Shown in pieces: positions 1 through 64,000 of a stretch of 64,000 nucleotides of DNA (position 1 is its first letter; every line of letters starts with the position of its first letter). The translations under genes and the position numbers were made by a program. The stretch is from an uncultured bacterium (GTDB lineage Bacteria > Hydrogenedentota > Hydrogenedentia > Hydrogenedentales > CAILVY01), in the NCBI GenBank assembly GCA_937951485.1, contig CALEDJ010000068.1, forward strand, positions 10,575 through 74,574, written 5' to 3'. The notes beneath the pieces were generated by a model that saw nothing but the letters and a program-made list of their open reading frames with translations, was not told the DNA's origin and did not search any database.

Positions 1-1231
1 CGATTGGTCCCAGCCATACGAGGTATGCGCCCACCCCCAGTGTGATGACTGCGGTGGCCAGGAAAATACCGCTTGGGCTGATTCCGAGTCTGTTGAACAA
101 CAGCCAGAAAAGCGCTGCGGCCACCATCATGCCGCCGAAAGTCGCCAGATTCAGGGTGGCTATCATGCCGCCCTTGATCTTGTCCGGACTGCGCTGCTGC
201 AACATGGCCGCGAGGGGCACGTCATAAACCCCGGCGCTGGCGCCCAGACCGAAAAGGAGCAGGGCGGTTGACGCATAGCGCCAGCCGGGTATGGCCATCA
301 GCACGCAGAAGACAGCCATGCCCAGGAAGCCGATGGGGGCCAGTCCCAATTCGATCTTGCCCCGCGAGAGATAGCCCGCCGCCAGACTGCCCAGCCCGAT
401 GCCCAGCGCCATCACCGCCAGCAGAATACCCTGAAGCCGTTCATCCAGCACATTGGCTTTCCCCAATTCGATGACATTCTGTATCACCAGCGCGCCCGCC
501 GCCCAGAAGAACGCGATGCCAATCAATGTCTGAAAGAGGCGCGCATCTTCCCAGAATATTCTCAGATAACGCCATATCCCGGAATAGGGATTGATCGGGA
601 TGCGCCGCCCGGGTTCCGCCGGCCGCGCCGGCGTCACAAAGAGCGATGCCGCTACGCCCACACCGGAAAAGCCGACCATCACCATCATGGCGTAATAAAC
701 TTTGTCACGGAATGCCGCCAGCAGGAAACCCGCCGCCGCATTGCCCAGAATGATGGCGAGAAAGGTCCACATGTTCAGCAGGCCGTTGCCCCAGGACAAC
801 CTTGATTCGGGAAGAATTTCGGGGAGAATCCCGTATTTCGCCGGACTGAAAAAGGCGCTTTGCATCGCCATAAGGAACAGCGTAAACAAAAGCAGGCAGG
901 GGCTGCGCATCAGCACGGCGGCCACCCCCATCATCATCACGCCGATTTCCCATACCTTGGTGCTTACCGTCACCCATTTCTTGCTGTATCGGTCGGCCAG
1001 GGCGCCCGCCAGCGCCGGAAACAGCAGCCACGGCAGATTAAAGACCGCCGTGCTCAGGGCCGTTGCCGGAAATTCGGTACTGGCCACCAGCACAGGCAGG
1101 TACAACATGATGATCAACTTGTAAACATTGTCGCTGAAGGCGCCCTGAAACTGCGTCACCAGAAGCGCCCAGAAACCTGCCTTGTTGAAAGAGTCCCCCT
1201 CCACGGCACTGCGTTGCGGCGACATCGTCAT
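1..1231 (-). CDS. MFS transporter, LplT/Aas-like (3' part outside window)
   Basis: The reading frame on the minus strand starts at the ATG at 1231 and stays open to base 1 (410 codons), so the C-terminus lies outside the window. The N-terminus reads FWALLVTQFQGAFSDNVYK, followed by hydrophobic segments and an ALADRYSKKW stretch. This is the A-motif region of major facilitator proteins, and the wording is close to the LplT (lysophospholipid transporter)/Aas N-terminal family. The visible portion would hold about 10-12 membrane segments. It lies 78 bp downstream of a MarR regulator on the same strand, so that regulator may control it. The substrate cannot be read from the sequence. Lysophospholipid flipping is inferred only from family resemblance. 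Confidence 0.8.
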   Translation of the reverse strand, partial: MTMSPQRSAVEGDSFNKAGFWALLVTQFQGAFSDNVYKLIIMLYLPVLVASTEFPATALSTAVFNLPWLLFPALAGALADRYSKKWVTVSTKVWEIGVMMMGVAAVLMRSPCLLLFTLFLMAMQSAFFSPAKYGILPEILPESRLSWGNGLLNMWTFLAIILGNAAAGFLLAAFRDKVYYAMMVMVGFSGVGVAASLFVTPARPAEPGRRIPINPYSGIWRYLRIFWEDARLFQTLIGIAFFWAAGALVIQNVIELGKANVLDERLQGILLAVMALGIGLGSLAAGYLSRGKIELGLAPIGFLGMAVFCVLMAIPGWRYASTALLLFGLGASAGVYDVPLAAMLQQRSPDKIKGGMIATLNLATFGGMMVAAALFWLLFNRLGISPSGIFLATAVITLGVGAYLVWLGPI

Positions 1232-1309
1232 TGCTCGTCTCCTGCACCGTCCCCCGCGGGGTGACGGCGTTGTCGCACGGCGGGTCCCGCCGCGCGCCGG
1301 GCGGTCGAA

Positions 1310-1780
1310 TCAGTCCTCTCGGCTCGTCCGCTCCCGAATCCGCTCCAATTGCGCAATCAATCTGCGACACTGTGCATCGTCAAAACATGCCAATACCCGG
1401 TGAATACCCTCCCGATACAGTGGCTCCACCTGGTTTACCAGGTCTAACCCCTTCCTGGTCAGGATCACATGATAGATACGCCGGTTCCCATGCACCGTCA
1501 CTCGCTTCACCAGTCCCTTGTCTTCCAACTTGTCCAGCACCGACGTCACGCTCGCCCGCGTTACAACCAGCCTTCGCCCCAAATCCGACTGTGTCCAGTC
1601 CCGCGTTTTGTATTTCAACGCAAACAGCACGTTGAATTGCGCCTCGGTGAGACCGAAACGCCGGAAAAGCGCCACCCCCTTCATGCTGAGCACCGTCGCC
1701 GTGCGCACGATATTCAAAACCGCCTCATGCCGCACATCTTCGATGGGTTGATCGAGATCGAGTTCTTTGTTCAACGACAT
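1310..1780 (-). CDS. MarR family transcriptional regulator
   Basis: The product is 156 aa from the ATG at 1780 (MSLNKELD). An upstream in-frame start exists at 1813, but it adds 11 residues not typical of the family. The core has the winged-helix pattern of MarR proteins: LTEAQFNVLFAL, then TQSDLGRRLVVTRASVTSVLDKL (recognition helix, about residues 70-92), and KGLVKRVTVHGNRRIYHVILT (wing, with the usual D/N-R-R motif). Helices at both ends would form the dimer interface. It is followed by the MFS gene on the same strand, a common arrangement in which a MarR dimer represses an adjacent exporter until a ligand binds. The ligand is unknown. Confidence 0.88.
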   Translation of the reverse strand: MSLNKELDLDQPIEDVRHEAVLNIVRTATVLSMKGVALFRRFGLTEAQFNVLFALKYKTRDWTQSDLGRRLVVTRASVTSVLDKLEDKGLVKRVTVHGNRRIYHVILTRKGLDLVNQVEPLYREGIHRVLACFDDAQCRRLIAQLERIRERTSRED

Positions 1781-1907
1781 CTTGCCACTCTCCCCGTTGA
1801 CTTCAAGGCGCATTGTAACCCGGGATACTGTTAGAAGTCAAACGGTTTCGGACAGAAAAAGCCGCCGCACCCCGGCGACATTTCCCTGCGGCCCCCTTCA
1901 CAAAGGC

Positions 1908-2762
1908 TTACCATCCGCGCAGTTTGGCCACTCGCCCCATAACGTCTTTTTCAAAGCGTTGGATATGCTCCCGGACGCACTGCGCAGGGTCCAATCCCGG
2001 CTCCTGAATGCAGGGCGTCAGGTCCATCGCGAAGGTGATGCCGGTGGTGACATCCACCCCATGGGACGCATGATAGGTGGCGTGGGCGCGACGGCGTCCA
2101 AGGGTGGCAAGATCATAGCGCTTGCCACCGGCGATTTGTGAATCGAAGATGCCCAGCAATGCCGCCTGCAGATTCTCATGGCCGGACACATCGAACGCGA
2201 TCTTGTCGGCGTCATCCATCCAATCCAGGTCCCGCCATACCTCACACCCGTAAAGCGCCGCGGGACGCTCATCCGGCGGCAGTCCCCGGATGGCTTCGAT
2301 GAGTTTCAGCGTCACGCCGACATGCGTGTCGTGCTTGTCAGCGAGATTATGGGTATAGACGACTTGCGGGCGCGTAGCGCGCAGAATCGCGGCCAAGTCT
2401 TCCACGGGTCGCGTCTCCGCCGGATCCTTCACGGCGCCGCTGGGATAATCGAGCAGGAACTGGGCGGCGTATTCACCGAGCACCGCCGCCTTCTTTTGTT
2501 CGATCCGGCGCACGGCCATCATGTCCTCATCGGTGTAGTCGGCATAGACATCAGTGCGCGGAGAGCCTCCGCCATTGGTCATCACCACGCCGGTGAACCA
2601 CTGGTCGGGGCGCTGAAAACACGCCAGGATGCCGTCATAGGCCATGATTTCCAGGTCGTCCTGATGCGCACCCACGGCGAGATGCGTAGTGCGCGCCAGG
2701 GCCGCCGCCTCCGGTACGTTGTCAGGGATGAACAATTCCGCGCTTTGCAGATGCAGTTTCAT
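1908..2762 (-). CDS. PIG-L (LmbE-like) family deacetylase
   Basis: The product is 284 aa, using the ATG at 2762; a GTG at 2771 is also in frame. The N-terminal zinc motif appears as AHQDDLE (the family form is AHPDDxE), and a second histidine motif, HNLADKHDTHVGV, lies near the middle. PIG-L/LmbE enzymes are zinc-dependent N-deacetylases of N-acetylglucosamine-type substrates, including GlcNAc-PI and mycothiol or bacillithiol precursors. The exact substrate cannot be assigned here. The gene begins about 15 bp after the ROK-kinase gene on the same strand, so the two are probably cotranscribed, which supports a role in amino-sugar handling. No signal peptide is visible, so a cytoplasmic location is expected. 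Confidence 0.88.
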   Translation of the reverse strand: MKLHLQSAELFIPDNVPEAAALARTTHLAVGAHQDDLEIMAYDGILACFQRPDQWFTGVVMTNGGGSPRTDVYADYTDEDMMAVRRIEQKKAAVLGEYAAQFLLDYPSGAVKDPAETRPVEDLAAILRATRPQVVYTHNLADKHDTHVGVTLKLIEAIRGLPPDERPAALYGCEVWRDLDWMDDADKIAFDVSGHENLQAALLGIFDSQIAGGKRYDLATLGRRRAHATYHASHGVDVTTGITFAMDLTPCIQEPGLDPAQCVREHIQRFEKDVMGRVAKLRGW

Positions 2763-2777
2763 GATGGTCACCTTGTA

Positions 2778-4172
2778 TCATTTGATTTCGGGGAGACTGG
2801 CCGCAGCGATGGATTGCCCGACGCGGCGGCTTTTCTCGTCGGGCAACTGGATGTTCACGCCGGAGAGTTCTGGGAACTCCTCCCGGAGGATGCGGTTCGC
2901 GCCGTCCAGGATCAAAGAACCGCCGCTGCCGCTGGTGCAGCGTCCGAGAATAAGCACATGCTTCAGGGCATAGAAATCGGCGTAGTGCGCGATGCCGTAG
3001 CCCATGTACACGCCCATCGTCTCCCAGATTTTGCGCGCGCCCTCGTCGCCCGCCTCGAGTTTTTCCTGCACATATTTCAGGCGTTCCGCGTCCGTGACGC
3101 CGGCGGGAACCTCAATGCCCGCCTTCGGCGCAAGCCGAAACACGCACTGTTGCGAGAAGTAATTGGCCCCCACCCCGCGATCGCCGGACCATTCCTCCAC
3201 CGGCGCGTCTGGATCGTAATCCACCGGACAGAACGCCAGTTCGTTCAGCCAGTCCGTGATGTTGCCGTCGAGATTGACGTAACCGCCCGCCTCGCTGGAC
3301 CCCAGCGCCACACCCAGCACCCCATTATCCTCCAATGACATGGAACCCGCCAGCGCGGTCACTTCCCCATCGTTCACCACCACCAACGGCACGCCCATTT
3401 CGCGCCCGATGCGCAGGAACATATCGTGCACTTCGGCAAAACGTTCCTTGGGGATGCCGCGAAACAGCGAGGCCACCATGGGCCTGTTGTCAATATAAAC
3501 CCCCGCGGAACTGCCGCCGATGGCGTCCACGCGCGGCATTTTTGCGGCCGCTGTCTTAATTGCCGTAAGCACTTCATTGTAGTGGTAGGCCGGGTCGCTG
3601 TGTTTTCGCGGTTCCCAGACCACTTCCTCGCTGAACACCGCCTTGCCGTCAATCACCGCCGAGACCTTGCGGTCCGACGCGCCGAGATCGAAACCGATCC
3701 GGCAGCCTTCCAGATGCCGGCCGAGCGCCTGGCTGATTTCCCGTGCCGGAGGCACCTCCTCCGGATTGCACGGAAGTACCGTAAATGCACGCTCATAGAC
3801 CTGATCGCCCATGAAATGATAGTCAAAGGCGCGGGGACCGTCCGGATGATAGCATCGCTGCAGATGATCGCCAACGGAACGCGGGCCACCAACGTAAACC
3901 TTGTACCCGCCGCGCTGCCACAACAGGAACTTCAGCAACCGCTCCGCATAGAACAGGTTGGCTGCCGCGTCCGGATGGTCCTCCGGGAAGACGCGTGTTT
4001 CAAAGCGCGATATCGCGCCGTTGCTCCGCTCCAAACCGATAACCAGCGGCACGCCGCCGCCCGCTGCGTCCACCCGTTGCAGGAACGCCCGATTCGCCAG
4101 CACCGCCGGACGAAACGCCTCGTCCAAAGGCGGAATAAAACGTGGCTTCACCAACATCCAATTCTCCGACAT
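2778..4172 (-). CDS. ROK/ASKHA-type sugar kinase-like protein
   Basis: The product is 464 aa, longer than ordinary ROK kinases (about 300 aa), with roughly 150 extra residues at the N-terminus. The ASKHA phosphate-1 loop is seen as IGFDLGASDRKVSAV near residue 160. An internal VVVNDGEVTALAGS segment matches the ROK catalytic Asp region, and GVALGSSEAGGYV looks like the phosphate-2 loop. A CXC-type zinc motif of ROK repressors is not apparent, and there is no helix-turn-helix, so an enzyme is more likely than a regulator. It is the first gene of a probable operon with the PIG-L deacetylase. Phosphorylation of a hexose or amino sugar is inferred, and the substrate is unknown. Confidence 0.72.
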   Translation of the reverse strand: MSENWMLVKPRFIPPLDEAFRPAVLANRAFLQRVDAAGGGVPLVIGLERSNGAISRFETRVFPEDHPDAAANLFYAERLLKFLLWQRGGYKVYVGGPRSVGDHLQRCYHPDGPRAFDYHFMGDQVYERAFTVLPCNPEEVPPAREISQALGRHLEGCRIGFDLGASDRKVSAVIDGKAVFSEEVVWEPRKHSDPAYHYNEVLTAIKTAAAKMPRVDAIGGSSAGVYIDNRPMVASLFRGIPKERFAEVHDMFLRIGREMGVPLVVVNDGEVTALAGSMSLEDNGVLGVALGSSEAGGYVNLDGNITDWLNELAFCPVDYDPDAPVEEWSGDRGVGANYFSQQCVFRLAPKAGIEVPAGVTDAERLKYVQEKLEAGDEGARKIWETMGVYMGYGIAHYADFYALKHVLILGRCTSGSGGSLILDGANRILREEFPELSGVNIQLPDEKSRRVGQSIAAASLPEIK

Positions 4173-4224
4173 GACATTGCCCTTCCATCAATTGTGTGCT
4201 GCTTTTTGGTGGAAAGCGGCGCTC

Positions 4225-4233
4225 ACTATAACA
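4225..4233 (-). promoter_or_regulatory. Extended -10 promoter candidate for the ROK-kinase operon
   Basis: On the minus strand the sequence reads TGT-TATAGT, an extended -10 element, about 50 bp upstream of the ATG at 4172. No good -35 hexamer is found 17 bp upstream. The call rests on similarity to the TGn-TATA elements elsewhere in this window. Confidence 0.4.
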
Positions 4234-4338
4234 TATTGCAACCGCGTTGCGGGACCCATGGGTTCCGCGTTGACACGATGTATGGGGCGCCCTACGCTGA
4301 CGGATAACACTCAAGACGTTACGAGATAAGCATTATGC

Positions 4339-4370
4339 CCCCTGAATTGAAGAGATTGCAGAATCAGGGG
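4339..4370. terminator. Stem-loop directly after the antitoxin gene
   Basis: CCCCTGA (4339-4345) and TCAGGGG (4364-4370) form a perfect 7-bp stem closing an 18-nt loop, immediately beyond the antitoxin stop codon. There is no clear U-tract, so this may be an mRNA 3'-end structure rather than a classical terminator. Confidence 0.35.
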
Positions 4371-4613
4371 TCAACTGCCGGGATGCCTTGTTAACTGCCG
4401 GGTGGTATTGGTAAGTTCGAGTAACGACCTCAAAGCGGTGTTTACCGCCTTTGAATCCTGAAACGCCTTTGCGACATCCGGTTCCAGGACGATTATGGAT
4501 GACTTCTCGGCTAACAGACATTTATAATATTTCCCGCGTGATGCCTTGGCGTAATCAAAAACATATTCGGAACGCATTGTATCCTTTTCTTTCTTATGTT
4601 CCTTCTTCATGGC
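4371..4613 (-). CDS. Putative antitoxin of the adjacent BrnT-type toxin
   Basis: The product is 80 aa from the ATG at 4613 (MKKEHKKEKD). A second possible start at MRSEYVFDYAKASRGKYY gives a 68-residue form. The core MRSEY-F-Y-RGKY followed by IVLEPDVAKAFQDSKAVN matches a widespread small antitoxin-like family found next to RelE-fold toxins. It is not the DUF4415 BrnA family usually paired with BrnT. The start overlaps the last 20 nt of the toxin gene in another frame, which implies translational coupling; the GGAAAGGAAA purine run just before the ATG serves as the ribosome-binding site. The last dozen residues derive from a short direct repeat (AACTGCCGGG, twice), so the C-terminus may be altered. 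Confidence 0.7.
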   Translation of the reverse strand, partial: AMKKEHKKEKDTMRSEYVFDYAKASRGKYYKCLLAEKSSIIVLEPDVAKAFQDSKAVNTALRSLLELTNTTRQLTRHPGS

Positions 4614-4869
4614 GTTTCCTTTCCTTCGCGGTTGCCTGGCGTGCACTGATTATCTGCAATGTGCCTTCTCGTTCCGTGTGGATAACCACGCACAATCTGT
4701 TTCGCGAAGAATGCCCGATGGTGATGAAACGGCCCTCGTCGTCTGAATGGTCAGGGTCGTCAAATGTTGCCGAGAGTGGATCATAAAAAACGGTCGCCGC
4801 CTCTTCAAAAGACATCGCATGCTTTTGTAAATTTCTACGGGCCTTCCCATGATCCCACTCAAATTGCAT
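4594..4869 (-). CDS. brnT: BrnT family type II toxin (RNase)
   Basis: The product is 91 aa, the normal BrnT length. It opens with FEWDHGKARRNLQKH, the hallmark EWD-xxK-xxxN-xxKHG-like block of BrnT, continues with SFEEAATVFYD and RFITIGHSS, and ends with IISARQATAKERKRHEE, the conserved IISAR-A-xxE-R-xYE tail. BrnT proteins are RelE-fold endoribonucleases that cleave mRNA and are neutralised by an antitoxin encoded immediately downstream. That is the arrangement here: toxin first, antitoxin overlapping its 3' end. The catalytic pattern appears intact, so the module is probably functional. No promoter with good hexamers was found. Confidence 0.88.
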   Translation of the reverse strand: MQFEWDHGKARRNLQKHAMSFEEAATVFYDPLSATFDDPDHSDDEGRFITIGHSSRNRLCVVIHTEREGTLQIISARQATAKERKRHEEGT

Positions 4870-5233
4870 AGGCAGATTTCACTATCCAGAACGATGTCAG
4901 AGCGACGGTTCATATGGCAAATCTTGCGGCAATGACAAATTCACGTCCAATCTGTCCGTTTTCATGATAATATCACCCCAGTTCTGCGAACACAATGCTT
5001 GATTCCAATCTTAATTGCGGTCGTTGCGCCGATTCCCTCCGTTTTGTGGGGTCTGCGCGATCCGGTTTGACTCGCTGAAGAGACCTCTTTACCATGTCGG
5101 ACCATGCGGAATGAATCCCATTGAACGCTGAATCGCGCTGATTCATCCAAGGGGTCCGACTGCTCCGAAAGATGTGGATGCCGGGTTCCATTTTGTCAAA
5201 TACACCCGGAACGATAAAAGGAAAAAGAGGAAG
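4870..5233. other. Divergent intergenic region, 364 bp
   Basis: This lies between the minus-strand toxin module and the plus-strand glycosidase-like gene. It holds one sigma70-like promoter (separate entry). A 6-bp stem, CCGGGT/ACCCGG, lies about 30 bp before the plus-strand start. Open frames crossing it are not supported by any recognisable protein. Nothing else is seen. Confidence 0.5.
5067..5095 (+). promoter_or_regulatory. Sigma70-like promoter for the glycosidase-like gene
   Basis: TTGACT at 5067-5072 and TACCAT at 5090-5095 are separated by exactly 17 bp and lie about 140 bp upstream of the ATG at 5234. The -35 matches five of six consensus bases and the -10 matches three or four. Confidence 0.4.
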
Positions 5234-7270
5234 ATGAACCTGGAAAACAATTATGTCCGCGTCACATTCCACCCGGAAACAGGCGGTTTCGCGTCGCTGT
5301 ATGACAAGAAAACGAGTTTCGAATATATTGCCGCGCCGGAGCGGGCGATGCCGTTCCGATTGATGACGCCGCTGGGGGAACGCGCCTGGTTGCATGAGGA
5401 CGCGCGGGGCGCGGATATCGAGATTGCCGGCGCAACGGCGCGCGTCCGATACACCATTGCCGGTATTGAAGCAGAGGCCGTTTATGTGCTTGACGGCCCT
5501 GCGATTCTGGCGACGCTGCGCGTGGCGAACCATGGCGAACGCACCATCGAGGAGGTCATGTTCCCGATGGCGCGCGGCATCGCCGCGATCCCGGAAGGGG
5601 AGATCATCTGGCCGATGTTCTTCCGGCGGAATCTGGGCGATCCGTTTCAGACGGACACGGAGCAGGGACGTGGCGCACCCTTCGGCAGCGATCACCACAC
5701 ATGGAATGAGTGGACGCAGAAACAGCATATGCGCTACCCCCAGCACTTGTGCAGCGCCTGGTGCGACTATGGCAACAGGGCGCACGGGCTTGGCATGGAG
5801 GGATGCCACACGGATTTTTCGATCATGGACTTTTTCTTTCACAAGGTAGTCGAGAAAACCCGCGCCCCCGTCCGGCGCACGCTGGATATGATCATTTCGC
5901 ATCCGCGCCGGGTGCGCCCCGGAGAGACTTATACATCATCTCCCGTAAGGATCACGTTGCATGAGGGTGACTGGCGGGCCGTGGCGGGCGCACACCGCGA
6001 CTGGCTGGAAACGTGGGTGCGGAAACCGAACCGACCGCGCGCCTTCGCCGAGAGCATCGGCTGGCATTTTTTCTTCTTGAAGCACCAGGACGGCTGGGAA
6101 TCGCACACCTACGAGGAACTCCCGCGACTGGCCGAAGCCGCGCTTGCCGCGGGATGTCGTTACCTGATGCTCTTCGGCTGGCAGACCGGCGGCCACGACA
6201 ACAACTACTGGTACCGCTATGCGCCCAACGAGGATTGGGGCGGCGAAGCCGCGCTGCGGCGCGCGGTGGAGCAGTGCCGCGCGATGGGGGTGGAGTTGAT
6301 ACCATTTTTCAACGGCACACTCGCGAATGTGGAAATGCCGGAGCATAAATCGTTCGGATACAAATGGGAAGCCAAGACCCGGTCGGGGCATCCCTATTAC
6401 GCGGGCGACTGGGCGCGGTGTAACTTTGATGTGCCGATGCGCAACCGCGCCATGCTGCACCATGAAATCTGTTTTTGCGAGGAACAACAGGCGTATTTTC
6501 TGGAAACGGTGGCGCGGATTGCGCAGCGATACGGTTTCGGCAACCTGCAACTCGACCAGATTTCGGAAAAGGCACTCTTGTGCTATGACGACGCACACGG
6601 CCATGTGACGCCCGACCGGGCGCCTATAGATGGACTCGCAGCATTGCTGCCCAAAACGCGCGCGCTGGTGCGCGAGGTGAATCCCGAAGGGGTGATGATT
6701 TCAGAATGCCTTAACGATTTCACCGGCCAGTGGTGTGACAGTTCATGGGACTGGACGGCGCTGCTGCCCTTCCCCGACCCGGTGCTCTATACCCTGCCCT
6801 GGCTGATGGGAAGTCTGGAAATTGACGCGCTGGAATATGGTGAAGTGAATCAGGCATTCGCCTACAAACTGCATCTGGACATGAAAATTGACGGCGGCGA
6901 CGGTCTGATCACCCAGTATCCGGATTTTACAGCGCATGTGCGGCGCAATGCCGAACTGCGCCGCCGCGTAGCGGAGTATTACGCGCTCGGCGATTACCGC
7001 GCACAGGACGGCGCGGCAATCCAGGCGTCCGACAACGTACTGGTGACCGTGTTCCACAATCGCGCCGCACACAAGGCCGCCATTGTCGCAGCGGAATGCG
7101 CAGGCCGCGCCGGGGCGGCAGAGATTGCGCACGAATGGCAGACCAGCGCGCTGGAGGTCCGCTTGGATTCCAACATGCGCGCGGCGCGGACGGTCAGTCC
7201 AAACGAACCTCTCAATCTATCTTTGGAGCGCTATGAAATTGTTGTAATCTGCCTCGACCTCGCTGACTGA
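5234..7270 (+). CDS. Glycoside hydrolase-like TIM-barrel protein (DUF6259-type)
   Basis: The product is 678 aa from the ATG at 5234, preceded by an AAAGAGGAAG ribosome-binding site. An earlier in-frame ATG at 5174 has no such site. The first about 220 residues look like a beta-sandwich (FHPETGGFASLYDKKT, galactose-mutarotase-like opening). The central part reads as a (beta/alpha)8 barrel with acidic strand ends, NLQLDQIS and MISECLND, and several Trp-rich loops (WCDSSWDW) typical of sugar-binding clefts. The organisation resembles the DUF6259 glycosidase-like family common in PVC bacteria. No signal peptide is visible, so it may act on imported oligosaccharides. The catalytic pair and substrate are not established. 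Its stop is 4 bp from the convergent pckG stop. Confidence 0.6.
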   Translation: MNLENNYVRVTFHPETGGFASLYDKKTSFEYIAAPERAMPFRLMTPLGERAWLHEDARGADIEIAGATARVRYTIAGIEAEAVYVLDGPAILATLRVANHGERTIEEVMFPMARGIAAIPEGEIIWPMFFRRNLGDPFQTDTEQGRGAPFGSDHHTWNEWTQKQHMRYPQHLCSAWCDYGNRAHGLGMEGCHTDFSIMDFFFHKVVEKTRAPVRRTLDMIISHPRRVRPGETYTSSPVRITLHEGDWRAVAGAHRDWLETWVRKPNRPRAFAESIGWHFFFLKHQDGWESHTYEELPRLAEAALAAGCRYLMLFGWQTGGHDNNYWYRYAPNEDWGGEAALRRAVEQCRAMGVELIPFFNGTLANVEMPEHKSFGYKWEAKTRSGHPYYAGDWARCNFDVPMRNRAMLHHEICFCEEQQAYFLETVARIAQRYGFGNLQLDQISEKALLCYDDAHGHVTPDRAPIDGLAALLPKTRALVREVNPEGVMISECLNDFTGQWCDSSWDWTALLPFPDPVLYTLPWLMGSLEIDALEYGEVNQAFAYKLHLDMKIDGGDGLITQYPDFTAHVRRNAELRRRVAEYYALGDYRAQDGAAIQASDNVLVTVFHNRAAHKAAIVAAECAGRAGAAEIAHEWQTSALEVRLDSNMRAARTVSPNEPLNLSLERYEIVVICLDLAD

Positions 7271-7274
7271 AAAG

Positions 7275-9158
7275 TCATCCGGCGGGGAAACATTCCGGGG
7301 AAATATAGGAACCAAATTCCTTCTCGGCGGCGAGAAGACGCGCCCGCTGGTTCGCCCAGACCCGGAACAACGCCTGCGGAATATCGGTGACATTTTCCTT
7401 GAAGAACTTTTCCACCCGGTCCAGTTTGGCCAGGTTCTCCTGCACCCGGATGGTGAATTGATTGACGTAATCCTGTTTTGTGTATTCCTTGTTCAGCACC
7501 TGCTTGAAGAGCCGCACCAGGTCTTCGAAACACGGGATACAACCCGTTGGGGTCTTCACGCATCCCACTTCTCCGTGAACCCGCTGCTCCATCCACTTCA
7601 CCCATACATGCTTGTCGCGCACGCCGTTGACAAACCTGCCCTCTTTGTCGCGCAGAAAATAGTTTACGCCGAAGACGAAGGGGACGCGCGTGAGTTTCTT
7701 GCCGAATTCGAGATTGTTTTGCACGTATTTTCCGAGCGGAATGGAGACAAAATCCTGAATGCTCATCAGGTTGATTTCGGGTACACCCTCTTTTCCGATG
7801 GTGGCGAAAGTCGTCTCTGTTTCCAGGCTCGCACCATAGGCGACAATTCCATGTTCCCAGTCAAATGCCTGCTGGCACGGAACGTAGGCCTTGGGATCAC
7901 GGCCACCGTACATGATGCCACCCAGTTCGACGCCCGCGGGATTCTCCAATTCGGGATCGCAATTCTCCAGGGCATGCAGCGCGACCGCATACCGCGCGTT
8001 TTTGTGCGCCAGCGGAATCTCCGCGCCGCTTTCATCTTTTTTGCCTTTGTACCATTCCCCAGAAAAGTTCTCCCCGTCGTCCGGCGTGTCAACCCCCATG
8101 CCGAGCCAATAAGGTTTGCCGTCCTTGACGAGCACGTTCGAGAAAATCACTTCACCAGGCTTGTTGAGCACATCCCAGATAGCGGGGTCATCTTTGGCGG
8201 TGACATTTTGAATGATGCCGAAAATGCCCGATTCGGCATTGGCGGCCATGCAGCGGCCATTAACGGCGCGGAAGTAAGCGATATCATCCCCCAGAATCAA
8301 CTCACCGGGGAGCATCGCTGTTGAGGTCTTGCCGCAGGCGCTGGGAAAAGCGCCGGCAAAATAGGTCTTCCGTCCGCCTTTGCCATGCACCCCCATCAGG
8401 AACATATGCTCGGCCAGCCAGCCTTCACGGTCGGCCTTGCGGATGGTGAGGCGCAGCGCAAGTTTCTTGAGTCCCACCGTGTTCCCGGCGTACTGGGTAT
8501 TCACGCTGTACACCGTGTCCGTGGTGTGATCAATATAGATGCGCTTCTTATCATGTTCGACGCTGATCATGCGCTCATCCACCTTCCCGCTGGAGTGCAG
8601 CGTCGCAAAGAAATGCGCCTTCGGTCCGAGTCGTTTGAACTCTTCATAGCCCAGCCGGTAGAGCAGGTCCAGCGCGTGGGAGACATAGAAGGAATCCGTA
8701 CACTCCACGCAAGGAATGCTGAAATCGGAGTGGTTGGGGCCGAGGGTCATGAAGCGGACAATCATGGTCCGGCCTTTCATGGCGCCTTTGAGCAGCCCTC
8801 GTACTTCCGCCAGCCCCTCCTCGCGTTCAATCTGATTAAGCGCAGCGCTCAGCGATTCGCCCTTGGGCACCAGGTATCTGGTGACTTCCCGGTCACGGCC
8901 CTGATCCTCCATGCCATCGAAATGAATGGTGTGACCGGGAATCTTCAACGGACGTTCTTCACCAAGTTTGATGGCCATTTCACGGGTATGCTGCATATCC
9001 TCGGGGGAATCCGTGCAGACCCACACCGAATCAGGCGTACAAAGTTCAATGGCATCTGCAACAAAGGCGTGGAGCGCTTCGTTATCAATGGCCGCCAGCC
9101 GCTCGTAATTGCGACTGTCCAGTTTTGTCTTCAGATGTATCAGGTGCTGGTTGCTCAT
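7275..9158 (-). CDS. pckG: Phosphoenolpyruvate carboxykinase (GTP)
   Basis: The product is 627 aa, the usual length of the GTP-dependent enzyme, which interconverts oxaloacetate and PEP in gluconeogenesis or anaplerosis. The diagnostic P-loop with the reactive cysteine is present as FPSACGKTSTAML near residue 275, followed by GDDIAYFR (metal and kinase-2 region). ANAESGIFGI and VIFSNVLVKDG are also highly conserved in this class, and the ATP-type PckA has different signatures. It is monocistronic: a 351-bp upstream region separates it from a divergent gene and it converges on the glycosidase-like gene. The start is MSNQHLIHLK. Confidence 0.97.
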   Translation of the reverse strand: MSNQHLIHLKTKLDSRNYERLAAIDNEALHAFVADAIELCTPDSVWVCTDSPEDMQHTREMAIKLGEERPLKIPGHTIHFDGMEDQGRDREVTRYLVPKGESLSAALNQIEREEGLAEVRGLLKGAMKGRTMIVRFMTLGPNHSDFSIPCVECTDSFYVSHALDLLYRLGYEEFKRLGPKAHFFATLHSSGKVDERMISVEHDKKRIYIDHTTDTVYSVNTQYAGNTVGLKKLALRLTIRKADREGWLAEHMFLMGVHGKGGRKTYFAGAFPSACGKTSTAMLPGELILGDDIAYFRAVNGRCMAANAESGIFGIIQNVTAKDDPAIWDVLNKPGEVIFSNVLVKDGKPYWLGMGVDTPDDGENFSGEWYKGKKDESGAEIPLAHKNARYAVALHALENCDPELENPAGVELGGIMYGGRDPKAYVPCQQAFDWEHGIVAYGASLETETTFATIGKEGVPEINLMSIQDFVSIPLGKYVQNNLEFGKKLTRVPFVFGVNYFLRDKEGRFVNGVRDKHVWVKWMEQRVHGEVGCVKTPTGCIPCFEDLVRLFKQVLNKEYTKQDYVNQFTIRVQENLAKLDRVEKFFKENVTDIPQALFRVWANQRARLLAAEKEFGSYISPECFPAG

Positions 9159-9509
9159 GTCGGTATCCTTCCCAATCCATTTGGTCAGCCCAAGGGGATG
9201 CCTGGCATGTAAACAAAGTCCGATAACCGACTTCTGAGACTGCGGCTATCGGGCTGCTTCTCCCGCAGCGCACTTCCGAGGCGCTGCTCGCTCTGGTTCC
9301 TGCGGGAAGTTTACGTTAAAAGACGCTTGTTAATCAAATCTCATCCCGTCACCAGCGCTGCGATGAATTTGGATGGTGTCGTCTGTTCTGGCCGTTTCTT
9401 CGTATGTTCAACAACGAATATGCTATACTTCGACGCGAATCAGCCCGTTTGAGGGCGCAGCACCGGCGGGAAGCGCATGCGCCGCCGCCCGTCATAAGGA
9501 GGACGCACG
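9159..9509. other. Divergent intergenic region, 351 bp
   Basis: This region separates pckG (minus) from the DUF362 gene (plus). Near 9256-9312 an imperfect stem is visible: CTTC-CCGCAG pairs with CTGCGGGAAG around a GC-rich insert, on the pckG leader side. TGC-TATACT at 9421-9429 resembles an extended -10 for the plus-strand gene. No small gene is convincing. Confidence 0.45.
9421..9429 (+). promoter_or_regulatory. Extended -10 promoter candidate for the DUF362 operon
   Basis: TGC-TATACT lies 80 bp upstream of the ATG at 9510. It shares the string TATGCTATACTT with the citrate synthase upstream region at 33431-33442. No -35 match is seen. Confidence 0.4.
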
Positions 9510-10445
9510 ATGATGAAACCAACACGACGTCAATTCCTGAGACAGACAGCCGTCACCACGGGAGCGTTGGCTTTGGGGCCTTTGGCCGCAGGCGGCCAGG
9601 AAGCCGCCGGGACGCCCCCGGACATGTCTATCGCGCGATGGGCGGGCGCGGATGAGGCCCCGATTGCCGACATTGCAGTGAAACTCACCGAGCGGGCCAT
9701 GGAAGCCATCGGCGGCATGAAACGCTTCGTGAAATCCGGCGATGTGGTGTGGGTGAAGCCCAACATCGCGTGGGACCGCACCCCGGAACAGGCGGCCAAC
9801 ACCAATCCGGACGTGGTGAAGACGCTGGTGCGCCTGTGCTATGAAGCGGGGGCCAAAACGGTGAAAGTGGGCGACAACACGTGCAACGAGGCGGCAAAGA
9901 GTTATCCCAACAGCGGCATCGAGTCCGCCGCGAAAGAAGTCGGCGCGGAGATCGTGTATCTGGACCGCAGGCGTTTCAGGGAAATGGAAATCGGCGGCCC
10001 GGCGCTCAAGACCATCCCCGTGTATCCTGAAATCATCGAATCGGACCTGGTGATCAATGTGCCGGTGGTGAAGCACCACAGCGCCACGACCGTCACCTTG
10101 TGTATGAAGAATTACATGGGCGTGGTCGAGAACCGTCGCAAATTCCACCAGGATTTGCCCGGCACCATCCGCGACATCACGGCATTTATGAAACCCCGCC
10201 TGTGTGTGCTGGATGCTGTGCGCATTCTCACCGCAAACGGTCCAACCGGCGGCGACCTCGCAGATGTGAAACAGGTGAACCTCGTTGCGGCGGGCGTGGA
10301 CATCGTGGGGCTTGATGCGTTGGGTTGCGAAGTGCTCGGTCATCAGCCCGAGAAAATCGGCACGGTAGTGGCTGGTTTCGAGGCCGGCCTGGGACAGATT
10401 GACTACCGAAACAAACTGTCGTTACGAGAACTTGAAGTGGCGTGA
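9510..10445 (+). CDS. Tat-exported DUF362 domain protein
   Basis: The product is 311 aa. The ATG at 9510 follows an AAGGAGG ribosome-binding site. Residues 4-30 form a twin-arginine signal (PTRRQFLRQTAVTTGALALG). The rest matches DUF362 proteins: GDVVWVKPNIAWDR, NTNPDVVKTLVRLCYEAGAKTV, INVPVVKHHSATTVTLCMKN and GGDLADVKQVNLVAAGVDIV. DUF362 is often fused to or encoded near [4Fe-4S] ferredoxin domains, but its biochemical role is not settled. Here the ferredoxin part is a separate gene whose start overlaps or abuts this stop (GTGATCATG), so the two are translationally coupled and probably work together at the outer face of the cytoplasmic membrane. Confidence 0.85.
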   Translation: MMKPTRRQFLRQTAVTTGALALGPLAAGGQEAAGTPPDMSIARWAGADEAPIADIAVKLTERAMEAIGGMKRFVKSGDVVWVKPNIAWDRTPEQAANTNPDVVKTLVRLCYEAGAKTVKVGDNTCNEAAKSYPNSGIESAAKEVGAEIVYLDRRRFREMEIGGPALKTIPVYPEIIESDLVINVPVVKHHSATTVTLCMKNYMGVVENRRKFHQDLPGTIRDITAFMKPRLCVLDAVRILTANGPTGGDLADVKQVNLVAAGVDIVGLDALGCEVLGHQPEKIGTVVAGFEAGLGQIDYRNKLSLRELEVA

Positions 10446-10447
10446 TC

Positions 10448-12073
10448 ATGCGCCGTCCAAAATCCTGGATGCAATGGCTGAGGCGCATTTGCCAGGGCGG
10501 GTGTCTTGTTCTGTTTTTCTGGATTGCGCTGCAGGTGCGCATTGTCGGCTGTCCCACAAGCGAATGGTTCAAACTTTTTTTTGATCTGAACCCCCTGATA
10601 CTGATCGCGACCGCGCTTGCCACACATGAGATCGTCACGGCGCTGTTGTGCTCCCTCATCACCCTCGGCGTGACGGTGCTGCTGGGCCGGGTCTTCTGCG
10701 GGTGGGTCTGCCCGCTGGGTGCGGTCCACACCATGACGAGTTGGTTTAGGCAACGCCTGCGAGGACGCGCCGGCATGGAGAGGCGTTCGCCCTGGCACCG
10801 CGCCAAATATGTGCTGCTGATAGCGCTGCTGGTGATGGCGCTTTTCGGCGTGCACCTGATCGGCATACTTGACCCCATTTCGCTGCTGTACCGCAGCGTC
10901 ACGGCGGGTGTGCTGCCCGGCGCGCACTACGCTGTCGAAGACAGCGCCACGGCCATCTATCACGCCGACCCGCATATCGGTCCGTTGCGCCTGACCGCGG
11001 TCACGGAACCCGTCTATCGTCACTTCCGCGACCGGATTTTCCAGGCGCCGCGCCAGGCGTTTCTCGGCGGCACGATCATATCGGGTCTCTTCATCACCAT
11101 CGTTGCGCTGAATCTGGTCCGCCAACGTTTCTGGTGCCGCTATCTGTGCCCGCTGGGCGCACTGCTTGGCCTTTTTGCGCCGCGCCCCGCATTGCGGTTG
11201 CGCCAGGATGCGGGCAAATGCAATCAGTGCGGCAAATGCAATCTGGCCTGCCCCGCCGCCGCCCAACCCGACCGGCTTGGCGAATGGTTGCCCACGGAAT
11301 GCTACGGATGTTGGAACTGTGTGGCGGCATGTGACCGCAATGGACTTTCCTTCGGTTTTGAATCCCCGCTGCGCGCGCCTGCCGCGGGCAAACTGGACCT
11401 GTCACGCCGCGCCGCGCTCGCCGCCGGCGTCGGGGGTATCTCCGCGTTGCTTGCCTGCCGCGTTCCTGTGGAAATGCAGGATGACCAGCCTTATCCCGCC
11501 ACGCTGATCCGCCCGCCCGGCGCCCTGCCGGAACGGGAATTCTTGCAGCGATGCCTGGCGTGCGGGGCGTGCATGCGCGCCTGTCCCACCAACGGCCTTC
11601 AGCCTGTTGCGATGGAGGCGGGGATGGAGGCGCTCTGGACGCCGAAACTGGTGCCCAAGATTGGATATTGCGCATACGATTGCCACCTCTGCGGCAAGGT
11701 CTGCCCCACCGGCGCCATTCAGAACCTGAAAAAACGGGTCAAGCAGGAAACCCGCATCGGCCTCGCCTTCTTCGACGTGAGCCGCTGCCTGCCCCACAAT
11801 TTCGGCCGCGAATGCATTGTATGCGAGGAACACTGCCCCCTGCCGAAAAAGGCAATCTATCTTGTCGAGAAAGACATCATCCTGCGCGACGGTTCGATAC
11901 GCAGCGTCAAGCAACCCTTCGTTGATCCCGACCTTTGCATCGGCTGTGGCGTGTGCGAATGGTCCTGTGTGTTTCAGGACGAACCCGCCATTCGCGTCAC
12001 CTCCGCCAACGAAAGCCGCAACCCGAAGAATCAACCCATACTTCCGGGCGCCGGCGGCTTCTACGGCGGATAA
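10448..12073 (+). CDS. NapH/NapG-like membrane polyferredoxin (fusion)
   Basis: About 541 aa from the ATG at 10448; a GTG at 10442 overlaps the DUF362 stop. Hydrophobic segments near residues 20-35, 50-80, 120-143 and 210-226 anchor it. Two NapH-type motifs, FCGWVCPLGA (about 85-94) and WCRYLCPLGA (about 231-240), flank the periplasmic loop. These are followed by clusters CNQCGKCNLAC (about 260) and CYGCWNCVAAC (about 287). Residues 318-340 contain an internal twin-arginine-like segment (LSRRAALAAGVGG), then NapG/MauM-like clusters at about 371, 410, 458 and 499. It looks like a NapH-type quinol-dehydrogenase subunit fused to a NapG-like ferredoxin. Transfer of quinol electrons to an exported partner is inferred; no nitrate reductase is present. 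Confidence 0.82.
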   Translation: MRRPKSWMQWLRRICQGGCLVLFFWIALQVRIVGCPTSEWFKLFFDLNPLILIATALATHEIVTALLCSLITLGVTVLLGRVFCGWVCPLGAVHTMTSWFRQRLRGRAGMERRSPWHRAKYVLLIALLVMALFGVHLIGILDPISLLYRSVTAGVLPGAHYAVEDSATAIYHADPHIGPLRLTAVTEPVYRHFRDRIFQAPRQAFLGGTIISGLFITIVALNLVRQRFWCRYLCPLGALLGLFAPRPALRLRQDAGKCNQCGKCNLACPAAAQPDRLGEWLPTECYGCWNCVAACDRNGLSFGFESPLRAPAAGKLDLSRRAALAAGVGGISALLACRVPVEMQDDQPYPATLIRPPGALPEREFLQRCLACGACMRACPTNGLQPVAMEAGMEALWTPKLVPKIGYCAYDCHLCGKVCPTGAIQNLKKRVKQETRIGLAFFDVSRCLPHNFGRECIVCEEHCPLPKKAIYLVEKDIILRDGSIRSVKQPFVDPDLCIGCGVCEWSCVFQDEPAIRVTSANESRNPKNQPILPGAGGFYGG

Positions 12074-12220
12074 ACCTGAAAGACCCCACATTAAATGGCA
12101 AATGGCAGCCCAATTCACATCCATCCGGTCCACTTTGACCGCCCCGACTGCGCCAGAAAAACGCACCGCCCGAAACAGCAGTCGCCGTTCCGGGCGCGCG
12201 TTTCCCCTTCCGGGATGCTG

Positions 12221-12535
12221 TTACTTCTTGCCGCCGACCGTGGCGTCCTTCGCCGCTTTCGCCAGGCGGAACTTGAGCACCCGCTTCGCGGGAATCTTGA
12301 TCTGTTCGCCGGTCTTCGGATTCCGGCCCATGCGCGCCTTGCGGTTCGCCACCACCAGTTTGCCAATCCCCGGCAGTGTGAATCCGACGGCTGCCTGGGC
12401 ATAGGCCAGTTCCGTCAACGCCCCGAGCACCTTGCCCACATCCTTTTTTGTCAGCCCGGTTTCCGCAGCGAGCACATCAAGAATCTTCGCCTTCGTCAAT
12501 GCCTTGTCGCCCGGCTTGGCCTTCTTAATCGCCAT
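12221..12535 (-). CDS. HU family DNA-binding protein
   Basis: The product is 104 aa from the ATG at 12535, which follows a strong GGAGGAAAAAGG ribosome-binding site; an upstream in-frame ATG lacks one. It has the HU/IHF fold pattern: helical N-terminus ALTKAKILDVLAAETGLTKKDV, then FTLPGIGKLVVANRKARMGRNPKTGEQIKI, where the R-x-GRNPxTGE-x-I arm carries the DNA-intercalating proline. A basic tail, AKRVLKFRLAKAAKD, ends the protein. HU-type proteins bend and compact DNA. The short Lys/Ala-rich N-terminal extension (AIKKAKPGDKA) is a small variation. It converges on the polyferredoxin gene. Confidence 0.95.
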   Translation of the reverse strand: MAIKKAKPGDKALTKAKILDVLAAETGLTKKDVGKVLGALTELAYAQAAVGFTLPGIGKLVVANRKARMGRNPKTGEQIKIPAKRVLKFRLAKAAKDATVGGKK

Positions 12536-12927
12536 AACCTTTTTCCTCCATTCTGTTGATATCCCCACACGGTGAATTCCGGTCCGACCCTGGCACTGCA
12601 ACAGGCAACACCATCAACGACCGGATTCGGATCCGTTTACTGCGCCGCGCAACGGACCACCCGTCCCACAGCATCCTATTGACTAGCGAACAAAGAGCGT
12701 TTTGTCAAGCCTTTTTTCAAGGGGTTTTTTTAACCGAAGCCGCCAAAGTGCCGAATTTACAGGCTCATATGCATTTCCTGACACAAGATTCCCCGCGAAA
12801 AATATTGTAATATATTGCAAATAATAGACTTACAAGGAACGTTGCGTTCGCGAACCGGAAGCGCTATAGTGTCCGAAGCATCGCCTTGGGAACCTGCACG
12901 CCACGCGGATTCAGAAAGAAAACGGCC
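12536..12927. other. Divergent intergenic region with promoter and palindrome, 392 bp
   Basis: The region lies between the HU gene (minus) and the metallophosphoesterase-like gene (plus). On the HU side TTGACA (minus strand, 12703-12708) is a good -35, but the matching -10 is weak. At 12805-12820 TTGTAATATATTGCAA is a 16-bp near-perfect palindrome in an A+T-rich stretch that resembles an operator. The plus-strand promoter is listed separately. Confidence 0.5.
12842..12870 (+). promoter_or_regulatory. Sigma70-like promoter of the metallophosphoesterase-like gene
   Basis: TTGCGT (12842-12847) and TATAGT (12865-12870) are separated by 17 bp. The -10 ends 57 bp before the ATG at 12928. The near-palindrome at 12805-12820 lies just upstream and could be a regulator site. 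Confidence 0.55.
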
Positions 12928-13554
12928 ATGATCTTCGCAGCAATTGGTGCGCTCAACAGCACGTTTTCCGCATTGGACATTGTTTTGACGGGACTGCGCG
13001 AAACAGGAATTCAAATCATTATTAATACTGGTAATATGGTATCTATAGCGGAGAATATAAATGGCACGATAGAACTTTTACAAGATCGTGGTGTCCTCTG
13101 TGTCCAGGGGGAGCGCGACCGCATCACCGTGGAATATAACCGCAAACGGGGCATCCGCGGCCGCCTTTCCAAGGAAGAGGCCGAAACGGCTGCGCGCGCG
13201 CACGCGGCGTTGCACCCCGAAGCCCTGGAATGGGTGCGCGCGCTGCCCAGGGCGCGCCGCATGGACATGGACGGCATTGCCGTCATGCTGTGTCACGGTT
13301 CTCCCCTCAGCCCGCGCGAAACGCTTTCTCCGAAGACCGCTGTTGTACGCTTGCAGCGTCTGCGTGAGGCCGCCCTTGCCGACATCATCATCTGCGGCGC
13401 GGAGACCTCGTTCAGCCGAAGCGTGTCCGGCACGCTGTTCGTCGGCGTCGGGCCACTGGCCCTCGCCGACGGTACGCTCGAATACACCCTGATCAACACC
13501 GAGGACTCGTCCCGGCGCGCTGTATCCCGCCGCATCCCCAAGCCGCCCCAATGA
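12928..13554 (+). CDS. Degenerate metallophosphoesterase (probable pseudoenzyme)
   Basis: The product is 208 aa from the ATG at 12928. The fold pattern is that of YfcE/MJ0936-like phosphodiesterases: an N-terminal strand and helix ending SALDIVLTGLRETGI, then IINTGNMV, VLCVQGERDR, VMLCHGSP and IIICGAETS at the expected spacings. In active members these positions read D-x-H, GD, GNHD, H and GHTH. Here D-x-H has become A-L-N, GD is GN, GNHD is GERD and GHTH is GAET; only the CHG histidine is left. The reading frame is intact and promoter-driven, so this looks like a maintained non-catalytic homologue rather than a decayed gene. A binding or sensing role is speculation. Confidence 0.7.
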   Translation: MIFAAIGALNSTFSALDIVLTGLRETGIQIIINTGNMVSIAENINGTIELLQDRGVLCVQGERDRITVEYNRKRGIRGRLSKEEAETAARAHAALHPEALEWVRALPRARRMDMDGIAVMLCHGSPLSPRETLSPKTAVVRLQRLREAALADIIICGAETSFSRSVSGTLFVGVGPLALADGTLEYTLINTEDSSRRAVSRRIPKPPQ

Positions 13555-13608
13555 TTTCCTGCATGGTTGCAATATTGCCGCCGACCAACACAAGCGTTGC
13601 CCGCAACC

Positions 13609-13685
13609 CTGTCATTTCGAGCGCAGCGAGAAATCTTCACCACAGACCAGGATTTCTCGGTCGCTTATGCTCCCTCGAAATGACA
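13609..13685. repeat. Palindromic interspersed repeat (TCATTTCGAG type)
   Basis: TGTCATTTCGAG at 13610-13621 is the inverted copy of CTCGAAATGACA at 13673-13684, and GAGAAATC/GATTTCTC form an inner stem. It lies between convergent genes. The same motif style (GAGCGCAGCGAGAAATC) is a dispersed repeat type known from many bacterial genomes. Confidence 0.7.
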
Positions 13686-13833
13686 AATGAAGAAGGGAGG
13701 GTGTTGTAGTTTTATAGAATGATCCAAGCGAAGCGGAACCCATCCTGGTCCTCAATCGGCCACTTTCTTACCAGTCCCCCGCCGCTTTCGGCGGCGATTC
13801 GCAAAACAAAGGGGTCGCACCATCCTGGTACGG

Positions 13834-14811
13834 CTATTCCCAGCCATATGTGGCGCGGGGCATGGGCTTGCCTTCGCGCTGGAGGTGGCGCAGTTCGCGG
13901 TAACTGATCAACTCGATGCCCAGCGACCGCATGTACTCGTGGGTTGCGGGATTGCTGAAGAACTCGGCGTCGGCGGTGCGCCGGGCGGCGGACCCGGTGG
14001 TGGCGCGCATTTCGGGGGTCATCTCCCCGCAGTGGATGTAGATCTCTGTGACCTTGCCGGCCTGCACCTGCGCCAGTCGGTCTTTCCACCACGATTCGGT
14101 CACCTCCAGGTTGGGCGGGTCGCCCATGAACAGGATGTCCGGGTGAAGCACGCCGAGATCCGCCGCCAGTTGGATGATCCGCTCGCCGCCGAACTGGGCC
14201 ATGATGTCCATGCCGGCGACGCGACACGGCAGGTTGTAATCCCTGGCGATATGGAGGTAGCGCTCATGGTAGCCGGGCGCGTACTGCATGGCCCCCATGT
14301 GTGAGTCAATGTGGGTGACGTCAATGCCGGCGGCGATGGCCTTGTCAATCTGCGCGCGCACTTCGCGTTCGGCTTCCTCGATCTTGGCGTGCAGATAGAG
14401 GGCGGCGACATCCGTGTAGAAATAGCCCTGCGGATCGCACAGGCTGGGTACGGCTTCGCGGCCCAGCACGGGGCCCCACTTGTAACGCCCCCACTCGCTG
14501 GTGAGGACGGTGTGTACGCCGAGCGCGGCCTGAGGATTCGCGCGCGCGAAATCCGCCGCTTCTGGAAACCACCCGCACGGCACCATGATGGTGGCGCTGG
14601 TAACGCCGCCGGACTTCAGCGCCCTGATGGTCGCCTGGTTCGTGGCATGGTTCATGCCGAAATCGTCGGCGTTGACGATCAGCAACTTGGCGTCGGCGGG
14701 AAAGCCGAGCCGTTCCACCAATGACGGCCCTTCCGCCAAGGAAGAAGCGGCGGCCAAGGTGCAACACAACGCGGAAATCATGGAAAAGGCGTTCTTGCTT
14801 TGCATGGTCAT
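13834..14811 (-). CDS. Secreted YdjC/ChbG-like carbohydrate deacetylase
   Basis: The product is 325 aa from the ATG at 14811 (a second ATG is two codons on); the open frame extends much further upstream, but with no family similarity. Residues 1-26 form a signal peptide ending near AEG. The YdjC signature LLIVNADDFGMNHATN is at about residues 43-58 (metal-binding Asp49/Asp50). DVTHIDSHMGAM supplies the metal histidines, and VYIHCGEM-type wording near the C-terminus gives the last conserved His. Members deacetylate chito-oligosaccharides or related N-acetylated sugars. The signal peptide makes this an exported form, unlike cytoplasmic ChbG. It is transcribed away from the SDR gene. Confidence 0.85.
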   Translation of the reverse strand: MTMQSKNAFSMISALCCTLAAASSLAEGPSLVERLGFPADAKLLIVNADDFGMNHATNQATIRALKSGGVTSATIMVPCGWFPEAADFARANPQAALGVHTVLTSEWGRYKWGPVLGREAVPSLCDPQGYFYTDVAALYLHAKIEEAEREVRAQIDKAIAAGIDVTHIDSHMGAMQYAPGYHERYLHIARDYNLPCRVAGMDIMAQFGGERIIQLAADLGVLHPDILFMGDPPNLEVTESWWKDRLAQVQAGKVTEIYIHCGEMTPEMRATTGSAARRTADAEFFSNPATHEYMRSLGIELISYRELRHLQREGKPMPRATYGWE

Positions 14812-14892
14812 GTCAATCCCTTTGTCAAACAAATCTCTTGACCCGTATCGCGGACCGAAGGTTTCAGCGGGCGGTCCACCGGCATGCCAACC

Positions 14893-14901
14893 TGCTATAA
14901 T
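14893..14901 (+). promoter_or_regulatory. Extended -10 promoter for the SDR gene
   Basis: TGC-TATAAT, a perfect -10 hexamer with TGn extension, lies 94 bp upstream of the ATG at 14995. No clear -35 hexamer is found, which is acceptable for an extended -10 promoter. Confidence 0.55.
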
Positions 14902-14994
14902 CAGTCCGTATCCTACGCAACCCGGATAGCATGGTGCAACGCCGGTAGCATGGGGAGACGGATGCTTACGCGTGGCAGCGGAAGGGGAACGAAG

Positions 14995-15801
14995 ATGGCT
15001 GAGAATTTTTTCCTGACGGGGTGCGCCAGCGGCATGGGCCGCCATTTGACAGACGTGTTGTGCAAACGCGGGGACCGGGTCTATGCCACCGATGTGAACC
15101 ACGACGCCCTGATCGAAACGGCCAGGGCGCTCGCGTGGCCGGCGGACCGGGTCCGCACCGCCGCGCTCGACGTGACCGACGCCGCCGCCTGGGAACGGGT
15201 CTTCGCAGACGCCGTGGCCGCCTGGGGAGGGATTGATGTGGCCATGAACATTGCGGGGCTGCTGCTTGCGTCCTGGGCGCATGAGACGCCGATTCACGAA
15301 ATTGACGCGCAGGTGGACGTCAACGTCAAGGGCGTCATTTACGGCACACGCGTCGCCGCGCGGCACATGATCGAACGCGGCAAGGGCCACATCATCAACA
15401 TCGCGTCCATCGCCGGGGTGACGCCGGTGCCCGGGCTGGCGGTCTATGCGGCGACCAAGCACGCGGTCCGCGCCTATTCGCTCTCCGCCGCGATGGAACT
15501 GCGCCCGAAAGGCGTGTATGTCACGGCGGTGTGCCCCGCCACCGTGCAGACGCCCATGCTCGACAACCAGGTGCAGAACGACGCGGCGGAATTGTTTTTC
15601 TCCGGATATCGCATCCTCACGTTGAAAGACATCGAGAAGGCCGTCCTGCACCGCGTGCTTAAACGCCGGTCGTTGGAAGTGTTTGTGCCCGCAGCAAAAG
15701 TGAAGATGGTGCAACTGCTGGGCGTATTTCCCTGGCTCGGACCCTATGTCCTGCCGCTCTATAAACAGAGCGGGCGCAGACGCCAGCAGAAAAGGCGATG
15801 A
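14995..15801 (+). CDS. Short-chain dehydrogenase/reductase
   Basis: The product is 268 aa from the ATG at 14995, preceded by GGAAGGGGAACGAAG. It has the classical SDR layout: the NAD(P)-binding TGCASGMG (residues 7-14), an Asp after the second strand (YATDVN) suggesting NAD preference, NIAG (about residue 85), the catalytic serine in INIASIAG, and YAATK (Tyr and Lys of the active site). The C-terminal about 60 residues are basic and hydrophobic (LLGVFPWLGPYVLPLYKQ) and may touch the membrane. The substrate is unknown. It is monocistronic, with its stop 70 bp from the convergent sulfatase stop. Confidence 0.9.
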   Translation: MAENFFLTGCASGMGRHLTDVLCKRGDRVYATDVNHDALIETARALAWPADRVRTAALDVTDAAAWERVFADAVAAWGGIDVAMNIAGLLLASWAHETPIHEIDAQVDVNVKGVIYGTRVAARHMIERGKGHIINIASIAGVTPVPGLAVYAATKHAVRAYSLSAAMELRPKGVYVTAVCPATVQTPMLDNQVQNDAAELFFSGYRILTLKDIEKAVLHRVLKRRSLEVFVPAAKVKMVQLLGVFPWLGPYVLPLYKQSGRRRQQKRR

Positions 15802-15870
15802 TTGCGCCGGAAACCGGCTTTGCGGCTTCTTGCCCGGTCATCCACGCTTTGAAACATCGGCGATTGCGGT

Positions 15871-17460
15871 TTAAGATTGGTAACGCACGCCGGTGGCATC
15901 GGCCCAAGTCTTCCATGCCTGAAGCATCGCGGCCGCGCGGGCGGGTTCCTTCTCCGACAAGTCACGAAGTTCCGTGCGGTCCGCTTCGAGGTCATAGAGT
16001 TCCCAGTCGCCCGTTTTCGACGCCACGAGTTTCCAGTTCCCTTCCCGGACCGCCTTGTTGTTCATATGCTCCCAATACAGCCGTTCATGGGGTTCGCGGG
16101 TTTCGCCCCGGAATATCGGCACAAGACTTTTACCTGCCATCGGCGTGATTGGTTTGCCCGCGAAGGCTTGCGGGTACGCCGCACCCGCGAGGTCCAGACA
16201 CGTCGCCATGATGTCGGTGACGTGCATGACCTGGTGGGTGAGTTCCCCGCGCTGCCGGATGCCCGCAGGCCAGTGCGCCACCAGCGGCGACGCGATGCCG
16301 CCCTCATGCACCCAGTGCTTGAACAGGCGGAACGGCGTGTTGCTCGCGTTCGCCCACGGGCGTTCATAAGCGACGAAGGAGCCGCGCTCGCCCGCGCGCG
16401 CGCCGGGCCTGTGCAGGCTGCGGCCGTCTATCTTTTCATGGCAGCCGCCGTTGTCGGACATGAACAGCACGAGCGTGTTTTCCTCCATATCCCTGCGGCG
16501 CAGCGCGTCCATGACCCGCCCAATGCCCTGGTCCATGCGGTCAATCATGGCGGCATAGACCGCCATGCGCAGGTCCATTTCGTCCTTGTCGTCATAGTCG
16601 TCCCAAGGCGGGCAGTCCGGGTCGCGGGGCGCAAGTTTCCACTGCGGATCAATAATGCCCATTTCCACGATCCGGGCATAGCGCTCTTCCCGGAGCCGAT
16701 CCCAGCCGATGAGGTACTTGCCCCGATACCTGGCGATGTCCTCCGGCAATGCGTGCAGCGGCCAATGCGGCGCGGTGTAGGCGAGATACAGGAAAAAAGG
16801 GCGTTCCGCGCTGTGTTCGTTGATGCATTGCACAGCAAAATCGCTGAACGCATCGGTCATGTAGAAATCATCGCCTTCGGGAAAGACGCGCTCGTCATCT
16901 CGCGCCATGATGCGGGTTTCGCGTTCCTCCGGCAAAATCTCGAAGTAACTGCTCGCGCCGCTGATCAACCCGTAATACCGGTCGAAACCGCGCCGGCGCG
17001 GCCAGTGTTGCGGCCGTTCCCCGACATGCCACTTGCCCGACATGTAAGTGCTGTATCCCGCCGGGCGCAGCGCCTCTGCAATGGTGACGCAACGGTCGTT
17101 CAGATACCCCTGATAGGGTCCTTCCGGCGGCGGCGGGTCCTGGATGCGGCTGACCATGCCCCCAACGCCTGTCTGGTGGGGATTGAGGCCGGTAAGCAGG
17201 GCGGCGCGCGTGGGACAGCACCGCGCGGCGCTGTAGGCCTGAGTGAAGCGCAGCCCGTTTCCGGCCAGCCGGTCCAGATGCGGCGTGTGAATTTCCGCGC
17301 CGTAGCAGCCGATATCCGAAAAACCCATATCGTCTGCAAGAATCACCACGATATTCGGGGGCTTGCCCGTGGAATGCGGCGCGGCATGGCCCCGGCCCCG
17401 CAATGCGGCCATCGCGATCGCCCCCGCGCCCGCCCCGATGAACTCCCGTCGCGTCATCAT
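15871..17460 (-). CDS. Tat-exported arylsulfatase-type sulfatase
   Basis: The product is 529 aa with an N-terminal Tat signal (MTRREFIGAGAGAIAMAAL). The sulfatase signature is complete: NIVVILADDMGFSDIGCYG supplies two metal-binding aspartates, and CCPTRAALLTG (Cys81) is the C-x-P-x-R site whose cysteine is converted to formylglycine. SGKWHVG, FMSDNGG (metal Asp/Asn) and a Lys in NTPFR..KHWVHEGG follow. The enzyme would hydrolyse sulfate esters of polysaccharides or small molecules in the periplasm or outside. An anaerobic sulfatase-maturating enzyme or FGE is needed and is not in this window. Ribosome-binding site GGGAGGA precedes the ATG at 17460. Confidence 0.95.
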   Translation of the reverse strand: MMTRREFIGAGAGAIAMAALRGRGHAAPHSTGKPPNIVVILADDMGFSDIGCYGAEIHTPHLDRLAGNGLRFTQAYSAARCCPTRAALLTGLNPHQTGVGGMVSRIQDPPPPEGPYQGYLNDRCVTIAEALRPAGYSTYMSGKWHVGERPQHWPRRRGFDRYYGLISGASSYFEILPEERETRIMARDDERVFPEGDDFYMTDAFSDFAVQCINEHSAERPFFLYLAYTAPHWPLHALPEDIARYRGKYLIGWDRLREERYARIVEMGIIDPQWKLAPRDPDCPPWDDYDDKDEMDLRMAVYAAMIDRMDQGIGRVMDALRRRDMEENTLVLFMSDNGGCHEKIDGRSLHRPGARAGERGSFVAYERPWANASNTPFRLFKHWVHEGGIASPLVAHWPAGIRQRGELTHQVMHVTDIMATCLDLAGAAYPQAFAGKPITPMAGKSLVPIFRGETREPHERLYWEHMNNKAVREGNWKLVASKTGDWELYDLEADRTELRDLSEKEPARAAAMLQAWKTWADATGVRYQS

Positions 17461-17840
17461 ATCCGAATCCTCCCATCCGTTTCCGCCACTATACCCGCTG
17501 CGGCAAGTTCAGGCAACATACGGTACAAGTAAGCATTCGCGCTCGGCTACCGCGTAACGTTCATTGCCGCGCAAGGTGGAATCGCGTGTTAACGGAACAC
17601 GCATGCCCCGGAGAATGTCGGCGAAGTTATCTGCGCCTCCCAATTCTTATGATGTAACGAAACGAATGAGAGAATTGTACTATATTCAGAATTGATGGAA
17701 GAGAAGAACGACATCGTTGGCCCAATCACTTTTGGGCAGTATTGACGGATGTGTCGGGTGCTTTGACGATGCGTTTCGGAGTCGGGGGCTTGTTTCGACA
17801 ACGCCTGTGAGATTCTCAAAACCATGGGAGGAACGATCAA
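17461..17840. other. Divergent intergenic region, 380 bp
   Basis: It lies between the sulfatase gene (minus) and the lipoprotein gene (plus). An A+T-rich patch around 17676-17690 (TTGTACTATATTC) could hold a promoter for the lipoprotein gene, but spacing to a -35 is poor. No RNA or small gene is recognised. Confidence 0.4.
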
Positions 17841-18569
17841 ATGGAAACGAGAAAAAACAAGAGAGAAAATGCGACAAACAGAATCTTTAACGCGCTTGTC
17901 TGCTGTCTGTGTCTTGCGGGATTGACCGGGTGCTATACGGCAGATTCAGGCAATTACGCAACCGATGAGATTGTATTCGATTTCGTGGTGGACGTTACCG
18001 AAACAACGGCGACGGCCACGGCTTCCTTCTGGACCTATCGGGCGATTCCGGGGAATGTCGTTTATCTGGTCCTTACAGATTTTGACACGGTCATGGTGAA
18101 TGGCATCCCCATGTCGAGAAAAAGAGGCCCTGTTGCCGACTATTACTCGGTCACGATCCCACCGGCGCAGGAGTATACGTTCACTTTCCGACGCGGCGAT
18201 GGCACTTCTTATGATTCCACAGTAAGCGCCATCCCGCCGCTGACTATAACCCGTCCCACTTCGGGAACGTGGGTTTCCCGCGCCGCGGACATGGAAATTG
18301 AATGGACAAATTCCATCGAAGGCGGCGTGGCGACAGTTTTTGTGCCAGGGGGTGAATATGTCAACGGCTTTTTACAGGATGTTGCGGATTCTGGAACCTA
18401 TACCATTCCCGCCGGAACCTTCCTTGTGGATGCCTCCGCACCACAGCCGCGTTCGTTTGGCGCCTCCCTGTCTGTGTCTCGAAGGAAAAGGGAAACCTTG
18501 GGGCCTGAACTGACCGGCCATATTACGGTGCGATCGGGGGATACCATTCAATTCATAACGACAGAATAG
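17841..18569 (+). CDS. Putative lipoprotein of unknown function
   Basis: The product is 242 aa. The ATG at 17841 starts a basic segment, then a hydrophobic stretch ending in the lipobox LTGC (Cys31), so it should be a lipid-anchored envelope protein. The mature part is rich in Thr, Ser and beta-forming residues, with patterns such as TATASFWTYRAIPGNVVYLVLTDFD and TRPTSGTWVSRAADMEIEW that suggest one or two Ig-like beta-sandwich domains. No catalytic motif is seen and I do not recognise the family. It is monocistronic, and a 96-bp palindromic repeat begins 4 bp after the stop. The next gene downstream encodes the lipoprotein-releasing permease. Confidence 0.7.
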   Translation: METRKNKRENATNRIFNALVCCLCLAGLTGCYTADSGNYATDEIVFDFVVDVTETTATATASFWTYRAIPGNVVYLVLTDFDTVMVNGIPMSRKRGPVADYYSVTIPPAQEYTFTFRRGDGTSYDSTVSAIPPLTITRPTSGTWVSRAADMEIEWTNSIEGGVATVFVPGGEYVNGFLQDVADSGTYTIPAGTFLVDASAPQPRSFGASLSVSRRKRETLGPELTGHITVRSGDTIQFITTE

Positions 18570-18957
18570 ATGAGGCATTTGCGAATTGGGCTGTATTTGA
18601 ACACAGGAACTCGAAATATCCGGGATTTTCGATGGAACTGATCTTCGGATCGCCTGTTTCGCAAATGCATCAATAGATGTTTGGTTTCCGTTCGCATCGC
18701 CCAATCGTTTTCCCCATTCCCGTAGCCGACAATTGCATTCGGGAAGGGGGTTATACGATATGGTCATATGCCCGCTGGGGGTGGATGCAGCGCAGCGGAA
18801 CCTGTCATGATGGTATCTGGTGCGGGTGCTGCATCTTCAAATGCGATTGGCCAAGACAGCGCGCGTCTTGGAATCCTCTTCGTGAATCTGATATTGTCGC
18901 GGGACGTCGCGGGCGCGGTCCGTGGCGTTGTTGGGGACTCGGCAAGGAATCTGTCCG
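18570..18957. other. Intergenic region, 388 bp
   Basis: Apart from the palindromic repeat at 18574-18669, the stretch up to the permease start has no recognisable gene. Small open frames on both strands have no family similarity. Confidence 0.45.
18574..18669. repeat. 96-bp interspersed palindromic repeat, copy A
   Basis: The element is bounded by perfect 11-bp inverted repeats, GCATTTGCGAA (18575-18585) and TTCGCAAATGC. A second copy of exactly the same length is at 34963-35058, roughly 70 % identical by eye, with a shared core around TATCCGGGATTT and ATGGAACTGA. Minus-strand translations of the two copies also resemble each other (VPSKIPDIS / VPSEIPDTS), but no full protein is encoded. This suggests a non-autonomous MITE- or REP-like element. 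Confidence 0.75.
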
Positions 18958-20214
18958 GTGCGTTTTGAGTTGTATGTGGCCGCGCGGTATCTGCGCGGGA
19001 AGCGGAAAAACCGCTTCGTCAACCTCATCACCATCATTTCGGTGGCGGGGGTCTGCGTCGGCGTGATGGCGCTGATCGTGGTGATGAGCGTGATGACCGG
19101 CTTCAACATCGCGTTGCGGGAAACCATCATCGGCAACCGGGCGCATCTGACGGTGTATCTGCCGGGCGGCGCGCCGATTACTGATTACGAGGAGATCATC
19201 CGGGACATTGAGGCGCTGTGCCCGGAGATTGTGGCGTCGGGGCCGATTGTGCAGATCGAGGCGCTGCTGCGCCGGGGGGATGAGACGACGGGCGCGCTGA
19301 TCCACGGGGTGGACCCGGAACGGGAACGGCATGTGACGGACCTGGCCGTGAACCTGACGCGGGAAGGCGGGCGTACCTTCGGTCGGGGCGAGTTGCCGGG
19401 GGAAAAGGAAATTGTGCTCGGATACCGGCTGGCGCAGCGCGTAAACGCCAGCGTGGGCACCGAAATCTCCGTCATTACGGCGAAGTCCACGGTCAGGGCC
19501 CTGGTCGGGCGGCAAATGGGCGCACCGCTGTGGTTGCGGGTGAGCGGCATTTCCCAGGCGAAGATGTCGGACATAGATATGCTCTACGCCTTTGTGGACC
19601 TCGATACGGCGCGGATGCTCACCGGTCGGGACGGCGTGGATGCGGTGCATGTCAAACTGACCGACCCCTTTCTTGCGGACCGGGTCAAGCAGGCGATTCA
19701 GGACCATCTGCCATACCGCGCCCGCACATGGTATCAGGATCAGGAGGCCTTTTTTGAAGCGCTCAAGCAGGAAAAACTGGTGATGTTCATCATCCTGGCA
19801 TTCATCATCCTTGTGGCGGCGTTCAACATCACCAGTACACTGATTATGATTGTGATGGAAAAGCGGCGCGACATCGGCATTCTGCGCACACTGGGCGCGA
19901 GCGGGCCGTCCATCCTGTTGTTGTTCATCCTGCAGGGCCTCATGATTGGATTGAGTGGTACGGTGGTCGGCGCCGTGTTGGGCACACTGTTCGCCTTGAA
20001 TCTCAATCCGATCGCGGAATTCCTGGCGCCGTTTCTGGGCATAGACCTGTTCAACAGCACTATTTATTATTTCGATCATATCCCGGTGGCCGTGATGCCC
20101 CGGGACATCATGTGGATTACCACCTCGGCGGTGGTGCTCACTTTCATGTCCACCCTGTATCCGGCGTGGAGTGCGGTGCGGGTGGACCCGGTGGATGCAT
20201 TGCGGTATGAGTAG
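18958..20214 (+). CDS. Lipoprotein-releasing ABC transporter permease (LolC/LolE type)
   Basis: The product is 418 aa from the GTG at 18958, which starts exactly where family members start (VRFELYVAARYLRGKRKNRF); an ATG at 18922 would add 12 residues. One membrane segment is at about residues 22-45 (FVNLITIISVAGVCVGVMALIVVMSV). A large periplasmic MacB-like domain follows, then three segments in the C-terminal 140 residues (FIILAFIILVAAFNITSTLIM, ILLLFILQGLMIGLSGTV and the last near residue 390). EKRRDIGILRTLGAS is the coupling-helix signature. With LolD it extracts outer-membrane lipoproteins from the inner membrane. Only one permease gene is present, suggesting a homodimeric LolF-like arrangement. 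Confidence 0.92.
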   Translation: MRFELYVAARYLRGKRKNRFVNLITIISVAGVCVGVMALIVVMSVMTGFNIALRETIIGNRAHLTVYLPGGAPITDYEEIIRDIEALCPEIVASGPIVQIEALLRRGDETTGALIHGVDPERERHVTDLAVNLTREGGRTFGRGELPGEKEIVLGYRLAQRVNASVGTEISVITAKSTVRALVGRQMGAPLWLRVSGISQAKMSDIDMLYAFVDLDTARMLTGRDGVDAVHVKLTDPFLADRVKQAIQDHLPYRARTWYQDQEAFFEALKQEKLVMFIILAFIILVAAFNITSTLIMIVMEKRRDIGILRTLGASGPSILLLFILQGLMIGLSGTVVGAVLGTLFALNLNPIAEFLAPFLGIDLFNSTIYYFDHIPVAVMPRDIMWITTSAVVLTFMSTLYPAWSAVRVDPVDALRYE

Positions 20215-20887
20215 CGTGATTGAATGCAAAGGCGTGCAGAAAACCTACCATGACGGCACACGGGAACTGCGCATCCTCGACGGGCTGGACCTTGAGGTCA
20301 AGGAAGGTGAGATCATGGCGATCACCGGCCCCTCGGGCGTGGGGAAGAGCACGCTGCTGCATCTCATGGGCACACTGGACACGCCGACCGGCGGCGAGAT
20401 CCTGTTCCGGGCCAGACCCTTGGGGCGGATGGGCTGGGGCGCCATCAACCAGATTCGCAACCGGGAAATCGGATTTGTCTTTCAGTTTTACCACCTGCTG
20501 CCGGAGTTCAATGCCCTCGAAAATGTGATGATGCCGGCGCTGTGCAAGGGCGCGCGGCCCGCCGCATGCCGCGCCCGTGCCATGGAACTGCTGGCCAAAG
20601 TGGGCCTGGCGGACCGCATGCGACACAAACCCGGCCAACTCAGCGGGGGCGAACAGCAGCGCGTCGCGATTGCCCGGGCGCTTTTCAACAATCCCACTGT
20701 CCTGCTCACGGATGAACCGACGGGCAACCTGGATGAAAAAACCAGCGAAGGAATCACCGACCTGCTCTGGCAATTGAACCAACAGGAGGGGGTGACAATC
20801 GTTATCGTCACGCATGACGAATCGTTCGCGCGCCGCGCCCACCGGTGGGTGCAATTGCACGAAGGCAAGGCGTACCCCAAACGCTGA
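20207..20887 (+). CDS. lolD: Lipoprotein-releasing ABC transporter ATPase
   Basis: The product is 226 aa from the ATG at 20207, which overlaps the permease stop (ATGAGTAG), so translation is coupled. Walker A GPSGVGKST, Q-loop FVFQFYHLLPEFNALENV (the LLPEF/ALENV wording is typical of LolD), signature LSGGEQQRVAIARAL, Walker B VLLTDEPTGNLDE and the H-loop VTHDESFA are all present. It powers release of lipoproteins to the LolA-type chaperone. The presence of the system fits the lipoproteins encoded in this window and implies a diderm envelope. Its stop codon directly abuts the stop of the convergent hydC. Confidence 0.95.
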   Translation: MSSVIECKGVQKTYHDGTRELRILDGLDLEVKEGEIMAITGPSGVGKSTLLHLMGTLDTPTGGEILFRARPLGRMGWGAINQIRNREIGFVFQFYHLLPEFNALENVMMPALCKGARPAACRARAMELLAKVGLADRMRHKPGQLSGGEQQRVAIARALFNNPTVLLTDEPTGNLDEKTSEGITDLLWQLNQQEGVTIVIVTHDESFARRAHRWVQLHEGKAYPKR

Positions 20888-21436
20888 TTACGACTGTTTT
20901 TGGGCCGCCTGCTTCTCCGCTTCCTTGACGAAACGCTCCAGCAGGGCGGGAACTTTGTCGGGAGTCATCTCACCATAGATGCGTTCGCCCACCATAACCA
21001 CCGGTGCCAGGCCGCACGCGCCCAGACACCGACTGGCCTCCAGTGAAAAGAGTCCGTCGCTGGTGGTTTCACCGAATCCGATGCCGAGTTCATCGCGCAG
21101 TCGTTCGACGACCCGATCCGCCCCCTTGACGTAACATGCCGTGCCCAGGCATACGCGGATGGTGAATTTTCCCTGTGGTTCCAGCCGGAAATAATGATAG
21201 AAAGTGGCCACGCCGGTGACCTTGGCTGCGGGAATCTGCATGAGTTGGGCGACGGCATCAAGTTGCTCTTTGCCCAAATACCCGAAATGCGCCTGCACTT
21301 TGTGCAGTACCGAGATTAACTGGCTGTGCGGATAAGGACCGCTGTTACAGGCCTCGATGAAGGCCACGACATGGTCCGGCAGTGCGGCCCGGCTTTTCTC
21401 CATAACCTCCTTGCGATTGTCGGTCTGAATCATCAT
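20888..21436 (-). CDS. hydC: [FeFe]-hydrogenase gamma subunit (NuoE-like)
   Basis: The product is 182 aa, a NuoE-family thioredoxin-fold [2Fe-2S] protein. Cluster ligands are Cys96, Cys101 (CLGTACYVKGA), Cys137 and Cys141 (CLGACGLAPV), with the usual C-x4-C...C-x3-C spacing. An N-terminal helical domain precedes them (LISVLHKVQAHFGYLGKEQLDAVAQLM). Its start overlaps the end of hydA by 4 bp (ATGA). Next to HydA and the NuoF-like HydB it forms the gamma subunit that passes electrons to the flavin in trimeric NAD-dependent hydrogenases. Other NuoE roles (complex I, formate dehydrogenase) are excluded by the neighbours. Confidence 0.92.
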   Translation of the reverse strand: MMIQTDNRKEVMEKSRAALPDHVVAFIEACNSGPYPHSQLISVLHKVQAHFGYLGKEQLDAVAQLMQIPAAKVTGVATFYHYFRLEPQGKFTIRVCLGTACYVKGADRVVERLRDELGIGFGETTSDGLFSLEASRCLGACGLAPVVMVGERIYGEMTPDKVPALLERFVKEAEKQAAQKQS

Positions 21437-23199
21437 CGGATTCCTCTTGGCAAGCGTGGTGCGTAATGAGTGTGTAAGAACTTGTGGGCCTTTTCACCGC
21501 CGGGTTCGCCCAAATAATCCCGGTAAAGGGCCTGAATCTGCGGGTTCCGGATGGAACTTCGGAGTTCCTTGGCGCTGTCAATGGCATACAACGCCTTTGC
21601 GCGCGCGGCGAGCAGCCGCCGGTCGAGAAAACGGTACCCCTGCGGCGGATAGGGCTGGCCGCCGCCCCCAATGCAACCGCCGGGGCAGGCCATCACCTCG
21701 ATGATGTGGAAGGCCTTCTCGCCGTTGACCACCTTGTCCAACAGGCGCTTCGCGTTTGTCAGGCCGTTGGCGACGCCGACATTCAGGAGGAGTTCGCCGA
21801 CGCGCAATTCGCGTTCGCGCAATCCCTCCACCGCGCGCACGTCGGTGAATTCCAGTTTTTCCGGGGGGGCGCCGGTGAGACGTTCGACCGCGCTGCGCAG
21901 CGCCGCTTCCATCACGCCGCCGGTCGTGCCGAAGATGTCCGCCGCGCCGCTGGATTCGCCGAAGGGGTTGTCGAAAGCGTCTTCGGGAAGATTGACCAGG
22001 TCAATGCCGTAGCATCTGATCATCCAGATAAGTTCGCGTGTGGTGAGGACGGCGTCGGTTTCCGGCGTGCCGTCCTCCATGTGGAATTCCGGGCGGCCCG
22101 CCTCGAATTTCTTCGCCACGCAGGGCATCACCGCCACCACAAAAAGGTCTTTGGCCGCGATGCCCATCTTTTCGGCGTAATAGCGCTTGAGCAATGACGA
22201 CATCATGGCCATGGGCGACCGGCAGGAGGAGGCGTGGGGAATCAATTCCGGATAAAATCGTTCCAGAAAGTTCACCCAGCCGGGCGAACAACTGGTGAGC
22301 AGCGGCAGACGTTCCTCCGCCTGAAACCGACGGACAAACTCCTCGGCTTCCTCCACAATGGTGAGGTCGGCGGTGAAATTGGTGTCGAATACGGCCTCGA
22401 ATCCAAGCCGCCGCAGCGCGGTGACCATCTGCCCGGTAACCGGCGTTCCCGGCTTAAGGCCGAAGCCCTCGCCCAGCGCCGCGCGGATGGAGGGCGCGGT
22501 CTGCACCACCACCGTCTTCGTCGGGTCATTCAACGCCGCCCAGACCGCTTCCGTGGCGCTCTGTTCAACAAGCGCCGCCGTGGGGCAGACGTTGATGCAT
22601 TGCCCGCATTGGATGCACACCGAATCATCCATCCGCGCGCCATGGGCGGGCATGACTTCCGTTTCAAACCCGCGCCCATGCTGGCTCAGGTTGTAAATAC
22701 CCTGCACTTCGGCACACACACGCACGCACCGTCCGCAGAGAATGCACTTTTCGGCGTTGCGCACGACGGAGCGGCTGGACGCCTCAACAGGCCGGCGCTT
22801 CCGCACGCCCTCAAAAAGACGTTCGCGCACGCCGAGCGAATACGCCAGGTTCTGCAGTTCGCAATTGCCGTCGCGCTCGCAGGTCTGGCAGTCCTGCGGA
22901 TGGTTATCCAACAGCAGTTCCAGAATGTCGCGGCGCGCCTGGCGGATTTCCGGGCTGTTGGTCTTCACTTCCATGCCTTCCCAGACCTTCACGCTGCAGG
23001 AAGCCATCAGAAAGTCCACGCCCTTCACTTCCACCACACAGACGCGACATGAACCGGCAAGGCTCAAATCAGGATGGTAGCAGAGCCGGGGGATGCGGAT
23101 GCCCAGATTCTTCTCAGCGGCATCCATGATGGTGGCGCCTTCAGGCACGCTGACGGGAGTTTCGTCTATCACAAGGTTTATCATCTTCTTGTCGCTCAT
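21433..23199 (-). CDS. hydA: [FeFe]-hydrogenase catalytic subunit
   Basis: The product is 588 aa. The N-terminal [2Fe-2S] domain has ligands Cys40, Cys51, Cys54 and Cys68. A His-ligated [4Fe-4S] site, H-x3-C-x2-C-x5-C (HPQDCQTCERDGNC), is at about residues 100-113. Two ferredoxin clusters follow: CILCGRCVRVC (about 152) and CIQCGQCINVCP (about 195). The H-cluster motifs are complete: L1 TSCSPGW (about 302), L2 MPCVAKKFEA (about 358) and L3 MACPGGCIGGGG (about 503). TSCSPGW is the form seen in trimeric, NAD-linked group A enzymes, and the hydB-hydA-hydC order supports electron bifurcation between ferredoxin and NADH. The maturases HydE, HydF and HydG are not in this window. Confidence 0.97.
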   Translation of the reverse strand: MSDKKMINLVIDETPVSVPEGATIMDAAEKNLGIRIPRLCYHPDLSLAGSCRVCVVEVKGVDFLMASCSVKVWEGMEVKTNSPEIRQARRDILELLLDNHPQDCQTCERDGNCELQNLAYSLGVRERLFEGVRKRRPVEASSRSVVRNAEKCILCGRCVRVCAEVQGIYNLSQHGRGFETEVMPAHGARMDDSVCIQCGQCINVCPTAALVEQSATEAVWAALNDPTKTVVVQTAPSIRAALGEGFGLKPGTPVTGQMVTALRRLGFEAVFDTNFTADLTIVEEAEEFVRRFQAEERLPLLTSCSPGWVNFLERFYPELIPHASSCRSPMAMMSSLLKRYYAEKMGIAAKDLFVVAVMPCVAKKFEAGRPEFHMEDGTPETDAVLTTRELIWMIRCYGIDLVNLPEDAFDNPFGESSGAADIFGTTGGVMEAALRSAVERLTGAPPEKLEFTDVRAVEGLRERELRVGELLLNVGVANGLTNAKRLLDKVVNGEKAFHIIEVMACPGGCIGGGGQPYPPQGYRFLDRRLLAARAKALYAIDSAKELRSSIRNPQIQALYRDYLGEPGGEKAHKFLHTHYAPRLPRGIR

Positions 23200-23220
23200 A
23201 ACACATTCCGTTCCGCTGGG

Positions 23221-25404
23221 TCAGCCTTTCAGCACGGCGTTGAACCGGCACACTTCAAAGCACCTGCCGCACTTGATGCACAGGCTCTGATCAATCACAT
23301 GCGCTTCCTTGCGTGCCCCGGTGATACACTGCACGGGGCAGTTCTTCGCGCACATGGTGCAGCCCACACATCTCTCCGTAGAAATCTCGTAGTGAACCAA
23401 AGCGCGGCACTTACGCGCGGGACAGCGCTTTTCATGCACGTGCGCCGCGTACTCTTCGCGGTAGTATTGCAGCGTGCTGAGGATGGGATTGGGCGCGGCC
23501 CGGCCCAGCCCGCACAACGACGTGCGTTTCACCAGCCGCCCAAGCCGTTCCAGGCGCTCGATGTCGTCCGGCAAGGCCTTGCCGGAGGTGATGCGCTCCA
23601 GGATTTCCAGCATGCGCTTGGTGCCCTCCCGGCACGGCGTGCATTTGCCGCAGGATTCGTCCTGAATGAATTCCATGAAGAACTTGGCGACATCCACCAT
23701 GCAATCGTCCTCGTCCAGGACAATCATGCCGCCGCTGCCCATGATGGAACCCAGTTTTGCCAGGGTGTCATAGTCCACCGGCGTATCGAGAAACCCGGCG
23801 GGAATGCACCCCCCCGCCGGGCCGCCGGTCTGCACCGCCTTGATCGCCTTGCCGTTGGCGGTGCCGCCGCCAATCTCCTCCACGACATGCCGCAGCGTAG
23901 TGCCCATGGGCACCTCGACCAGGCCTGTGCGGCGGATTTTTCCAGCCAGTGCGAAAACCTTCGTGCCGCCGCTCTGCGGTGTGCCGACCCGGCTGAACCA
24001 GTCGCTGCCGTATTTGAGGATTGGCGCTATGCTGGCGAATGTTTCGACGTTGTTGATTACCGTGGGCTTGCCCCACAAGCCGCTCTCGGTGGGAAACGGC
24101 GGACGGATACGCGGCTGGCCGCGCTCGCCCTCGATGGAATGAATCAGCGCGGTTTCCTCGCCGCATACAAAAGCGCCGGCACCCAGGCGAATCTCAATGT
24201 CAAATGAAAATCCCGAACCCAGTATGTTTCTGCCCAGCAAGCCGTTGGCGCGGCAGGTTTCGATGGCGTGTTCGATGCGCCGGATGGCCAGCGGATACTC
24301 CGCGCGAATATAGAAGAACCCGCGCTGCGCGCCGGTGGCGAAGCCGCCAATCATCAGGCCTTCGACCACGCTGAAAGGGTCGGACTCCAACATGCTCCGG
24401 TCCATGAACGCGCCCGGATCCCCTTCGTCCGCATTGCAGATGATATAGCGCGTCTTTTCGTTGTTCTTGCGCGCCTGCGCCCATTTCAGCCCCGTGGGGT
24501 AGCCGCCGCCGCCGCGCCCGCGCAATCTCGCCTCGGACACCATCTTCACCACCCATTCCGGGTCGTTCCGGTCCAGCGCCGTGGCCAGCGCCTCAAAACC
24601 CCGGTACCGGACATATTCGTGCAGACTCTCCGGGTCAATCACCCCGGCGTTGCGCAAGGCAATGCGGTGCTGTTGATTGAAGAAAGCCAAATCCCCGTAG
24701 AGGTCAAAAAACCGCTGGCTCATGGGTTGTTCACGATTGACCAGCCGATCCACAATCCGGCCGCCCATCAGATGTTCCTGCACCACGGCGCGCACATCGT
24801 TCTCATCCCGGATGGTGTAGAGCACGTTTTCGGGCAGCACCAGCGCCTGCGTAATCTCGCCGGCGGCCTGATTGGTCGCGCAGAATCCCAGGCACCGCGA
24901 TGAAATCACCCGTATCTTCTCGGGGTTCATTCCGGATTCCGCGATGACCCGCAGAAAAGCCTCCCGCACCCCGCCCTGCACCGCGCCGCCGCAGCCTGAT
25001 CCATCACACAGCATCAGGTGATTGGCATGTTCCGTAAGTTGGTCAGCGAGCATGCGCTCGGACACCGGCTTGCCGCCCAGCACATGGCTGTGGAAAATCT
25101 CATGCACCGCGTCGCGATCCACTTCGTGGTATTTTACGGGGAGGCGTCCGGTCTCGATAACGCCCACAATCGGCTCGCGGCTGCACCGCCCCGTACAGCC
25201 CGTGCGGTGCAGCAGGATGTCGCCGCGCCCGGAAGATTCGATGTGCCGGCGGAACTCTTCCCACACCGCCTCCGAACCGGCGGCGTGTTCGCAGGTGGCC
25301 GAACCGACCTGGATGCGGACGCTTGCCTTGCGCCACAGCGCGTCCACCGCCGCAGTCGCCTCCCCGCGCAGTTTTTCGTATCGTTTCAACACTTGCCCTG
25401 CCAT
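23221..25404 (-). CDS. hydB: [FeFe]-hydrogenase beta subunit (NuoF-like) with two N-terminal ferredoxin domains
   Basis: About 727 aa from the ATG at 25404 (MAGQVLKRYEK), preceded by AAGAGGAG; the open frame extends 16 codons upstream. Two tandem thioredoxin-like [2Fe-2S] domains occupy about residues 25-110 (ATCEHAAGS..TGCTGRCSREP) and 110-210 (LCDGSGCGGAV..SRCLGFCATN). The NuoF core follows: RLRGRGGGGYPTGLKW (FMN/NADH), CNADEGDPGAFMDR, GAGAFVCGEETALIHSIEG and the [4Fe-4S] site ESCGKCTPCREGT. The C-terminus carries two ferredoxin clusters, CVGCTMCAKNCP and CIKCGRCFEVC. It binds NAD(H) and FMN and would host the bifurcation flavin. Typical HydB has a single N-terminal domain, so the duplication is notable. 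It is 21 bp upstream of hydA. Confidence 0.93.
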   Translation of the reverse strand: MAGQVLKRYEKLRGEATAAVDALWRKASVRIQVGSATCEHAAGSEAVWEEFRRHIESSGRGDILLHRTGCTGRCSREPIVGVIETGRLPVKYHEVDRDAVHEIFHSHVLGGKPVSERMLADQLTEHANHLMLCDGSGCGGAVQGGVREAFLRVIAESGMNPEKIRVISSRCLGFCATNQAAGEITQALVLPENVLYTIRDENDVRAVVQEHLMGGRIVDRLVNREQPMSQRFFDLYGDLAFFNQQHRIALRNAGVIDPESLHEYVRYRGFEALATALDRNDPEWVVKMVSEARLRGRGGGGYPTGLKWAQARKNNEKTRYIICNADEGDPGAFMDRSMLESDPFSVVEGLMIGGFATGAQRGFFYIRAEYPLAIRRIEHAIETCRANGLLGRNILGSGFSFDIEIRLGAGAFVCGEETALIHSIEGERGQPRIRPPFPTESGLWGKPTVINNVETFASIAPILKYGSDWFSRVGTPQSGGTKVFALAGKIRRTGLVEVPMGTTLRHVVEEIGGGTANGKAIKAVQTGGPAGGCIPAGFLDTPVDYDTLAKLGSIMGSGGMIVLDEDDCMVDVAKFFMEFIQDESCGKCTPCREGTKRMLEILERITSGKALPDDIERLERLGRLVKRTSLCGLGRAAPNPILSTLQYYREEYAAHVHEKRCPARKCRALVHYEISTERCVGCTMCAKNCPVQCITGARKEAHVIDQSLCIKCGRCFEVCRFNAVLKG

Positions 25405-25448
25405 GTTCGCTCCTCTTGATGCCATGCGTGCATAAAGTCGGTGCGGCG

Positions 25449-26330
25449 TCATTTGGACAGCGCCGCGATGATGCCATTTACGTGGGCCACGTCCCGTTCC
25501 AGCACCCGAATCCGTTCTTCGCCTTCGGCGAATTTCCCCAACGACTCGTCCTCAATGCACAGGTCGCCCGCATATCCCGCCGCGTGCAGCACACGCGCCA
25601 CGCGCGCATGGTCCACATCGCCCTCATCCAGCGGGCAGACATAACGCCCGTATTCCCAGCCCGCCTCGCGTGTCTGCTCGCGCATTTCCGCGGGGTAGCA
25701 TATGTTTTTCAAGTGCGTGTGCTTCGCATGCGGCGCCAGCACAGCGAGAATACCATACACCTCGGACAACGGATAGCCGCGCCAGTAGAAATTCCCGGTG
25801 TCCATCGTTACGCCCAGGCGGTCGGACCCGACCCTCAGGAACACATTCAGCAGAAACGCGAGGTTATTGCCCTGGAAGCCGTGGTTTTCAATGCCCATCG
25901 TCACGCTGAGGCCCGATGTCATTTCCAACGCTGCGCCCAGTCCGTCCGCAAAAAGGCGCACCCGATCCTCGAAGTTCAGTTCGCGCTCGCGCGACATGTA
26001 GGAGTCAATGCGGATATTGTCCATGCCGAGGATCGCGGCCAATTCCAGCGCCCGCGCCACCCACCGTGCGTTCTCTTTCGCGTCGCCCGCGCTGAAATCC
26101 CGCGCCGTCAGAAAACTGCACGGCCGCACATCCAGCCCGTTCAGATGTTTGCGGTAGGCGGCGGCATCCTCATCCGTCACCAGGCGAATCCGCTCCCGCG
26201 CATCCATGCGCATCACTTCAAAGGTCGCCGACAGTTCAATTTCAACGGCATTGACGCCCAATTGGCGTATCCCCTCGATGGGGGTGGGAAATGTATCGAA
26301 AAGCATACAATCGCGGATAGAACAGTACAT
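25449..26330 (-). CDS. Sugar phosphate isomerase/epimerase-like TIM-barrel protein
   Basis: The product is 293 aa from the ATG at 26330, which follows ACAGGAGA. It has the AP-endonuclease-2/xylose-isomerase-like barrel: EIELSATFEVM, IRIDSYMSRE, MGIENHGFQGNN (Glu metal ligand), VTMDTGNFYW, HTHLKNI and LCIEDES (terminal Glu ligand). Such enzymes isomerise or epimerise sugars or inositols; the substrate is not determined. It lies 44 bp upstream of hydB on the same strand. It could be the first gene of the hydrogenase transcript, but no functional link is obvious. Confidence 0.85.
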   Translation of the reverse strand: MYCSIRDCMLFDTFPTPIEGIRQLGVNAVEIELSATFEVMRMDARERIRLVTDEDAAAYRKHLNGLDVRPCSFLTARDFSAGDAKENARWVARALELAAILGMDNIRIDSYMSRERELNFEDRVRLFADGLGAALEMTSGLSVTMGIENHGFQGNNLAFLLNVFLRVGSDRLGVTMDTGNFYWRGYPLSEVYGILAVLAPHAKHTHLKNICYPAEMREQTREAGWEYGRYVCPLDEGDVDHARVARVLHAAGYAGDLCIEDESLGKFAEGEERIRVLERDVAHVNGIIAALSK

Positions 26331-26763
26331 AACCGAATCTCCTGTGTGGCGCCCCAATCAAACGGTTGGCGGTAGTTTATGACGCCATCCGCATGATAAG
26401 CAACCTTGAGGTTCCAGCGGGAATCCGGCGCCGTTTGGCAACGAAAGCCCCCTTGGGAGTGCGCAAGCCATGCTTGCGCCTTTTCACCTCTGCCAACAAC
26501 GAGGCGGAATGCGGAGACTGTGTCGCCCTTTCTTTAGCAGTGATGCGTCGCACAGCGCCGCTGAGCGAAGGTAATCTGAAGTCACGACGGTCATGATGTC
26601 CGCGATTGCTTCGCTTCGCTCGCAAGGAGGAGGATGCAGGGTTGGCCGGGTAGATTCAGAATTGTTGTATTTCCAGGAAAGTGCGTTTCCTTTCTTTTTT
26701 GAATCGCCGCCGAAGCCGCTGGGGAACTCGCAATGCCGATGAGGCGATACCGGTTGGGCGGGG
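26331..26763. repeat. Intergenic repeat-bearing region, 433 bp
   Basis: No real gene is recognised. At 26602-26625 the minus strand reads TTGCGAGCGAAGCGAAGCAA, a dispersed-repeat motif common in metagenome-derived genomes. Translations of the neighbourhood give the usual spurious repeat-derived peptides (such as CERSEAIA). An upstream segment (26440-26530) also looks repeat-like. Confidence 0.5.
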
Positions 26764-27210
26764 TCAACCCTGGAGGTTGAGCATGGCCGCGCCGTGCGGG
26801 TTTGGCGGTGTGGGTGCATGCGGCGCGGTTTCACGAGCGAGTTTCTCAAAAACCTCCTGCCAGGTGTCGCGCATGGCGGTCATCATCGTGATGCATTCGT
26901 CCAAGGGGCGGACATCCTTGCGGATGTTTGCGGACACCAGCAGGTGCTGGAAGTATTCATAGAGCCGGTCGAGGTTTTGGGCGATTTCACCGGTGTTCAT
27001 GTTGAGCGCGCCGCGGAGTTCCGCAATGATTTCCTGGGCGCGGATAAGGTTCTTGTGGACGGATTCGGTCTTGCCCTTTTCCATCTGCCGCCTGGCTTCT
27101 TCGGCGCGCTTGATGGCGCCGTTGAAGAGCATGACAATCAGTTTTCCCTGGGATGCCGTTTCCACATCCACCCTGGTGTAGGCGTCCAGTTTCGGTGCGA
27201 TTGCCGACAT
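26764..27210 (-). CDS. fliS: Flagellar export chaperone FliS
   Basis: The product is 148 aa, a usual FliS length plus a Pro/His-rich tail. The family pattern is clear: DAYTRVDVETASQGKLIVMLFNGAI (family form YQxxxVxTASPxxLixMLYdGAi), then LNMNTGEIAQNLDRLYEYFQHLLVSANI (family form LD...G.ia.nL..LY.Ym...L..AN). FliS binds the C-terminus of flagellin in the cytoplasm and prevents premature polymerisation. It follows fliD by 26 bp on the same strand, the standard fliD-fliS order. Flagellin itself is not in the window. Confidence 0.95.
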   Translation of the reverse strand: MSAIAPKLDAYTRVDVETASQGKLIVMLFNGAIKRAEEARRQMEKGKTESVHKNLIRAQEIIAELRGALNMNTGEIAQNLDRLYEYFQHLLVSANIRKDVRPLDECITMMTAMRDTWQEVFEKLARETAPHAPTPPNPHGAAMLNLQG

Positions 27211-27236
27211 GTCGTTCCTCCCGATGTTGCCGCTGA

Positions 27237-28964
27237 TTAGAAACGCAGGAAGTTCTGTGACAGGCTTGCCAGAGAATTGTTCTGCGCCTGAAAACTGGCG
27301 GACATCTGTTCGAGCCGCGTGAATTGGCGGCGCAGGCGCGTTTCACGTTGCTGGAGGCGGTCCTCGATACGCGCGCGCTGATCATTCAATAGCCGAATCT
27401 GCTGGTCAATGGACCCGTTGGTGCGGATGCGGCTGTTGAGATACCCGGTGATACCGGTGGCTTCCTCAAGATACTGGAAGAAGAGGTCGGCGACGCCGTT
27501 GCCGCCGATATTGGTGAACAGTGCTTCCACGTTTGCGCGCCCGGTACGCAGCGCCTCGCGGAATTTGTCTTCATCCAGGCGCAGTTGCGCCGAAGCGGCG
27601 GGATCGAAGTCCGTGCCGGTGGTGATGCCGATGTCGGCCAGGCTCCGGAAATCGCCGGAAATGCCGCTGATTTGAATGAAGATGTTCTGCCGCAGAAAGG
27701 TTTCTATGTTGCGCAGGCCGCCGTCGCCGGCCAGCGCGCCGCCGGTGGCGGTCAGTTCACGCAGGCGGCTGACCGATGTGTTGAATTCCTCAATAAAAGC
27801 GCGCACCCCCTCAATGATTTTGTCGTCATCGGAAGAGACAGTCACCGTGCTCGTACCGACGCTGAGGAAGTTCAGGGTGACGCCGCCGATGGCATCGGCC
27901 ACTTCATTGGTGTTGCGGGTCTGCATCGGCCCGCCATTGATGGTGAACTGGGAATCCCTGCCGGCGGTCTGGACCGCTGTGTCCAGGTTCATGATGGACA
28001 GGAAATTGCTCGTATCGCCGGCACGGCCAAAACTGATGGTGCGACTGCCGAGCGTCTTTGAAACTACCCGGATGGTGTCTGTCGAGGCGTCATAACTGGC
28101 GGTGACGCCGGCATCGGAACTGTTGATTCGTTGGATCACATCCATAACGCTGTCCGTCGCGGGGTCCACCGAAATCTCTATTCCGTTGATGGTAAAGACC
28201 CCGCCAGTCACAGGACCGCCCGCGAAATTGACGGCGTTCATCTCAGTTGCCACGTTCACCGCGCCGAGGTGCCGCGTGCTTGTTACGGCGGTAGCGCCGT
28301 TGGTGTCGGTGTATTGCGTCGCGCCGGTGACGGCGATGGCGCTCAGAAAGTTGCTGGTATCGTTCGTCGCGCCGAAATTGATGATGCTGGTGTCGCCCGG
28401 TGTTGCATTGGCGATGAGCACCTTGTCCGTGCCGGCGTCATAGGTGGCGGTGACCCCTGCGGCGCTGGCGTTGATGGCGGCCAGAATATCGTTCAGACTG
28501 TCCGTGTCGGGATCAATGGTGAATTCGACGCCATTGATGCTGAATGTGCCCGCCTGCACCCCGATGGTCATGCCGCTGCCAGTCAAAGGGCTGTCCGGAT
28601 TAATGGCCGCGCCAATGACGCCGCTGCTCCCGGCCACCGTCGCGCTGGCCATTTGAATCACATTGACTTCAAAAGAACCCAGGACCGGGTTGGGCGCTGA
28701 AATCTGGGAGGTGAGCACCTTTTCGTCGTTGGAGGCCGTCTTGAACGCATAGAACACGCTGCTGAGCCGAAAATCCTGCACGCGGTTGCGCAACGCAAGC
28801 AGTTGGGTGCGAATGCCCCGGATGGCGTTTCGCTGGTCTTCCAGCAGCCGGAGGCGATTGTCCACGCGGCGGATGGGCGCGCGCTCCAATTCCATCAACT
28901 GCCGGATGATGGTATTGGAGTCCAGCCCTGAGATCAGTCCGCCCGCGCTGAATGCACCGCCCAT
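27237..28964 (-). CDS. fliD: Flagellar cap protein FliD (hook-associated protein 2)
   Basis: The product is 575 aa. The N-terminus, GLISGLDSNTIIRQLMELERAP, and the following coiled coil match FliD_N, and the last about 90 residues form the C-terminal coiled coil (RIEDRLQQRETRLRRQF..MSASFQAQNNSLASLSQ). Between them are two related copies of a flagellin-hook-like unit, at about residues 125-212 (FSINGVEFTIDPDTDSLNDI) and 247-325 (FTINGIEISVDPATDSVMDV), each ending DTSNFLS. FliD caps the growing filament and directs flagellin folding. The duplicated surface-exposed unit is a lineage-specific variation of the central domains. Confidence 0.95.
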   Translation of the reverse strand: MGGAFSAGGLISGLDSNTIIRQLMELERAPIRRVDNRLRLLEDQRNAIRGIRTQLLALRNRVQDFRLSSVFYAFKTASNDEKVLTSQISAPNPVLGSFEVNVIQMASATVAGSSGVIGAAINPDSPLTGSGMTIGVQAGTFSINGVEFTIDPDTDSLNDILAAINASAAGVTATYDAGTDKVLIANATPGDTSIINFGATNDTSNFLSAIAVTGATQYTDTNGATAVTSTRHLGAVNVATEMNAVNFAGGPVTGGVFTINGIEISVDPATDSVMDVIQRINSSDAGVTASYDASTDTIRVVSKTLGSRTISFGRAGDTSNFLSIMNLDTAVQTAGRDSQFTINGGPMQTRNTNEVADAIGGVTLNFLSVGTSTVTVSSDDDKIIEGVRAFIEEFNTSVSRLRELTATGGALAGDGGLRNIETFLRQNIFIQISGISGDFRSLADIGITTGTDFDPAASAQLRLDEDKFREALRTGRANVEALFTNIGGNGVADLFFQYLEEATGITGYLNSRIRTNGSIDQQIRLLNDQRARIEDRLQQRETRLRRQFTRLEQMSASFQAQNNSLASLSQNFLRF

Positions 28965-29193
28965 AATGCGGCCTCCCGTGCCCTGTTACATCCTGGCGCA
29001 TCGCGCCGCCTTTCAGCGTGATACGCCTTATCCCCTAATATCGGCAGTTATGCCGCCATTCTTTAGCATGGTTGACAAGAATGAACCATCGGATCGCAAA
29101 ATTTACGTTTTTCTCAGAATAAGCAATTCGTTGTTGTGGCGAGGTCAGGAGACCTGCCACCACAGTTAAACCGCTGCTGCAAATCTTTCTGGC

Positions 29194-30348
29194 CTATCTG
29201 AACGAGGCGCTCATATCCGCCTCAATCCTTCGCACATCGCCCTTGACGAACTTCGATTCCGCGATCATGGCTTTGAGTTTGGCCTCGTAGGCTGCGCCGT
29301 CCAAAGGCAATGAAACGGTCTGCCCGGTCCAAGCGGAATAGAGCATGGCGTTGGCCAATTCGACGGACCGGGCCCCTTCCGTGGCCGGTGCAACGAGGGG
29401 TTTGCCGTCCAGGATCGCCTCCACAAAATTCTGGGCGACGTCCACGTGATTGCGCGATGTGCCGCGCACCGGGATTTCCACCTGCCATGTTTCGGGTCGG
29501 GAGAAACCGTCGGTGGCGGTCTTGCTGTGGGTGCGGGCATCCACTTCGTTCCGCTGGAAGCGGATTTTGCCGCCTTCAAAGATCAGGTTGCCCCGGTCCC
29601 CGGCAATTTCAAGGCGGTCTGTGCCCGGCGCTTCGCCGGTGGTGGCGATGAAGACGCCCGTTGCGCCGTTTTCGTATTCAAGATAGGCGGTGACTTCGTC
29701 TTCTGTCTCGATGGCGTGATACTTGCCGAAACCGCAGAAGGCGTGCACCCGGGCGGGCATGCCGCCAATCCACTGGAGCAGGTCCAGGTTGTGCGGGCAT
29801 TGGTTCAACAGCACGCCGCCGCCTTCGCCTTTCCAGGTGGCGCGCCAGCCCCCGGAGGCGTAATAGGCCTCGGTGCGGTACCATGCCGTAATCACCCAGT
29901 TGATCCGCTGAATGCAGCCCAGTTCACCCTGATCCACCAGTTGCTTTATCTTTTTGAACTCCGGATAGGTCCGCATCTGGAACATCACGGAGAAGATTTG
30001 CTTGGGGTTCTTGTGCGCGGCAAGCAGGCGCTGACAATCCGCCTTGTGCACCGAAATGGGCTTTTCCACCAGCACATGCAGGCCCTGTTCCAGGGCGTCC
30101 ATGCCGATGGTGGTATGGTCATAGTGCGGGGTCGCGATGATGACAGCATCCACTTCCCCCGATCGAATCAGCGCGGCGCTGTCGGAAAAGACCTTTATCT
30201 GACCGCCTTCAAAGCGTTTCAGGCGATCAGGATCAATATCACACACTGCCGTCAGGGTCGCCCGCGCCACCTCCCCTTTGCTTAAATACCGACAATGCTC
30301 CGACCCCATCCCCCCCACACCAATGACGCCAATGCGCACATTTTCCAT
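29194..30348 (-). CDS. Gfo/Idh/MocA family oxidoreductase
   Basis: The product is 384 aa with an N-terminal Rossmann fold (IGVIGVGGMGSEHCRYL), the conserved EKPISVHKAD (catalytic Lys of the EKP motif, about residue 95), and a C-terminal alpha/beta domain with NQCPHNLDLLQWIGG containing the substrate-binding His. There is no Tat signal, so it is cytoplasmic. These enzymes oxidise or reduce sugars and inositols with NAD(P). It starts 6 bp after the ThuA-like gene, so the two are probably cotranscribed. ThuA/ThuB-type pairs in trehalose and disaccharide oxidation combine the same two families. Confidence 0.93.
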   Translation of the reverse strand: MENVRIGVIGVGGMGSEHCRYLSKGEVARATLTAVCDIDPDRLKRFEGGQIKVFSDSAALIRSGEVDAVIIATPHYDHTTIGMDALEQGLHVLVEKPISVHKADCQRLLAAHKNPKQIFSVMFQMRTYPEFKKIKQLVDQGELGCIQRINWVITAWYRTEAYYASGGWRATWKGEGGGVLLNQCPHNLDLLQWIGGMPARVHAFCGFGKYHAIETEDEVTAYLEYENGATGVFIATTGEAPGTDRLEIAGDRGNLIFEGGKIRFQRNEVDARTHSKTATDGFSRPETWQVEIPVRGTSRNHVDVAQNFVEAILDGKPLVAPATEGARSVELANAMLYSAWTGQTVSLPLDGAAYEAKLKAMIAESKFVKGDVRRIEADMSASFR

Positions 30349-30354
30349 GACTGG

Positions 30355-31215
30355 CTACTCCTTTGTCGGCGGTTCCTCGATGGTCTTCGGCACGACTGCC
30401 TCATAATTGGGGTCGGCCATCAGGTCACCCTTGCCGCTCGCCCACAGGAGGTTATCAATGACGAGTTGCTGGAACTTGGGGTTTTCCCATACGTCTTCGC
30501 GGTGGCCGAGGGCGTTGTACAGGACGCGGCCTTCGCCGTAGGCGCTGCACCAGATAATGGGATAACTTGGCATATCATACATTTTCTGGCGTTGGCGTTC
30601 CTTGCCGGGGTCCAGCAGGGCCAACACATGCATGGTTTTCGTGTTCAGGTTTTCACTGATGTACCATTCATCCTGCAGCGACCAGCCGTCCTCGAGATTG
30701 GCGATGGCGGGATGCCCGGGGCTGACAACCCGCAGGGTCCCCTTGAACTGCTGGCCATGAGTCTTGAACTCGCCGCCTATCATCTCTACATACGGCGAGA
30801 TGACACCGTCTTTGGAGTGAAAACTGTCGTTGGCGCTGTGGTATCCCACAAATCCGCCGCCCCCCTTGATCCATTCCAGCAGTTCCGCCAGGCCGTTCGG
30901 CCCCATGGGCGGATGGCCGTCGGTGCCGGGTTCCGTCAGGTCGCCGGTGGTGTAGAAGATGACCACATCGTAGTTCTTCAGATTCTCGGCGTTGACGAAT
31001 CCGGCGTCCTTGGTGATGGTGATGGTCGCACCGATGCGCTCGGCGATTTCCGCCATGATTCGCTCGGAATGCGCGGGCTGATCGCCGTCGCGCTTGACGA
31101 CGCTGTGTTCAAAGCCCGACGACTTGGTGAGGTATAGCAGGCGCAGCGGGGCGTCCGCCCACGCCCCCGTGCACAATGCGAAGGTCATGGCCGATAGCAG
31201 GATTCTGCTTGTCAT
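30355..31215 (-). CDS. Secreted ThuA-like domain protein
   Basis: The product is 286 aa from the ATG at 31215, which follows AAGGAGA. A signal peptide covers residues 1-19 (ILLSAMTFALCTGAWA). The ThuA fold, related to class I glutamine amidotransferases, shows RLLYLTKSSGFEHS, YDVVIFYTTGDL, WIKGGGGFVGYHSANDSF (nucleophile-elbow region without a Cys), GGEFKTHGQQ, HPAI and RVLYNALGHREDVWENP. ThuA-domain proteins are associated with trehalose-type disaccharide oxidation and glycan metabolism, but the chemistry is not settled. It is the first gene of a pair with the Gfo/Idh/MocA oxidoreductase. Confidence 0.88.
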   Translation of the reverse strand: MTSRILLSAMTFALCTGAWADAPLRLLYLTKSSGFEHSVVKRDGDQPAHSERIMAEIAERIGATITITKDAGFVNAENLKNYDVVIFYTTGDLTEPGTDGHPPMGPNGLAELLEWIKGGGGFVGYHSANDSFHSKDGVISPYVEMIGGEFKTHGQQFKGTLRVVSPGHPAIANLEDGWSLQDEWYISENLNTKTMHVLALLDPGKERQRQKMYDMPSYPIIWCSAYGEGRVLYNALGHREDVWENPKFQQLVIDNLLWASGKGDLMADPNYEAVVPKTIEEPPTKE

Positions 31216-31435
31216 GGCGTGATTCTCCTTATATGGTTGGGCAGCAATTTCCGGTTGCGCTGGTGCGCAGCGACAGGGGTAGATTAGAAGCCTCGGAGGG
31301 GGAAATGCAAGCCGTTGACCGGAAGACAGCGTGGGAGATGATGCTGGCCGGGAAAGGCGAAATAGAAGACTGCTCAAACAGCGTCATACAGCGACAAGAC
31401 ACAAAGAGAAGCAATCCCATGATGAACATGCGGGC

Positions 31436-31593
31436 TTACTCGTAGTGCGTCCACATACGGAGCACTTTTACGATGTGCTCTTCTTTGACGACCTGATAGA
31501 CCAGCCGGTGCTGGATATTGACGCGATGCGCGTATGCCCCGGCAAGGTCGCCCACCGGTTTTTCATGTTGAGGCAGCCCTTTCCTGTTGAACC
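31436..31593 (-). pseudogene. C-terminal remnant of a Txe/YoeB family toxin
   Basis: The minus-strand frame encodes 51 residues matching the C-terminal half of YoeB/Txe toxins: EKPVGDLAGAYAHRVNIQHR, followed by LVYQV and the terminal KVLRMWTHYE, including the catalytic-end His-Tyr. The first about 40 residues and any antitoxin gene are missing. The homologous part begins immediately after the stop codon of the purine permease. Loss of the N-terminal half removes part of the active site, so it should be inactive. Confidence 0.75.
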
Positions 31594-32961
31594 TTACTGC
31601 AGAAATGCGTAGCGCGCGACAAGGGCCGCCGCGATGATGTACATGATCGGATGGACCTCGCGCCAGCGGCCGCTGACGGTCTTGATCGCCGCGTAGGAGA
31701 TGCACCCGGCGGCGACGCCTTCCGTGATGCCGTAGCCGAAGACCATCATCACAATGGTGAAGAAAGCGGGCAGGCTTTCTGTCACATCATCCCACTTCAC
31801 CTTGCGCAGGGGCGCAAGCATGAGAAAGCCCACCACAATCAGGGCGGGTGCCACCGCCGGATACATCCCGACATACCCGCCCTCAATGCCCAGCGCTGCG
31901 TAGTAGGCGGGGCCGATGTCGGTTCCCGCGATGGCCACCACCGGGGCCAACGCAATCGCCGCCACGAAACACGCCGCTGTGACGACCGCCGCCAAGCCGG
32001 TGCGGGCACCCGCCGCAACGCCCGTGGCGCTTTCAATGTAACTGGTCACCGTGGAAGTGCCGAGAAGCGCGCCGGTGCAGGTGGCGAGGGCATCGGAGAA
32101 AAACGCGCGTTCCGCGCGCGGCAATTTTCCGTCTTCCTTGATATACCCGGCTTGGGTACCCACGCCCACCAGCGTGCCGACGGTGTCGAAGAGGTCCAGG
32201 AAAAAAAAGAGCAGAATTGCTGCCAGCGCGTCCCGCCACCGCGCAATCAGTTCGCCGAAATTCAGGCGGCCCACCGTCGCCAGTGAGAGCGGCGTGCGTT
32301 GCAAATGAAACGGCAGCACGCCTGTGATCAGGCCTGCCGCGATGGTGGCCAACAAGCCCACCAGGATAGCCCCGCGAAAGCCCCGCGCCATCAGCGCCGC
32401 GGTGAAGAGCACCCCCGCCAGGGCCAGGAGCGGCGCGCCGTGGTGCAAGTCGCCCAGTTTGACCATCGTGCTCGAACTCAGCACGACAATGCCCGACCAT
32501 TGAAGCCCCACAAACGCGATAAACAGCCCGATGGCCGGTCCGATGGCGTTTTTCAGGCATTCCGGAAAGACCTCCAGGATTTTTTCGCGGGTGCGGAACA
32601 GGGAGATGAAGACAAAAAGCACGCCGGAAATGAAGACAATGGCCAGGCCCGCCTGCCAACTGAAACCCATGCCGAGGCAGATGGTGAACGAGAACAGGAA
32701 ATTTTCGCCCATGCCCGGCGCAAGCGCGAAAGGATAACACGCAATCAGGCCCATGAAGAGGCAGCCCAGCGCCGCCGAGAGGCATGTCGCCACCAGCACC
32801 GCCCCGAAATCCATCCCCGCCATCGCAAGCACCGTCGGCTGCACAAAAACGATGTAACTCATCGTGGCGAAGGTGGTCAGTCCGCCGATCAGTTCCCGGC
32901 GTACGGTCGAACCCGCCTGCTGCACCCCGAAAAAGCGATCCAGACCGGTAATCATAGGCAT
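31594..32961 (-). CDS. AzgA-like purine permease (NCS2 family)
   Basis: The product is 455 aa with 12-14 predicted membrane segments. It opens RRELIGGLTTFATMSYIVFVQP and contains FALAPGMGENFLFSF, PIGLFIAFVGLQ-type and LFFFLDLFDTVGTLVGVG motifs, as well as GTSTVTSYIESATGVAAGARTGLAAVV, all typical of AzgA-like adenine/guanine/hypoxanthine:proton symporters. The exact base cannot be told from sequence. It is monocistronic on the minus strand; the toxin remnant follows its stop codon directly. Upstream lies a 620-bp region with repeats. Confidence 0.92.
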   Translation of the reverse strand: MPMITGLDRFFGVQQAGSTVRRELIGGLTTFATMSYIVFVQPTVLAMAGMDFGAVLVATCLSAALGCLFMGLIACYPFALAPGMGENFLFSFTICLGMGFSWQAGLAIVFISGVLFVFISLFRTREKILEVFPECLKNAIGPAIGLFIAFVGLQWSGIVVLSSSTMVKLGDLHHGAPLLALAGVLFTAALMARGFRGAILVGLLATIAAGLITGVLPFHLQRTPLSLATVGRLNFGELIARWRDALAAILLFFFLDLFDTVGTLVGVGTQAGYIKEDGKLPRAERAFFSDALATCTGALLGTSTVTSYIESATGVAAGARTGLAAVVTAACFVAAIALAPVVAIAGTDIGPAYYAALGIEGGYVGMYPAVAPALIVVGFLMLAPLRKVKWDDVTESLPAFFTIVMMVFGYGITEGVAAGCISYAAIKTVSGRWREVHPIMYIIAAALVARYAFLQ

Positions 32962-33160
32962 GACTTCCTATCACGAAGGGATATCCCTTGACCCGCCGCG
33001 CTGCATACCCCCGTGCCCTGTGAAGCAATCCCGCCGCATTGTACGTCGCGGGACGGGGCTTTGTAAAACAGCCGAAAGGAGATGAATATTGGATGATCAT
33101 GCTCGGTACTGTCCAAAATATTCTGAGTTCTGAGAAAAGTCTTTTGTCATATCAATCTTC

Positions 33161-33261
33161 CCCCTCACCCCATCCCTCTCCCAGTGGGAGAGGGTGTACA
33201 TGGCCAAACCTGAGACATGCTGTTGCTCCCTCTCCCTCCGGGAGAGGGGTGGGGTGAGGGG
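33161..33261. repeat. Nested palindromic repeat (CCCTCTCCC type)
   Basis: Two 22-nt arms at 33161-33182 and 33240-33261 are inverted copies with a single mismatch. Each arm is itself followed or preceded by an inner hairpin (CCCTCTCCC-AGT-GGGAGAGGG at 33174-33194 and a twin near 33228-33248). Elements of this composition are widespread dispersed repeats in many bacterial phyla. Confidence 0.75.
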
Positions 33262-33432
33262 AAAGAGAACAGGACGCCCTGGTACACGGGTCAATGATGT
33301 CTCAGGAATTCCCACGGAAAGGTTTGCGTATGGGATACCCCCCGCATCATCTTGGTTCAACAGGATTTTCCAAGGGTTTTGGGCATGGTCTTTCACCATC
33401 CCTGATAACCTGTTTTGGACAACACTGGATTA

Positions 33433-33441
33433 TGCTATACT
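33433..33441 (+). promoter_or_regulatory. Extended -10 promoter candidate for gltA
   Basis: TGC-TATACT lies 140 bp upstream of the citrate synthase start, with TTTGGA 16 bp further upstream as a weak -35. The same TATGCTATACTT string occurs before the DUF362 gene. Confidence 0.45.
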
Positions 33442-33539
33442 TTTCTCCTGCTGAGATGTGCTGCGCCAACGACCACGAAGGGAACGAATTGCCGTCAGCA
33501 GCGGTTTGCCCGGTGTCTTGAGGTGTTTCAGATTGAAGG

Positions 33540-33560
33540 GGTCGGCCGGAGAGGCCGACC
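33540..33560 (+). promoter_or_regulatory. Stem-loop in the gltA leader
   Basis: GGTCGGCC and GGCCGACC form a perfect 8-bp stem with a GGAGA loop, ending 9 bp before the GGAGG ribosome-binding site. There is no U-tract, so this is a leader structure rather than a terminator. It may influence translation or mRNA stability. Confidence 0.5.
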
Positions 33561-33581
33561 CAGGCTTGCAGGAGGATGCTC

Positions 33582-34877
33582 ATGGCGAGGAAAAAGAAAA
33601 CAGAGAAGCCGGAGGTCGCGAAACTCATTTTGCATGGAAAAGAATACGATCTTCCGGTGTTTACGGGGACAGAAAATGAGATCGGGATTGACATCGGCCG
33701 CCTGCGGGATATGACCGGCGCGATTACCTATGATCCGGGATACATGAACACAGGTTCGTGCAAAAGCGCCATCACCTACATTGACGGGGACAAAGGGATT
33801 CTGCGGTATCGCGGCTATCCCATCGAGGATTTGGCGGGTAAAATGCGCTTTTCCGCTGCGGCGTATCTTCTGATCTATGGGCATCTGCCCAATGAGGAAG
33901 AGTTTCTGGAGTGGCGGCGCGCCCTGACCCGGCACAGTTTTATTCACGAAAGCCAGATCAACTTCTTCGACCACTTTCATCCCATGGCACACCCCATGAA
34001 CATTCTGGGCTCCATGGTCTCCTCGATGTCGTCGTTCTATCCCTATGACGCTGAGGACCCCAATCACATTGATCTCAATATCAAGCGATTGGTGGGGCAG
34101 GTGAAGACGATTGCGGCGTTTTCCTACAAAAAGTCCATCGGCGAGCCGTTCATTTACCCGCGCACAGACCACAGTTATGCCGCAAATTTCCTGCGGATGA
34201 TGTTCGCAACGCCCGCCGAGGAATACGAAGTGCCCAAGGTGATGGAAGACGCGCTGGATGTGCTGCTTATCCTCCACATGGACCACGAGCAGAATTGCAG
34301 CACTTCCACCGTCCGGATGGTCGGCAGCAGTCAGGCGAACATCTACGCCTCCATATCCTCCGGCATCAACGCGCTCTGGGGAAAACTTCACGGCGGGGCC
34401 AACGAGGCCGTCCTCAACATGCTCGCCCAGATTCACGCCGACGGCGGCAATTACAAAAAGTACGTGGAGATGGCCAAGGATAAGAAGTCCAAGTTCCGCT
34501 TAATGGGCTTCGGCCACCGCGTATACAAGAACTTCGATCCGCGCGCCACGCTGTTGCGTTCCGTTCTCGATCGCGTTTTGACGGAAATGGGAATCCATGA
34601 TCCGCTGCTGGACATTGCCAAGAATCTGGAACAGGTGGCGCTCAAGGACGAATTCTTCATCGAGAGGAAACTCTATCCGAACATTGATTTCTACAGCGGT
34701 ATTCTGTATCGCGCCTTGGGCATTCCCAAGGAAATGTTCACCGTGCTCTTCGCGATTGGGCGCATGCCCGGTTGGATCGCCCACTGGCTCGAAATGCGCG
34801 CCGACCCGGATACAAAGATTCAGCGGCCACGCCAGATTTACATCGGCCCGACGATTCGGCGCTACAGCCCGGCGTAA
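33582..34877 (+). CDS. gltA: Citrate synthase
   Basis: The product is 431 aa. The ATG at 33582 is favoured over the ATG at 33576, because the GCAGGAGG site abuts the earlier one. It condenses oxaloacetate with acetyl-CoA at entry to the TCA cycle. Active-site segments are present: KLHGGANEAV (His about 268), GFGHRVYKNFDPRA (His about 309) and PNIDFYSGI (Asp about 367). The about 50-residue N-terminal extension with a beta-rich GIDIGRLRD opening is typical of the large hexameric bacterial type (type II). A rho-independent terminator follows at 34921. Confidence 0.96.
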   Translation: MARKKKTEKPEVAKLILHGKEYDLPVFTGTENEIGIDIGRLRDMTGAITYDPGYMNTGSCKSAITYIDGDKGILRYRGYPIEDLAGKMRFSAAAYLLIYGHLPNEEEFLEWRRALTRHSFIHESQINFFDHFHPMAHPMNILGSMVSSMSSFYPYDAEDPNHIDLNIKRLVGQVKTIAAFSYKKSIGEPFIYPRTDHSYAANFLRMMFATPAEEYEVPKVMEDALDVLLILHMDHEQNCSTSTVRMVGSSQANIYASISSGINALWGKLHGGANEAVLNMLAQIHADGGNYKKYVEMAKDKKSKFRLMGFGHRVYKNFDPRATLLRSVLDRVLTEMGIHDPLLDIAKNLEQVALKDEFFIERKLYPNIDFYSGILYRALGIPKEMFTVLFAIGRMPGWIAHWLEMRADPDTKIQRPRQIYIGPTIRRYSPA

Positions 34878-34920
34878 ACCGCCCGGCACCGAGGGCGCCA
34901 GAAGACAGCGGCGGACTTCG

Positions 34921-34950
34921 CGCCAGAAAACGGAACTTCTTGGCGTTTTT
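34921..34950 (+). terminator. Rho-independent terminator after gltA
   Basis: CGCCAGAA (34921-34928) pairs with TTCTTGGCG (34937-34945) with one bulged T, and is followed directly by TTTTT. It lies 44 bp after the gltA stop. Confidence 0.7.
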
Positions 34951-34962
34951 GTCCCCCGACGT

Positions 34963-35058
34963 GGCATCTGCGAAATAAATTGTCTCTGCGCATAAGAACA
35001 CGAAGTATCCGGGATTTCAGATGGAACTGAGGTCCGGAACGCCCATTTCACAAATGCC
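34963..35058. repeat. 96-bp interspersed palindromic repeat, copy B
   Basis: The inverted ends GGCATCTGCGAAAT and ATTTCACAAATGCC match at 12 of 14 positions. The element is exactly 96 bp, like the copy at 18574-18669, and shares the core TATCCGGGATTT plus ATGGAACTGA. It lies between the gltA terminator and the next gene. Confidence 0.75.
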
Positions 35059-35126
35059 TTCCTGGAGTGGCGGCAACGCTCCGGCTGTGATACACTCCAT
35101 ATGGAACACGACAGGAGAATATTCCG

Positions 35127-35612
35127 ATGGATGCGGTGGCGGCGCACTTAAGTGAGTATTATCTTTATTACCTCATCGGGGTGGCGGCGCTCCTGCCTGT
35201 CCTGTATCTGACCAGGCGTTGGTCCGGCCCGCTTGTCTTTTACACGCTGGAAATCGCCGTATATCTGGGATTCATGCATCTGGTAATGTGGGCGTTGGTG
35301 GGACTGACGCGGTGGTTTGCCGAAAACTCTTCCATGAAAGCCCTTCGCGAAGACGGCAGGCCCATTGACGCTCCGGACTGGGGGACGCCGCTGCTGGAAT
35401 TCTGGCAACAGGAGGAGTATCAGCCCGGCTGGGTGTTCTATATGGAAATTGTGGCCGCACTGCTTATTATAGGGTTGGTGTGGCGTTACCGCCCCATGCG
35501 AGTGCAACGGCGCAAGGAACGGCGACGGACAGCGGCAGGAAACAAGAAGACCGGCATCAACAAGGGCAACGCTGAAATCCCCGATTTCGCCAAACGATAT
35601 GGACGCCGTTGA
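35127..35612 (+). CDS. Hypothetical small membrane protein, three membrane segments
   Basis: The product is 161 aa from the ATG at 35127 (an AGGAGA purine run lies about 10 bp upstream). Hydrophobic segments are at about residues 11-28, 36-62 and 103-119. Between the second and third is a hydrophilic acidic loop (about 63-102, with DAPDWGTPLLEFWQQEEY). The C-terminal about 40 residues are strongly basic (VQRRKERRRTAAGNKK), expected in the cytoplasm. No family is recognised. It is the first of four same-strand genes running to 39040 (small zinc-ribbon membrane protein, zinc-ribbon TPR protein, secreted repeat protein), so a shared function is possible but unknown. Confidence 0.65.
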   Translation: MDAVAAHLSEYYLYYLIGVAALLPVLYLTRRWSGPLVFYTLEIAVYLGFMHLVMWALVGLTRWFAENSSMKALREDGRPIDAPDWGTPLLEFWQQEEYQPGWVFYMEIVAALLIIGLVWRYRPMRVQRRKERRRTAAGNKKTGINKGNAEIPDFAKRYGRR

Positions 35613-35772
35613 ACGCATTGCCGTGATTATATCCGAGGGCCTTCACGTGGGGGCATGACGTTCGCCCGACCTTCTGAGCAAAGCGCCATTATTCATAGAT
35701 ATCGTTTTTCGGGTATAATGGCGGCGTCATTGCGGCGAAGCCCCTGCCGGGCAGGGTCCGGAGTCATGAAAC

Positions 35773-35946
35773 GTGTCTTCACAGACGTTGTATTTAATAG
35801 TGATGGTGGGTATCATCGCGTTCATCACAGCGATAAGCGTGCCGTCCTTATTTTTTAAGAAATGTCCAAAATGTGGCAGACGCAACCTGTTGAAGGCGAC
35901 CGCCTGCATTGCATGTGGAATGGAACTGCCGCCGCATGAGAGTTAG
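35773..35946 (+). CDS. Small membrane protein with a zinc ribbon (57 aa)
   Basis: The frame runs from the GTG at 35773 to the TAG at 35944-35946, with an in-frame stop just before the start. The CGGAG at 35760-35764 can serve as a ribosome-binding site. Residues 6-28 are a single hydrophobic segment (LYLIVMVGIIAFITAISVP). Residues 31-48 carry two Cys pairs, CPKCGRRNLL and CIACGMELPP, spaced like a zinc ribbon. The next gene also begins with zinc-ribbon Cys pairs. The coding pattern (a membrane helix followed by paired CxxC) is too specific to be chance. Function unknown. Confidence 0.65.
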   Translation: MSSQTLYLIVMVGIIAFITAISVPSLFFKKCPKCGRRNLLKATACIACGMELPPHES

Positions 35947-35990
35947 CGGCAGGGTGTTTCCGGCACAGGCGAAAGATAGGGTGAACACTC

Positions 35991-37586
35991 GTGGCTGCGA
36001 TGATGAATTGCCCGCATTGTGGAAAACTGACGGACCCCAAACTGGAAAACTGTCTCCACTGCGGCGGCCCGGCGCGGCTCAAAGCGCCGCGCGAGGGAAA
36101 GGCGCGCGGTCTTCCGGCGCATCAGTGCCCGAATTGCAGGAGTTCCGTCCAGGAAGGCGACATTATCTGTGTGCGCTGCGGCACCAATCTGCTTACCGGG
36201 CAGCGTATTTCCGAGGAACAGACGCGGGAGCGCCGCGCCCCAAGGCGGCCTTGGGCGAAAATCGCAATAGGGGCGATGCTGGCGTTGGCTGCGGTCGCGG
36301 CATTGGGGTATGCGGCTTATTATGTAACGCAAGATCCGCTGTCTGAGGCGATTCGGTTGAGCCAGAACAACAATGTTCTGGAAGCCATCAATGTGCTCCA
36401 GCGGCATGTGGCCGCCAACCCGAGACGGGCTGACGCGCAGGCGCTTCTTGGGAGGCTGCACTACCAGGCGCAGCAATACGGCAAGGCTGCCGAGGCGCTA
36501 AGCGAAGCCGCGCGTCTTCAGCCGGAAAACCAGGACTTGGCGCTAATGGCGGCGGCCGCGGCGGCGCGCCTGCCGGGCGAAGAAGGACGCGCTCGATTGA
36601 CGGCGTTGTTGCGGGAACAGGCGGCAAGCCAGCAGGTAAACGCGCAAACACTGTATTTGTTGGCGCTGACGCTCGGCGCCGGCGGCGACTACGCCGGACA
36701 GGCCGAGACCCTTGGGAAAATCCTGGAGGCGGACCCCAATCACGCCCAGGCGCGGCGTGATCTGGGCATTGCGCTGGCCATGCAGGGCGATTTTGAAGGC
36801 GCGGAGCGGGAAATCCGCGCGGCGCTTCAGAACCATCCCGGAGACGCCGACGCCGTGGCGGTTCTGGGCCTGTTGCCCCGGGATGACGCAACCACTGCCG
36901 AGCAGATTGCCCTGCTTGAAAGCGCCCTGCAATCAGGCGCCCACGCAGCGCCGGCGATTCGCGCGCGCATGGGACTGATCCGCATGCAGGAAGGGGATTT
37001 CGCAGGCGCCCTGCCCTTCTTTCGAGACGCCAGAGAGGATCCTTCGAGCAATGGCGCGTTTTTCTATGCGCTGTGTCTGCAACAGAGCAACCTGGACACC
37101 GAAGCGCTGGCGGAATATGACCGTATCGTAACGGCGGGAAGTCCTTATGCCGGTGAGGCTTCCGTTCAGATGGCGTTGATTTTCCTCAGTCAGGGCAATC
37201 TGCAGCGCGCACTGGATGCAACACGCCGGGCGGCCCAACTGGGCGCGGCCACGGCGCGCATGTACACCGTCCAGGGGCGCATCCACCTGCTCGAAAACAA
37301 TATCAATGAAGCGCAGCAGGCCTTCCGCAACGCGCTTCAGGCCGACCCGCAATATCCGGCCGCCCACCTGGAAAACGGCCTGATACTGGTGGGCCGGGGC
37401 ATGATGACGGAAGGGTTGCGCGAGTTGGAGCGTTACCTTGAACTGGCCGGGGACGATGATGTGCAGGGGCGCCGCGCAGAAATAGAATTGCTGGTCGCGC
37501 AACTCCGACAGACGGCCGGTACTGATGCTCGCGGCGCGGCGCAAGCCGCCACAGCGCGTACGGCGCAGGAGGCAGTCGGATTATGA
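35991..37586 (+). CDS. Zinc-ribbon, membrane-anchored TPR protein
   Basis: The product is 531 aa from a GTG at 35991; ATGs at codons 4 and 5 are alternatives. Two zinc ribbons open the protein: C7-C10/C21-C24 and C46-C49/C60-C63. A basic stretch precedes one membrane segment at about residues 88-110 (AIGAMLALAAVAALGYAAYYV), so the ribbons lie inside and the rest outside the cytoplasm. From about 120 to 510 there are repeated 34-residue units typical of tetratricopeptide repeats (for example ALLGRLHYQAQQYGKAAEAL and RRDLGIALAMQGDFEGAERE). TPR arrays bind protein partners; the partner is unknown. The stop overlaps the next start by 4 bp. Confidence 0.85.
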   Translation: MAAMMNCPHCGKLTDPKLENCLHCGGPARLKAPREGKARGLPAHQCPNCRSSVQEGDIICVRCGTNLLTGQRISEEQTRERRAPRRPWAKIAIGAMLALAAVAALGYAAYYVTQDPLSEAIRLSQNNNVLEAINVLQRHVAANPRRADAQALLGRLHYQAQQYGKAAEALSEAARLQPENQDLALMAAAAAARLPGEEGRARLTALLREQAASQQVNAQTLYLLALTLGAGGDYAGQAETLGKILEADPNHAQARRDLGIALAMQGDFEGAEREIRAALQNHPGDADAVAVLGLLPRDDATTAEQIALLESALQSGAHAAPAIRARMGLIRMQEGDFAGALPFFRDAREDPSSNGAFFYALCLQQSNLDTEALAEYDRIVTAGSPYAGEASVQMALIFLSQGNLQRALDATRRAAQLGAATARMYTVQGRIHLLENNINEAQQAFRNALQADPQYPAAHLENGLILVGRGMMTEGLRELERYLELAGDDDVQGRRAEIELLVAQLRQTAGTDARGAAQAATARTAQEAVGL

Positions 37587-39040
37587 ATATGAATGTGAAA
37601 AAAGCCTATATCTGGGCGCTGCTTCCGGCGGCGGCGCTGGCCTGGTGTCTGACGGCGGAGGCATGGGGGCCGAGAACGCAGATTTCCGTTGTGACAAATG
37701 CGCTCTACATGCTGTCCAAGGATGGCAACATTCCCCTGACCCGCCTGGAGCGCGATCTGCGGGCGGGGGCCATGACGCCCATCGAGTTGCTGGAAGAAGA
37801 ACATCCGGGATTCCGGGGCAACCCGGCGGGCGCAATCGAGAGCGAAATGCGCCTGCTGCGACGGGTGCGTGGTGAGCGGGTGGACGCCTATTTCGCCTAC
37901 CGGCTCGGCATGCTGGGAAAAATGATCGCCGTCGCCACCGCGCCCATGCGCAATACGAATCCCGCCTACCAGGAAACGTATTACAATGATGTGGATCAAC
38001 GCATCCAAGGGGTGTCGTTGCGACCGACTCGCCGCGCATTCACGGACCCGCGCGCCTATCTCGATGCCGTGATAATGGAGGCCGGCGCCAATAATGATGC
38101 AATCGCGCGAGGTTATCAGATGGGCGCGGGCTTCAGCGAAATTGCCAACATGGCGCTGCCGGAGGACATTACGCGCTCCGTCCGTGCGGTGGCGGATATC
38201 TGGCGCGGCATTCTTACCGGCGCCGTTCCCCTCGGCGATGTGTCGGATGGGCAATTGCAGCGCTATGTCCTCGGTGCGTTTGATTTCTACATCACCCGCA
38301 GAAACGAGGATGAAATACAGGCGGCGGCGACCCGTCTGGCCGCCTTGACGCCGTTCACCCCGGATATGCGCGTGCGCATCGGGGACATGCTCTACGAAGC
38401 GGGTTTCCATGATCGCGCCATGGAGGAGTATGAGGCGGTGCGCCGCGCGGCGCCCGAACGCCGCGACGTCATAGAGAAAATCGCCGAGTTCAACGTGCGT
38501 CGCGGACATGAGGCCCTGGAGAAAAGGCAACTCGAAACCGCCCTGGACGCCTTTGACAAGGCGCGCAATGCCGACCCGCTGCACCCCACGGCGGAACGGG
38601 ATTACATGCTGGTTGAAGCGATGATCGTCGCCCGTGACAGCCGGCAGGCAGCCGACCGCGAAGCGGTGCGCCGCGCTGGCGACCTCGAAACGCGCGCGGA
38701 GCAGGAAGCCATGTATGGCCGCTATGCGCAGGCTATCGCGTTGCTGCGCGAAGCGGAGCAAGCCTATGCCGCGGTAAGCGAAGAGTTCCCGCTCGAAAAT
38801 CAACAACGCATCCGGGGATTGAACAACATCCGCTATCGGATGCAGGAATTGAAACAGGAAATCACCGCGAATGCCCAGGTGCTGAGCGGGGCCGGTTTTG
38901 CGCCGGATGCCGTGCGGCTTGCGCGCAAGCAACTGCTGCAACCGGACCTCACGGCATTGCGGGCAATGGTCGCCGCGGCGTATCAGGAGGAAATCCGGGC
39001 GCTGCAGACGCGCATGCAATCGGCGCTCAGTCCGCCGTGA
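37583..39040 (+). CDS. Secreted helical-repeat protein of unknown function
   Basis: The product is 485 aa, with the ATG at 37583 overlapping the previous stop (ATGA). A signal peptide covers about residues 1-26 (ALLPAAALAWCLTAEA). The mature N-terminus, WGPRTQISVVTNALYMLSKDG, and a later YRLGMLGKMIAVATAPM recall the start and metal-ligand helices of the phospholipase C/P1-nuclease fold, but the histidine ligands are replaced, so at most it is a degenerate relative. From about residue 260 onward, TPR-like helical units occur (ALEKRQLETALDAFDKARNADP). The tight coupling to the zinc-ribbon TPR protein suggests that the two form a periplasmic complex. Function unknown. Confidence 0.65.
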   Translation: MNMNVKKAYIWALLPAAALAWCLTAEAWGPRTQISVVTNALYMLSKDGNIPLTRLERDLRAGAMTPIELLEEEHPGFRGNPAGAIESEMRLLRRVRGERVDAYFAYRLGMLGKMIAVATAPMRNTNPAYQETYYNDVDQRIQGVSLRPTRRAFTDPRAYLDAVIMEAGANNDAIARGYQMGAGFSEIANMALPEDITRSVRAVADIWRGILTGAVPLGDVSDGQLQRYVLGAFDFYITRRNEDEIQAAATRLAALTPFTPDMRVRIGDMLYEAGFHDRAMEEYEAVRRAAPERRDVIEKIAEFNVRRGHEALEKRQLETALDAFDKARNADPLHPTAERDYMLVEAMIVARDSRQAADREAVRRAGDLETRAEQEAMYGRYAQAIALLREAEQAYAAVSEEFPLENQQRIRGLNNIRYRMQELKQEITANAQVLSGAGFAPDAVRLARKQLLQPDLTALRAMVAAAYQEEIRALQTRMQSALSPP

Positions 39041-39061
39041 GCACGACAGCGACCGGTTCGC

Positions 39062-39175
39062 TCAGGAACCGTCGTTCCGCCGTTTCTTCGCAATGATGGC
39101 GGCGACACAGAACAGATTGACGGCAATGATGACGCCCCACGCCGTCAGCATGATTCCCCAGGACAGCGGCGTCAT
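39062..39175 (-). CDS. Small membrane partner of the NSS transporter (MetS-like), 37 aa
   Basis: The ATG at 39175 overlaps the transporter stop codon (TCATGA). The 37 codons encode MTPLSWGIMLTAWGVI followed by more hydrophobic residues and a basic end, KKRR, before TGA. This is a single membrane helix with a basic cytoplasmic tail. Tiny single-helix proteins (MetS type) are commonly encoded right after bacterial NSS transporters, and the coupling here fits that pattern. Confidence 0.75.
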   Translation of the reverse strand: MTPLSWGIMLTAWGVIIAVNLFCVAAIIAKKRRNDGS

Positions 39176-40752
39176 GAGAGGGTCTCCTCGTCGCGTTCCA
39201 CCCCCTCGAAGAACTTGGGATGCGTCCGCCACGCAAACCATACGCCCCAGACCAGAAAGCCCGCCATGATCAGGATCATTCCCCGCGCCAGCCAGAGATA
39301 GGGCCTGTGCTCGGCGGCGATGCCGACCATCCGGATTTTGTCCAGCAATCCGTCATAAGCGAACCACACCAGCATCGCAATGGCAAAGACCGGCGTGACG
39401 AATTTCATGATGTAATAAAAGACGCGCGGCACCTGGAGATCGGCGCCTTCGTGCATTTCCTTCCACCCCTTGTCAAGGCCGAAAATCCAGGCGAAGATCA
39501 CCGACTCCATCGCCACGAACAGCACCAGCCCGAAAGTGCCCATCCAGTAGTCAATCTCATCCAGCACCTTGTGATGATAGAACAGAATCACGGGCTGCAT
39601 CAGCACAAATACACCGATGCCGACAATCTTGACGCCGAGGCGCCGCGATATCTGCAGTTCATCCTCAAGAAACACCAGCAACGGCGTGAACATGGCCATG
39701 CTGGAAGTGAGGCCTGCGAGAAAAAGCAGGATAAACCATAAAAAACCAAAGAACTGGCCCGCAGGCATCTGCTGAAAAATCACGGGCATTGCAAAAAAAC
39801 CAATGGCGAAGCCGCCGTCCGTCTGCACAATCGCCTGGGTTTGCGTCACCCCGAAAAAGATCACCGCCGCCGGGATGGCGATAGTGCCGCCGAGCACCAC
39901 TTCAACGAACTCGTTCATGGAGCAGGCGCTCAGGCCGCTCAGCGTGATGTCCTCCTTTTTGCGTAAATAACTCGCGTAGGTATGCACCATGCCCAGACCG
40001 ACGCTGAGACTGAAAAAGATTTGTCCCGCCGCCGCAATCCAGATATCGGGCCTGGCGAGTCTGCTCCAGTCGTCCACCCGCCAGATTTGCGCGAGACCAT
40101 CGCTGATGTTCCTGCCCTCGCCGAAGGACGGCAGCGTCAAAACGCGCACGGTGAGGATAATCCCCAACACCATGAGCGCGGGCATGCAGTACTTTGCGAC
40201 GATTTCGATGCCGCGCGAGATGCCGCGCGAAAAGACAAACACATTAACGCCGAATGCAATGAGGAAGAAGATGTAGGACTGGGGGCTGAAGGAAAACAGA
40301 CCGGCGTCGGCGGTGCCGGTGTATGCGCCGAAGACGCTCTTCATTTCTTCGTAAGTGTGCTTGTTCCAGTATTCACCCGTCAGCGTCTGCCAGGCGTAGC
40401 CCAGCGCCCACGATTCGATATACACATAATAGACCCCCACCATCGCCGGCAGCAGAATGCCGAAGATGCCGATGTATTTGGAAATCCAGTGCGGCCAGAG
40501 GCGATGCAGCATGCCCGGCGTCGTCCCGTGACCGAAGCCTCCGCCATGCCGCCCAATCGTCCATTCCATCCACATCAGCGGCAGACCAATCAACAACAGG
40601 GCCGCAAAATAGGGGATCATGAACGCGCCGCCATACGGCGCGGCCTGACCAGGGAAACGCAGGAAATTGCCCAATCCCACGGCATTGCCCGCCATGGCCA
40701 TAATCAAGCCAAAGCGCGTCGCCCAGCCGTCTCTTACAATATATCGTGACAT
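39172..40752 (-). CDS. Sodium-dependent transporter, NSS (SNF) family
   Basis: The product is 526 aa from the ATG at 40752; the open frame continues upstream without family similarity. The family signature is at the start: GWATRFGLIMAMAGNAVGLGNFLRFPGQAA, where the unwound first helix forms the sodium and substrate sites. About 12 membrane segments follow the LeuT pattern, including SVGLGMVHTYASYLRKKEDI and FLAGLTSSMAMFTPLLVFLEDE. NSS carriers import amino acids or similar amines with Na+; the substrate is not predictable. A good promoter lies 40 bp upstream, and a 37-residue partner gene overlaps the 3' end. Confidence 0.94.
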   Translation of the reverse strand: MSRYIVRDGWATRFGLIMAMAGNAVGLGNFLRFPGQAAPYGGAFMIPYFAALLLIGLPLMWMEWTIGRHGGGFGHGTTPGMLHRLWPHWISKYIGIFGILLPAMVGVYYVYIESWALGYAWQTLTGEYWNKHTYEEMKSVFGAYTGTADAGLFSFSPQSYIFFLIAFGVNVFVFSRGISRGIEIVAKYCMPALMVLGIILTVRVLTLPSFGEGRNISDGLAQIWRVDDWSRLARPDIWIAAAGQIFFSLSVGLGMVHTYASYLRKKEDITLSGLSACSMNEFVEVVLGGTIAIPAAVIFFGVTQTQAIVQTDGGFAIGFFAMPVIFQQMPAGQFFGFLWFILLFLAGLTSSMAMFTPLLVFLEDELQISRRLGVKIVGIGVFVLMQPVILFYHHKVLDEIDYWMGTFGLVLFVAMESVIFAWIFGLDKGWKEMHEGADLQVPRVFYYIMKFVTPVFAIAMLVWFAYDGLLDKIRMVGIAAEHRPYLWLARGMILIMAGFLVWGVWFAWRTHPKFFEGVERDEETLS

Positions 40753-40791
40753 ATTCGCGTCACCCCAGAACCCGTTCGCGAACAGGCGGCG

Positions 40792-40820
40792 ATTATAAAG
40801 GCAAAACACGGAACGGTCAA
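40792..40820 (-). promoter_or_regulatory. Sigma70-like promoter of the NSS transporter gene
   Basis: On the minus strand TTGACC (40815-40820) and a perfect TATAAT (40792-40797) are separated by exactly 17 bp, ending 40 bp before the ATG at 40752. This is the best promoter match in the window. Confidence 0.75.
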
Positions 40821-40862
40821 ACCCGATGCCCCATGCGGGATTTTTCACTGACGGGGGGAATC

Positions 40863-40871
40863 TGCTATAGT
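40863..40871 (+). promoter_or_regulatory. Extended -10 promoter candidate for greA
   Basis: TGC-TATAGT lies about 93 bp upstream of the greA ATG. A weak TTTCAC lies 17 bp further upstream. It is divergent from the transporter promoter. Confidence 0.45.
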
Positions 40872-40963
40872 TGCGCGTGTGCCGCGCCGCGAAGCGCATA
40901 AACCGGCCGGTGGGCGGCCCGCGGCCGTCGAAAAATCCCCAGACATCCACGGAAACATGCAAG

Positions 40964-41431
40964 ATGGAAAAACTCTACATATCGCGCGATGGACTGGAGA
41001 AGTTGAAGGATGAGTTGAAGGCGCTGAACACGCGCCGCCTGGCTGTCGCCAAAGCCATCAAGCACGCACGATCGCTGGGCGACCTCAGCGAGAACGCGGA
41101 ATACCACTCCGCGAAGGAGGAGCAGGCGCTGATCCACGCACGGATCAAGGATCTGGAAGACAAAATCACCCGCGCAGCCGTGATTGAAGACCAGGAGATT
41201 GACGCGAGCAAAGCCTATCTCGGCGCGACGGTGCGCGTACGCAACGTGAAGACCCAGCGGGAGATGACCTATACGCTGGTGAGTCCCGTGGAATCGGACA
41301 CCGCCGCCGGGAAGATTTCCGTGCAGTCGCCGGTCGGGAGGGCAATCCTGGGGAAATCGGTGGGCGAGGTGGCGGTGGCGGTGGTGCCTGCGGGTGAATT
41401 GCGTCTGGAGATTCTGGAAATCTCCCGCTGA
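40964..41431 (+). CDS. greA: Transcription elongation factor GreA
   Basis: The product is 155 aa from the ATG at 40964 (MEKLYISRDGLEKLKDEL); the open frame extends upstream without similarity. The N-terminal coiled coil carries the tip motif ARSLGDLSENAEYHSAKEEQ, with the acidic Asp/Glu residues that coordinate the second Mg2+ in the RNA polymerase active site. The C-terminal FKBP-like domain (about residues 80-155) includes YTLVSPVESDTAAGKISVQSPVGRAILG, which is diagnostic. GreA rescues backtracked polymerase by stimulating transcript cleavage. carB follows 41 bp later and may be cotranscribed. Confidence 0.97.
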   Translation: MEKLYISRDGLEKLKDELKALNTRRLAVAKAIKHARSLGDLSENAEYHSAKEEQALIHARIKDLEDKITRAAVIEDQEIDASKAYLGATVRVRNVKTQREMTYTLVSPVESDTAAGKISVQSPVGRAILGKSVGEVAVAVVPAGELRLEILEISR

Positions 41432-41472
41432 CGGCCTTTGTGGTCTGAATTCTTGCCAACAACAGGACAGCC

Positions 41473-44772
<3,300 letters not shown>

Positions 44773-45053
44773 CGGCGCCGATCTGCATCTACTTCGCTAC
44801 GGTTGTTTGAGTTTGTCGGGATTGTTGTCTTTGCCCTGCCGTTATCCTTGTTGTCCTTTTCGTCCCTGTCGTTACGTGCTGTCCTTTTCGCCCCTCGAGT
44901 CGTTTTTGTCCTTTCCGTCCTTTCGGGGTGCATTCTCCGCTTTCGCCACTGCAAGAAACTGTAGCGTGACCGGAATAATCTGTTACACTACCGGGTTGTG
45001 TCGGACTGAGGTGTGGTTGCGGTGAAAAGCCGCCCGATTCCACGAAGGAGCAG

Positions 45054-46244
45054 ATGTCAGTGAATCCACGATATGTGTATCTTGATCACAATGCCACTAC
45101 GCCGCTGCACCCGGAAGTGAAGCAGGCCATGCAGGAGGCGATGGATTGCTTTGGCAATCCGTCGAGCCTGCATGGGTTCGGGCGTGCGGCGCGGCAGATG
45201 GTGGAGCGCGCGCGGGAGCAGGTGGCCGCGTTCATCGGCGCGCTTCCGGACGAGATTGTCTTTGTGGGCAGCGGTTCCGAGGGCAACAATACGGTGCTCT
45301 CCATTCTTGGCTGCCCGGTGCGCCATTGTTCCTGCGAGCATCAGGGAGGCCGCGCCATCGTTACGACCGCGATTGAGCATCCCTGCGTGCAGGAGACAGC
45401 GCGCTGTCTCGCTGACAGGGGCAATCAGGTCTCTTTTGCGCGGGTGGACCATCTGGGCCGGGTGGACCTGGAACACCTGGAATCGCTGGTCACCGAGCAC
45501 ACGGGCGTGGTGTCGGTGATGATGGCGAATAATGAACTGGGCACTATCCAGGATGTGCGCCGCGCTGCAGACATCGCCCACAAGCATGGCACGCTTTTTC
45601 ATACCGATGCGGTGCAGGCTGTGGGCAAAATCCCGGTAAACGTGAAAGACCTGGATGTGGATTTCCTCACCTTGTCGGGACACAAGATTTACGGCCCCAA
45701 AGGCATCGGCGCGTTGTATATTCGACGCGGCGTGCCGTTTTGCCCGCTGATCCGCGGCGGCCACCAGGAAAAGGGCCGGCGCGCCGGTACGGAAAACACC
45801 ATCGGCATTCACGCACTGGGCAAAGCGGTGGCAATGCGCGCGGTGGAGATGGCGGAAGAGGCCGTGCGGTTGCGCGCCCTTAAAGCGGCCTTGCGGCAAG
45901 GCATCGAGGACCGCATCCGCGATGTGCATTTCAATGGTGATCCCGACAACAGCCTGCCCGGCACCTTGAACGTTTCTTTCCCGGGCGCGGAAGGCGAAAG
46001 CATTCTGCTCTACCTCGATCTGGAGGGCATCGCGGTCTCCACAGGGTCTGCCTGTGCTTCCGGTTCGTTGGAGCCTTCGCACGTGCTGATGGCCATCGGT
46101 ATCCCCATCGAGCACGCCCACGCCTCCATCCGCATGAGCATGGGGCGCGACACCACCGCAGACGATATTGACTATGTGTTGGAAAGACTCCCGAAAGTGA
46201 TCACGAAAATCCGAGATATGTCAACGGCATACGCGAGGAAATAG
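45054..46244 (+). CDS. nifS: Cysteine desulfurase, NifS/IscS type
   Basis: The product is 396 aa. The ATG at 45054 follows GAAGGAGCAG. It is a fold-type I PLP enzyme that removes sulfur from cysteine for Fe-S clusters. YLDHNATTPLHPEV opens the protein, TAIEHPCV supplies the PLP-stacking His, and HTDAVQAVGK the PLP Asp/Gln. The PLP lysine is in TLSGHKIYGPKG (about residue 212), and the persulfide cysteine is in STGSACASGSLEPSH (about 330). The short C-A-S-G loop is of the NifS/IscS class. An insertion, LGCPVRHCSCEHQGGR (about residues 83-98), is extra compared with common relatives and contains three Cys. The nifU-like gene starts 2 bp after its stop. Confidence 0.95.
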   Translation: MSVNPRYVYLDHNATTPLHPEVKQAMQEAMDCFGNPSSLHGFGRAARQMVERAREQVAAFIGALPDEIVFVGSGSEGNNTVLSILGCPVRHCSCEHQGGRAIVTTAIEHPCVQETARCLADRGNQVSFARVDHLGRVDLEHLESLVTEHTGVVSVMMANNELGTIQDVRRAADIAHKHGTLFHTDAVQAVGKIPVNVKDLDVDFLTLSGHKIYGPKGIGALYIRRGVPFCPLIRGGHQEKGRRAGTENTIGIHALGKAVAMRAVEMAEEAVRLRALKAALRQGIEDRIRDVHFNGDPDNSLPGTLNVSFPGAEGESILLYLDLEGIAVSTGSACASGSLEPSHVLMAIGIPIEHAHASIRMSMGRDTTADDIDYVLERLPKVITKIRDMSTAYARK

Positions 46245-46246
46245 GC

Positions 46247-46864
46247 ATGGCTGCGCATCAATCCTGGGCTTATACCGACAAAGTTAAAGACCATTTCATG
46301 AACCCGCGCAACGTTCTTCGCGACGAGGATTACCAGGAAGACGGGCGCGGCGTGGTGGGTAATATCCAGTGCGGCGACGAGATGCTGGTGGTGATTCAGG
46401 TTGACAAAGAAAAGGGCGTCATCACCGACTGCAAATGGAAGACCTACGGCTGCGCCAGCGCCATCGCCAGCACTTCGGTCCTCTCGGAAATGGTCAAGGG
46501 CATGACGCTGGAAGAGGCGTACCATATCACTCCCGCGCAAATCGGGGAGGCGCTCGGCCAGTTGCCCGAGCACAAGTACCATTGCTCCGTGCTGGGCGAT
46601 AAGGCGCTCCGCGCCGCCATCAACGACTACTACGCGCGCCACGGCATGGAAGACCGCATCGAGCGCGAGGAAGCGCGGCTGGTGTGTGAGTGCATGCACG
46701 TCACCGACCGGGAGATCGAGGAAGCCGTGGTCGAGGGCGCGCGCACCTTCCTGGACTTGCAGGAGCGCACCAAGATCAGCACCGTCTGCGGCAAATGCAA
46801 GGAGGAAGCCGCCAACCTGGTGAGGGCATACCTCGCCAAGCATTTTGGCCGCAGCGCTTCTTGA
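46247..46864 (+). CDS. nifU: NifU-like Fe-S scaffold with BFD-type [2Fe-2S] domain
   Basis: The product is 205 aa. Residues 1-128 are the IscU/NifU-N scaffold (KDHFMNPRNV, the CGDEM Cys, YGCASAIASTSVLSEMVKG and the HCSVLGDKALRAAI Cys), so the three cluster-assembly cysteines and the acidic Asp are present. Residues 145-205 are a bacterioferritin-associated-ferredoxin-like domain with C-x-C (VCECMHVTD) and C-x2-C (TVCGKCKEEA). The Nfu-type C-terminal domain of full NifU is absent. Clusters are built from sulfur delivered by the adjacent desulfurase. With no nitrogenase genes nearby, it is likely a housekeeping system, needed for the many Fe-S enzymes in this region. Confidence 0.93.
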   Translation: MAAHQSWAYTDKVKDHFMNPRNVLRDEDYQEDGRGVVGNIQCGDEMLVVIQVDKEKGVITDCKWKTYGCASAIASTSVLSEMVKGMTLEEAYHITPAQIGEALGQLPEHKYHCSVLGDKALRAAINDYYARHGMEDRIEREEARLVCECMHVTDREIEEAVVEGARTFLDLQERTKISTVCGKCKEEAANLVRAYLAKHFGRSAS

Positions 46865-46933
46865 AAATGAAGGAATAGTTCCCTCTTCCGTGCTTTCGGC
46901 TTCCCCGCAACAGGCCTGTCTTTTCTTTCGAGG

Positions 46934-48088
46934 TCAATTATTGTCAAAAGCGCGGTCGAAGTCTTTCCAGACGGGATCGTAGCCGGCGCGGCGGATAGCG
47001 GCGACGACCTCGGCGGGCGATCGGCGGTCGTCAATCTCGAATTGTTCGAGGACGGGCGCGCCGGGCCGCGAATGGCCGGTGAAGCCGGCGCGATGGGTGG
47101 CGTAGCCGCCGGGGCGGGTGGAGGAACCGGCGCTCATGGCGGTTATGCCGAGAGGGATGAGTCTGTCGCGGAACGCCGGGGTTTCGCGCGTGCTGAGATT
47201 GAAGCCGACTTCCGGCAGAAAGAGACGCAGGCCGAGCATGATCTGGACGAGGTCGGTGTCGCTGACGGGACAGGGGATGATGAAACGCGGGGGCGTGTGC
47301 CTCAGGCGCGGAAATGAGATGGACAGGGCGCTGCGCCAGCACTGTTTCTGGAGCCAGCGCGCGTGCATCGCCAGCCACAGGACGTCAATGCGCCAGTCGA
47401 AAAGGCCAAGCAGCGCGCCGATGCTCAGCCGTCTTGCTCCGGCTTCACCCGCGCGTTCAATGGCGTCAAGCCGGAAATCGTAGTTCGTTTTGTCGCCGCC
47501 TTGGTGCACCCTGGCGTAAGTTTCACGGTCATAGGTTTCCATATAGAGCGTGACCCCTTCCAGGCCGCGATTGCAAAGCGTCCGGTAGCCGGCCGTGTCC
47601 AGCGCATAGATTTCGACCGCAACCGATGGAAAAAACTCACGGGCGATGCCGACGGCGTCGGCGATGTGGTTCAGCGGCACGGCGCGGGGTGCGTCGCCGG
47701 TGAGCAGCAGCACGCTCTGGTATCCCATCGCCTGCAACGCCGCGCATTCACGGCGGATTTGTTCGGGGGTAAGTGTGGTGCGCTTTTCCCTGCTGCCGGA
47801 ATGCGCAGCAAAGCCGCAGTACAGGCAGTCCGCCGCGCAGAGGTTGGAAATGTACAGCGGCGCGTAGAGGCTCACGGTTCGCCCGAAATGCCGCCGGGTA
47901 AGTTGATGCGCTTCGCGAGCCATGTCTTCCAGCCGGGTCCTGGCGACGGGCGAAAGCAGCACCGCCAAATCACGCAGGGACCGGCGCTCGCGGTAAAGCG
48001 CCGCGTCCACCTCTTCCGGCGTGATGCCGGCATAGAGCGCTTCGACGCGGGGCCGCGGCCACGCTTCCATCATCGGCAGAAAACTCAC
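46934..48088 (-). CDS. thiH: 2-iminoacetate synthase ThiH (radical SAM)
   Basis: The product is 384 aa. The radical-SAM triad is C84-x3-C88-x2-C91 ([13 protein letters not shown]). The protein has the ThiH/HydG-type barrel ([46 protein letters not shown]) and the C-terminal BATS-like part. ThiH cleaves tyrosine to dehydroglycine for the thiazole ring of thiamine under anaerobic conditions. HydG, a close relative, has a C-terminal extra cluster with a CxxCxxC-like motif that is not seen here. The 4-bp overlap with thiG settles the assignment. It converges on the nifU-like gene. Confidence 0.9.
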
Positions 48089-48888
48089 GGCGTCGCCTCT
48101 TTTTCTACGGGCGGATCGAAGAGGAATCCCGTCAGCGGCGAGGACGCTTCAGCGGTATCGCGTTGCGGCCCCAGACCGGCCAGATAGGCCATGCGCCCGG
48201 CCTCGACCGCCTGTGCAAAGGCGCGCGCCATGCCCGCGTGGTCGGCCGCATCCGCCAGCGCTGTGTTGACCAGCACCGCGTCCGCACCCAATTCCATGGA
48301 CTCCGCCGCATGCGAGGGCGCGCCCAGCCCCGCGTCCACCACCACAGGCACATTTGACTGCTCGATGATGATGCGGATCATGTCGCGGGTGCGCACGCCG
48401 CGATTGCTGCCGATGGGCGCACCGAGCGGCATCACCGTGGCCGTGCCCGCTTCTTCCAGGCGCTTCGCCAGCACCGGGTCGGCCTGTATGTACGGCAGCA
48501 CGATGAAGCCCTCGCGCACGAGCATCTCAGCCGCTTTGAGCGTCTCTACCGGGTCGGGCAGCAGATAGCGCGGTTCCGGCGTCAGTTCCAGTTTCACCCA
48601 CGGATCCAATCCCGCCGCGCGCGCCAGGCGCGCCAGGCGCACCGCTTCCTCGGCCGTGCGCGCGCCGCTCGTGTTTGGCAGGATCAAATGCCGTTTGGGA
48701 TCAATCGCGGACAGTATGCCCTCCTCTTCCGGGCGCGACAAATCCACCCGGCGCAGGGCCACCGTCACGATCTCCGCCTCGGATGCGTCCAACGCCGCTC
48801 GCAGCGCCGCCGCTGACGGAAATTTGCCTGTGCCAACCATTAAACGCGACCGAAAAGACCGGCCCGCAATAATCAGGGGATCATCCAT
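48085..48888 (-). CDS. thiG: Thiazole synthase
   Basis: The product is 267 aa from the ATG at 48888, which follows CAGGAG; the open frame extends upstream without similarity. It forms a (beta/alpha)8 barrel: [20 protein letters not shown] at the start, the Schiff-base Lys99 in [52 protein letters not shown] and VLVNTAL. ThiG joins DXP, ThiS-thiocarboxylate and dehydroglycine into the thiazole of thiamine. thiH overlaps its end by 4 bp. No thiS gene is visible beside it, and no TPP-riboswitch signature is found in the leader. Confidence 0.96.
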
Positions 48889-49230
48889 TGAAGGCTCCTG
48901 TGAGGCGCATCCATACCGGACAATTCCGTCCAGTCTTGGCGGCGGGAAATCGGTGTACCGGAATGGCGCGCCCCGCCACAAAACGCCTTTCTCGCTCCTG
49001 AATCTTATCAAATTATCCGTTGCGCCACAATCGCCGACAAAGCCGCGCCTGGCGCTGTTTCGCTGCAATCAAGAAACAAATGTCGGGAAAAGCGGATTCC
49101 GGAGAGATTCAATGAAACAAGTCCGGGCCGGGCTGGGTCTAAAAACAGATTGCGCAATTTCCGAAAGGGTATAGGGCCTGCCGCAGCAGAGGTGTTTCCA
49201 GTCTCAGCAAAAACGACGAGGGAGGATATC
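48889..49230. other. Divergent intergenic region, 342 bp
   Basis: It lies between thiG (minus) and the M28 peptidase gene (plus). It contains the thiG promoter (separate entry) and a perfect palindrome, ATTGCGCAAT, at 49149-49158 shortly before the peptidase gene. The CUGAGA and GAUCUGGAUAAUGCC-type elements of a TPP riboswitch were looked for on the minus strand and not found. Confidence 0.45.
49012..49040 (-). promoter_or_regulatory. Sigma70-like promoter of thiGH
   Basis: On the minus strand TTGTCG (49035-49040) and GATAAT (49012-49017) are separated by 17 bp. The leader to the thiG ATG would be about 120 nt. Confidence 0.5.
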
Positions 49231-51522
49231 ATGAACTTGTGCGGGAAAAAGAATTGGTTCAAGGCGATTCCCCTGCTGGCGGCTGTCGCGGCCGTTCTGT
49301 CCGCGTATTGGATGTCGTTGGCGCCAAGGCCCGTCCCGGCCACAGCGCCGCCCGATGTCTTTTCCGCGGAACGTGCGCACCGCCATATCGCGGCGAATTG
49401 CACGGAACCGCAGCCCGCCGGTTCCCTGAACAATGACCGCGCCTGCCGGTACATCCAGGAAGAACTTGAACGGTTGGGCGTGGAAAACGAATTGGTGCTG
49501 CGGTACGTGCGGACGGGCGAGCGGTCGGTATCGCGGTGGCGCGCGGTGTTGGGCCGCATCCGGGGCACAGACCCGACCAAGGCATTCGCGGTGGACGCGC
49601 ATTTTGACTCGGTGCCCTGGGGACCCGGCGCGGCAGACGACTTTTCCGGCATTGCCGCGATGCTGGAGGCGGCGCGGGCGTTGAAGGCCGGGCCGCCCCT
49701 GAAAAACGACGTGATTTTCGTTTTTGCAGACCAGGAAGAGTTCAACATGGGCGGCGCAAAAGCCTTCCGCGATCATCCCTGGTTTCAGGAAGTCGGCGTC
49801 ATGCTCGGCCTGGAGACACGGGGCACCTCCGGTCCCGCGCTGATGTTTGAAACCTCGCCCAACAACGGCTTTGTCGTGCGGGAGATGGCGCGTTCCGGCG
49901 CGGGCGCGCGCGCCAACTCCATCATGTACGATTTCTACCGGCGCATGCCTTTCAACAGCGATTTTGACCACTACAAGCATCATGTCGCCGGCTTGAACGT
50001 CGCCTACATCAACAACTTCGATCATTACCACACCATGCTGGACAATCCGGAGAATGTGAGCCTGGCCAGCCTGCAACACCATGGCAATTATGTGCTCGGA
50101 CTGGCGCGTCATTTCGGCAATATCCCGCTGGACGACTGCTATGCGCCGGATGCAACCTATTTCAACACGATCGGCAACCACATGATCGTCTATCCGTTGT
50201 CCTGGGGAGGACCGCTTGCGCTGATTTCATTCGCCGTGGCGGCGATTGTACTGGGATTCGGTTTTGCCACCAGAAGGCTTTCCCCTGGCGGGACGGCGCT
50301 GGGTTTCCTGTATGTGTTGGTTGTCGCCCTCGTTTCTTCGTCCATTATCGGATTGGTCAGTTACTTGTTCTATCTGCGCCTTTACGAAACCGCCCTGTAT
50401 CAGAACAACGTCTATGCGTTTGGATTCAACCTGATGGCGATTGGCGCTTTGGCGGCGATGGTGGGGCTGTTACGGGGTTGGGTACGCCCGCAGGAGTTTC
50501 TGGCGGGCGGCGTGCTCTGGTGGGCCTTGGCGTTGTACGGACTCCAGAAGTGGGCGCCGGGTGGCGCGCATCTGGCCATGATTCCGCTATTGTTCGGCAG
50601 CGTGGGATTGGCCGTGCTGCTGGCGCTCGCCGGGGACCGTCAGCCTTCGGACAAAGCGGTCGCGTGGTCGGTCGTCTTCGTGATTCCGGCGTTGATAGTC
50701 ATCGCGCCGTTACTGGTCATGTCGGCATACACCCTGACCGTGCTCGCAACATTCATGCTTGCGCCGATTGCCCTGCTGCTGTGCGCGTTGGTCGCGCCGC
50801 AGATATCCCTCGTTTCCCGGGCAGGTTTGCTCAAGACGGCCGGCGCGCTCGCCATCGCAGGCATTGCCTTGATCATTGTGGGATATATCCGCACCCTGCC
50901 CAGCCCTTCGAGTCCGCGCATCCACTGCCTCGCCTATGGTGTTGACTTCGACAAGGAAGAGGCGTACTGGCTGAGCGGCGACCGGGAACTCGATGAATGG
51001 ACCTCGCTGTACATCCCCCAGGGAACGGCGCGGCAGCGCCTCCCGGAATTTGTGGGCCGGGATCGTCACGAATACTTCATGGCGCCCGCGCCGATGCCGC
51101 CGTTTTCCAGGCCCATCCTGGAAGTCATCGAGGATCGCGTCGAGAGTGGACGGCGAATTCTTGACTGCCGTCTCAACTCGCCCCGCGACGCACAACGCCT
51201 GTGGCTGCGCGTGGCATCCGACGCCAAAGTGCACCGCGCGGAAATTCTCGGCCATGAACTGCGCGGTTCGGACCGACAGTGGGATGCCAGTTTCGAGATT
51301 CTCCCCCGCGAAGGGGCCGACCTCCGGCTGGAGGTGGAACCCGGCACGCCGCTTGTCTTCGACGTGCGCGAGATGTCCTACGGGTTGCCGGAATTGCCGG
51401 AACTCAGGCCGCGCCCCGCACACATGATCCCTGAACCCAACCGCCGTCTGGACCGCAGCCGCTCCCTGCACAGCGATTTCACGTACTCGATTGCCACGAT
51501 TGATTTGGGAAGCGGGGCGTAG
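49231..51522 (+). CDS. Membrane-bound M28 family metallopeptidase
   Basis: The product is 763 aa from the ATG at 49231 (AGGGAGGA upstream). A membrane anchor is at about residues 12-32. The M28 zinc aminopeptidase domain (about 45-310) has the ligands and catalytic residues in AVDAHFDSVP (His, Asp), GAADDFSGIA (bridging Asp) and FADQEEFNMGGAKAF (Glu-Glu), with DHYKHHVAG and NNFDHYHTMLDNPENV supplying the last His. About residues 325-570 contain eight or nine membrane segments, and the C-terminal about 190 residues form a soluble beta-rich domain. The architecture matches ER metallopeptidase 1-like proteins. The peptide substrates are unknown. Confidence 0.9.
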   Translation: MNLCGKKNWFKAIPLLAAVAAVLSAYWMSLAPRPVPATAPPDVFSAERAHRHIAANCTEPQPAGSLNNDRACRYIQEELERLGVENELVLRYVRTGERSVSRWRAVLGRIRGTDPTKAFAVDAHFDSVPWGPGAADDFSGIAAMLEAARALKAGPPLKNDVIFVFADQEEFNMGGAKAFRDHPWFQEVGVMLGLETRGTSGPALMFETSPNNGFVVREMARSGAGARANSIMYDFYRRMPFNSDFDHYKHHVAGLNVAYINNFDHYHTMLDNPENVSLASLQHHGNYVLGLARHFGNIPLDDCYAPDATYFNTIGNHMIVYPLSWGGPLALISFAVAAIVLGFGFATRRLSPGGTALGFLYVLVVALVSSSIIGLVSYLFYLRLYETALYQNNVYAFGFNLMAIGALAAMVGLLRGWVRPQEFLAGGVLWWALALYGLQKWAPGGAHLAMIPLLFGSVGLAVLLALAGDRQPSDKAVAWSVVFVIPALIVIAPLLVMSAYTLTVLATFMLAPIALLLCALVAPQISLVSRAGLLKTAGALAIAGIALIIVGYIRTLPSPSSPRIHCLAYGVDFDKEEAYWLSGDRELDEWTSLYIPQGTARQRLPEFVGRDRHEYFMAPAPMPPFSRPILEVIEDRVESGRRILDCRLNSPRDAQRLWLRVASDAKVHRAEILGHELRGSDRQWDASFEILPREGADLRLEVEPGTPLVFDVREMSYGLPELPELRPRPAHMIPEPNRRLDRSRSLHSDFTYSIATIDLGSGA

Positions 51523-51539
51523 GTGGCGGGTGCGTCGGG

Positions 51540-51665
51540 TTTGATCCGAAAGACAGCAAGGACAAAAAGGACACAAGATAAAGATTCAGTTTAGACGCTT
51601 ATATTCGGCGTCGGCCGTTTCCTTTATTAGTCCTTTGTGTTCTTTTCGTTCTCTCTTTCTTCCTG
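51540..51665. repeat. AAGGACAAA-type inverted repeat between convergent genes
   Basis: AAGGACAAAAAGGAC-rich left arm (about 51555-51580) and a TTAGTCCTTTGTG/TTCTTTTCGTTC right arm (about 51628-51655) form an imperfect hairpin between the M28 gene stop and the convergent stop at 51675. It is related to the element at the carB end. The T-rich flanks could let it terminate transcription from both sides. Confidence 0.55.
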
Positions 51666-51674
51666 AAACAACAC

Positions 51675-54600
51675 TCATCGGCTCTCTGTTCTATCAGGCC
51701 CGCGCCTCGGAGAGGCCGTCGTCACCCGCCCTTCGACGATGACCAGCGGCGTGGTCGTGATGTTCAGGATCGCATCCTGACGGGTGACGGCGCGCGCAGC
51801 GGCGAATTCGATGCGGAGCGACAGGGGCCTTGGGGCGCCCGGGGCAGGTCGCCAGGAAATGCGCGCCCATTCGCCCTTCTCCTCGCGAATTCTCCTTCCC
51901 GATTCCAGGGTGACGAAAAGCGAACCATCGGGCAGAATGCGATGCGCCACGCGGCGATGCGCCGCAAGGGCGCCCTGCCCTGGTTCCACATCTTCGAAGA
52001 TAATGTCGGCCTCGCCGACGGCGCGCAAGATTGCGATCACACCATCCAGCGAGAGATACGCAGGGGTCTCAAAGCGAAGCGCGGCGACCGCCAAATCCGC
52101 CGGGTCTTGAAAGTCGGGCAGATGCGTCGCTTCCAGGGAAAGGTGTATCCGGGACCTCGGCGCATAGCGATAGCCGCCGGGCAGTTGTCCGTGCAATGCG
52201 CCGCCGGCGGTTTGCACGCGCAATGGAACCTCACCGCCGTCGTTGCCGCCGAAATCCGGCGCGATCACCCAGGCGGTGACGCCATCCGCGACCTGAAAGG
52301 CGGGAACCCTTTTTTCGCCGAACAGGAACACGCTGTCGGGCGTCAGATTGCCGCCGGTAATGGTGATTAAATGGCCGCCTTCGGCGGGCACGCTCGGCGT
52401 GGCGCTGATCAGGAACGGTGTCCCGATGGCCGGCGCGGGGGTGCCGTCCGCACCGTCCCAGATGCCGTCGCCGTCGGAATCGGGATTGCGCGGGTCCGTC
52501 TCGCCGTCATCAACCCGGCCATTCCTGTTGCCGTCTTCCATGCCGTCGGGAATGCCGTCGCTGTCCGTGTCGGGATTGCGGTAATCTGTCTCGCCGGGGT
52601 CTGCAATGCCGTTGTTGTTGATGTCTTCGAGGCTGTCGGGCAGGCCGTCGCCGTCCATGTCTTCGATTTCCAGGGCAGCGCGGCCCAGCCACCGGAACAA
52701 TTCCGAGGCGAAGCGGCGTTCGTCCTCCCGTTCCAGGGCGGCGCTTTCCAACGGCGTGGGCGCGGCAATCAGCGCAATGCGTCCCATACCGTAGTTGCGC
52801 GCGAGGAATACCGCGCCGATGCCCTCGACGCCGCCCGGTTCCAGCGCGAAGCCTTTTTCCGCGTAGATAGCGCAGCCCCCGGTGACCCGAAAGTCCTTCC
52901 AATGCCGGGTCATTTGCGGGTCGCCTGCCACGGCATAGTGTCCGTCCACGCGCATCCCCGTGTTGATGCGGATGCCGATGGGCCGCAGCCATTGCGCGAG
53001 TTCGCGATGGGTGTTGTCCTCCAGATGCGCGCCCAGAAAGAGCAGCGCGCCCCCTTGCGCCACATAATCGAGCACAGCCTGACGGGTGATCGCGCCCTGC
53101 GCGGCGGCCGCCGCGTCAATGACCACGATGGCGTAAGGGTCCAGCGGCTCCTGAAACGGGCTGACGACTTCACGGTGCGCGAAGTAATGCGGCGGCGCGG
53201 CGAGCAGGTCCCCCAGCGCGCGCAAACGCCGGGAATCCGCCGGGTCGCGGAACGATTGGTCGCCGGCATCGGCCCAGATCCAAAGGATACGGCGTGGCAG
53301 ACCGCGCCCAGGCATCACCTGCACGATGACTTCGCTGCGCACCGCCAGGCGCGTCGGAATAGTCCGGGGCAACTCCATCAGCACGTCCAGAAAGCCCTCC
53401 ACACGGCAGGTGGGGTCATAATGCGCGGGGTCCACGAACAGATAGGCGTAATCAGGCCCGGTTCCGGACATCGGGTGCGCCCGCAGCCACGGCATCGCCT
53501 CTTCATTGTAGGCGATGCGCCAGGAAAAGCGTTCCGCATGATGGGCGCGAATGGGCAGGACCCGCAATTCCCGCCCCGCCGCCTGCCCGTGAAATGTGAT
53601 GATCGGCAGGAGGTCAAGGCGGGGTGTTTCCCAGGGGTGCGCCGCCGAAAGGGTCCATTCCGGTGGCATGACCAACACCGACCGCACCCACCCGCTGCGC
53701 AACTGAACTGTCCGCAACGGACAGCCGGTGCTTTCGTCCACAAGATGCAACCTGCCCGCCTCGCCCAGGAACAGGCCCTCCGGGGTCCATGCCAACGCAT
53801 ACAAGGGATCGTCATAGGCAGCCTGTATGGCGTCGCGCTCCCCGCTGCGCCATATTTCCAGGCGTTTGCCAAAAGCCGCTGCGACGTCCACGCCGTCAGG
53901 CGATGATGCCGCCAACAAGCGGTCGGCGACTCCGCTCAGAATATGTTGTGTTCGCTTGACGGCTTCGGGGGCCGAGGACGCCCCGGCTGCGATGTCCACG
54001 TCGGTGAGGTAGGCGAAATCGGTGCCCGGAACACGGGTGACCGCCCAACACCCGCCGGCACCGGCCGGAAGCAGCGCGTTCGTGTCGCCGATGTTCGCGC
54101 TTCCCGGCAGTTGCACCGGCGCGCAGCGCGGCTTCAGTGTCATCGGATCAAGCACATGCAACCGGGAAATCGCCTCAGTTCCGCCTTGGTTCATGGAAAA
54201 ACCGGACAATAAGACGAACAATGTGGCTGAATCGCGGGAAAGCGTCATGGCCGCCGGGCGCATGTCAACATCGTCTTCCGCGCTTTCCAGTACAAAGGCT
54301 TCGCCCAGCCATCCGCCCGAGGCGAGGTCAAGGGCGACCAGAACGGGTTCCGATGCAGCAGGGCCATGACAGAGGACCGCGGCCGCAACGATTTCGGGCA
54401 GCGGCACGGCGCATACCGGCGCGCAAGGCAATTCCCACCGTACCGTCGCTGCTGAAAAAGACAGATCATCTGCATTCCATGGAATTGCTTCCGCCTTTCC
54501 CCGCAGCACGCCGGAAATGGGGGAATCGCTGATGCCCAGTATCAGTATCCATTCCGCCTTGCCTTCCGGGTCCGAGATGCCGCACGCCGCCCATTCCCGC

Positions 54601-54980
54601 CAGCCGGGTTCCGCGCAGTGCCGCGCTCCGGGCGCGATCTCCAGGGGCGTCGTGCGAAAAGCGGAGAGCCAGGTGGTTTCGGTCCATGCATCGAGTTCCC
54701 CCCCTGCCCAGGGCGCGCCCGCGCTGAGGGCCACCCCGCCGCCATCGGGGGCAAGGACCGGCACCCCCAGCGGCGTGCGCCCGGGCAGGCCGCCAGCCGC
54801 CGGAACAACCTCCCCCGTCTGCATGTCTATCCCCACCAAGTGGAGACGGGCGGCCTCGCGCGTCGCCGTCATCGCGTTGGTGATCGCCAGCACACGCTGC
54901 GCATTCGCCGAAAACACCGACGAAAGAATGAATAGCATCACCAGGATGATCCGTGTTTTGCATGAACCCTTGCCGGTCAC
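51675..54980 (-). CDS. Large secreted multidomain protein with Ca-binding repeats and IPT domain
   Basis: The product is 1101 aa from a GTG at 54980. A signal peptide covers residues 1-27 (ILVMLFILSSVFSANA). Residues 30-500 contain beta-rich repeats reminiscent of a propeller (ALDLASGGWLGEAFVLES, YALAWTPEGLFLGEAGRL). About residues 580-770 look like a class I amidotransferase/ThuA-type domain (PRRILWIWADAGDQSF, LDYVAQGGALLFLGAHLED, YGMGRIALIAAPTP). At about 772-847 there are thrombospondin type-3-like calcium motifs (DMDGDGLPDSLEDINNNGIA and DTDSDGIPDG, then DSDGDGIWDG). An IPT/TIG Ig-like domain follows (about 852-937), then a beta-rich C-terminus. It is probably an exported structural or regulatory surface protein. 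Function unknown. Confidence 0.78.
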   Translation of the reverse strand: MTGKGSCKTRIILVMLFILSSVFSANAQRVLAITNAMTATREAARLHLVGIDMQTGEVVPAAGGLPGRTPLGVPVLAPDGGGVALSAGAPWAGGELDAWTETTWLSAFRTTPLEIAPGARHCAEPGWREWAACGISDPEGKAEWILILGISDSPISGVLRGKAEAIPWNADDLSFSAATVRWELPCAPVCAVPLPEIVAAAVLCHGPAASEPVLVALDLASGGWLGEAFVLESAEDDVDMRPAAMTLSRDSATLFVLLSGFSMNQGGTEAISRLHVLDPMTLKPRCAPVQLPGSANIGDTNALLPAGAGGCWAVTRVPGTDFAYLTDVDIAAGASSAPEAVKRTQHILSGVADRLLAASSPDGVDVAAAFGKRLEIWRSGERDAIQAAYDDPLYALAWTPEGLFLGEAGRLHLVDESTGCPLRTVQLRSGWVRSVLVMPPEWTLSAAHPWETPRLDLLPIITFHGQAAGRELRVLPIRAHHAERFSWRIAYNEEAMPWLRAHPMSGTGPDYAYLFVDPAHYDPTCRVEGFLDVLMELPRTIPTRLAVRSEVIVQVMPGRGLPRRILWIWADAGDQSFRDPADSRRLRALGDLLAAPPHYFAHREVVSPFQEPLDPYAIVVIDAAAAAQGAITRQAVLDYVAQGGALLFLGAHLEDNTHRELAQWLRPIGIRINTGMRVDGHYAVAGDPQMTRHWKDFRVTGGCAIYAEKGFALEPGGVEGIGAVFLARNYGMGRIALIAAPTPLESAALEREDERRFASELFRWLGRAALEIEDMDGDGLPDSLEDINNNGIADPGETDYRNPDTDSDGIPDGMEDGNRNGRVDDGETDPRNPDSDGDGIWDGADGTPAPAIGTPFLISATPSVPAEGGHLITITGGNLTPDSVFLFGEKRVPAFQVADGVTAWVIAPDFGGNDGGEVPLRVQTAGGALHGQLPGGYRYAPRSRIHLSLEATHLPDFQDPADLAVAALRFETPAYLSLDGVIAILRAVGEADIIFEDVEPGQGALAAHRRVAHRILPDGSLFVTLESGRRIREEKGEWARISWRPAPGAPRPLSLRIEFAAARAVTRQDAILNITTTPLVIVEGRVTTASPRRGPDRTESR

Positions 54981-55184
54981 GATGTCGCCTTTCCGCGATG
55001 CACGAACGCAACGCTGCGCAACGTCCGCATTATCGCGTCAGCAGTGTACGGAGTGGGCGACAAGAGAAGCAAAAACGAAATGTCGTTTTTGTTGCGCGGC
55101 GGCGGCGGATGCGGTATTGTCTTGCCGATGATCAGCGGTCATGGCCGCAATATTCTTTTCGCAATGGACCAAGAGGGTTATGCC

Positions 55185-56390
55185 ATGGATTTTTCTATAC
55201 CACAAGCAACGCAGGAACTGCTGGACCGGGTGCGGGAATTTGTCCAAGATGAGTTGATTCCGCTGGAGTCGGTCTATCTGCAAAAAGGTTTCGGGCAGAT
55301 GCTGCCCGTGCTGGACGCCAAACGCGCGAAAGCGCGGGAACTGGGGCTGTCCATCCCGCAGATTCCAAAGGAATACGGCGGCTTGGGTCTGAGTGTGCTG
55401 GATCACGGCCTGGTCAGCGCGGAACTCGGCCGCACGCCCATCGGCCACTATGTGTTCAACTGCCAGGCGCCCGACGCGGGCAACATGGAAATCCTGATCC
55501 AATACGGCACAGACGAACAAAAAGATAAATACCTCAAGCCCCTGCTGGCTGGGGAAATCCGCAGTTGCTTCGGCATGACGGAGCCGGAACATCCGGGGTC
55601 GAATCCCGTCTGGATGGGCACGACCGCCGTGAAAGACGGCGATGATTACGTCATCAACGGGCGAAAATGGTGGGCGACGGGCGCGGACGGCGCGGCCTTT
55701 GCCATTGTGATGGCGGTGACCGACCCCAACGCCCCGGCGCATTTTCGCGCCAGCCAGATCATCGTACCGATGGACACGCCCGGAGTGACAGTCTCCGCAA
55801 TCACCCCGTTCATGGGACATCGCGGCGAGGGCTGGGCCAGCCACGGCGAGTTGACCTTCGAGAATTGCCGCGTGCCGCAGCGCAACCTGCTCGGCCCGGA
55901 GGGCGCGGGATTCCTCATCGCGCAGGAACGCCTCGGCCCTGGGCGCATCCACCACTGCATGCGGTGGATCGGCATCTGCGAGCGCGCCTTCGACCTGATG
56001 TGTGAATACGCGGTGAAACGGCAGGTGGCGCCGGACCGCCCGCTGGCGAGCCGCCAGTTCGTGCAGGGCTGGGTCGCGGAAAGCCGCGCGGAAATTGACG
56101 CGGCGCGCCTGATGGTCCTCCACGCCGCGTGGACCATTGACCACGTCGGCCCGAAGGCCGCCCGCGACAACATCTCGCTGATCAAGTTCACCGTGGCGAA
56201 CACGATGATGCGCGTGCTCGACCGCGCCATCCAGGTCTACGGCGGACTCGGCGTCTCGGACTACACCCCGCTCGCCCTCTTCTTTCGCACGGAGCGCGCC
56301 GGGCGCATCTACGACGGCGCGGACGAGGTGCACAAAATCTCGGCGGCCAGACGCATCCTGCGCCGCTACGAGGACGTATCCCGTGCGTGA
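55185..56390 (+). CDS. Acyl-CoA dehydrogenase family protein
   Basis: The product is 401 aa from the ATG at 55185 (MDFSIPQATQELLDRVREF). The N-terminal helical domain, the middle beta domain with CFGMTEPEHPGSNP (FAD/substrate-binding) and VINGRKWWATGADGA, and the C-terminal four-helix bundle with GGLGVSDYTPLALFFRTERAGRIYDGADEVH are all typical. The closing R-I-Y-D-G-x-D-E-x-H motif is the family signature. Its stop overlaps the next gene, an aminoglycoside-phosphotransferase-like kinase. This pairing occurs in the ACAD10/ACAD11 and LvaC/LvaA systems, where a phosphorylated 4-hydroxyacyl-CoA is isomerised to the 3-hydroxy form. That role is inferred from context. Confidence 0.92.
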   Translation: MDFSIPQATQELLDRVREFVQDELIPLESVYLQKGFGQMLPVLDAKRAKARELGLSIPQIPKEYGGLGLSVLDHGLVSAELGRTPIGHYVFNCQAPDAGNMEILIQYGTDEQKDKYLKPLLAGEIRSCFGMTEPEHPGSNPVWMGTTAVKDGDDYVINGRKWWATGADGAAFAIVMAVTDPNAPAHFRASQIIVPMDTPGVTVSAITPFMGHRGEGWASHGELTFENCRVPQRNLLGPEGAGFLIAQERLGPGRIHHCMRWIGICERAFDLMCEYAVKRQVAPDRPLASRQFVQGWVAESRAEIDAARLMVLHAAWTIDHVGPKAARDNISLIKFTVANTMMRVLDRAIQVYGGLGVSDYTPLALFFRTERAGRIYDGADEVHKISAARRILRRYEDVSRA

Positions 56391-57447
56391 CTGGCTGGAT
56401 GCGCCAGGGCCGGTCCGCGTGGGCGAGGAACTCGATCCGGCAAAACTCGCCGCATTTCTGCGCGATGCGGTGCCGGGACCGGACGCCCCCATCGAAATCG
56501 CGCAGTTTCCCAGCGGTTATTCCAACCTGACCTACCTGGTCCGCCGGGGCGACGCCGAATATGTCCTGCGGCGGCCGCCCGTCGGCAGCAAGGTGAAAGC
56601 GGCGCACGACATGGCCCGCGAATATCGCGTGCTCTCCGCGCTGCACCCCATCTACCCCGCCGCGCCCAAACCCCTCGCCTTCTGCGACGATCCCGGCCTC
56701 ATCGGCGCGCAGTTCTACATCATGGAGCGCCTGCGCGGGATCATCCTGCGCGGGAAACGCCCCGCCGATTTTGCCATGCCGGCGGAGACGGTCCGCGCCT
56801 GCTGCGAATCCTTTATCCGGCATCTGGCCGAACTCCACGCCCTCGACTACGCCGCCGCCGGGCTGGCCGACCTCAGGCGCGAAGGGTCCTTCGTCGAACG
56901 CAACGTCACCGGATGGATTGACCGCTATCGCGGTTCGGAGACCGACGACATCCCCGCGATGAACGAAACCGCCGCCTGGCTCCGAGACCATTGCCCGCCC
57001 GACGCCGGGGCCGTGCTCATCCACAACGATTTCAAATTCGACAACCTCGTGCTCGATCCGAACGACCTGACCCGCATCATCGGCGTGCTCGACTGGGAGA
57101 TGTGCAGCATCGGCGACCCGCTCATGGACCTCGGCGTCGCATTCAGTTACTGGCTCGAACCCAAAGACCCCGACATCGGCATGGTCCCCTGCTTTCTCAC
57201 CCGCGAACCCGGCGCCATGACCCGCCTCGAACTCGCCGAACGCTACGCCGCGCTCACCGGCCGCAGAATTGACAATCTCGTCTTCTACTTCGCCTTCGGC
57301 CTCTTCAAACTCGCCGTCATCGCCCAGCAAATCTACCACCGTTTCAAACAGGGCTTCACCCACGACCCCCGATTCGCCGCGCTCATCATGGCCGTCGCCG
57401 CACTCGCCATCCGCGCCACCGACACCATCGAAACCGGGGATATATAA
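56383..57447 (+). CDS. APH-family phosphotransferase (ACAD10/LvaA-like kinase)
   Basis: The product is 354 aa from a GTG at 56383, overlapping the acyl-CoA dehydrogenase gene by 8 bp. It has the protein-kinase-like fold of aminoglycoside phosphotransferases: FPSGYSNLTYLV (Gly-rich loop), EYVLRRPPVGSKVKAAHD (ATP Lys region), the catalytic loop LIHNDFKFDNLVLD (about residue 208) and the metal-binding GVLDWEM (about 228, DFG-equivalent). GDPLMDLGVAFSYW follows as in ACAD-linked kinases. The partner gene points to phosphorylation of a hydroxyacyl-CoA rather than antibiotic resistance. A stem-loop terminator follows at 57468. Confidence 0.9.
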   Translation: MRDWLDAPGPVRVGEELDPAKLAAFLRDAVPGPDAPIEIAQFPSGYSNLTYLVRRGDAEYVLRRPPVGSKVKAAHDMAREYRVLSALHPIYPAAPKPLAFCDDPGLIGAQFYIMERLRGIILRGKRPADFAMPAETVRACCESFIRHLAELHALDYAAAGLADLRREGSFVERNVTGWIDRYRGSETDDIPAMNETAAWLRDHCPPDAGAVLIHNDFKFDNLVLDPNDLTRIIGVLDWEMCSIGDPLMDLGVAFSYWLEPKDPDIGMVPCFLTREPGAMTRLELAERYAALTGRRIDNLVFYFAFGLFKLAVIAQQIYHRFKQGFTHDPRFAALIMAVAALAIRATDTIETGDI

Positions 57448-57467
57448 ACAGGTATAAATAGGAGACT

Positions 57468-57491
57468 AAACAGGGGGCAGTCGCCTGTTTT
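57468..57491 (+). terminator. Rho-independent terminator after the phosphotransferase gene
   Basis: AAACAGG (57468-57474) and CCTGTTT (57484-57490) form a 7-bp stem with a 9-nt loop, ending in TTTT, 21 bp after the stop codon. Confidence 0.6.
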
Positions 57492-57528
57492 CATTGATTT
57501 CTCCTGTGCGTTGCGCTACGAGGACGTC

Positions 57529-57624
57529 ATGCCAAGAATAGCACGCACCGTGATAGCGGGCGTTGCGCACCATGTCACGCAACGGGGAAACAATCGGCAG
57601 GTGGTTTTCTTCGTTTTCAGACAC
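57529..57624 (+). pseudogene. N-terminal fragment of a RAYT (Y1/IS200-like) transposase
   Basis: From the ATG at 57529 the frame reads MPRIARTVIAGVAHHVTQRG, followed by NNRQVVFF, the characteristic opening of REP-associated tyrosine transposases (MPRxAR..PGxxHHVxQRGNNRQ). The similarity ends after about 30 residues, and the HUH and catalytic Tyr motifs are absent. It is a truncated remnant, unable to act. Confidence 0.75.
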
Positions 57625-58214
57625 CCTCAAAGCGCAAGCCATCACAACAAAGGGAAGACACGGAGGCACATGGGCCTGTTGCAAGCGCTCAGCGGGAACA
57701 GCAGAGGCAGCAGAGACAGCAAGAACTGCGCATGGGTTTGTCGGGCGTGACAGGTAAAGATCAAGGCCCGGACGGCCATGCCACGTAACCGTTCACGGGA
57801 ACAGTCAGCGCCCTCCGAGGGCGACGGGAAACCAGAGTAGAACTGAGACTGCCTCGGGCGCTTCCATCGCAGACAGACAAGACGGGGCTGTGCCTCATTG
57901 TTGCGAAATCAGCACAATCCCCTGACACCCAATGCCCTGAGTATCCGTGAACGCCTGTTCCGATAGGAGCAGTCCTCGCAGAGGATGAAAAAGCGCATTT
58001 CAGAAATGCCTCTTTGAACTCATTGCCTTTGACGGCATTCGTCATTCCGTGGTTTTTCCTGATCCGCAATCCGTGTTTTCTCCTGATGACAAGGTTCAGA
58101 TTGCACGATACACTTATTCACGTCCGGAAGACCTTGGATTCAAGGCGGTACATCTGCTGATGACTGAGTCATTTGTGTAGGGAACGCCCGCATTAATTTC
58201 AAGAGGTGTGCATC
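57625..58214. other. Intergenic region, 590 bp, degraded repeat-like sequence
   Basis: Downstream of the transposase remnant no gene is recognised. The palindrome GCATTTCAGAAATGC lies near 57994-58008. Minus-strand frames give short repeat-derived-looking peptides only. A promoter for the lipoprotein operon must lie here, but no good hexamer pair was found. Confidence 0.45.
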
Positions 58215-59039
58215 ATGGCGCATGTTGTGAGGGTATCGGCGTTGCTTGTCTGTTGTCTTCTTCTGATCACGATGACGACGGGGTGTCCATTCCATCATCC
58301 GCCGCCGGTAGTGACTGTTGACCCTCCCGCCGTTACGCTTGAAATCGGGCAGACACTGGCATTTCACGCGACAAGCAGCCTTGCCGGAGACACTGTTTTT
58401 GTCTGGTCTGCAAAGCCTTCATCCGTGGTTACGGTTGATCAAAATGGCATGGCCACAGCCCTGAAAGAAGGCGCGGCGATCGTCAAAGCCCAGAGCGTCC
58501 GAACTCGGGCGGCCGGCTATGCGAGCGTTCAGGTGATTGCGCCTAGTGGAGGCGAAGGCGAAGGCGAGGGCGAGGGTGAAGGCGAGGGTGAAGGTGAGGG
58601 AGAAGGCGAGGGCGAAGGTGAGGGAGAAGGCGAGGGTGAAGGTGAGGGAGAGGGCGAAGGAGAGGGCGAAGAAGTCCATAAAGTTGAACTACCCCCAAAA
58701 TATATAGATCTGGCTTGGGCAAAAGTACACGATCCCAATTCCCCCTCTTATGATAATGACTGTATTAAATGTCATGGGACAAAACAGAATGAAATCTCTG
58801 CTCACAGCGATTTGCCCGCCTTGCATGCCGCTGTGAGTCAGACGGTAATGAGAACCGTCCTGGGTGCCGGAAACACGCTGTGCCACCGCTGTCACGTTGC
58901 CGGCGTTGATATGGTGGACCGGACAACGCAATGGTTGAAAGGCAGCGTATTTGCACGAAATGCCGGCCGATGCGCCACCAGCAGTTGTCATGGTCCTGCT
59001 GCGCCGGAAAAACTGCGATTTTATGCCTCAGGTTTGTAA
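58215..59039 (+). CDS. Tri-haem c-type cytochrome lipoprotein with (GE)20 linker
   Basis: The product is 274 aa from the ATG at 58215, 8 bp after AAGAGG. The signal peptide ends in a lipobox, MTTGC (Cys24). About residues 30-110 form a Big2-like Ig domain (VTVDPPAVTLEIGQTLAFHA, WSAKPSSVVTVDQNGMATAL). Residues 113-152 are 20 consecutive Gly-Glu pairs, a long acidic flexible linker. The C-terminal about 120 residues hold three haem-attachment motifs, CIKCH, CHRCH and the longer CATSSCH, plus extra histidines (SAHSDLPALH) that could be sixth ligands. It would be a lipid-anchored electron carrier held away from the membrane. As first gene of the molybdoenzyme operon, it is the likely electron donor or acceptor. 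Confidence 0.85.
   Translation: MAHVVRVSALLVCCLLLITMTTGCPFHHPPPVVTVDPPAVTLEIGQTLAFHATSSLAGDTVFVWSAKPSSVVTVDQNGMATALKEGAAIVKAQSVRTRAAGYASVQVIAPSGGEGEGEGEGEGEGEGEGEGEGEGEGEGEGEGEGEGEGEGEEVHKVELPPKYIDLAWAKVHDPNSPSYDNDCIKCHGTKQNEISAHSDLPALHAAVSQTVMRTVLGAGNTLCHRCHVAGVDMVDRTTQWLKGSVFARNAGRCATSSCHGPAAPEKLRFYASGL
58551..58670 (+). repeat. Hexanucleotide (GGN-GAR)20 tandem repeat
   Basis: This tract is 120 bp of GGN GAA/GAG hexamers encoding Gly-Glu twenty times within the cytochrome lipoprotein gene. Third-base choices vary between copies (GGC, GGT, GGA; GAA, GAG), so the repeat is not a recent pure expansion. Confidence 0.95.
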
Positions 59040-59099
59040 TTACGCTCCATTTTGCCCCTTTCCGAAAATAGCGCAATATGTGTTTGCTGGAGAATAAAA

Positions 59100-61940
59100 A
59101 TGGAACCGCGAGACAAAAGAATGTCAGGCATGGACAAACTTGCTTCGATGTGGCTGGAGTCGCCCATGTCGCGCCGATCATTCCTCCGCGCTACGGCAGG
59201 ACTGGTTGCAGGAAGCGCGCTCTCTGGCGCGTTGTTCCAGGAGCATGCGGCCCGGGCCGCGCATTTTGGCGATCCGGTGCTGGTCGAAACCGATCCTCGC
59301 GTTGAAATCAAGTACAGCGTATGCCAAGGCTGTCATGGACGGTGTGGTATCCGCTGCAAGATCGTTGACGGCGTGTTGGTGAAGATAGACGGGAACCCCT
59401 ACCATCCCTGCAACCGGGAGCCTCATCTGCCGTATGACACCCCGCCGGAACAAGCGCGTTTCATACCGGCACGAATTTGCGCAAAAGGCGGCGCGGGGAT
59501 GCAGACGCTCTATGATCCCTACCGTATCAAGGAGCCGCTCAAACGCGTTGGGCCGCGCGGTTCGGGACAATGGGAAACCATATCCTGGGAACAGGCCTTC
59601 CGGGAAATTGGTCAAAAATTGCACCAGTACCGTGATTTCGACACGCTGCTGGATCCCAGCGCGCCTGAATTGGGTGTGCGCGCCAACCAGGTGGTCTTTT
59701 CGGGTGGCAGGAACCAGCAGAACTCGTTCACTGATCGCTTCTGGAAAAAGGTCTTTGGAACCGTCAATGCTCGCCACGATCACACCAGCATTTGCGAAAC
59801 AAGTCACCATGTCGGACATGAACTGACGACAGGCTACGGCATCGCCTCAAGCACGAAGGACCATACCAAGCCGGACCTCGCCCATACCGATTTCCTGCTG
59901 GCGTTCGGAACCGACTTCTGCCAGGCGAATTTCCCTTTTGTGCCCCTTGCGCGTAAATACATTGACATGATTGAACGCGGCGCCAAAGTGTACGTTGTCG
60001 ACCCGATATGCAATATCATGGCCTCAAAGGCCCATTGGATTCCGATCAAGCCGGGGGTTGACGCCGCACTCGCGCTGGGCATTGCGCGTGAAATCGTGGA
60101 TAACCGCTGGTACAACGAAGCATTCCTGCAACGCCCCCATGCCGATGCCGCCAATCCCACCGGAGAATTGAGTTTTTCCGATGCCACACTGCTGGTGAAA
60201 ATGGTTGGTGGGCGCCCCCGCAAGTTTCTGCGCGGAGACGAAGCGGGAATAGCGAACGGCACGGATGCAGACTTTGTGGTCTGGTCCAATGGGCGGGCAT
60301 GCAAACATAATGAGGCAGATACTGCCGAACTGTTGCCCGGAACCATTGTAATCAATGGCCACACGTGCAAGACGGCCTTTGAATTGTATGTCGAGCGGGT
60401 GCGCGAACACACCGTGAGCGAATATGCGGCGTTGTGCGGGGTAGATGCCGCCATCATTCGCACACTGGCGCAGGAATTGGTTGCGGCGGGAAGGCGCGGT
60501 GTTGTCAGCATGTACCGGGGATCGGTGCAGCACACCAACGGAACCTATACCGCGCGCGCCATACTTTCACTGAACCTGCTTGCCGGAAATTTCAACTGGA
60601 AAGGCGGATTGAGTTTTGGCGGCGGCGGGTACCGCACAAGCGGCGCAGGGCTTCCGTTTCCCGATCCCGGCGCTGTGCCGGGGGGCGTTTCGGCCTCAGG
60701 CGTTCAGATTACGCGCGTCAAGGCGAAATATGAGGACAGCAGCGAGTTTTCACGGCACGGTTATCCCGCCCAACGCCCCTGGTTCCCCCTTGCCCTGCAT
60801 TACAATTACCAGGAAGTGCTTCCCAGTCTTCTCGAACAATACCCCTATCCCTGCAAGGCGCTGATTCTGTATTGGAATGGTTTCCCCTATTCCACGCCCG
60901 CTGCGAAGAAAGTATGGGAAGACCTTGTCAAAGACGAGAGCAACATTGAACTGCTCGTCGGCATTGACATCGCAATGGGGGAGGCCACGGCGTGGTGTGA
61001 TTATGTCCTTCCCGACACCACATACCTGGAGCGGTGGACCGTCGTATCTGTCGCGCCCACCCTGGTAACGAAGATCAGCGGCGTCCGGCAGCCGGTGGTA
61101 GGGCATGTGGATGCGGAAACGGGCGATTACACACCTGTGCTGCCCAATACGAAGACCTTGGAGGATATCCTCATCGGCTTGGCGCGGACGATGGGCTGGC
61201 CTGAAAACTTGCGCAATGCCTGGGAATATTGGGGGCAATTGATCGAGAATGTGGCAAAAGACGGCGCCGGCTACGACATCAATTACGTGTTGGCGCGCGG
61301 CGGCCGTTTTGAAGCCTATGACAGGGCGTACGAGGGCGACGCGTTGCGGCATCGCTTTCAGAACCGCCTCTACTTCTTCTCGGAATACCTCGCCCAAACC
61401 CGTGACTCCATCACAGGCGAGTATTGGGACGGGCTGCCGAAGTATGAACCCATTGCCGATGTCGCCGGGCGCAGCATTTCCGTGAGCACCGAGGAATACC
61501 CCCTTCATCTGGTCACCTATAAAATGGGATGGCACACCCAGATGCATACCTGCCGGTACCCGTGGCTCATGTCAATACAACCGGAAAATTTCGTGGAAAT
61601 CAACAGGATCGATGCGGCGGCGCGTGGCATTTCCACGGGCGATTTTGTCATCCTGAAATCACCTGAATCCCCGATAGGAGTGGCCGCGCTGGCCAAGGTC
61701 ACCGAAACCTTGTGTCCGGGCGTCGTGGCGGTATCCCACCATTTTGGCCACTGGGAAATGTCCTCACGTCCCCATGTTGTCAATGGGGTGAAAACCACCT
61801 ACGATGAAACCCGTGGCAGGGGGATCACTGTGAATCCGTTGTTGCTGCGTGACCCGGTGCTGGGAAATGTCACACTGCAGGACAAAATCGGCGGAAGCGC
61901 TTCTTTCTTCGACACACCGGTCGAAGTTGTCAAGGCATAA
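59100..61940 (+). CDS. Tat-exported molybdopterin oxidoreductase (DMSO reductase family)
   Basis: The product is 946 aa from the ATG at 59100 (GGAGAATAAAA upstream). A Tat signal (SRRSFLRATAGLVAGSA, residues 24-40) sends it across the membrane folded. The [4Fe-4S] ligands are Cys75, Cys78, Cys82 (CQGCHGRC) and Cys127 (RICAKGGAG). The segment around Cys232, SICETSHHVGHE, offers a cysteine as probable Mo ligand, as in polysulfide, thiosulfate and tetrathionate reductases. The C-terminal molydopterin-dinucleotide domain includes HLVTYKMGWHTQMHTCRYPW and VNPLLLRDP. Ferredoxin and TorD-like genes follow. The substrate is unknown; a sulfur- or arsenic-oxyanion reductase is the best inference. Confidence 0.9.
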   Translation: MEPRDKRMSGMDKLASMWLESPMSRRSFLRATAGLVAGSALSGALFQEHAARAAHFGDPVLVETDPRVEIKYSVCQGCHGRCGIRCKIVDGVLVKIDGNPYHPCNREPHLPYDTPPEQARFIPARICAKGGAGMQTLYDPYRIKEPLKRVGPRGSGQWETISWEQAFREIGQKLHQYRDFDTLLDPSAPELGVRANQVVFSGGRNQQNSFTDRFWKKVFGTVNARHDHTSICETSHHVGHELTTGYGIASSTKDHTKPDLAHTDFLLAFGTDFCQANFPFVPLARKYIDMIERGAKVYVVDPICNIMASKAHWIPIKPGVDAALALGIAREIVDNRWYNEAFLQRPHADAANPTGELSFSDATLLVKMVGGRPRKFLRGDEAGIANGTDADFVVWSNGRACKHNEADTAELLPGTIVINGHTCKTAFELYVERVREHTVSEYAALCGVDAAIIRTLAQELVAAGRRGVVSMYRGSVQHTNGTYTARAILSLNLLAGNFNWKGGLSFGGGGYRTSGAGLPFPDPGAVPGGVSASGVQITRVKAKYEDSSEFSRHGYPAQRPWFPLALHYNYQEVLPSLLEQYPYPCKALILYWNGFPYSTPAAKKVWEDLVKDESNIELLVGIDIAMGEATAWCDYVLPDTTYLERWTVVSVAPTLVTKISGVRQPVVGHVDAETGDYTPVLPNTKTLEDILIGLARTMGWPENLRNAWEYWGQLIENVAKDGAGYDINYVLARGGRFEAYDRAYEGDALRHRFQNRLYFFSEYLAQTRDSITGEYWDGLPKYEPIADVAGRSISVSTEEYPLHLVTYKMGWHTQMHTCRYPWLMSIQPENFVEINRIDAAARGISTGDFVILKSPESPIGVAALAKVTETLCPGVVAVSHHFGHWEMSSRPHVVNGVKTTYDETRGRGITVNPLLLRDPVLGNVTLQDKIGGSASFFDTPVEVVKA

Positions 61941-61961
61941 ATACGTTCGGAGGAATCATGA

Positions 61962-62486
61962 ATGCCACAGGCAGGCTGGATTTTCAACGAAAAACGCTGC
62001 ATTGGCTGCCGTTCGTGTTATGTCGCCTGTAAGGCGGAAAACAACACACCGCTGCGCACCGACTGGCGCTGGGTCATGGCACGCGAAACAGGCGGCTTTC
62101 CTCATGTGAAGCGCGAATTCCTTTCCCTCGCTTGCAACCACTGCAAGGAACCGGCCTGCCTGAAGGCATGCCCGGAAAACGCCATTTCAAAACGGGATAA
62201 AGACGGTGTGGTGCTGATCGATCAGGACAAATGTATCGGTTGCCGTTACTGCGCGGCCGTATGTCCCTATGAAGCGCCGAAAATTGACACCGATACAAAC
62301 AAGGCAGGCAAATGCACCATGTGTGTCCACCGATTGGAACAAGGATTGCTGCCGGCCTGTGCAACGGCCTGTATCACGGGCGCCATTCAGTTCGTCCCCG
62401 ATTTCGGCGAGGCGTCCGGACCCGTCCCGGAAGGTTTCGTGAACCGCGCCTTCACACATCCCAACATCAATTTCATACTGATGTGA
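61962..62486 (+). CDS. Four-cluster [4Fe-4S] ferredoxin subunit
   Basis: The product is 174 aa; the ATG at 61962 follows CGGAGGAAT. Sixteen cysteines are arranged for four [4Fe-4S] clusters: C13/C16/C19/C23 (CIGCRSCYVAC), C58/C61/C66/C70 (CNHCKEPACLKAC), C91/C94/C97/C101 (CIGCRYCAAVC) and C118/C121/C133/C137 (CTMCVHRL..PACATAC). This is the beta-subunit pattern of the DMSO-reductase family (DmsB, PsrB, PhsB, TtrB). No signal peptide is present, so it would be carried out together with the Tat-exported catalytic subunit. It passes electrons between the catalytic subunit and a membrane or cytochrome partner. Confidence 0.95.
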   Translation: MPQAGWIFNEKRCIGCRSCYVACKAENNTPLRTDWRWVMARETGGFPHVKREFLSLACNHCKEPACLKACPENAISKRDKDGVVLIDQDKCIGCRYCAAVCPYEAPKIDTDTNKAGKCTMCVHRLEQGLLPACATACITGAIQFVPDFGEASGPVPEGFVNRAFTHPNINFILM

Positions 62487-62509
62487 ATATGCGCCCAGGA
62501 AACACCGAA

Positions 62510-63244
62510 ATGCTGCATGCCGATGCCCTCGCGGAAATGACGCCGGCGCGCGCGCGCTTATATGAATTTCTGAGTGCGGCATATCGCTATGCCCCGACCG
62601 ACGACGACCTGGCCCGCCTGGAGCAATGGGATCAGGAGGACGCACTGCCCGCGCTCTTCGGATTGGATGCCGGCGTGGCATTCAGGGACTGGATGCGCTC
62701 TTTTTCCACCATTCCCGCCGTGACCGCAGAAATTAAAAAGGATTTTATGGCCCTTTTCAAAGTGCCTGGCAACCGTTATGTTGCGCCATACGAATCCGTG
62801 TATTGCGAAAACCGGAAAGATGACGGCAAACCCGCAGGGCTGTTGATGGGCCCACCGTCCGTAGACGTCAAGAAATGGTATGCCCTGGCAGCGGTCGAAA
62901 TGGACAAAACCTGCAGGGAACTTCCGGATCACATCGCCATCGAACTTGGATTTATGGCGTGGTTGTGTGAAAAACAACAACAATTTTGGAAGGCGCATGA
63001 CGAACGGTTGCATCGCCGGGCGTGCGAGATGCAGCGGGACTTCCTGGCCGCTCATATCCTGCCATGGGTTGGCTCGCTGACACGTCGCATCGTGGAAAAC
63101 GCCTCCCTGCCATACTACCCTGCAGTCGCCGAACTCACCGCGGCGTTTGCAGAAGCAGATATGACGCTTCTTGTGGCCATTCTCGGTCCTTCCGAGAAAC
63201 ACGCAACGCCGCGCTATGCCCCTTGGCATACCCCTTCCGCATGA
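62510..63244 (+). CDS. TorD/DmsD-type chaperone for the molybdoenzyme
   Basis: The product is 244 aa from the ATG at 62510, which has CCCAGGA upstream; an ATG at 62489, starting 3 bp after the ferredoxin stop, would add 7 residues. The all-helical TorD fold is suggested by ARARLYEFLSAAYRYAPTDDD at the start, the conserved YESVYCENRKDDGKPAGLLMGPP (family form Y.S.y..e.....g) and PDHIAIELGFMAWLC (family form pDHi..EL.fm..L). These chaperones bind the Tat signal of the catalytic subunit until cofactor insertion is complete. It is the last gene of the operon. No NrfD/PsrC-type membrane subunit follows. Confidence 0.9.
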   Translation: MLHADALAEMTPARARLYEFLSAAYRYAPTDDDLARLEQWDQEDALPALFGLDAGVAFRDWMRSFSTIPAVTAEIKKDFMALFKVPGNRYVAPYESVYCENRKDDGKPAGLLMGPPSVDVKKWYALAAVEMDKTCRELPDHIAIELGFMAWLCEKQQQFWKAHDERLHRRACEMQRDFLAAHILPWVGSLTRRIVENASLPYYPAVAELTAAFAEADMTLLVAILGPSEKHATPRYAPWHTPSA

Positions 63245-63596
63245 AAAATCACCCGCCCGCGATCCCAATCTCTGATATACCCCCGGGCAAACACGTTGAC
63301 ACTGGGTGCCGAATATTGGCATGGCCCTCTCGGCCCTGATCTTTTCCGATTACAAGAAATAGCGGACAGTCACGACTGGCGCTAACTTAAGGGTGTTCTT
63401 ACATATTTGCTGCGATGGCATGTTTCCTTGCATAAAGGTACTTGCGCCTTAAGTCAGCGACATTCGCGCCTGTCCCCTGTATTGTTGTATTGTGATATCT
63501 TGCAAAGGACACGATTCTGTGGCATAATGAGAAAAGACGTCTTCGTCATCCCTGAGGGCATGACGTCCCGGCCCGGCGTCGTCCGCCCGGCACTGT
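63245..63596. other. Intergenic region before tmRNA, 352 bp
   Basis: No protein gene is recognised between the chaperone gene and tmRNA. The ssrA promoter at 63500-63528 is listed separately. Confidence 0.5.
63500..63528 (+). promoter_or_regulatory. Sigma70-like promoter of ssrA
   Basis: TTGCAA (63500-63505) and CATAAT (63523-63528) are separated by exactly 17 bp. Transcription would start about 60 nt before the mature tmRNA 5' end, leaving a short leader for RNase P to remove. Confidence 0.65.
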
Positions 63597-63954
63597 GGGG
63601 GCGACATGGTTTCGACGGGGGTGGATGAGGCGTGGGATGCGTGCCGAGGACCCCGGTTGGCCTCGTTAATCATCCGGGAACAAGTTAACTGCGAACCAAG
63701 ACTTCGCACTCGCCGCCTGATTCGCGCGGCGCGTCCACCCCGTGACCGCCTGCTAGCGGACGTGGACGACGACCAGCGGGCCTCGCGCCGGAACGGCCGA
63801 GGGAACATCCGGCAGAGTAGGTTTCCCCCTAGCGAAGCGAGACAGCGCGCCTGACGCGGTCCCGCCCGGCGAATCAACAAAAGAAAGGCTACGCACGTAG
63901 GATCCCCCGCTGAGGCACTTCCGGACGCGGGTTCGATTCCCGCCGCCTCCACCA
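63597..63954 (+). ncRNA. ssrA: Transfer-messenger RNA (one-piece tmRNA)
   Basis: The 5' end GGGGGCGACATGGTTTCGAC and the 3' end with GGGTTCGATTCCCGCCGCC-TCC-ACCA are diagnostic. Bases 63597-63603 pair with 63944-63950 as a 7-bp acceptor stem (one G-U), and CCA is encoded. The TpsiC arm is CGGGTTCGATTCCCG. The tag frame most likely resumes at the GCG at 63691 and reads ANQDFALAA before TGA at 63718, giving (A)ANQDFALAA after the alanine carried by the tmRNA; the ALAA end is the usual ClpXP degradation signal. Total length is 358 nt. It rescues stalled ribosomes together with SmpB, which is not in the window. Confidence 0.96.
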
Positions 63955-64000
63955 TTCTCTTCTTCCCTCTGATTTTCTCGCGTCATCGCGGGCGGGAGAC

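Follow-up and report, generated by a model that had tools for sequence, protein, structure and literature searches.

A TtrA/SrdA-branch molybdoenzyme operon with a dedicated tri-haem cytochrome gene and no NrfD-type anchor gene

We describe a four-gene molybdoenzyme operon that encodes a tri-haem c-type cytochrome in place of an NrfD-type membrane anchor. It lies in a 64,000-nucleotide stretch of DNA from an uncultured member of the Candidatus Hydrogenedentota; this whole stretch is called the window below. The original prediction held that no anchor was visible next to the enzyme. The anchor is truly absent, with the cytochrome in its place, in one clade that spans at least four named phyla. 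We consider it probable that the gene products, which we refer to by the working name Cyt3-ABD, form a periplasmic, anchor-less oxyanion oxidoreductase in which the cytochrome functionally replaces NrfD, with the electron route proposed in the last section.

Gene content and cofactor motifs

The four genes point in the same direction and encode, in order, the tri-haem lipoprotein, a Tat-exported Mo-bisPGD enzyme (A), a four-cluster ferredoxin (B), and a TorD-type chaperone (Table 1). The gaps between them are 60, 21, and 2 bp. The operon stops upstream of a tmRNA at 63597-63954. The gene order and coordinates predicted for the four genes, followed by the tmRNA, were confirmed. A chance origin of this arrangement is excluded by far, and the arrangement recurs in other phyla. 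The same operon is found on the Candidatus Hydrogenedentota MAG contig JAJRTN010000089.1.

Table 1. Operon features in window coordinates
Feature	Position	Strand	Evidence or remark
Tri-haem c-type cytochrome, predicted lipoprotein, 274 aa	58215..59039	+	Lipobox TTGC, Cys24 (58284-58286)
Big_2 Ig-like spacer domain	58311..58496	+	Pfam PF02368, 1.3e-8
GEGEGE acidic linker	58548..58673	+	Generic in window genome
Tri-haem domain, conserved part	58674..59036	+	Alignment of 12; PF22113 (MtrC/MtrF II-IV) in 11/12
CIKCH haem motif	58761-58775	+	Tri-haem domain
CHRCH haem motif	58881-58895	+	Tri-haem domain
CATSSCH (CX4CH) haem motif	58971-58991	+	Tri-haem domain
Catalytic Mo-bisPGD subunit A, 946 aa	59100..61940	+	Tat motif, FS0 Cys, Mo-ligand Cys, tree
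Four-cluster [4Fe-4S] ferredoxin subunit B, 174 aa	61962..62486	+	16 Cys, without own signal peptide
TorD/NarJ-type Tat proofreading chaperone, cytoplasmic	62489..63244	+	PF02613, 5.5e-25

Subunit A has the Tat motif SRRSFL, the FS0 cysteines Cys75, Cys78, Cys82, and Cys127, and the Mo-ligand Cys232 in the loop DHTSICETSHH. Its signal is a plain Tat signal without a lipobox. The best NCBIfam match of A is TtrA at 449 bits, which is below the equivalog cut-off of 1750; an Azospirillum TtrA-type enzyme scores 1191 bits with the same model. Other scores for A were 150 bits with the ArrA model (cut-off 1600), 224 bits in the PhsA/PsrA test (cut-off 694), and 61 bits with the NapA model (cut-off 904). 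The 16 cysteines of B are enough for four [4Fe-4S] clusters, and B has no Tat signal. The fourth product belongs to the Nitrate_red_del/TorD family, and its scores with the TorD and type II chaperone models are below cut-off. Single-chain AlphaFold2 models were poor for A (6 sequences, pLDDT 40) and for the tri-haem domain (5 sequences, pLDDT 47).

By eye, the window also encodes [FeFe]-hydrogenase-like and NuoF-type subunits at 21433-25452 and a NapH/NosR-like polyferredoxin membrane protein at 10442-12073.

Absence of the anchor and distribution of the arrangement

There is no NrfD, DmsC, or cytochrome b gene within the operon. The single NrfD-family protein of the window genome is ActC, encoded between ActB- and ActD-type genes of an act-cox operon (alternative complex III plus oxidase), and it is thus accounted for. 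Genome G053 (93% complete) has the operon and no NrfD anywhere; the other operon-bearing genomes, ten in all with G053, have 1 to 8 NrfD copies. Together, the identity of ActC and the lack of NrfD in G053 led us to reject a distant NrfD partner and indicate that an assembly gap does not account for the missing anchor. Such a partner elsewhere in the genome had been named beforehand as the finding that would speak against the original prediction, and none was found. The window genome is 94% complete and a single gene could have been missed, which is a minor worry given the clade-wide pattern. The operons of the window, G009, G091, G376, G297, and G355 are flanked by sequence on both sides and have no anchor gene there.

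DmsC had no match in the window genome and only sub-cut-off matches in G009 and G019. Cytochrome b (PF01292) matched in all five genomes searched, and the strong match in the window genome comes from a protein that fuses an octahaem part to cytochrome b; it is encoded on another contig, unlinked to the operon. On contig C58 of the same genome, L103:5542-8961 encodes a 1140-aa chain that combines eight CXXCH motifs with a membrane part of the cytochrome b type.

We sampled homologues of A from genome contigs, 68 genomes of the same phylum, 386 relatives across the domain, and plasmids, and read about 5 kb on each side of A at every locus. Five of the 68 own-phylum genomes have an A homologue. 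A search of the plasmids with an ArrA fragment gave no match. A cytochrome with the same tri-haem domain is encoded directly upstream of A in all 12 clade loci that have upstream sequence (window, L004, L034, L100, L005, L006, L008, and L079-L083), and there is no NrfD-like ORF within 5 kb in these 12 loci. All of the loci derive from MAGs and contigs, and several of the contigs are short (L006 is 3.3 kb; L034 begins inside the cytochrome). The clade includes Candidatus Hydrogenedentota, Verrucomicrobiota, Acidobacteriota, and a deltaproteobacterial/Myxococcota MAG. Where the sequence is present, B follows A, is 173-210 aa long, and has no Tat signal. Loci outside the clade usually run B-C-A and encode an NrfD-type protein of 8-11 TM and a longer B that often has a Tat signal (L007, L074, L075, L077, L078, L085, L086, L089-L092, L096, and L097). 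None of the outside relatives has such a cytochrome directly upstream of A, and most carry NrfD.

Trees that included TtrA, ArrA, PsrA, PhsA, and DmsA as references place the 12 A sequences linked to a cytochrome in one clade, with an SH-aLRT of 100 in a 42-row tree and UFBoot/SH-aLRT values of 97/96 in a careful 27-row tree. The cytochrome label requires one change on the tree, where shuffled labels would need about 9-11 (expectation 9.1). Closest to the clade from outside are L055, with an upstream NrfD gene (PF03916, 6e-30), and the long-branched L084. In both trees, A falls within the TtrA/SrdA branch, apart from ArrA and from PsrA/PhsA. The other outcome contrary to the original prediction, a place for the enzyme within a named clade whose anchor is defined, was not found; the cytochrome clade sits within the TtrA/SrdA branch, in which most other members have NrfD. 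The simplest history, with an inferred rooting and direction of change, would be an NrfD-linked ancestor and one replacement. Wells et al. mention an apparently new lineage as the sister of TtrA/SrdA (PMC10100899), and this might be the cytochrome clade.

Several individual loci stood out. The A of L006, a 3.3-kb contig labelled Verrucomicrobia, groups inside Hydrogenedentota-type sequences, which points to lateral transfer or a mis-binned contig. Another sub-branch without NrfD has, ahead of B and A, a 100-aa tri-haem protein that may be of the c7 type and carries a signal peptide (L094:10167-10466, minus strand); this is possibly an independent cytochrome recruitment. In the NrfD-linked L055 and L091, A has no Cys Mo ligand, PSIGSATYH and VSISEPSYR replacing the SICE region, so cofactor or function may differ. 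An Fe-S protein of 378-446 aa follows the operon in L080, L081, L082, and L084 and is not found in the window. The same protein is cut by the contig end at L005:5178-6029 (284 aa), and the L080 copy has Fer4 and FlpD-like domains.

The tri-haem cytochrome

Behind its lipobox (TTGC, Cys24), the lipoprotein carries a Big_2 Ig-like domain, then some 41 residues of GE linker, then a domain with three haem motifs. Three motifs had been predicted and three are present; the third, CATSSCH, is a non-standard CX4CH, which the prediction did not mention. The four Hydrogenedentota-group homologues that have sequence at this site all share CX4CH, and CXXCH stands at the aligned position in the remaining ones. 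From this alignment, the third motif is most likely a real haem site. In the 12 homologues, H51 of the domain is invariant, as are all three haem sites, and H19, Met59, and Tyr117 are nearly so. Therefore, H19 and H51 are candidate distal ligands that may give two haems bis-His ligation. The third haem has no conserved distal His and may have His/Met ligation or an open site.

The N-terminal parts differ among members. There are Big_2 domains in G053, nothing in G009, a fn3-like domain in L083, MopE-type metal-binding repeats in L081, and a collagen-like GPAG stretch in L082; the Big_2 spacer is missing in the orthologue L004. Lipoboxes are present in the cytochromes of the window, G009, G053, L082, and L083, and by eye, those of L006, L008, and L079 have ordinary-looking, non-lipoprotein signal peptides. 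Because the N-terminal parts vary and the tri-haem domain is constant, the domain appears to be the working part and the tether optional. Judged by these sequences, the spacer and the lipobox are not conserved in the clade and the tri-haem domain alone is. The cytochrome had been described as lipid anchored; this is consistent with the lipobox of the window protein but does not extend to the whole clade. The acidic linker, to which a part in electron transfer had been ascribed, was rejected as a functional feature. Dozens of proteins of the window genome have GE linkers, there are 52 matching places in that genome, most of them in this linker segment, and the orthologous cytochromes have none.

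A PDB profile search with the tri-haem domain gave MtrF, UndA, and MtrC as best matches (5e-9 for the whole sequence). However, the match is spread over repeats, the best single-domain match to MtrF has an i-E of only 4e-5, and CXXCH-rich profiles overrate each other, which inflates MtrF/MtrC-type scores. PF22113 matches 11 of the 12 cytochromes weakly; the window protein scores 24 bits against a cut-off of 30, and the L083 homologue passes it with 30.7. NapB is a weak match to the domain (0.0026), and the DmsE model gives 17 bits for the window cytochrome against a cut-off of 192. We suggest that the tri-haem domain is distantly MtrC/MtrF-like. A direct origin from the OmcA/MtrC gene of the same genome was not supported, the hhalign match covering 27 columns only.

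Electron route, rival readings, and substrate

The NrfD-type subunit is the accepted quinone link and the normal partner of the TtrA group (PMC8076601). The operon shares with TtrABC, SrdBCA, and the alternative archaeal arsenate reductase family the branch of A, the Cys Mo ligand, the FS0 cluster, the four-cluster B, and a TorD-type chaperone. It differs from these systems in having a dedicated tri-haem cytochrome and no NrfD/TtrC, in its order (Cyt-A-B-D, not B-C-A), in a B without its own Tat signal, and in a Mo-site loop unlike that of TtrA. Open-access literature yielded no paper naming this cytochrome-TtrA-like cluster and no biochemistry on members of the cytochrome clade.

Known systems offer analogues. 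In the Shewanella DmsEFAB(GH) system, the dedicated multihaem DmsE feeds DmsAB with electrons from CymA (PMC11302344). As here, A and B are served by a dedicated multihaem c-type cytochrome with no integral quinol subunit. However, DmsE is a periplasmic decahaem protein that works with the outer-membrane DmsF, and DmsA belongs to another clade; here the cytochrome is tri-haem and there is no porin. The periplasmic FdhABC3 of Desulfovibrio has catalytic and Fe-S subunits plus a dedicated cytochrome c3, with no membrane subunit listed (PMC10920352). It likewise pairs a Mo/W enzyme with its own cytochrome, but it is a formate dehydrogenase with an A of a different clade, running in the oxidative direction. 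NapAB, and ArrAB with CymA, are soluble periplasmic Mo enzymes fed by c-type cytochromes and not by NrfD. NapA is fed by NapB, which is dihaem and not tri-haem, and NapA is of another clade than A; ArrA is a separate lineage in both trees and uses no dedicated tri-haem subunit. The cytochrome of FdhABC3 is a tetrahaem c3-type protein. Given DmsEFAB, FdhABC3, and NapAB, the cytochrome wiring of a Mo enzyme is not without parallel. With the decahaem MtrC, MtrF, and OmcA, the operon cytochrome shares the lipoprotein character and a weak match to haem domains II/IV, but it has only three haems, no pentahaem pair, and scores below the family cut-offs.

We propose the following mechanism. An ancestral B-C-A operon would have lost its NrfD quinol-reactive subunit, and a dedicated tri-haem cytochrome encoded upstream of A would have taken over. 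A and B would be folded in the cytoplasm, assisted by the TorD-type chaperone, and exported as a pair via Tat, with B as a hitch-hiker. The tri-haem domain would dock to B and shuttle electrons between the pool of periplasmic multihaem cytochromes and the Fe-S wire that leads to the Mo site. Lipid and the long Ig/GE spacer would hold the cytochrome at a membrane in the window organism; elsewhere it may be soluble. The likeliest direction is reduction, in which electrons would run from quinol through a NapC/NirT-type or other quinol-cytochrome oxidoreductase to periplasmic cytochromes, and then through the tri-haem protein and B to A and the substrate, probably an arsenic, selenium, or sulfur oxyanion.

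Candidate partners are present in the window genome. On contig C7, a NapC/NirT-type cytochrome is encoded beside an OmcA/MtrC-family decahaem lipoprotein (392 bits, cut-off 209) that has the same lipobox-Big_2-GE build as the operon cytochrome. The contig also encodes 6-haem and 14-haem proteins around a 528-aa likely outer-membrane beta-barrel with a C-terminal Phe and no convincing family match. Each of the four Hydrogenedentota-group genomes searched has NapC/NirT-family matches, and in the outside relative L084 a 6-haem protein that by eye is NapC/NirT-like is encoded about 3 kb upstream of A. A route from quinol via a NapC/NirT-type cytochrome, the tri-haem protein, and B to A is plausible on this gene content. 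The region L102:1328-9496 of contig C7, which encodes these five proteins (the NapC/NirT-type cytochrome, the decahaem lipoprotein, the 6-haem and 14-haem proteins, and the likely beta-barrel), looks like a putative extracellular electron conduit, and its 6-haem protein is DmsE-like. Separately, contig C47 of this genome (L101:6677-8786) encodes a likely NrfHA ammonia-forming nitrite reductase pair (PF02335, 1.8e-131).

The same partners would also serve a complex run in reverse, in which a donor oxidase (e.g., for arsenite or reduced sulfur) passes electrons through B and the tri-haem protein to periplasmic cytochromes, with ACIII/oxidase or an extracellular conduit as the next station. A multihaem partner that is soluble and lacks a quinone site suits electron export as well as import, and the genome has the ACIII-cox genes along with the decahaem, NapC/NirT-type, 6-haem, and 14-haem proteins and the likely beta-barrel. 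However, the named members of the TtrA/SrdA family are reductases (PMC7331816, PMC10100899) and no oxidase marker adjoins the operon in the window, so we consider reverse running unlikely, though worth keeping in mind. The MtrF/UndA/MtrC and PF22113 matches, and the build shared with the decahaem lipoprotein, would fit another arrangement, akin to the cell-surface role raised in the original prediction, in which an MtrC-like outer-membrane tri-haem lipoprotein holds or feeds AB at the cell surface, as in DmsEFAB. The likeness allows an outer-membrane site for the cytochrome but does not show it. Against a surface enzyme, the single-domain match is weak and subject to the inflation of CXXCH-rich profiles, no MtrB/DmsF-type porin gene lies in or near the operon, the genome has no PF11854 (MtrB) match, A has a plain Tat signal, and some clade cytochromes have non-lipoprotein signal peptides. 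We think such an enzyme quite unlikely. We also hold as decidedly improbable a broader version, a single clade-wide swap of an MtrC/MtrF-derived tri-haem lipoprotein for the NrfD proton/quinone module. This would wire the enzyme to extracellular-electron-transfer cytochromes, possibly at the outer membrane, and let it exchange electrons with surface cytochromes rather than the quinone pool.

Read at face value, the best family match of A would make the operon an ordinary TtrABC tetrathionate reductase, with TtrC/NrfD encoded elsewhere or lost at a contig end and the cytochrome an unrelated neighbour. Flieder et al. (2021) proposed just this for the ttrAB genes of Candidatus Sulfomarinibacter MAG AM3-A, placing the missing ttrC beyond the contig end (PMC8528874). 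But A does not reach the TtrA cut-off, the operons flanked on both sides have no anchor, G053 has no NrfD, the cytochrome is present throughout the clade, and the Mo-site loop is DHTSICExSHH versus AHGAYCGxAYR in TtrA. This reading is very unlikely and strongly disfavoured. The AM3-A contig JACXWA010000069.1 (L008) falls within the cytochrome clade and encodes a cytochrome with four haem motifs directly upstream of A. From this cytochrome on the other side of A and the comparative data, we argue that the AM3-A locus probably has no ttrC to find, which would be a better reading of the published gap. A clade that swapped NrfD for a tri-haem cytochrome would mean that the quinone module is exchangeable and the enzyme is freed from a fixed membrane partner. 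Pipelines that name such genes ttrA may mis-predict both substrate and energetics, and the clade is a clear set of loci for testing wiring and substrate.

As to the substrate of Cyt3-ABD, the sequences lean, with low confidence, toward an arsenic or selenium oxyanion over tetrathionate. Members of the clade have the DHTSICExSHH loop or close variants of it; an enzyme on a Citrobacter arsenic-resistance plasmid has EHTNICELSHH and ArrA has SHSSVCAEAHK. Where ArrA has His189, Ser190, and Lys198 (residues named in PMC10654088), the window enzyme has His228, Thr229, and His237. In one clade genome only, G010, an arsenic neighbourhood lies directly downstream of the operon on the same strand (L035:2158-7927). 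It encodes ArsR, an ArsP_1 permease, a DGC protein, a thioredoxin-MerB-NosL fusion, a DsbD/ArsG-like protein, a further ArsR, and an ArsC-type reductase, a set that includes thioredoxin-fold proteins. Genome counts of ArsR were uninformative because ArsR is universal. PhnD-type sensor genes lie upstream of the operon in G053 and G297, and likewise beside the Azospirillum TtrA-type operon, and Moco genes adjoin the operon in G053.
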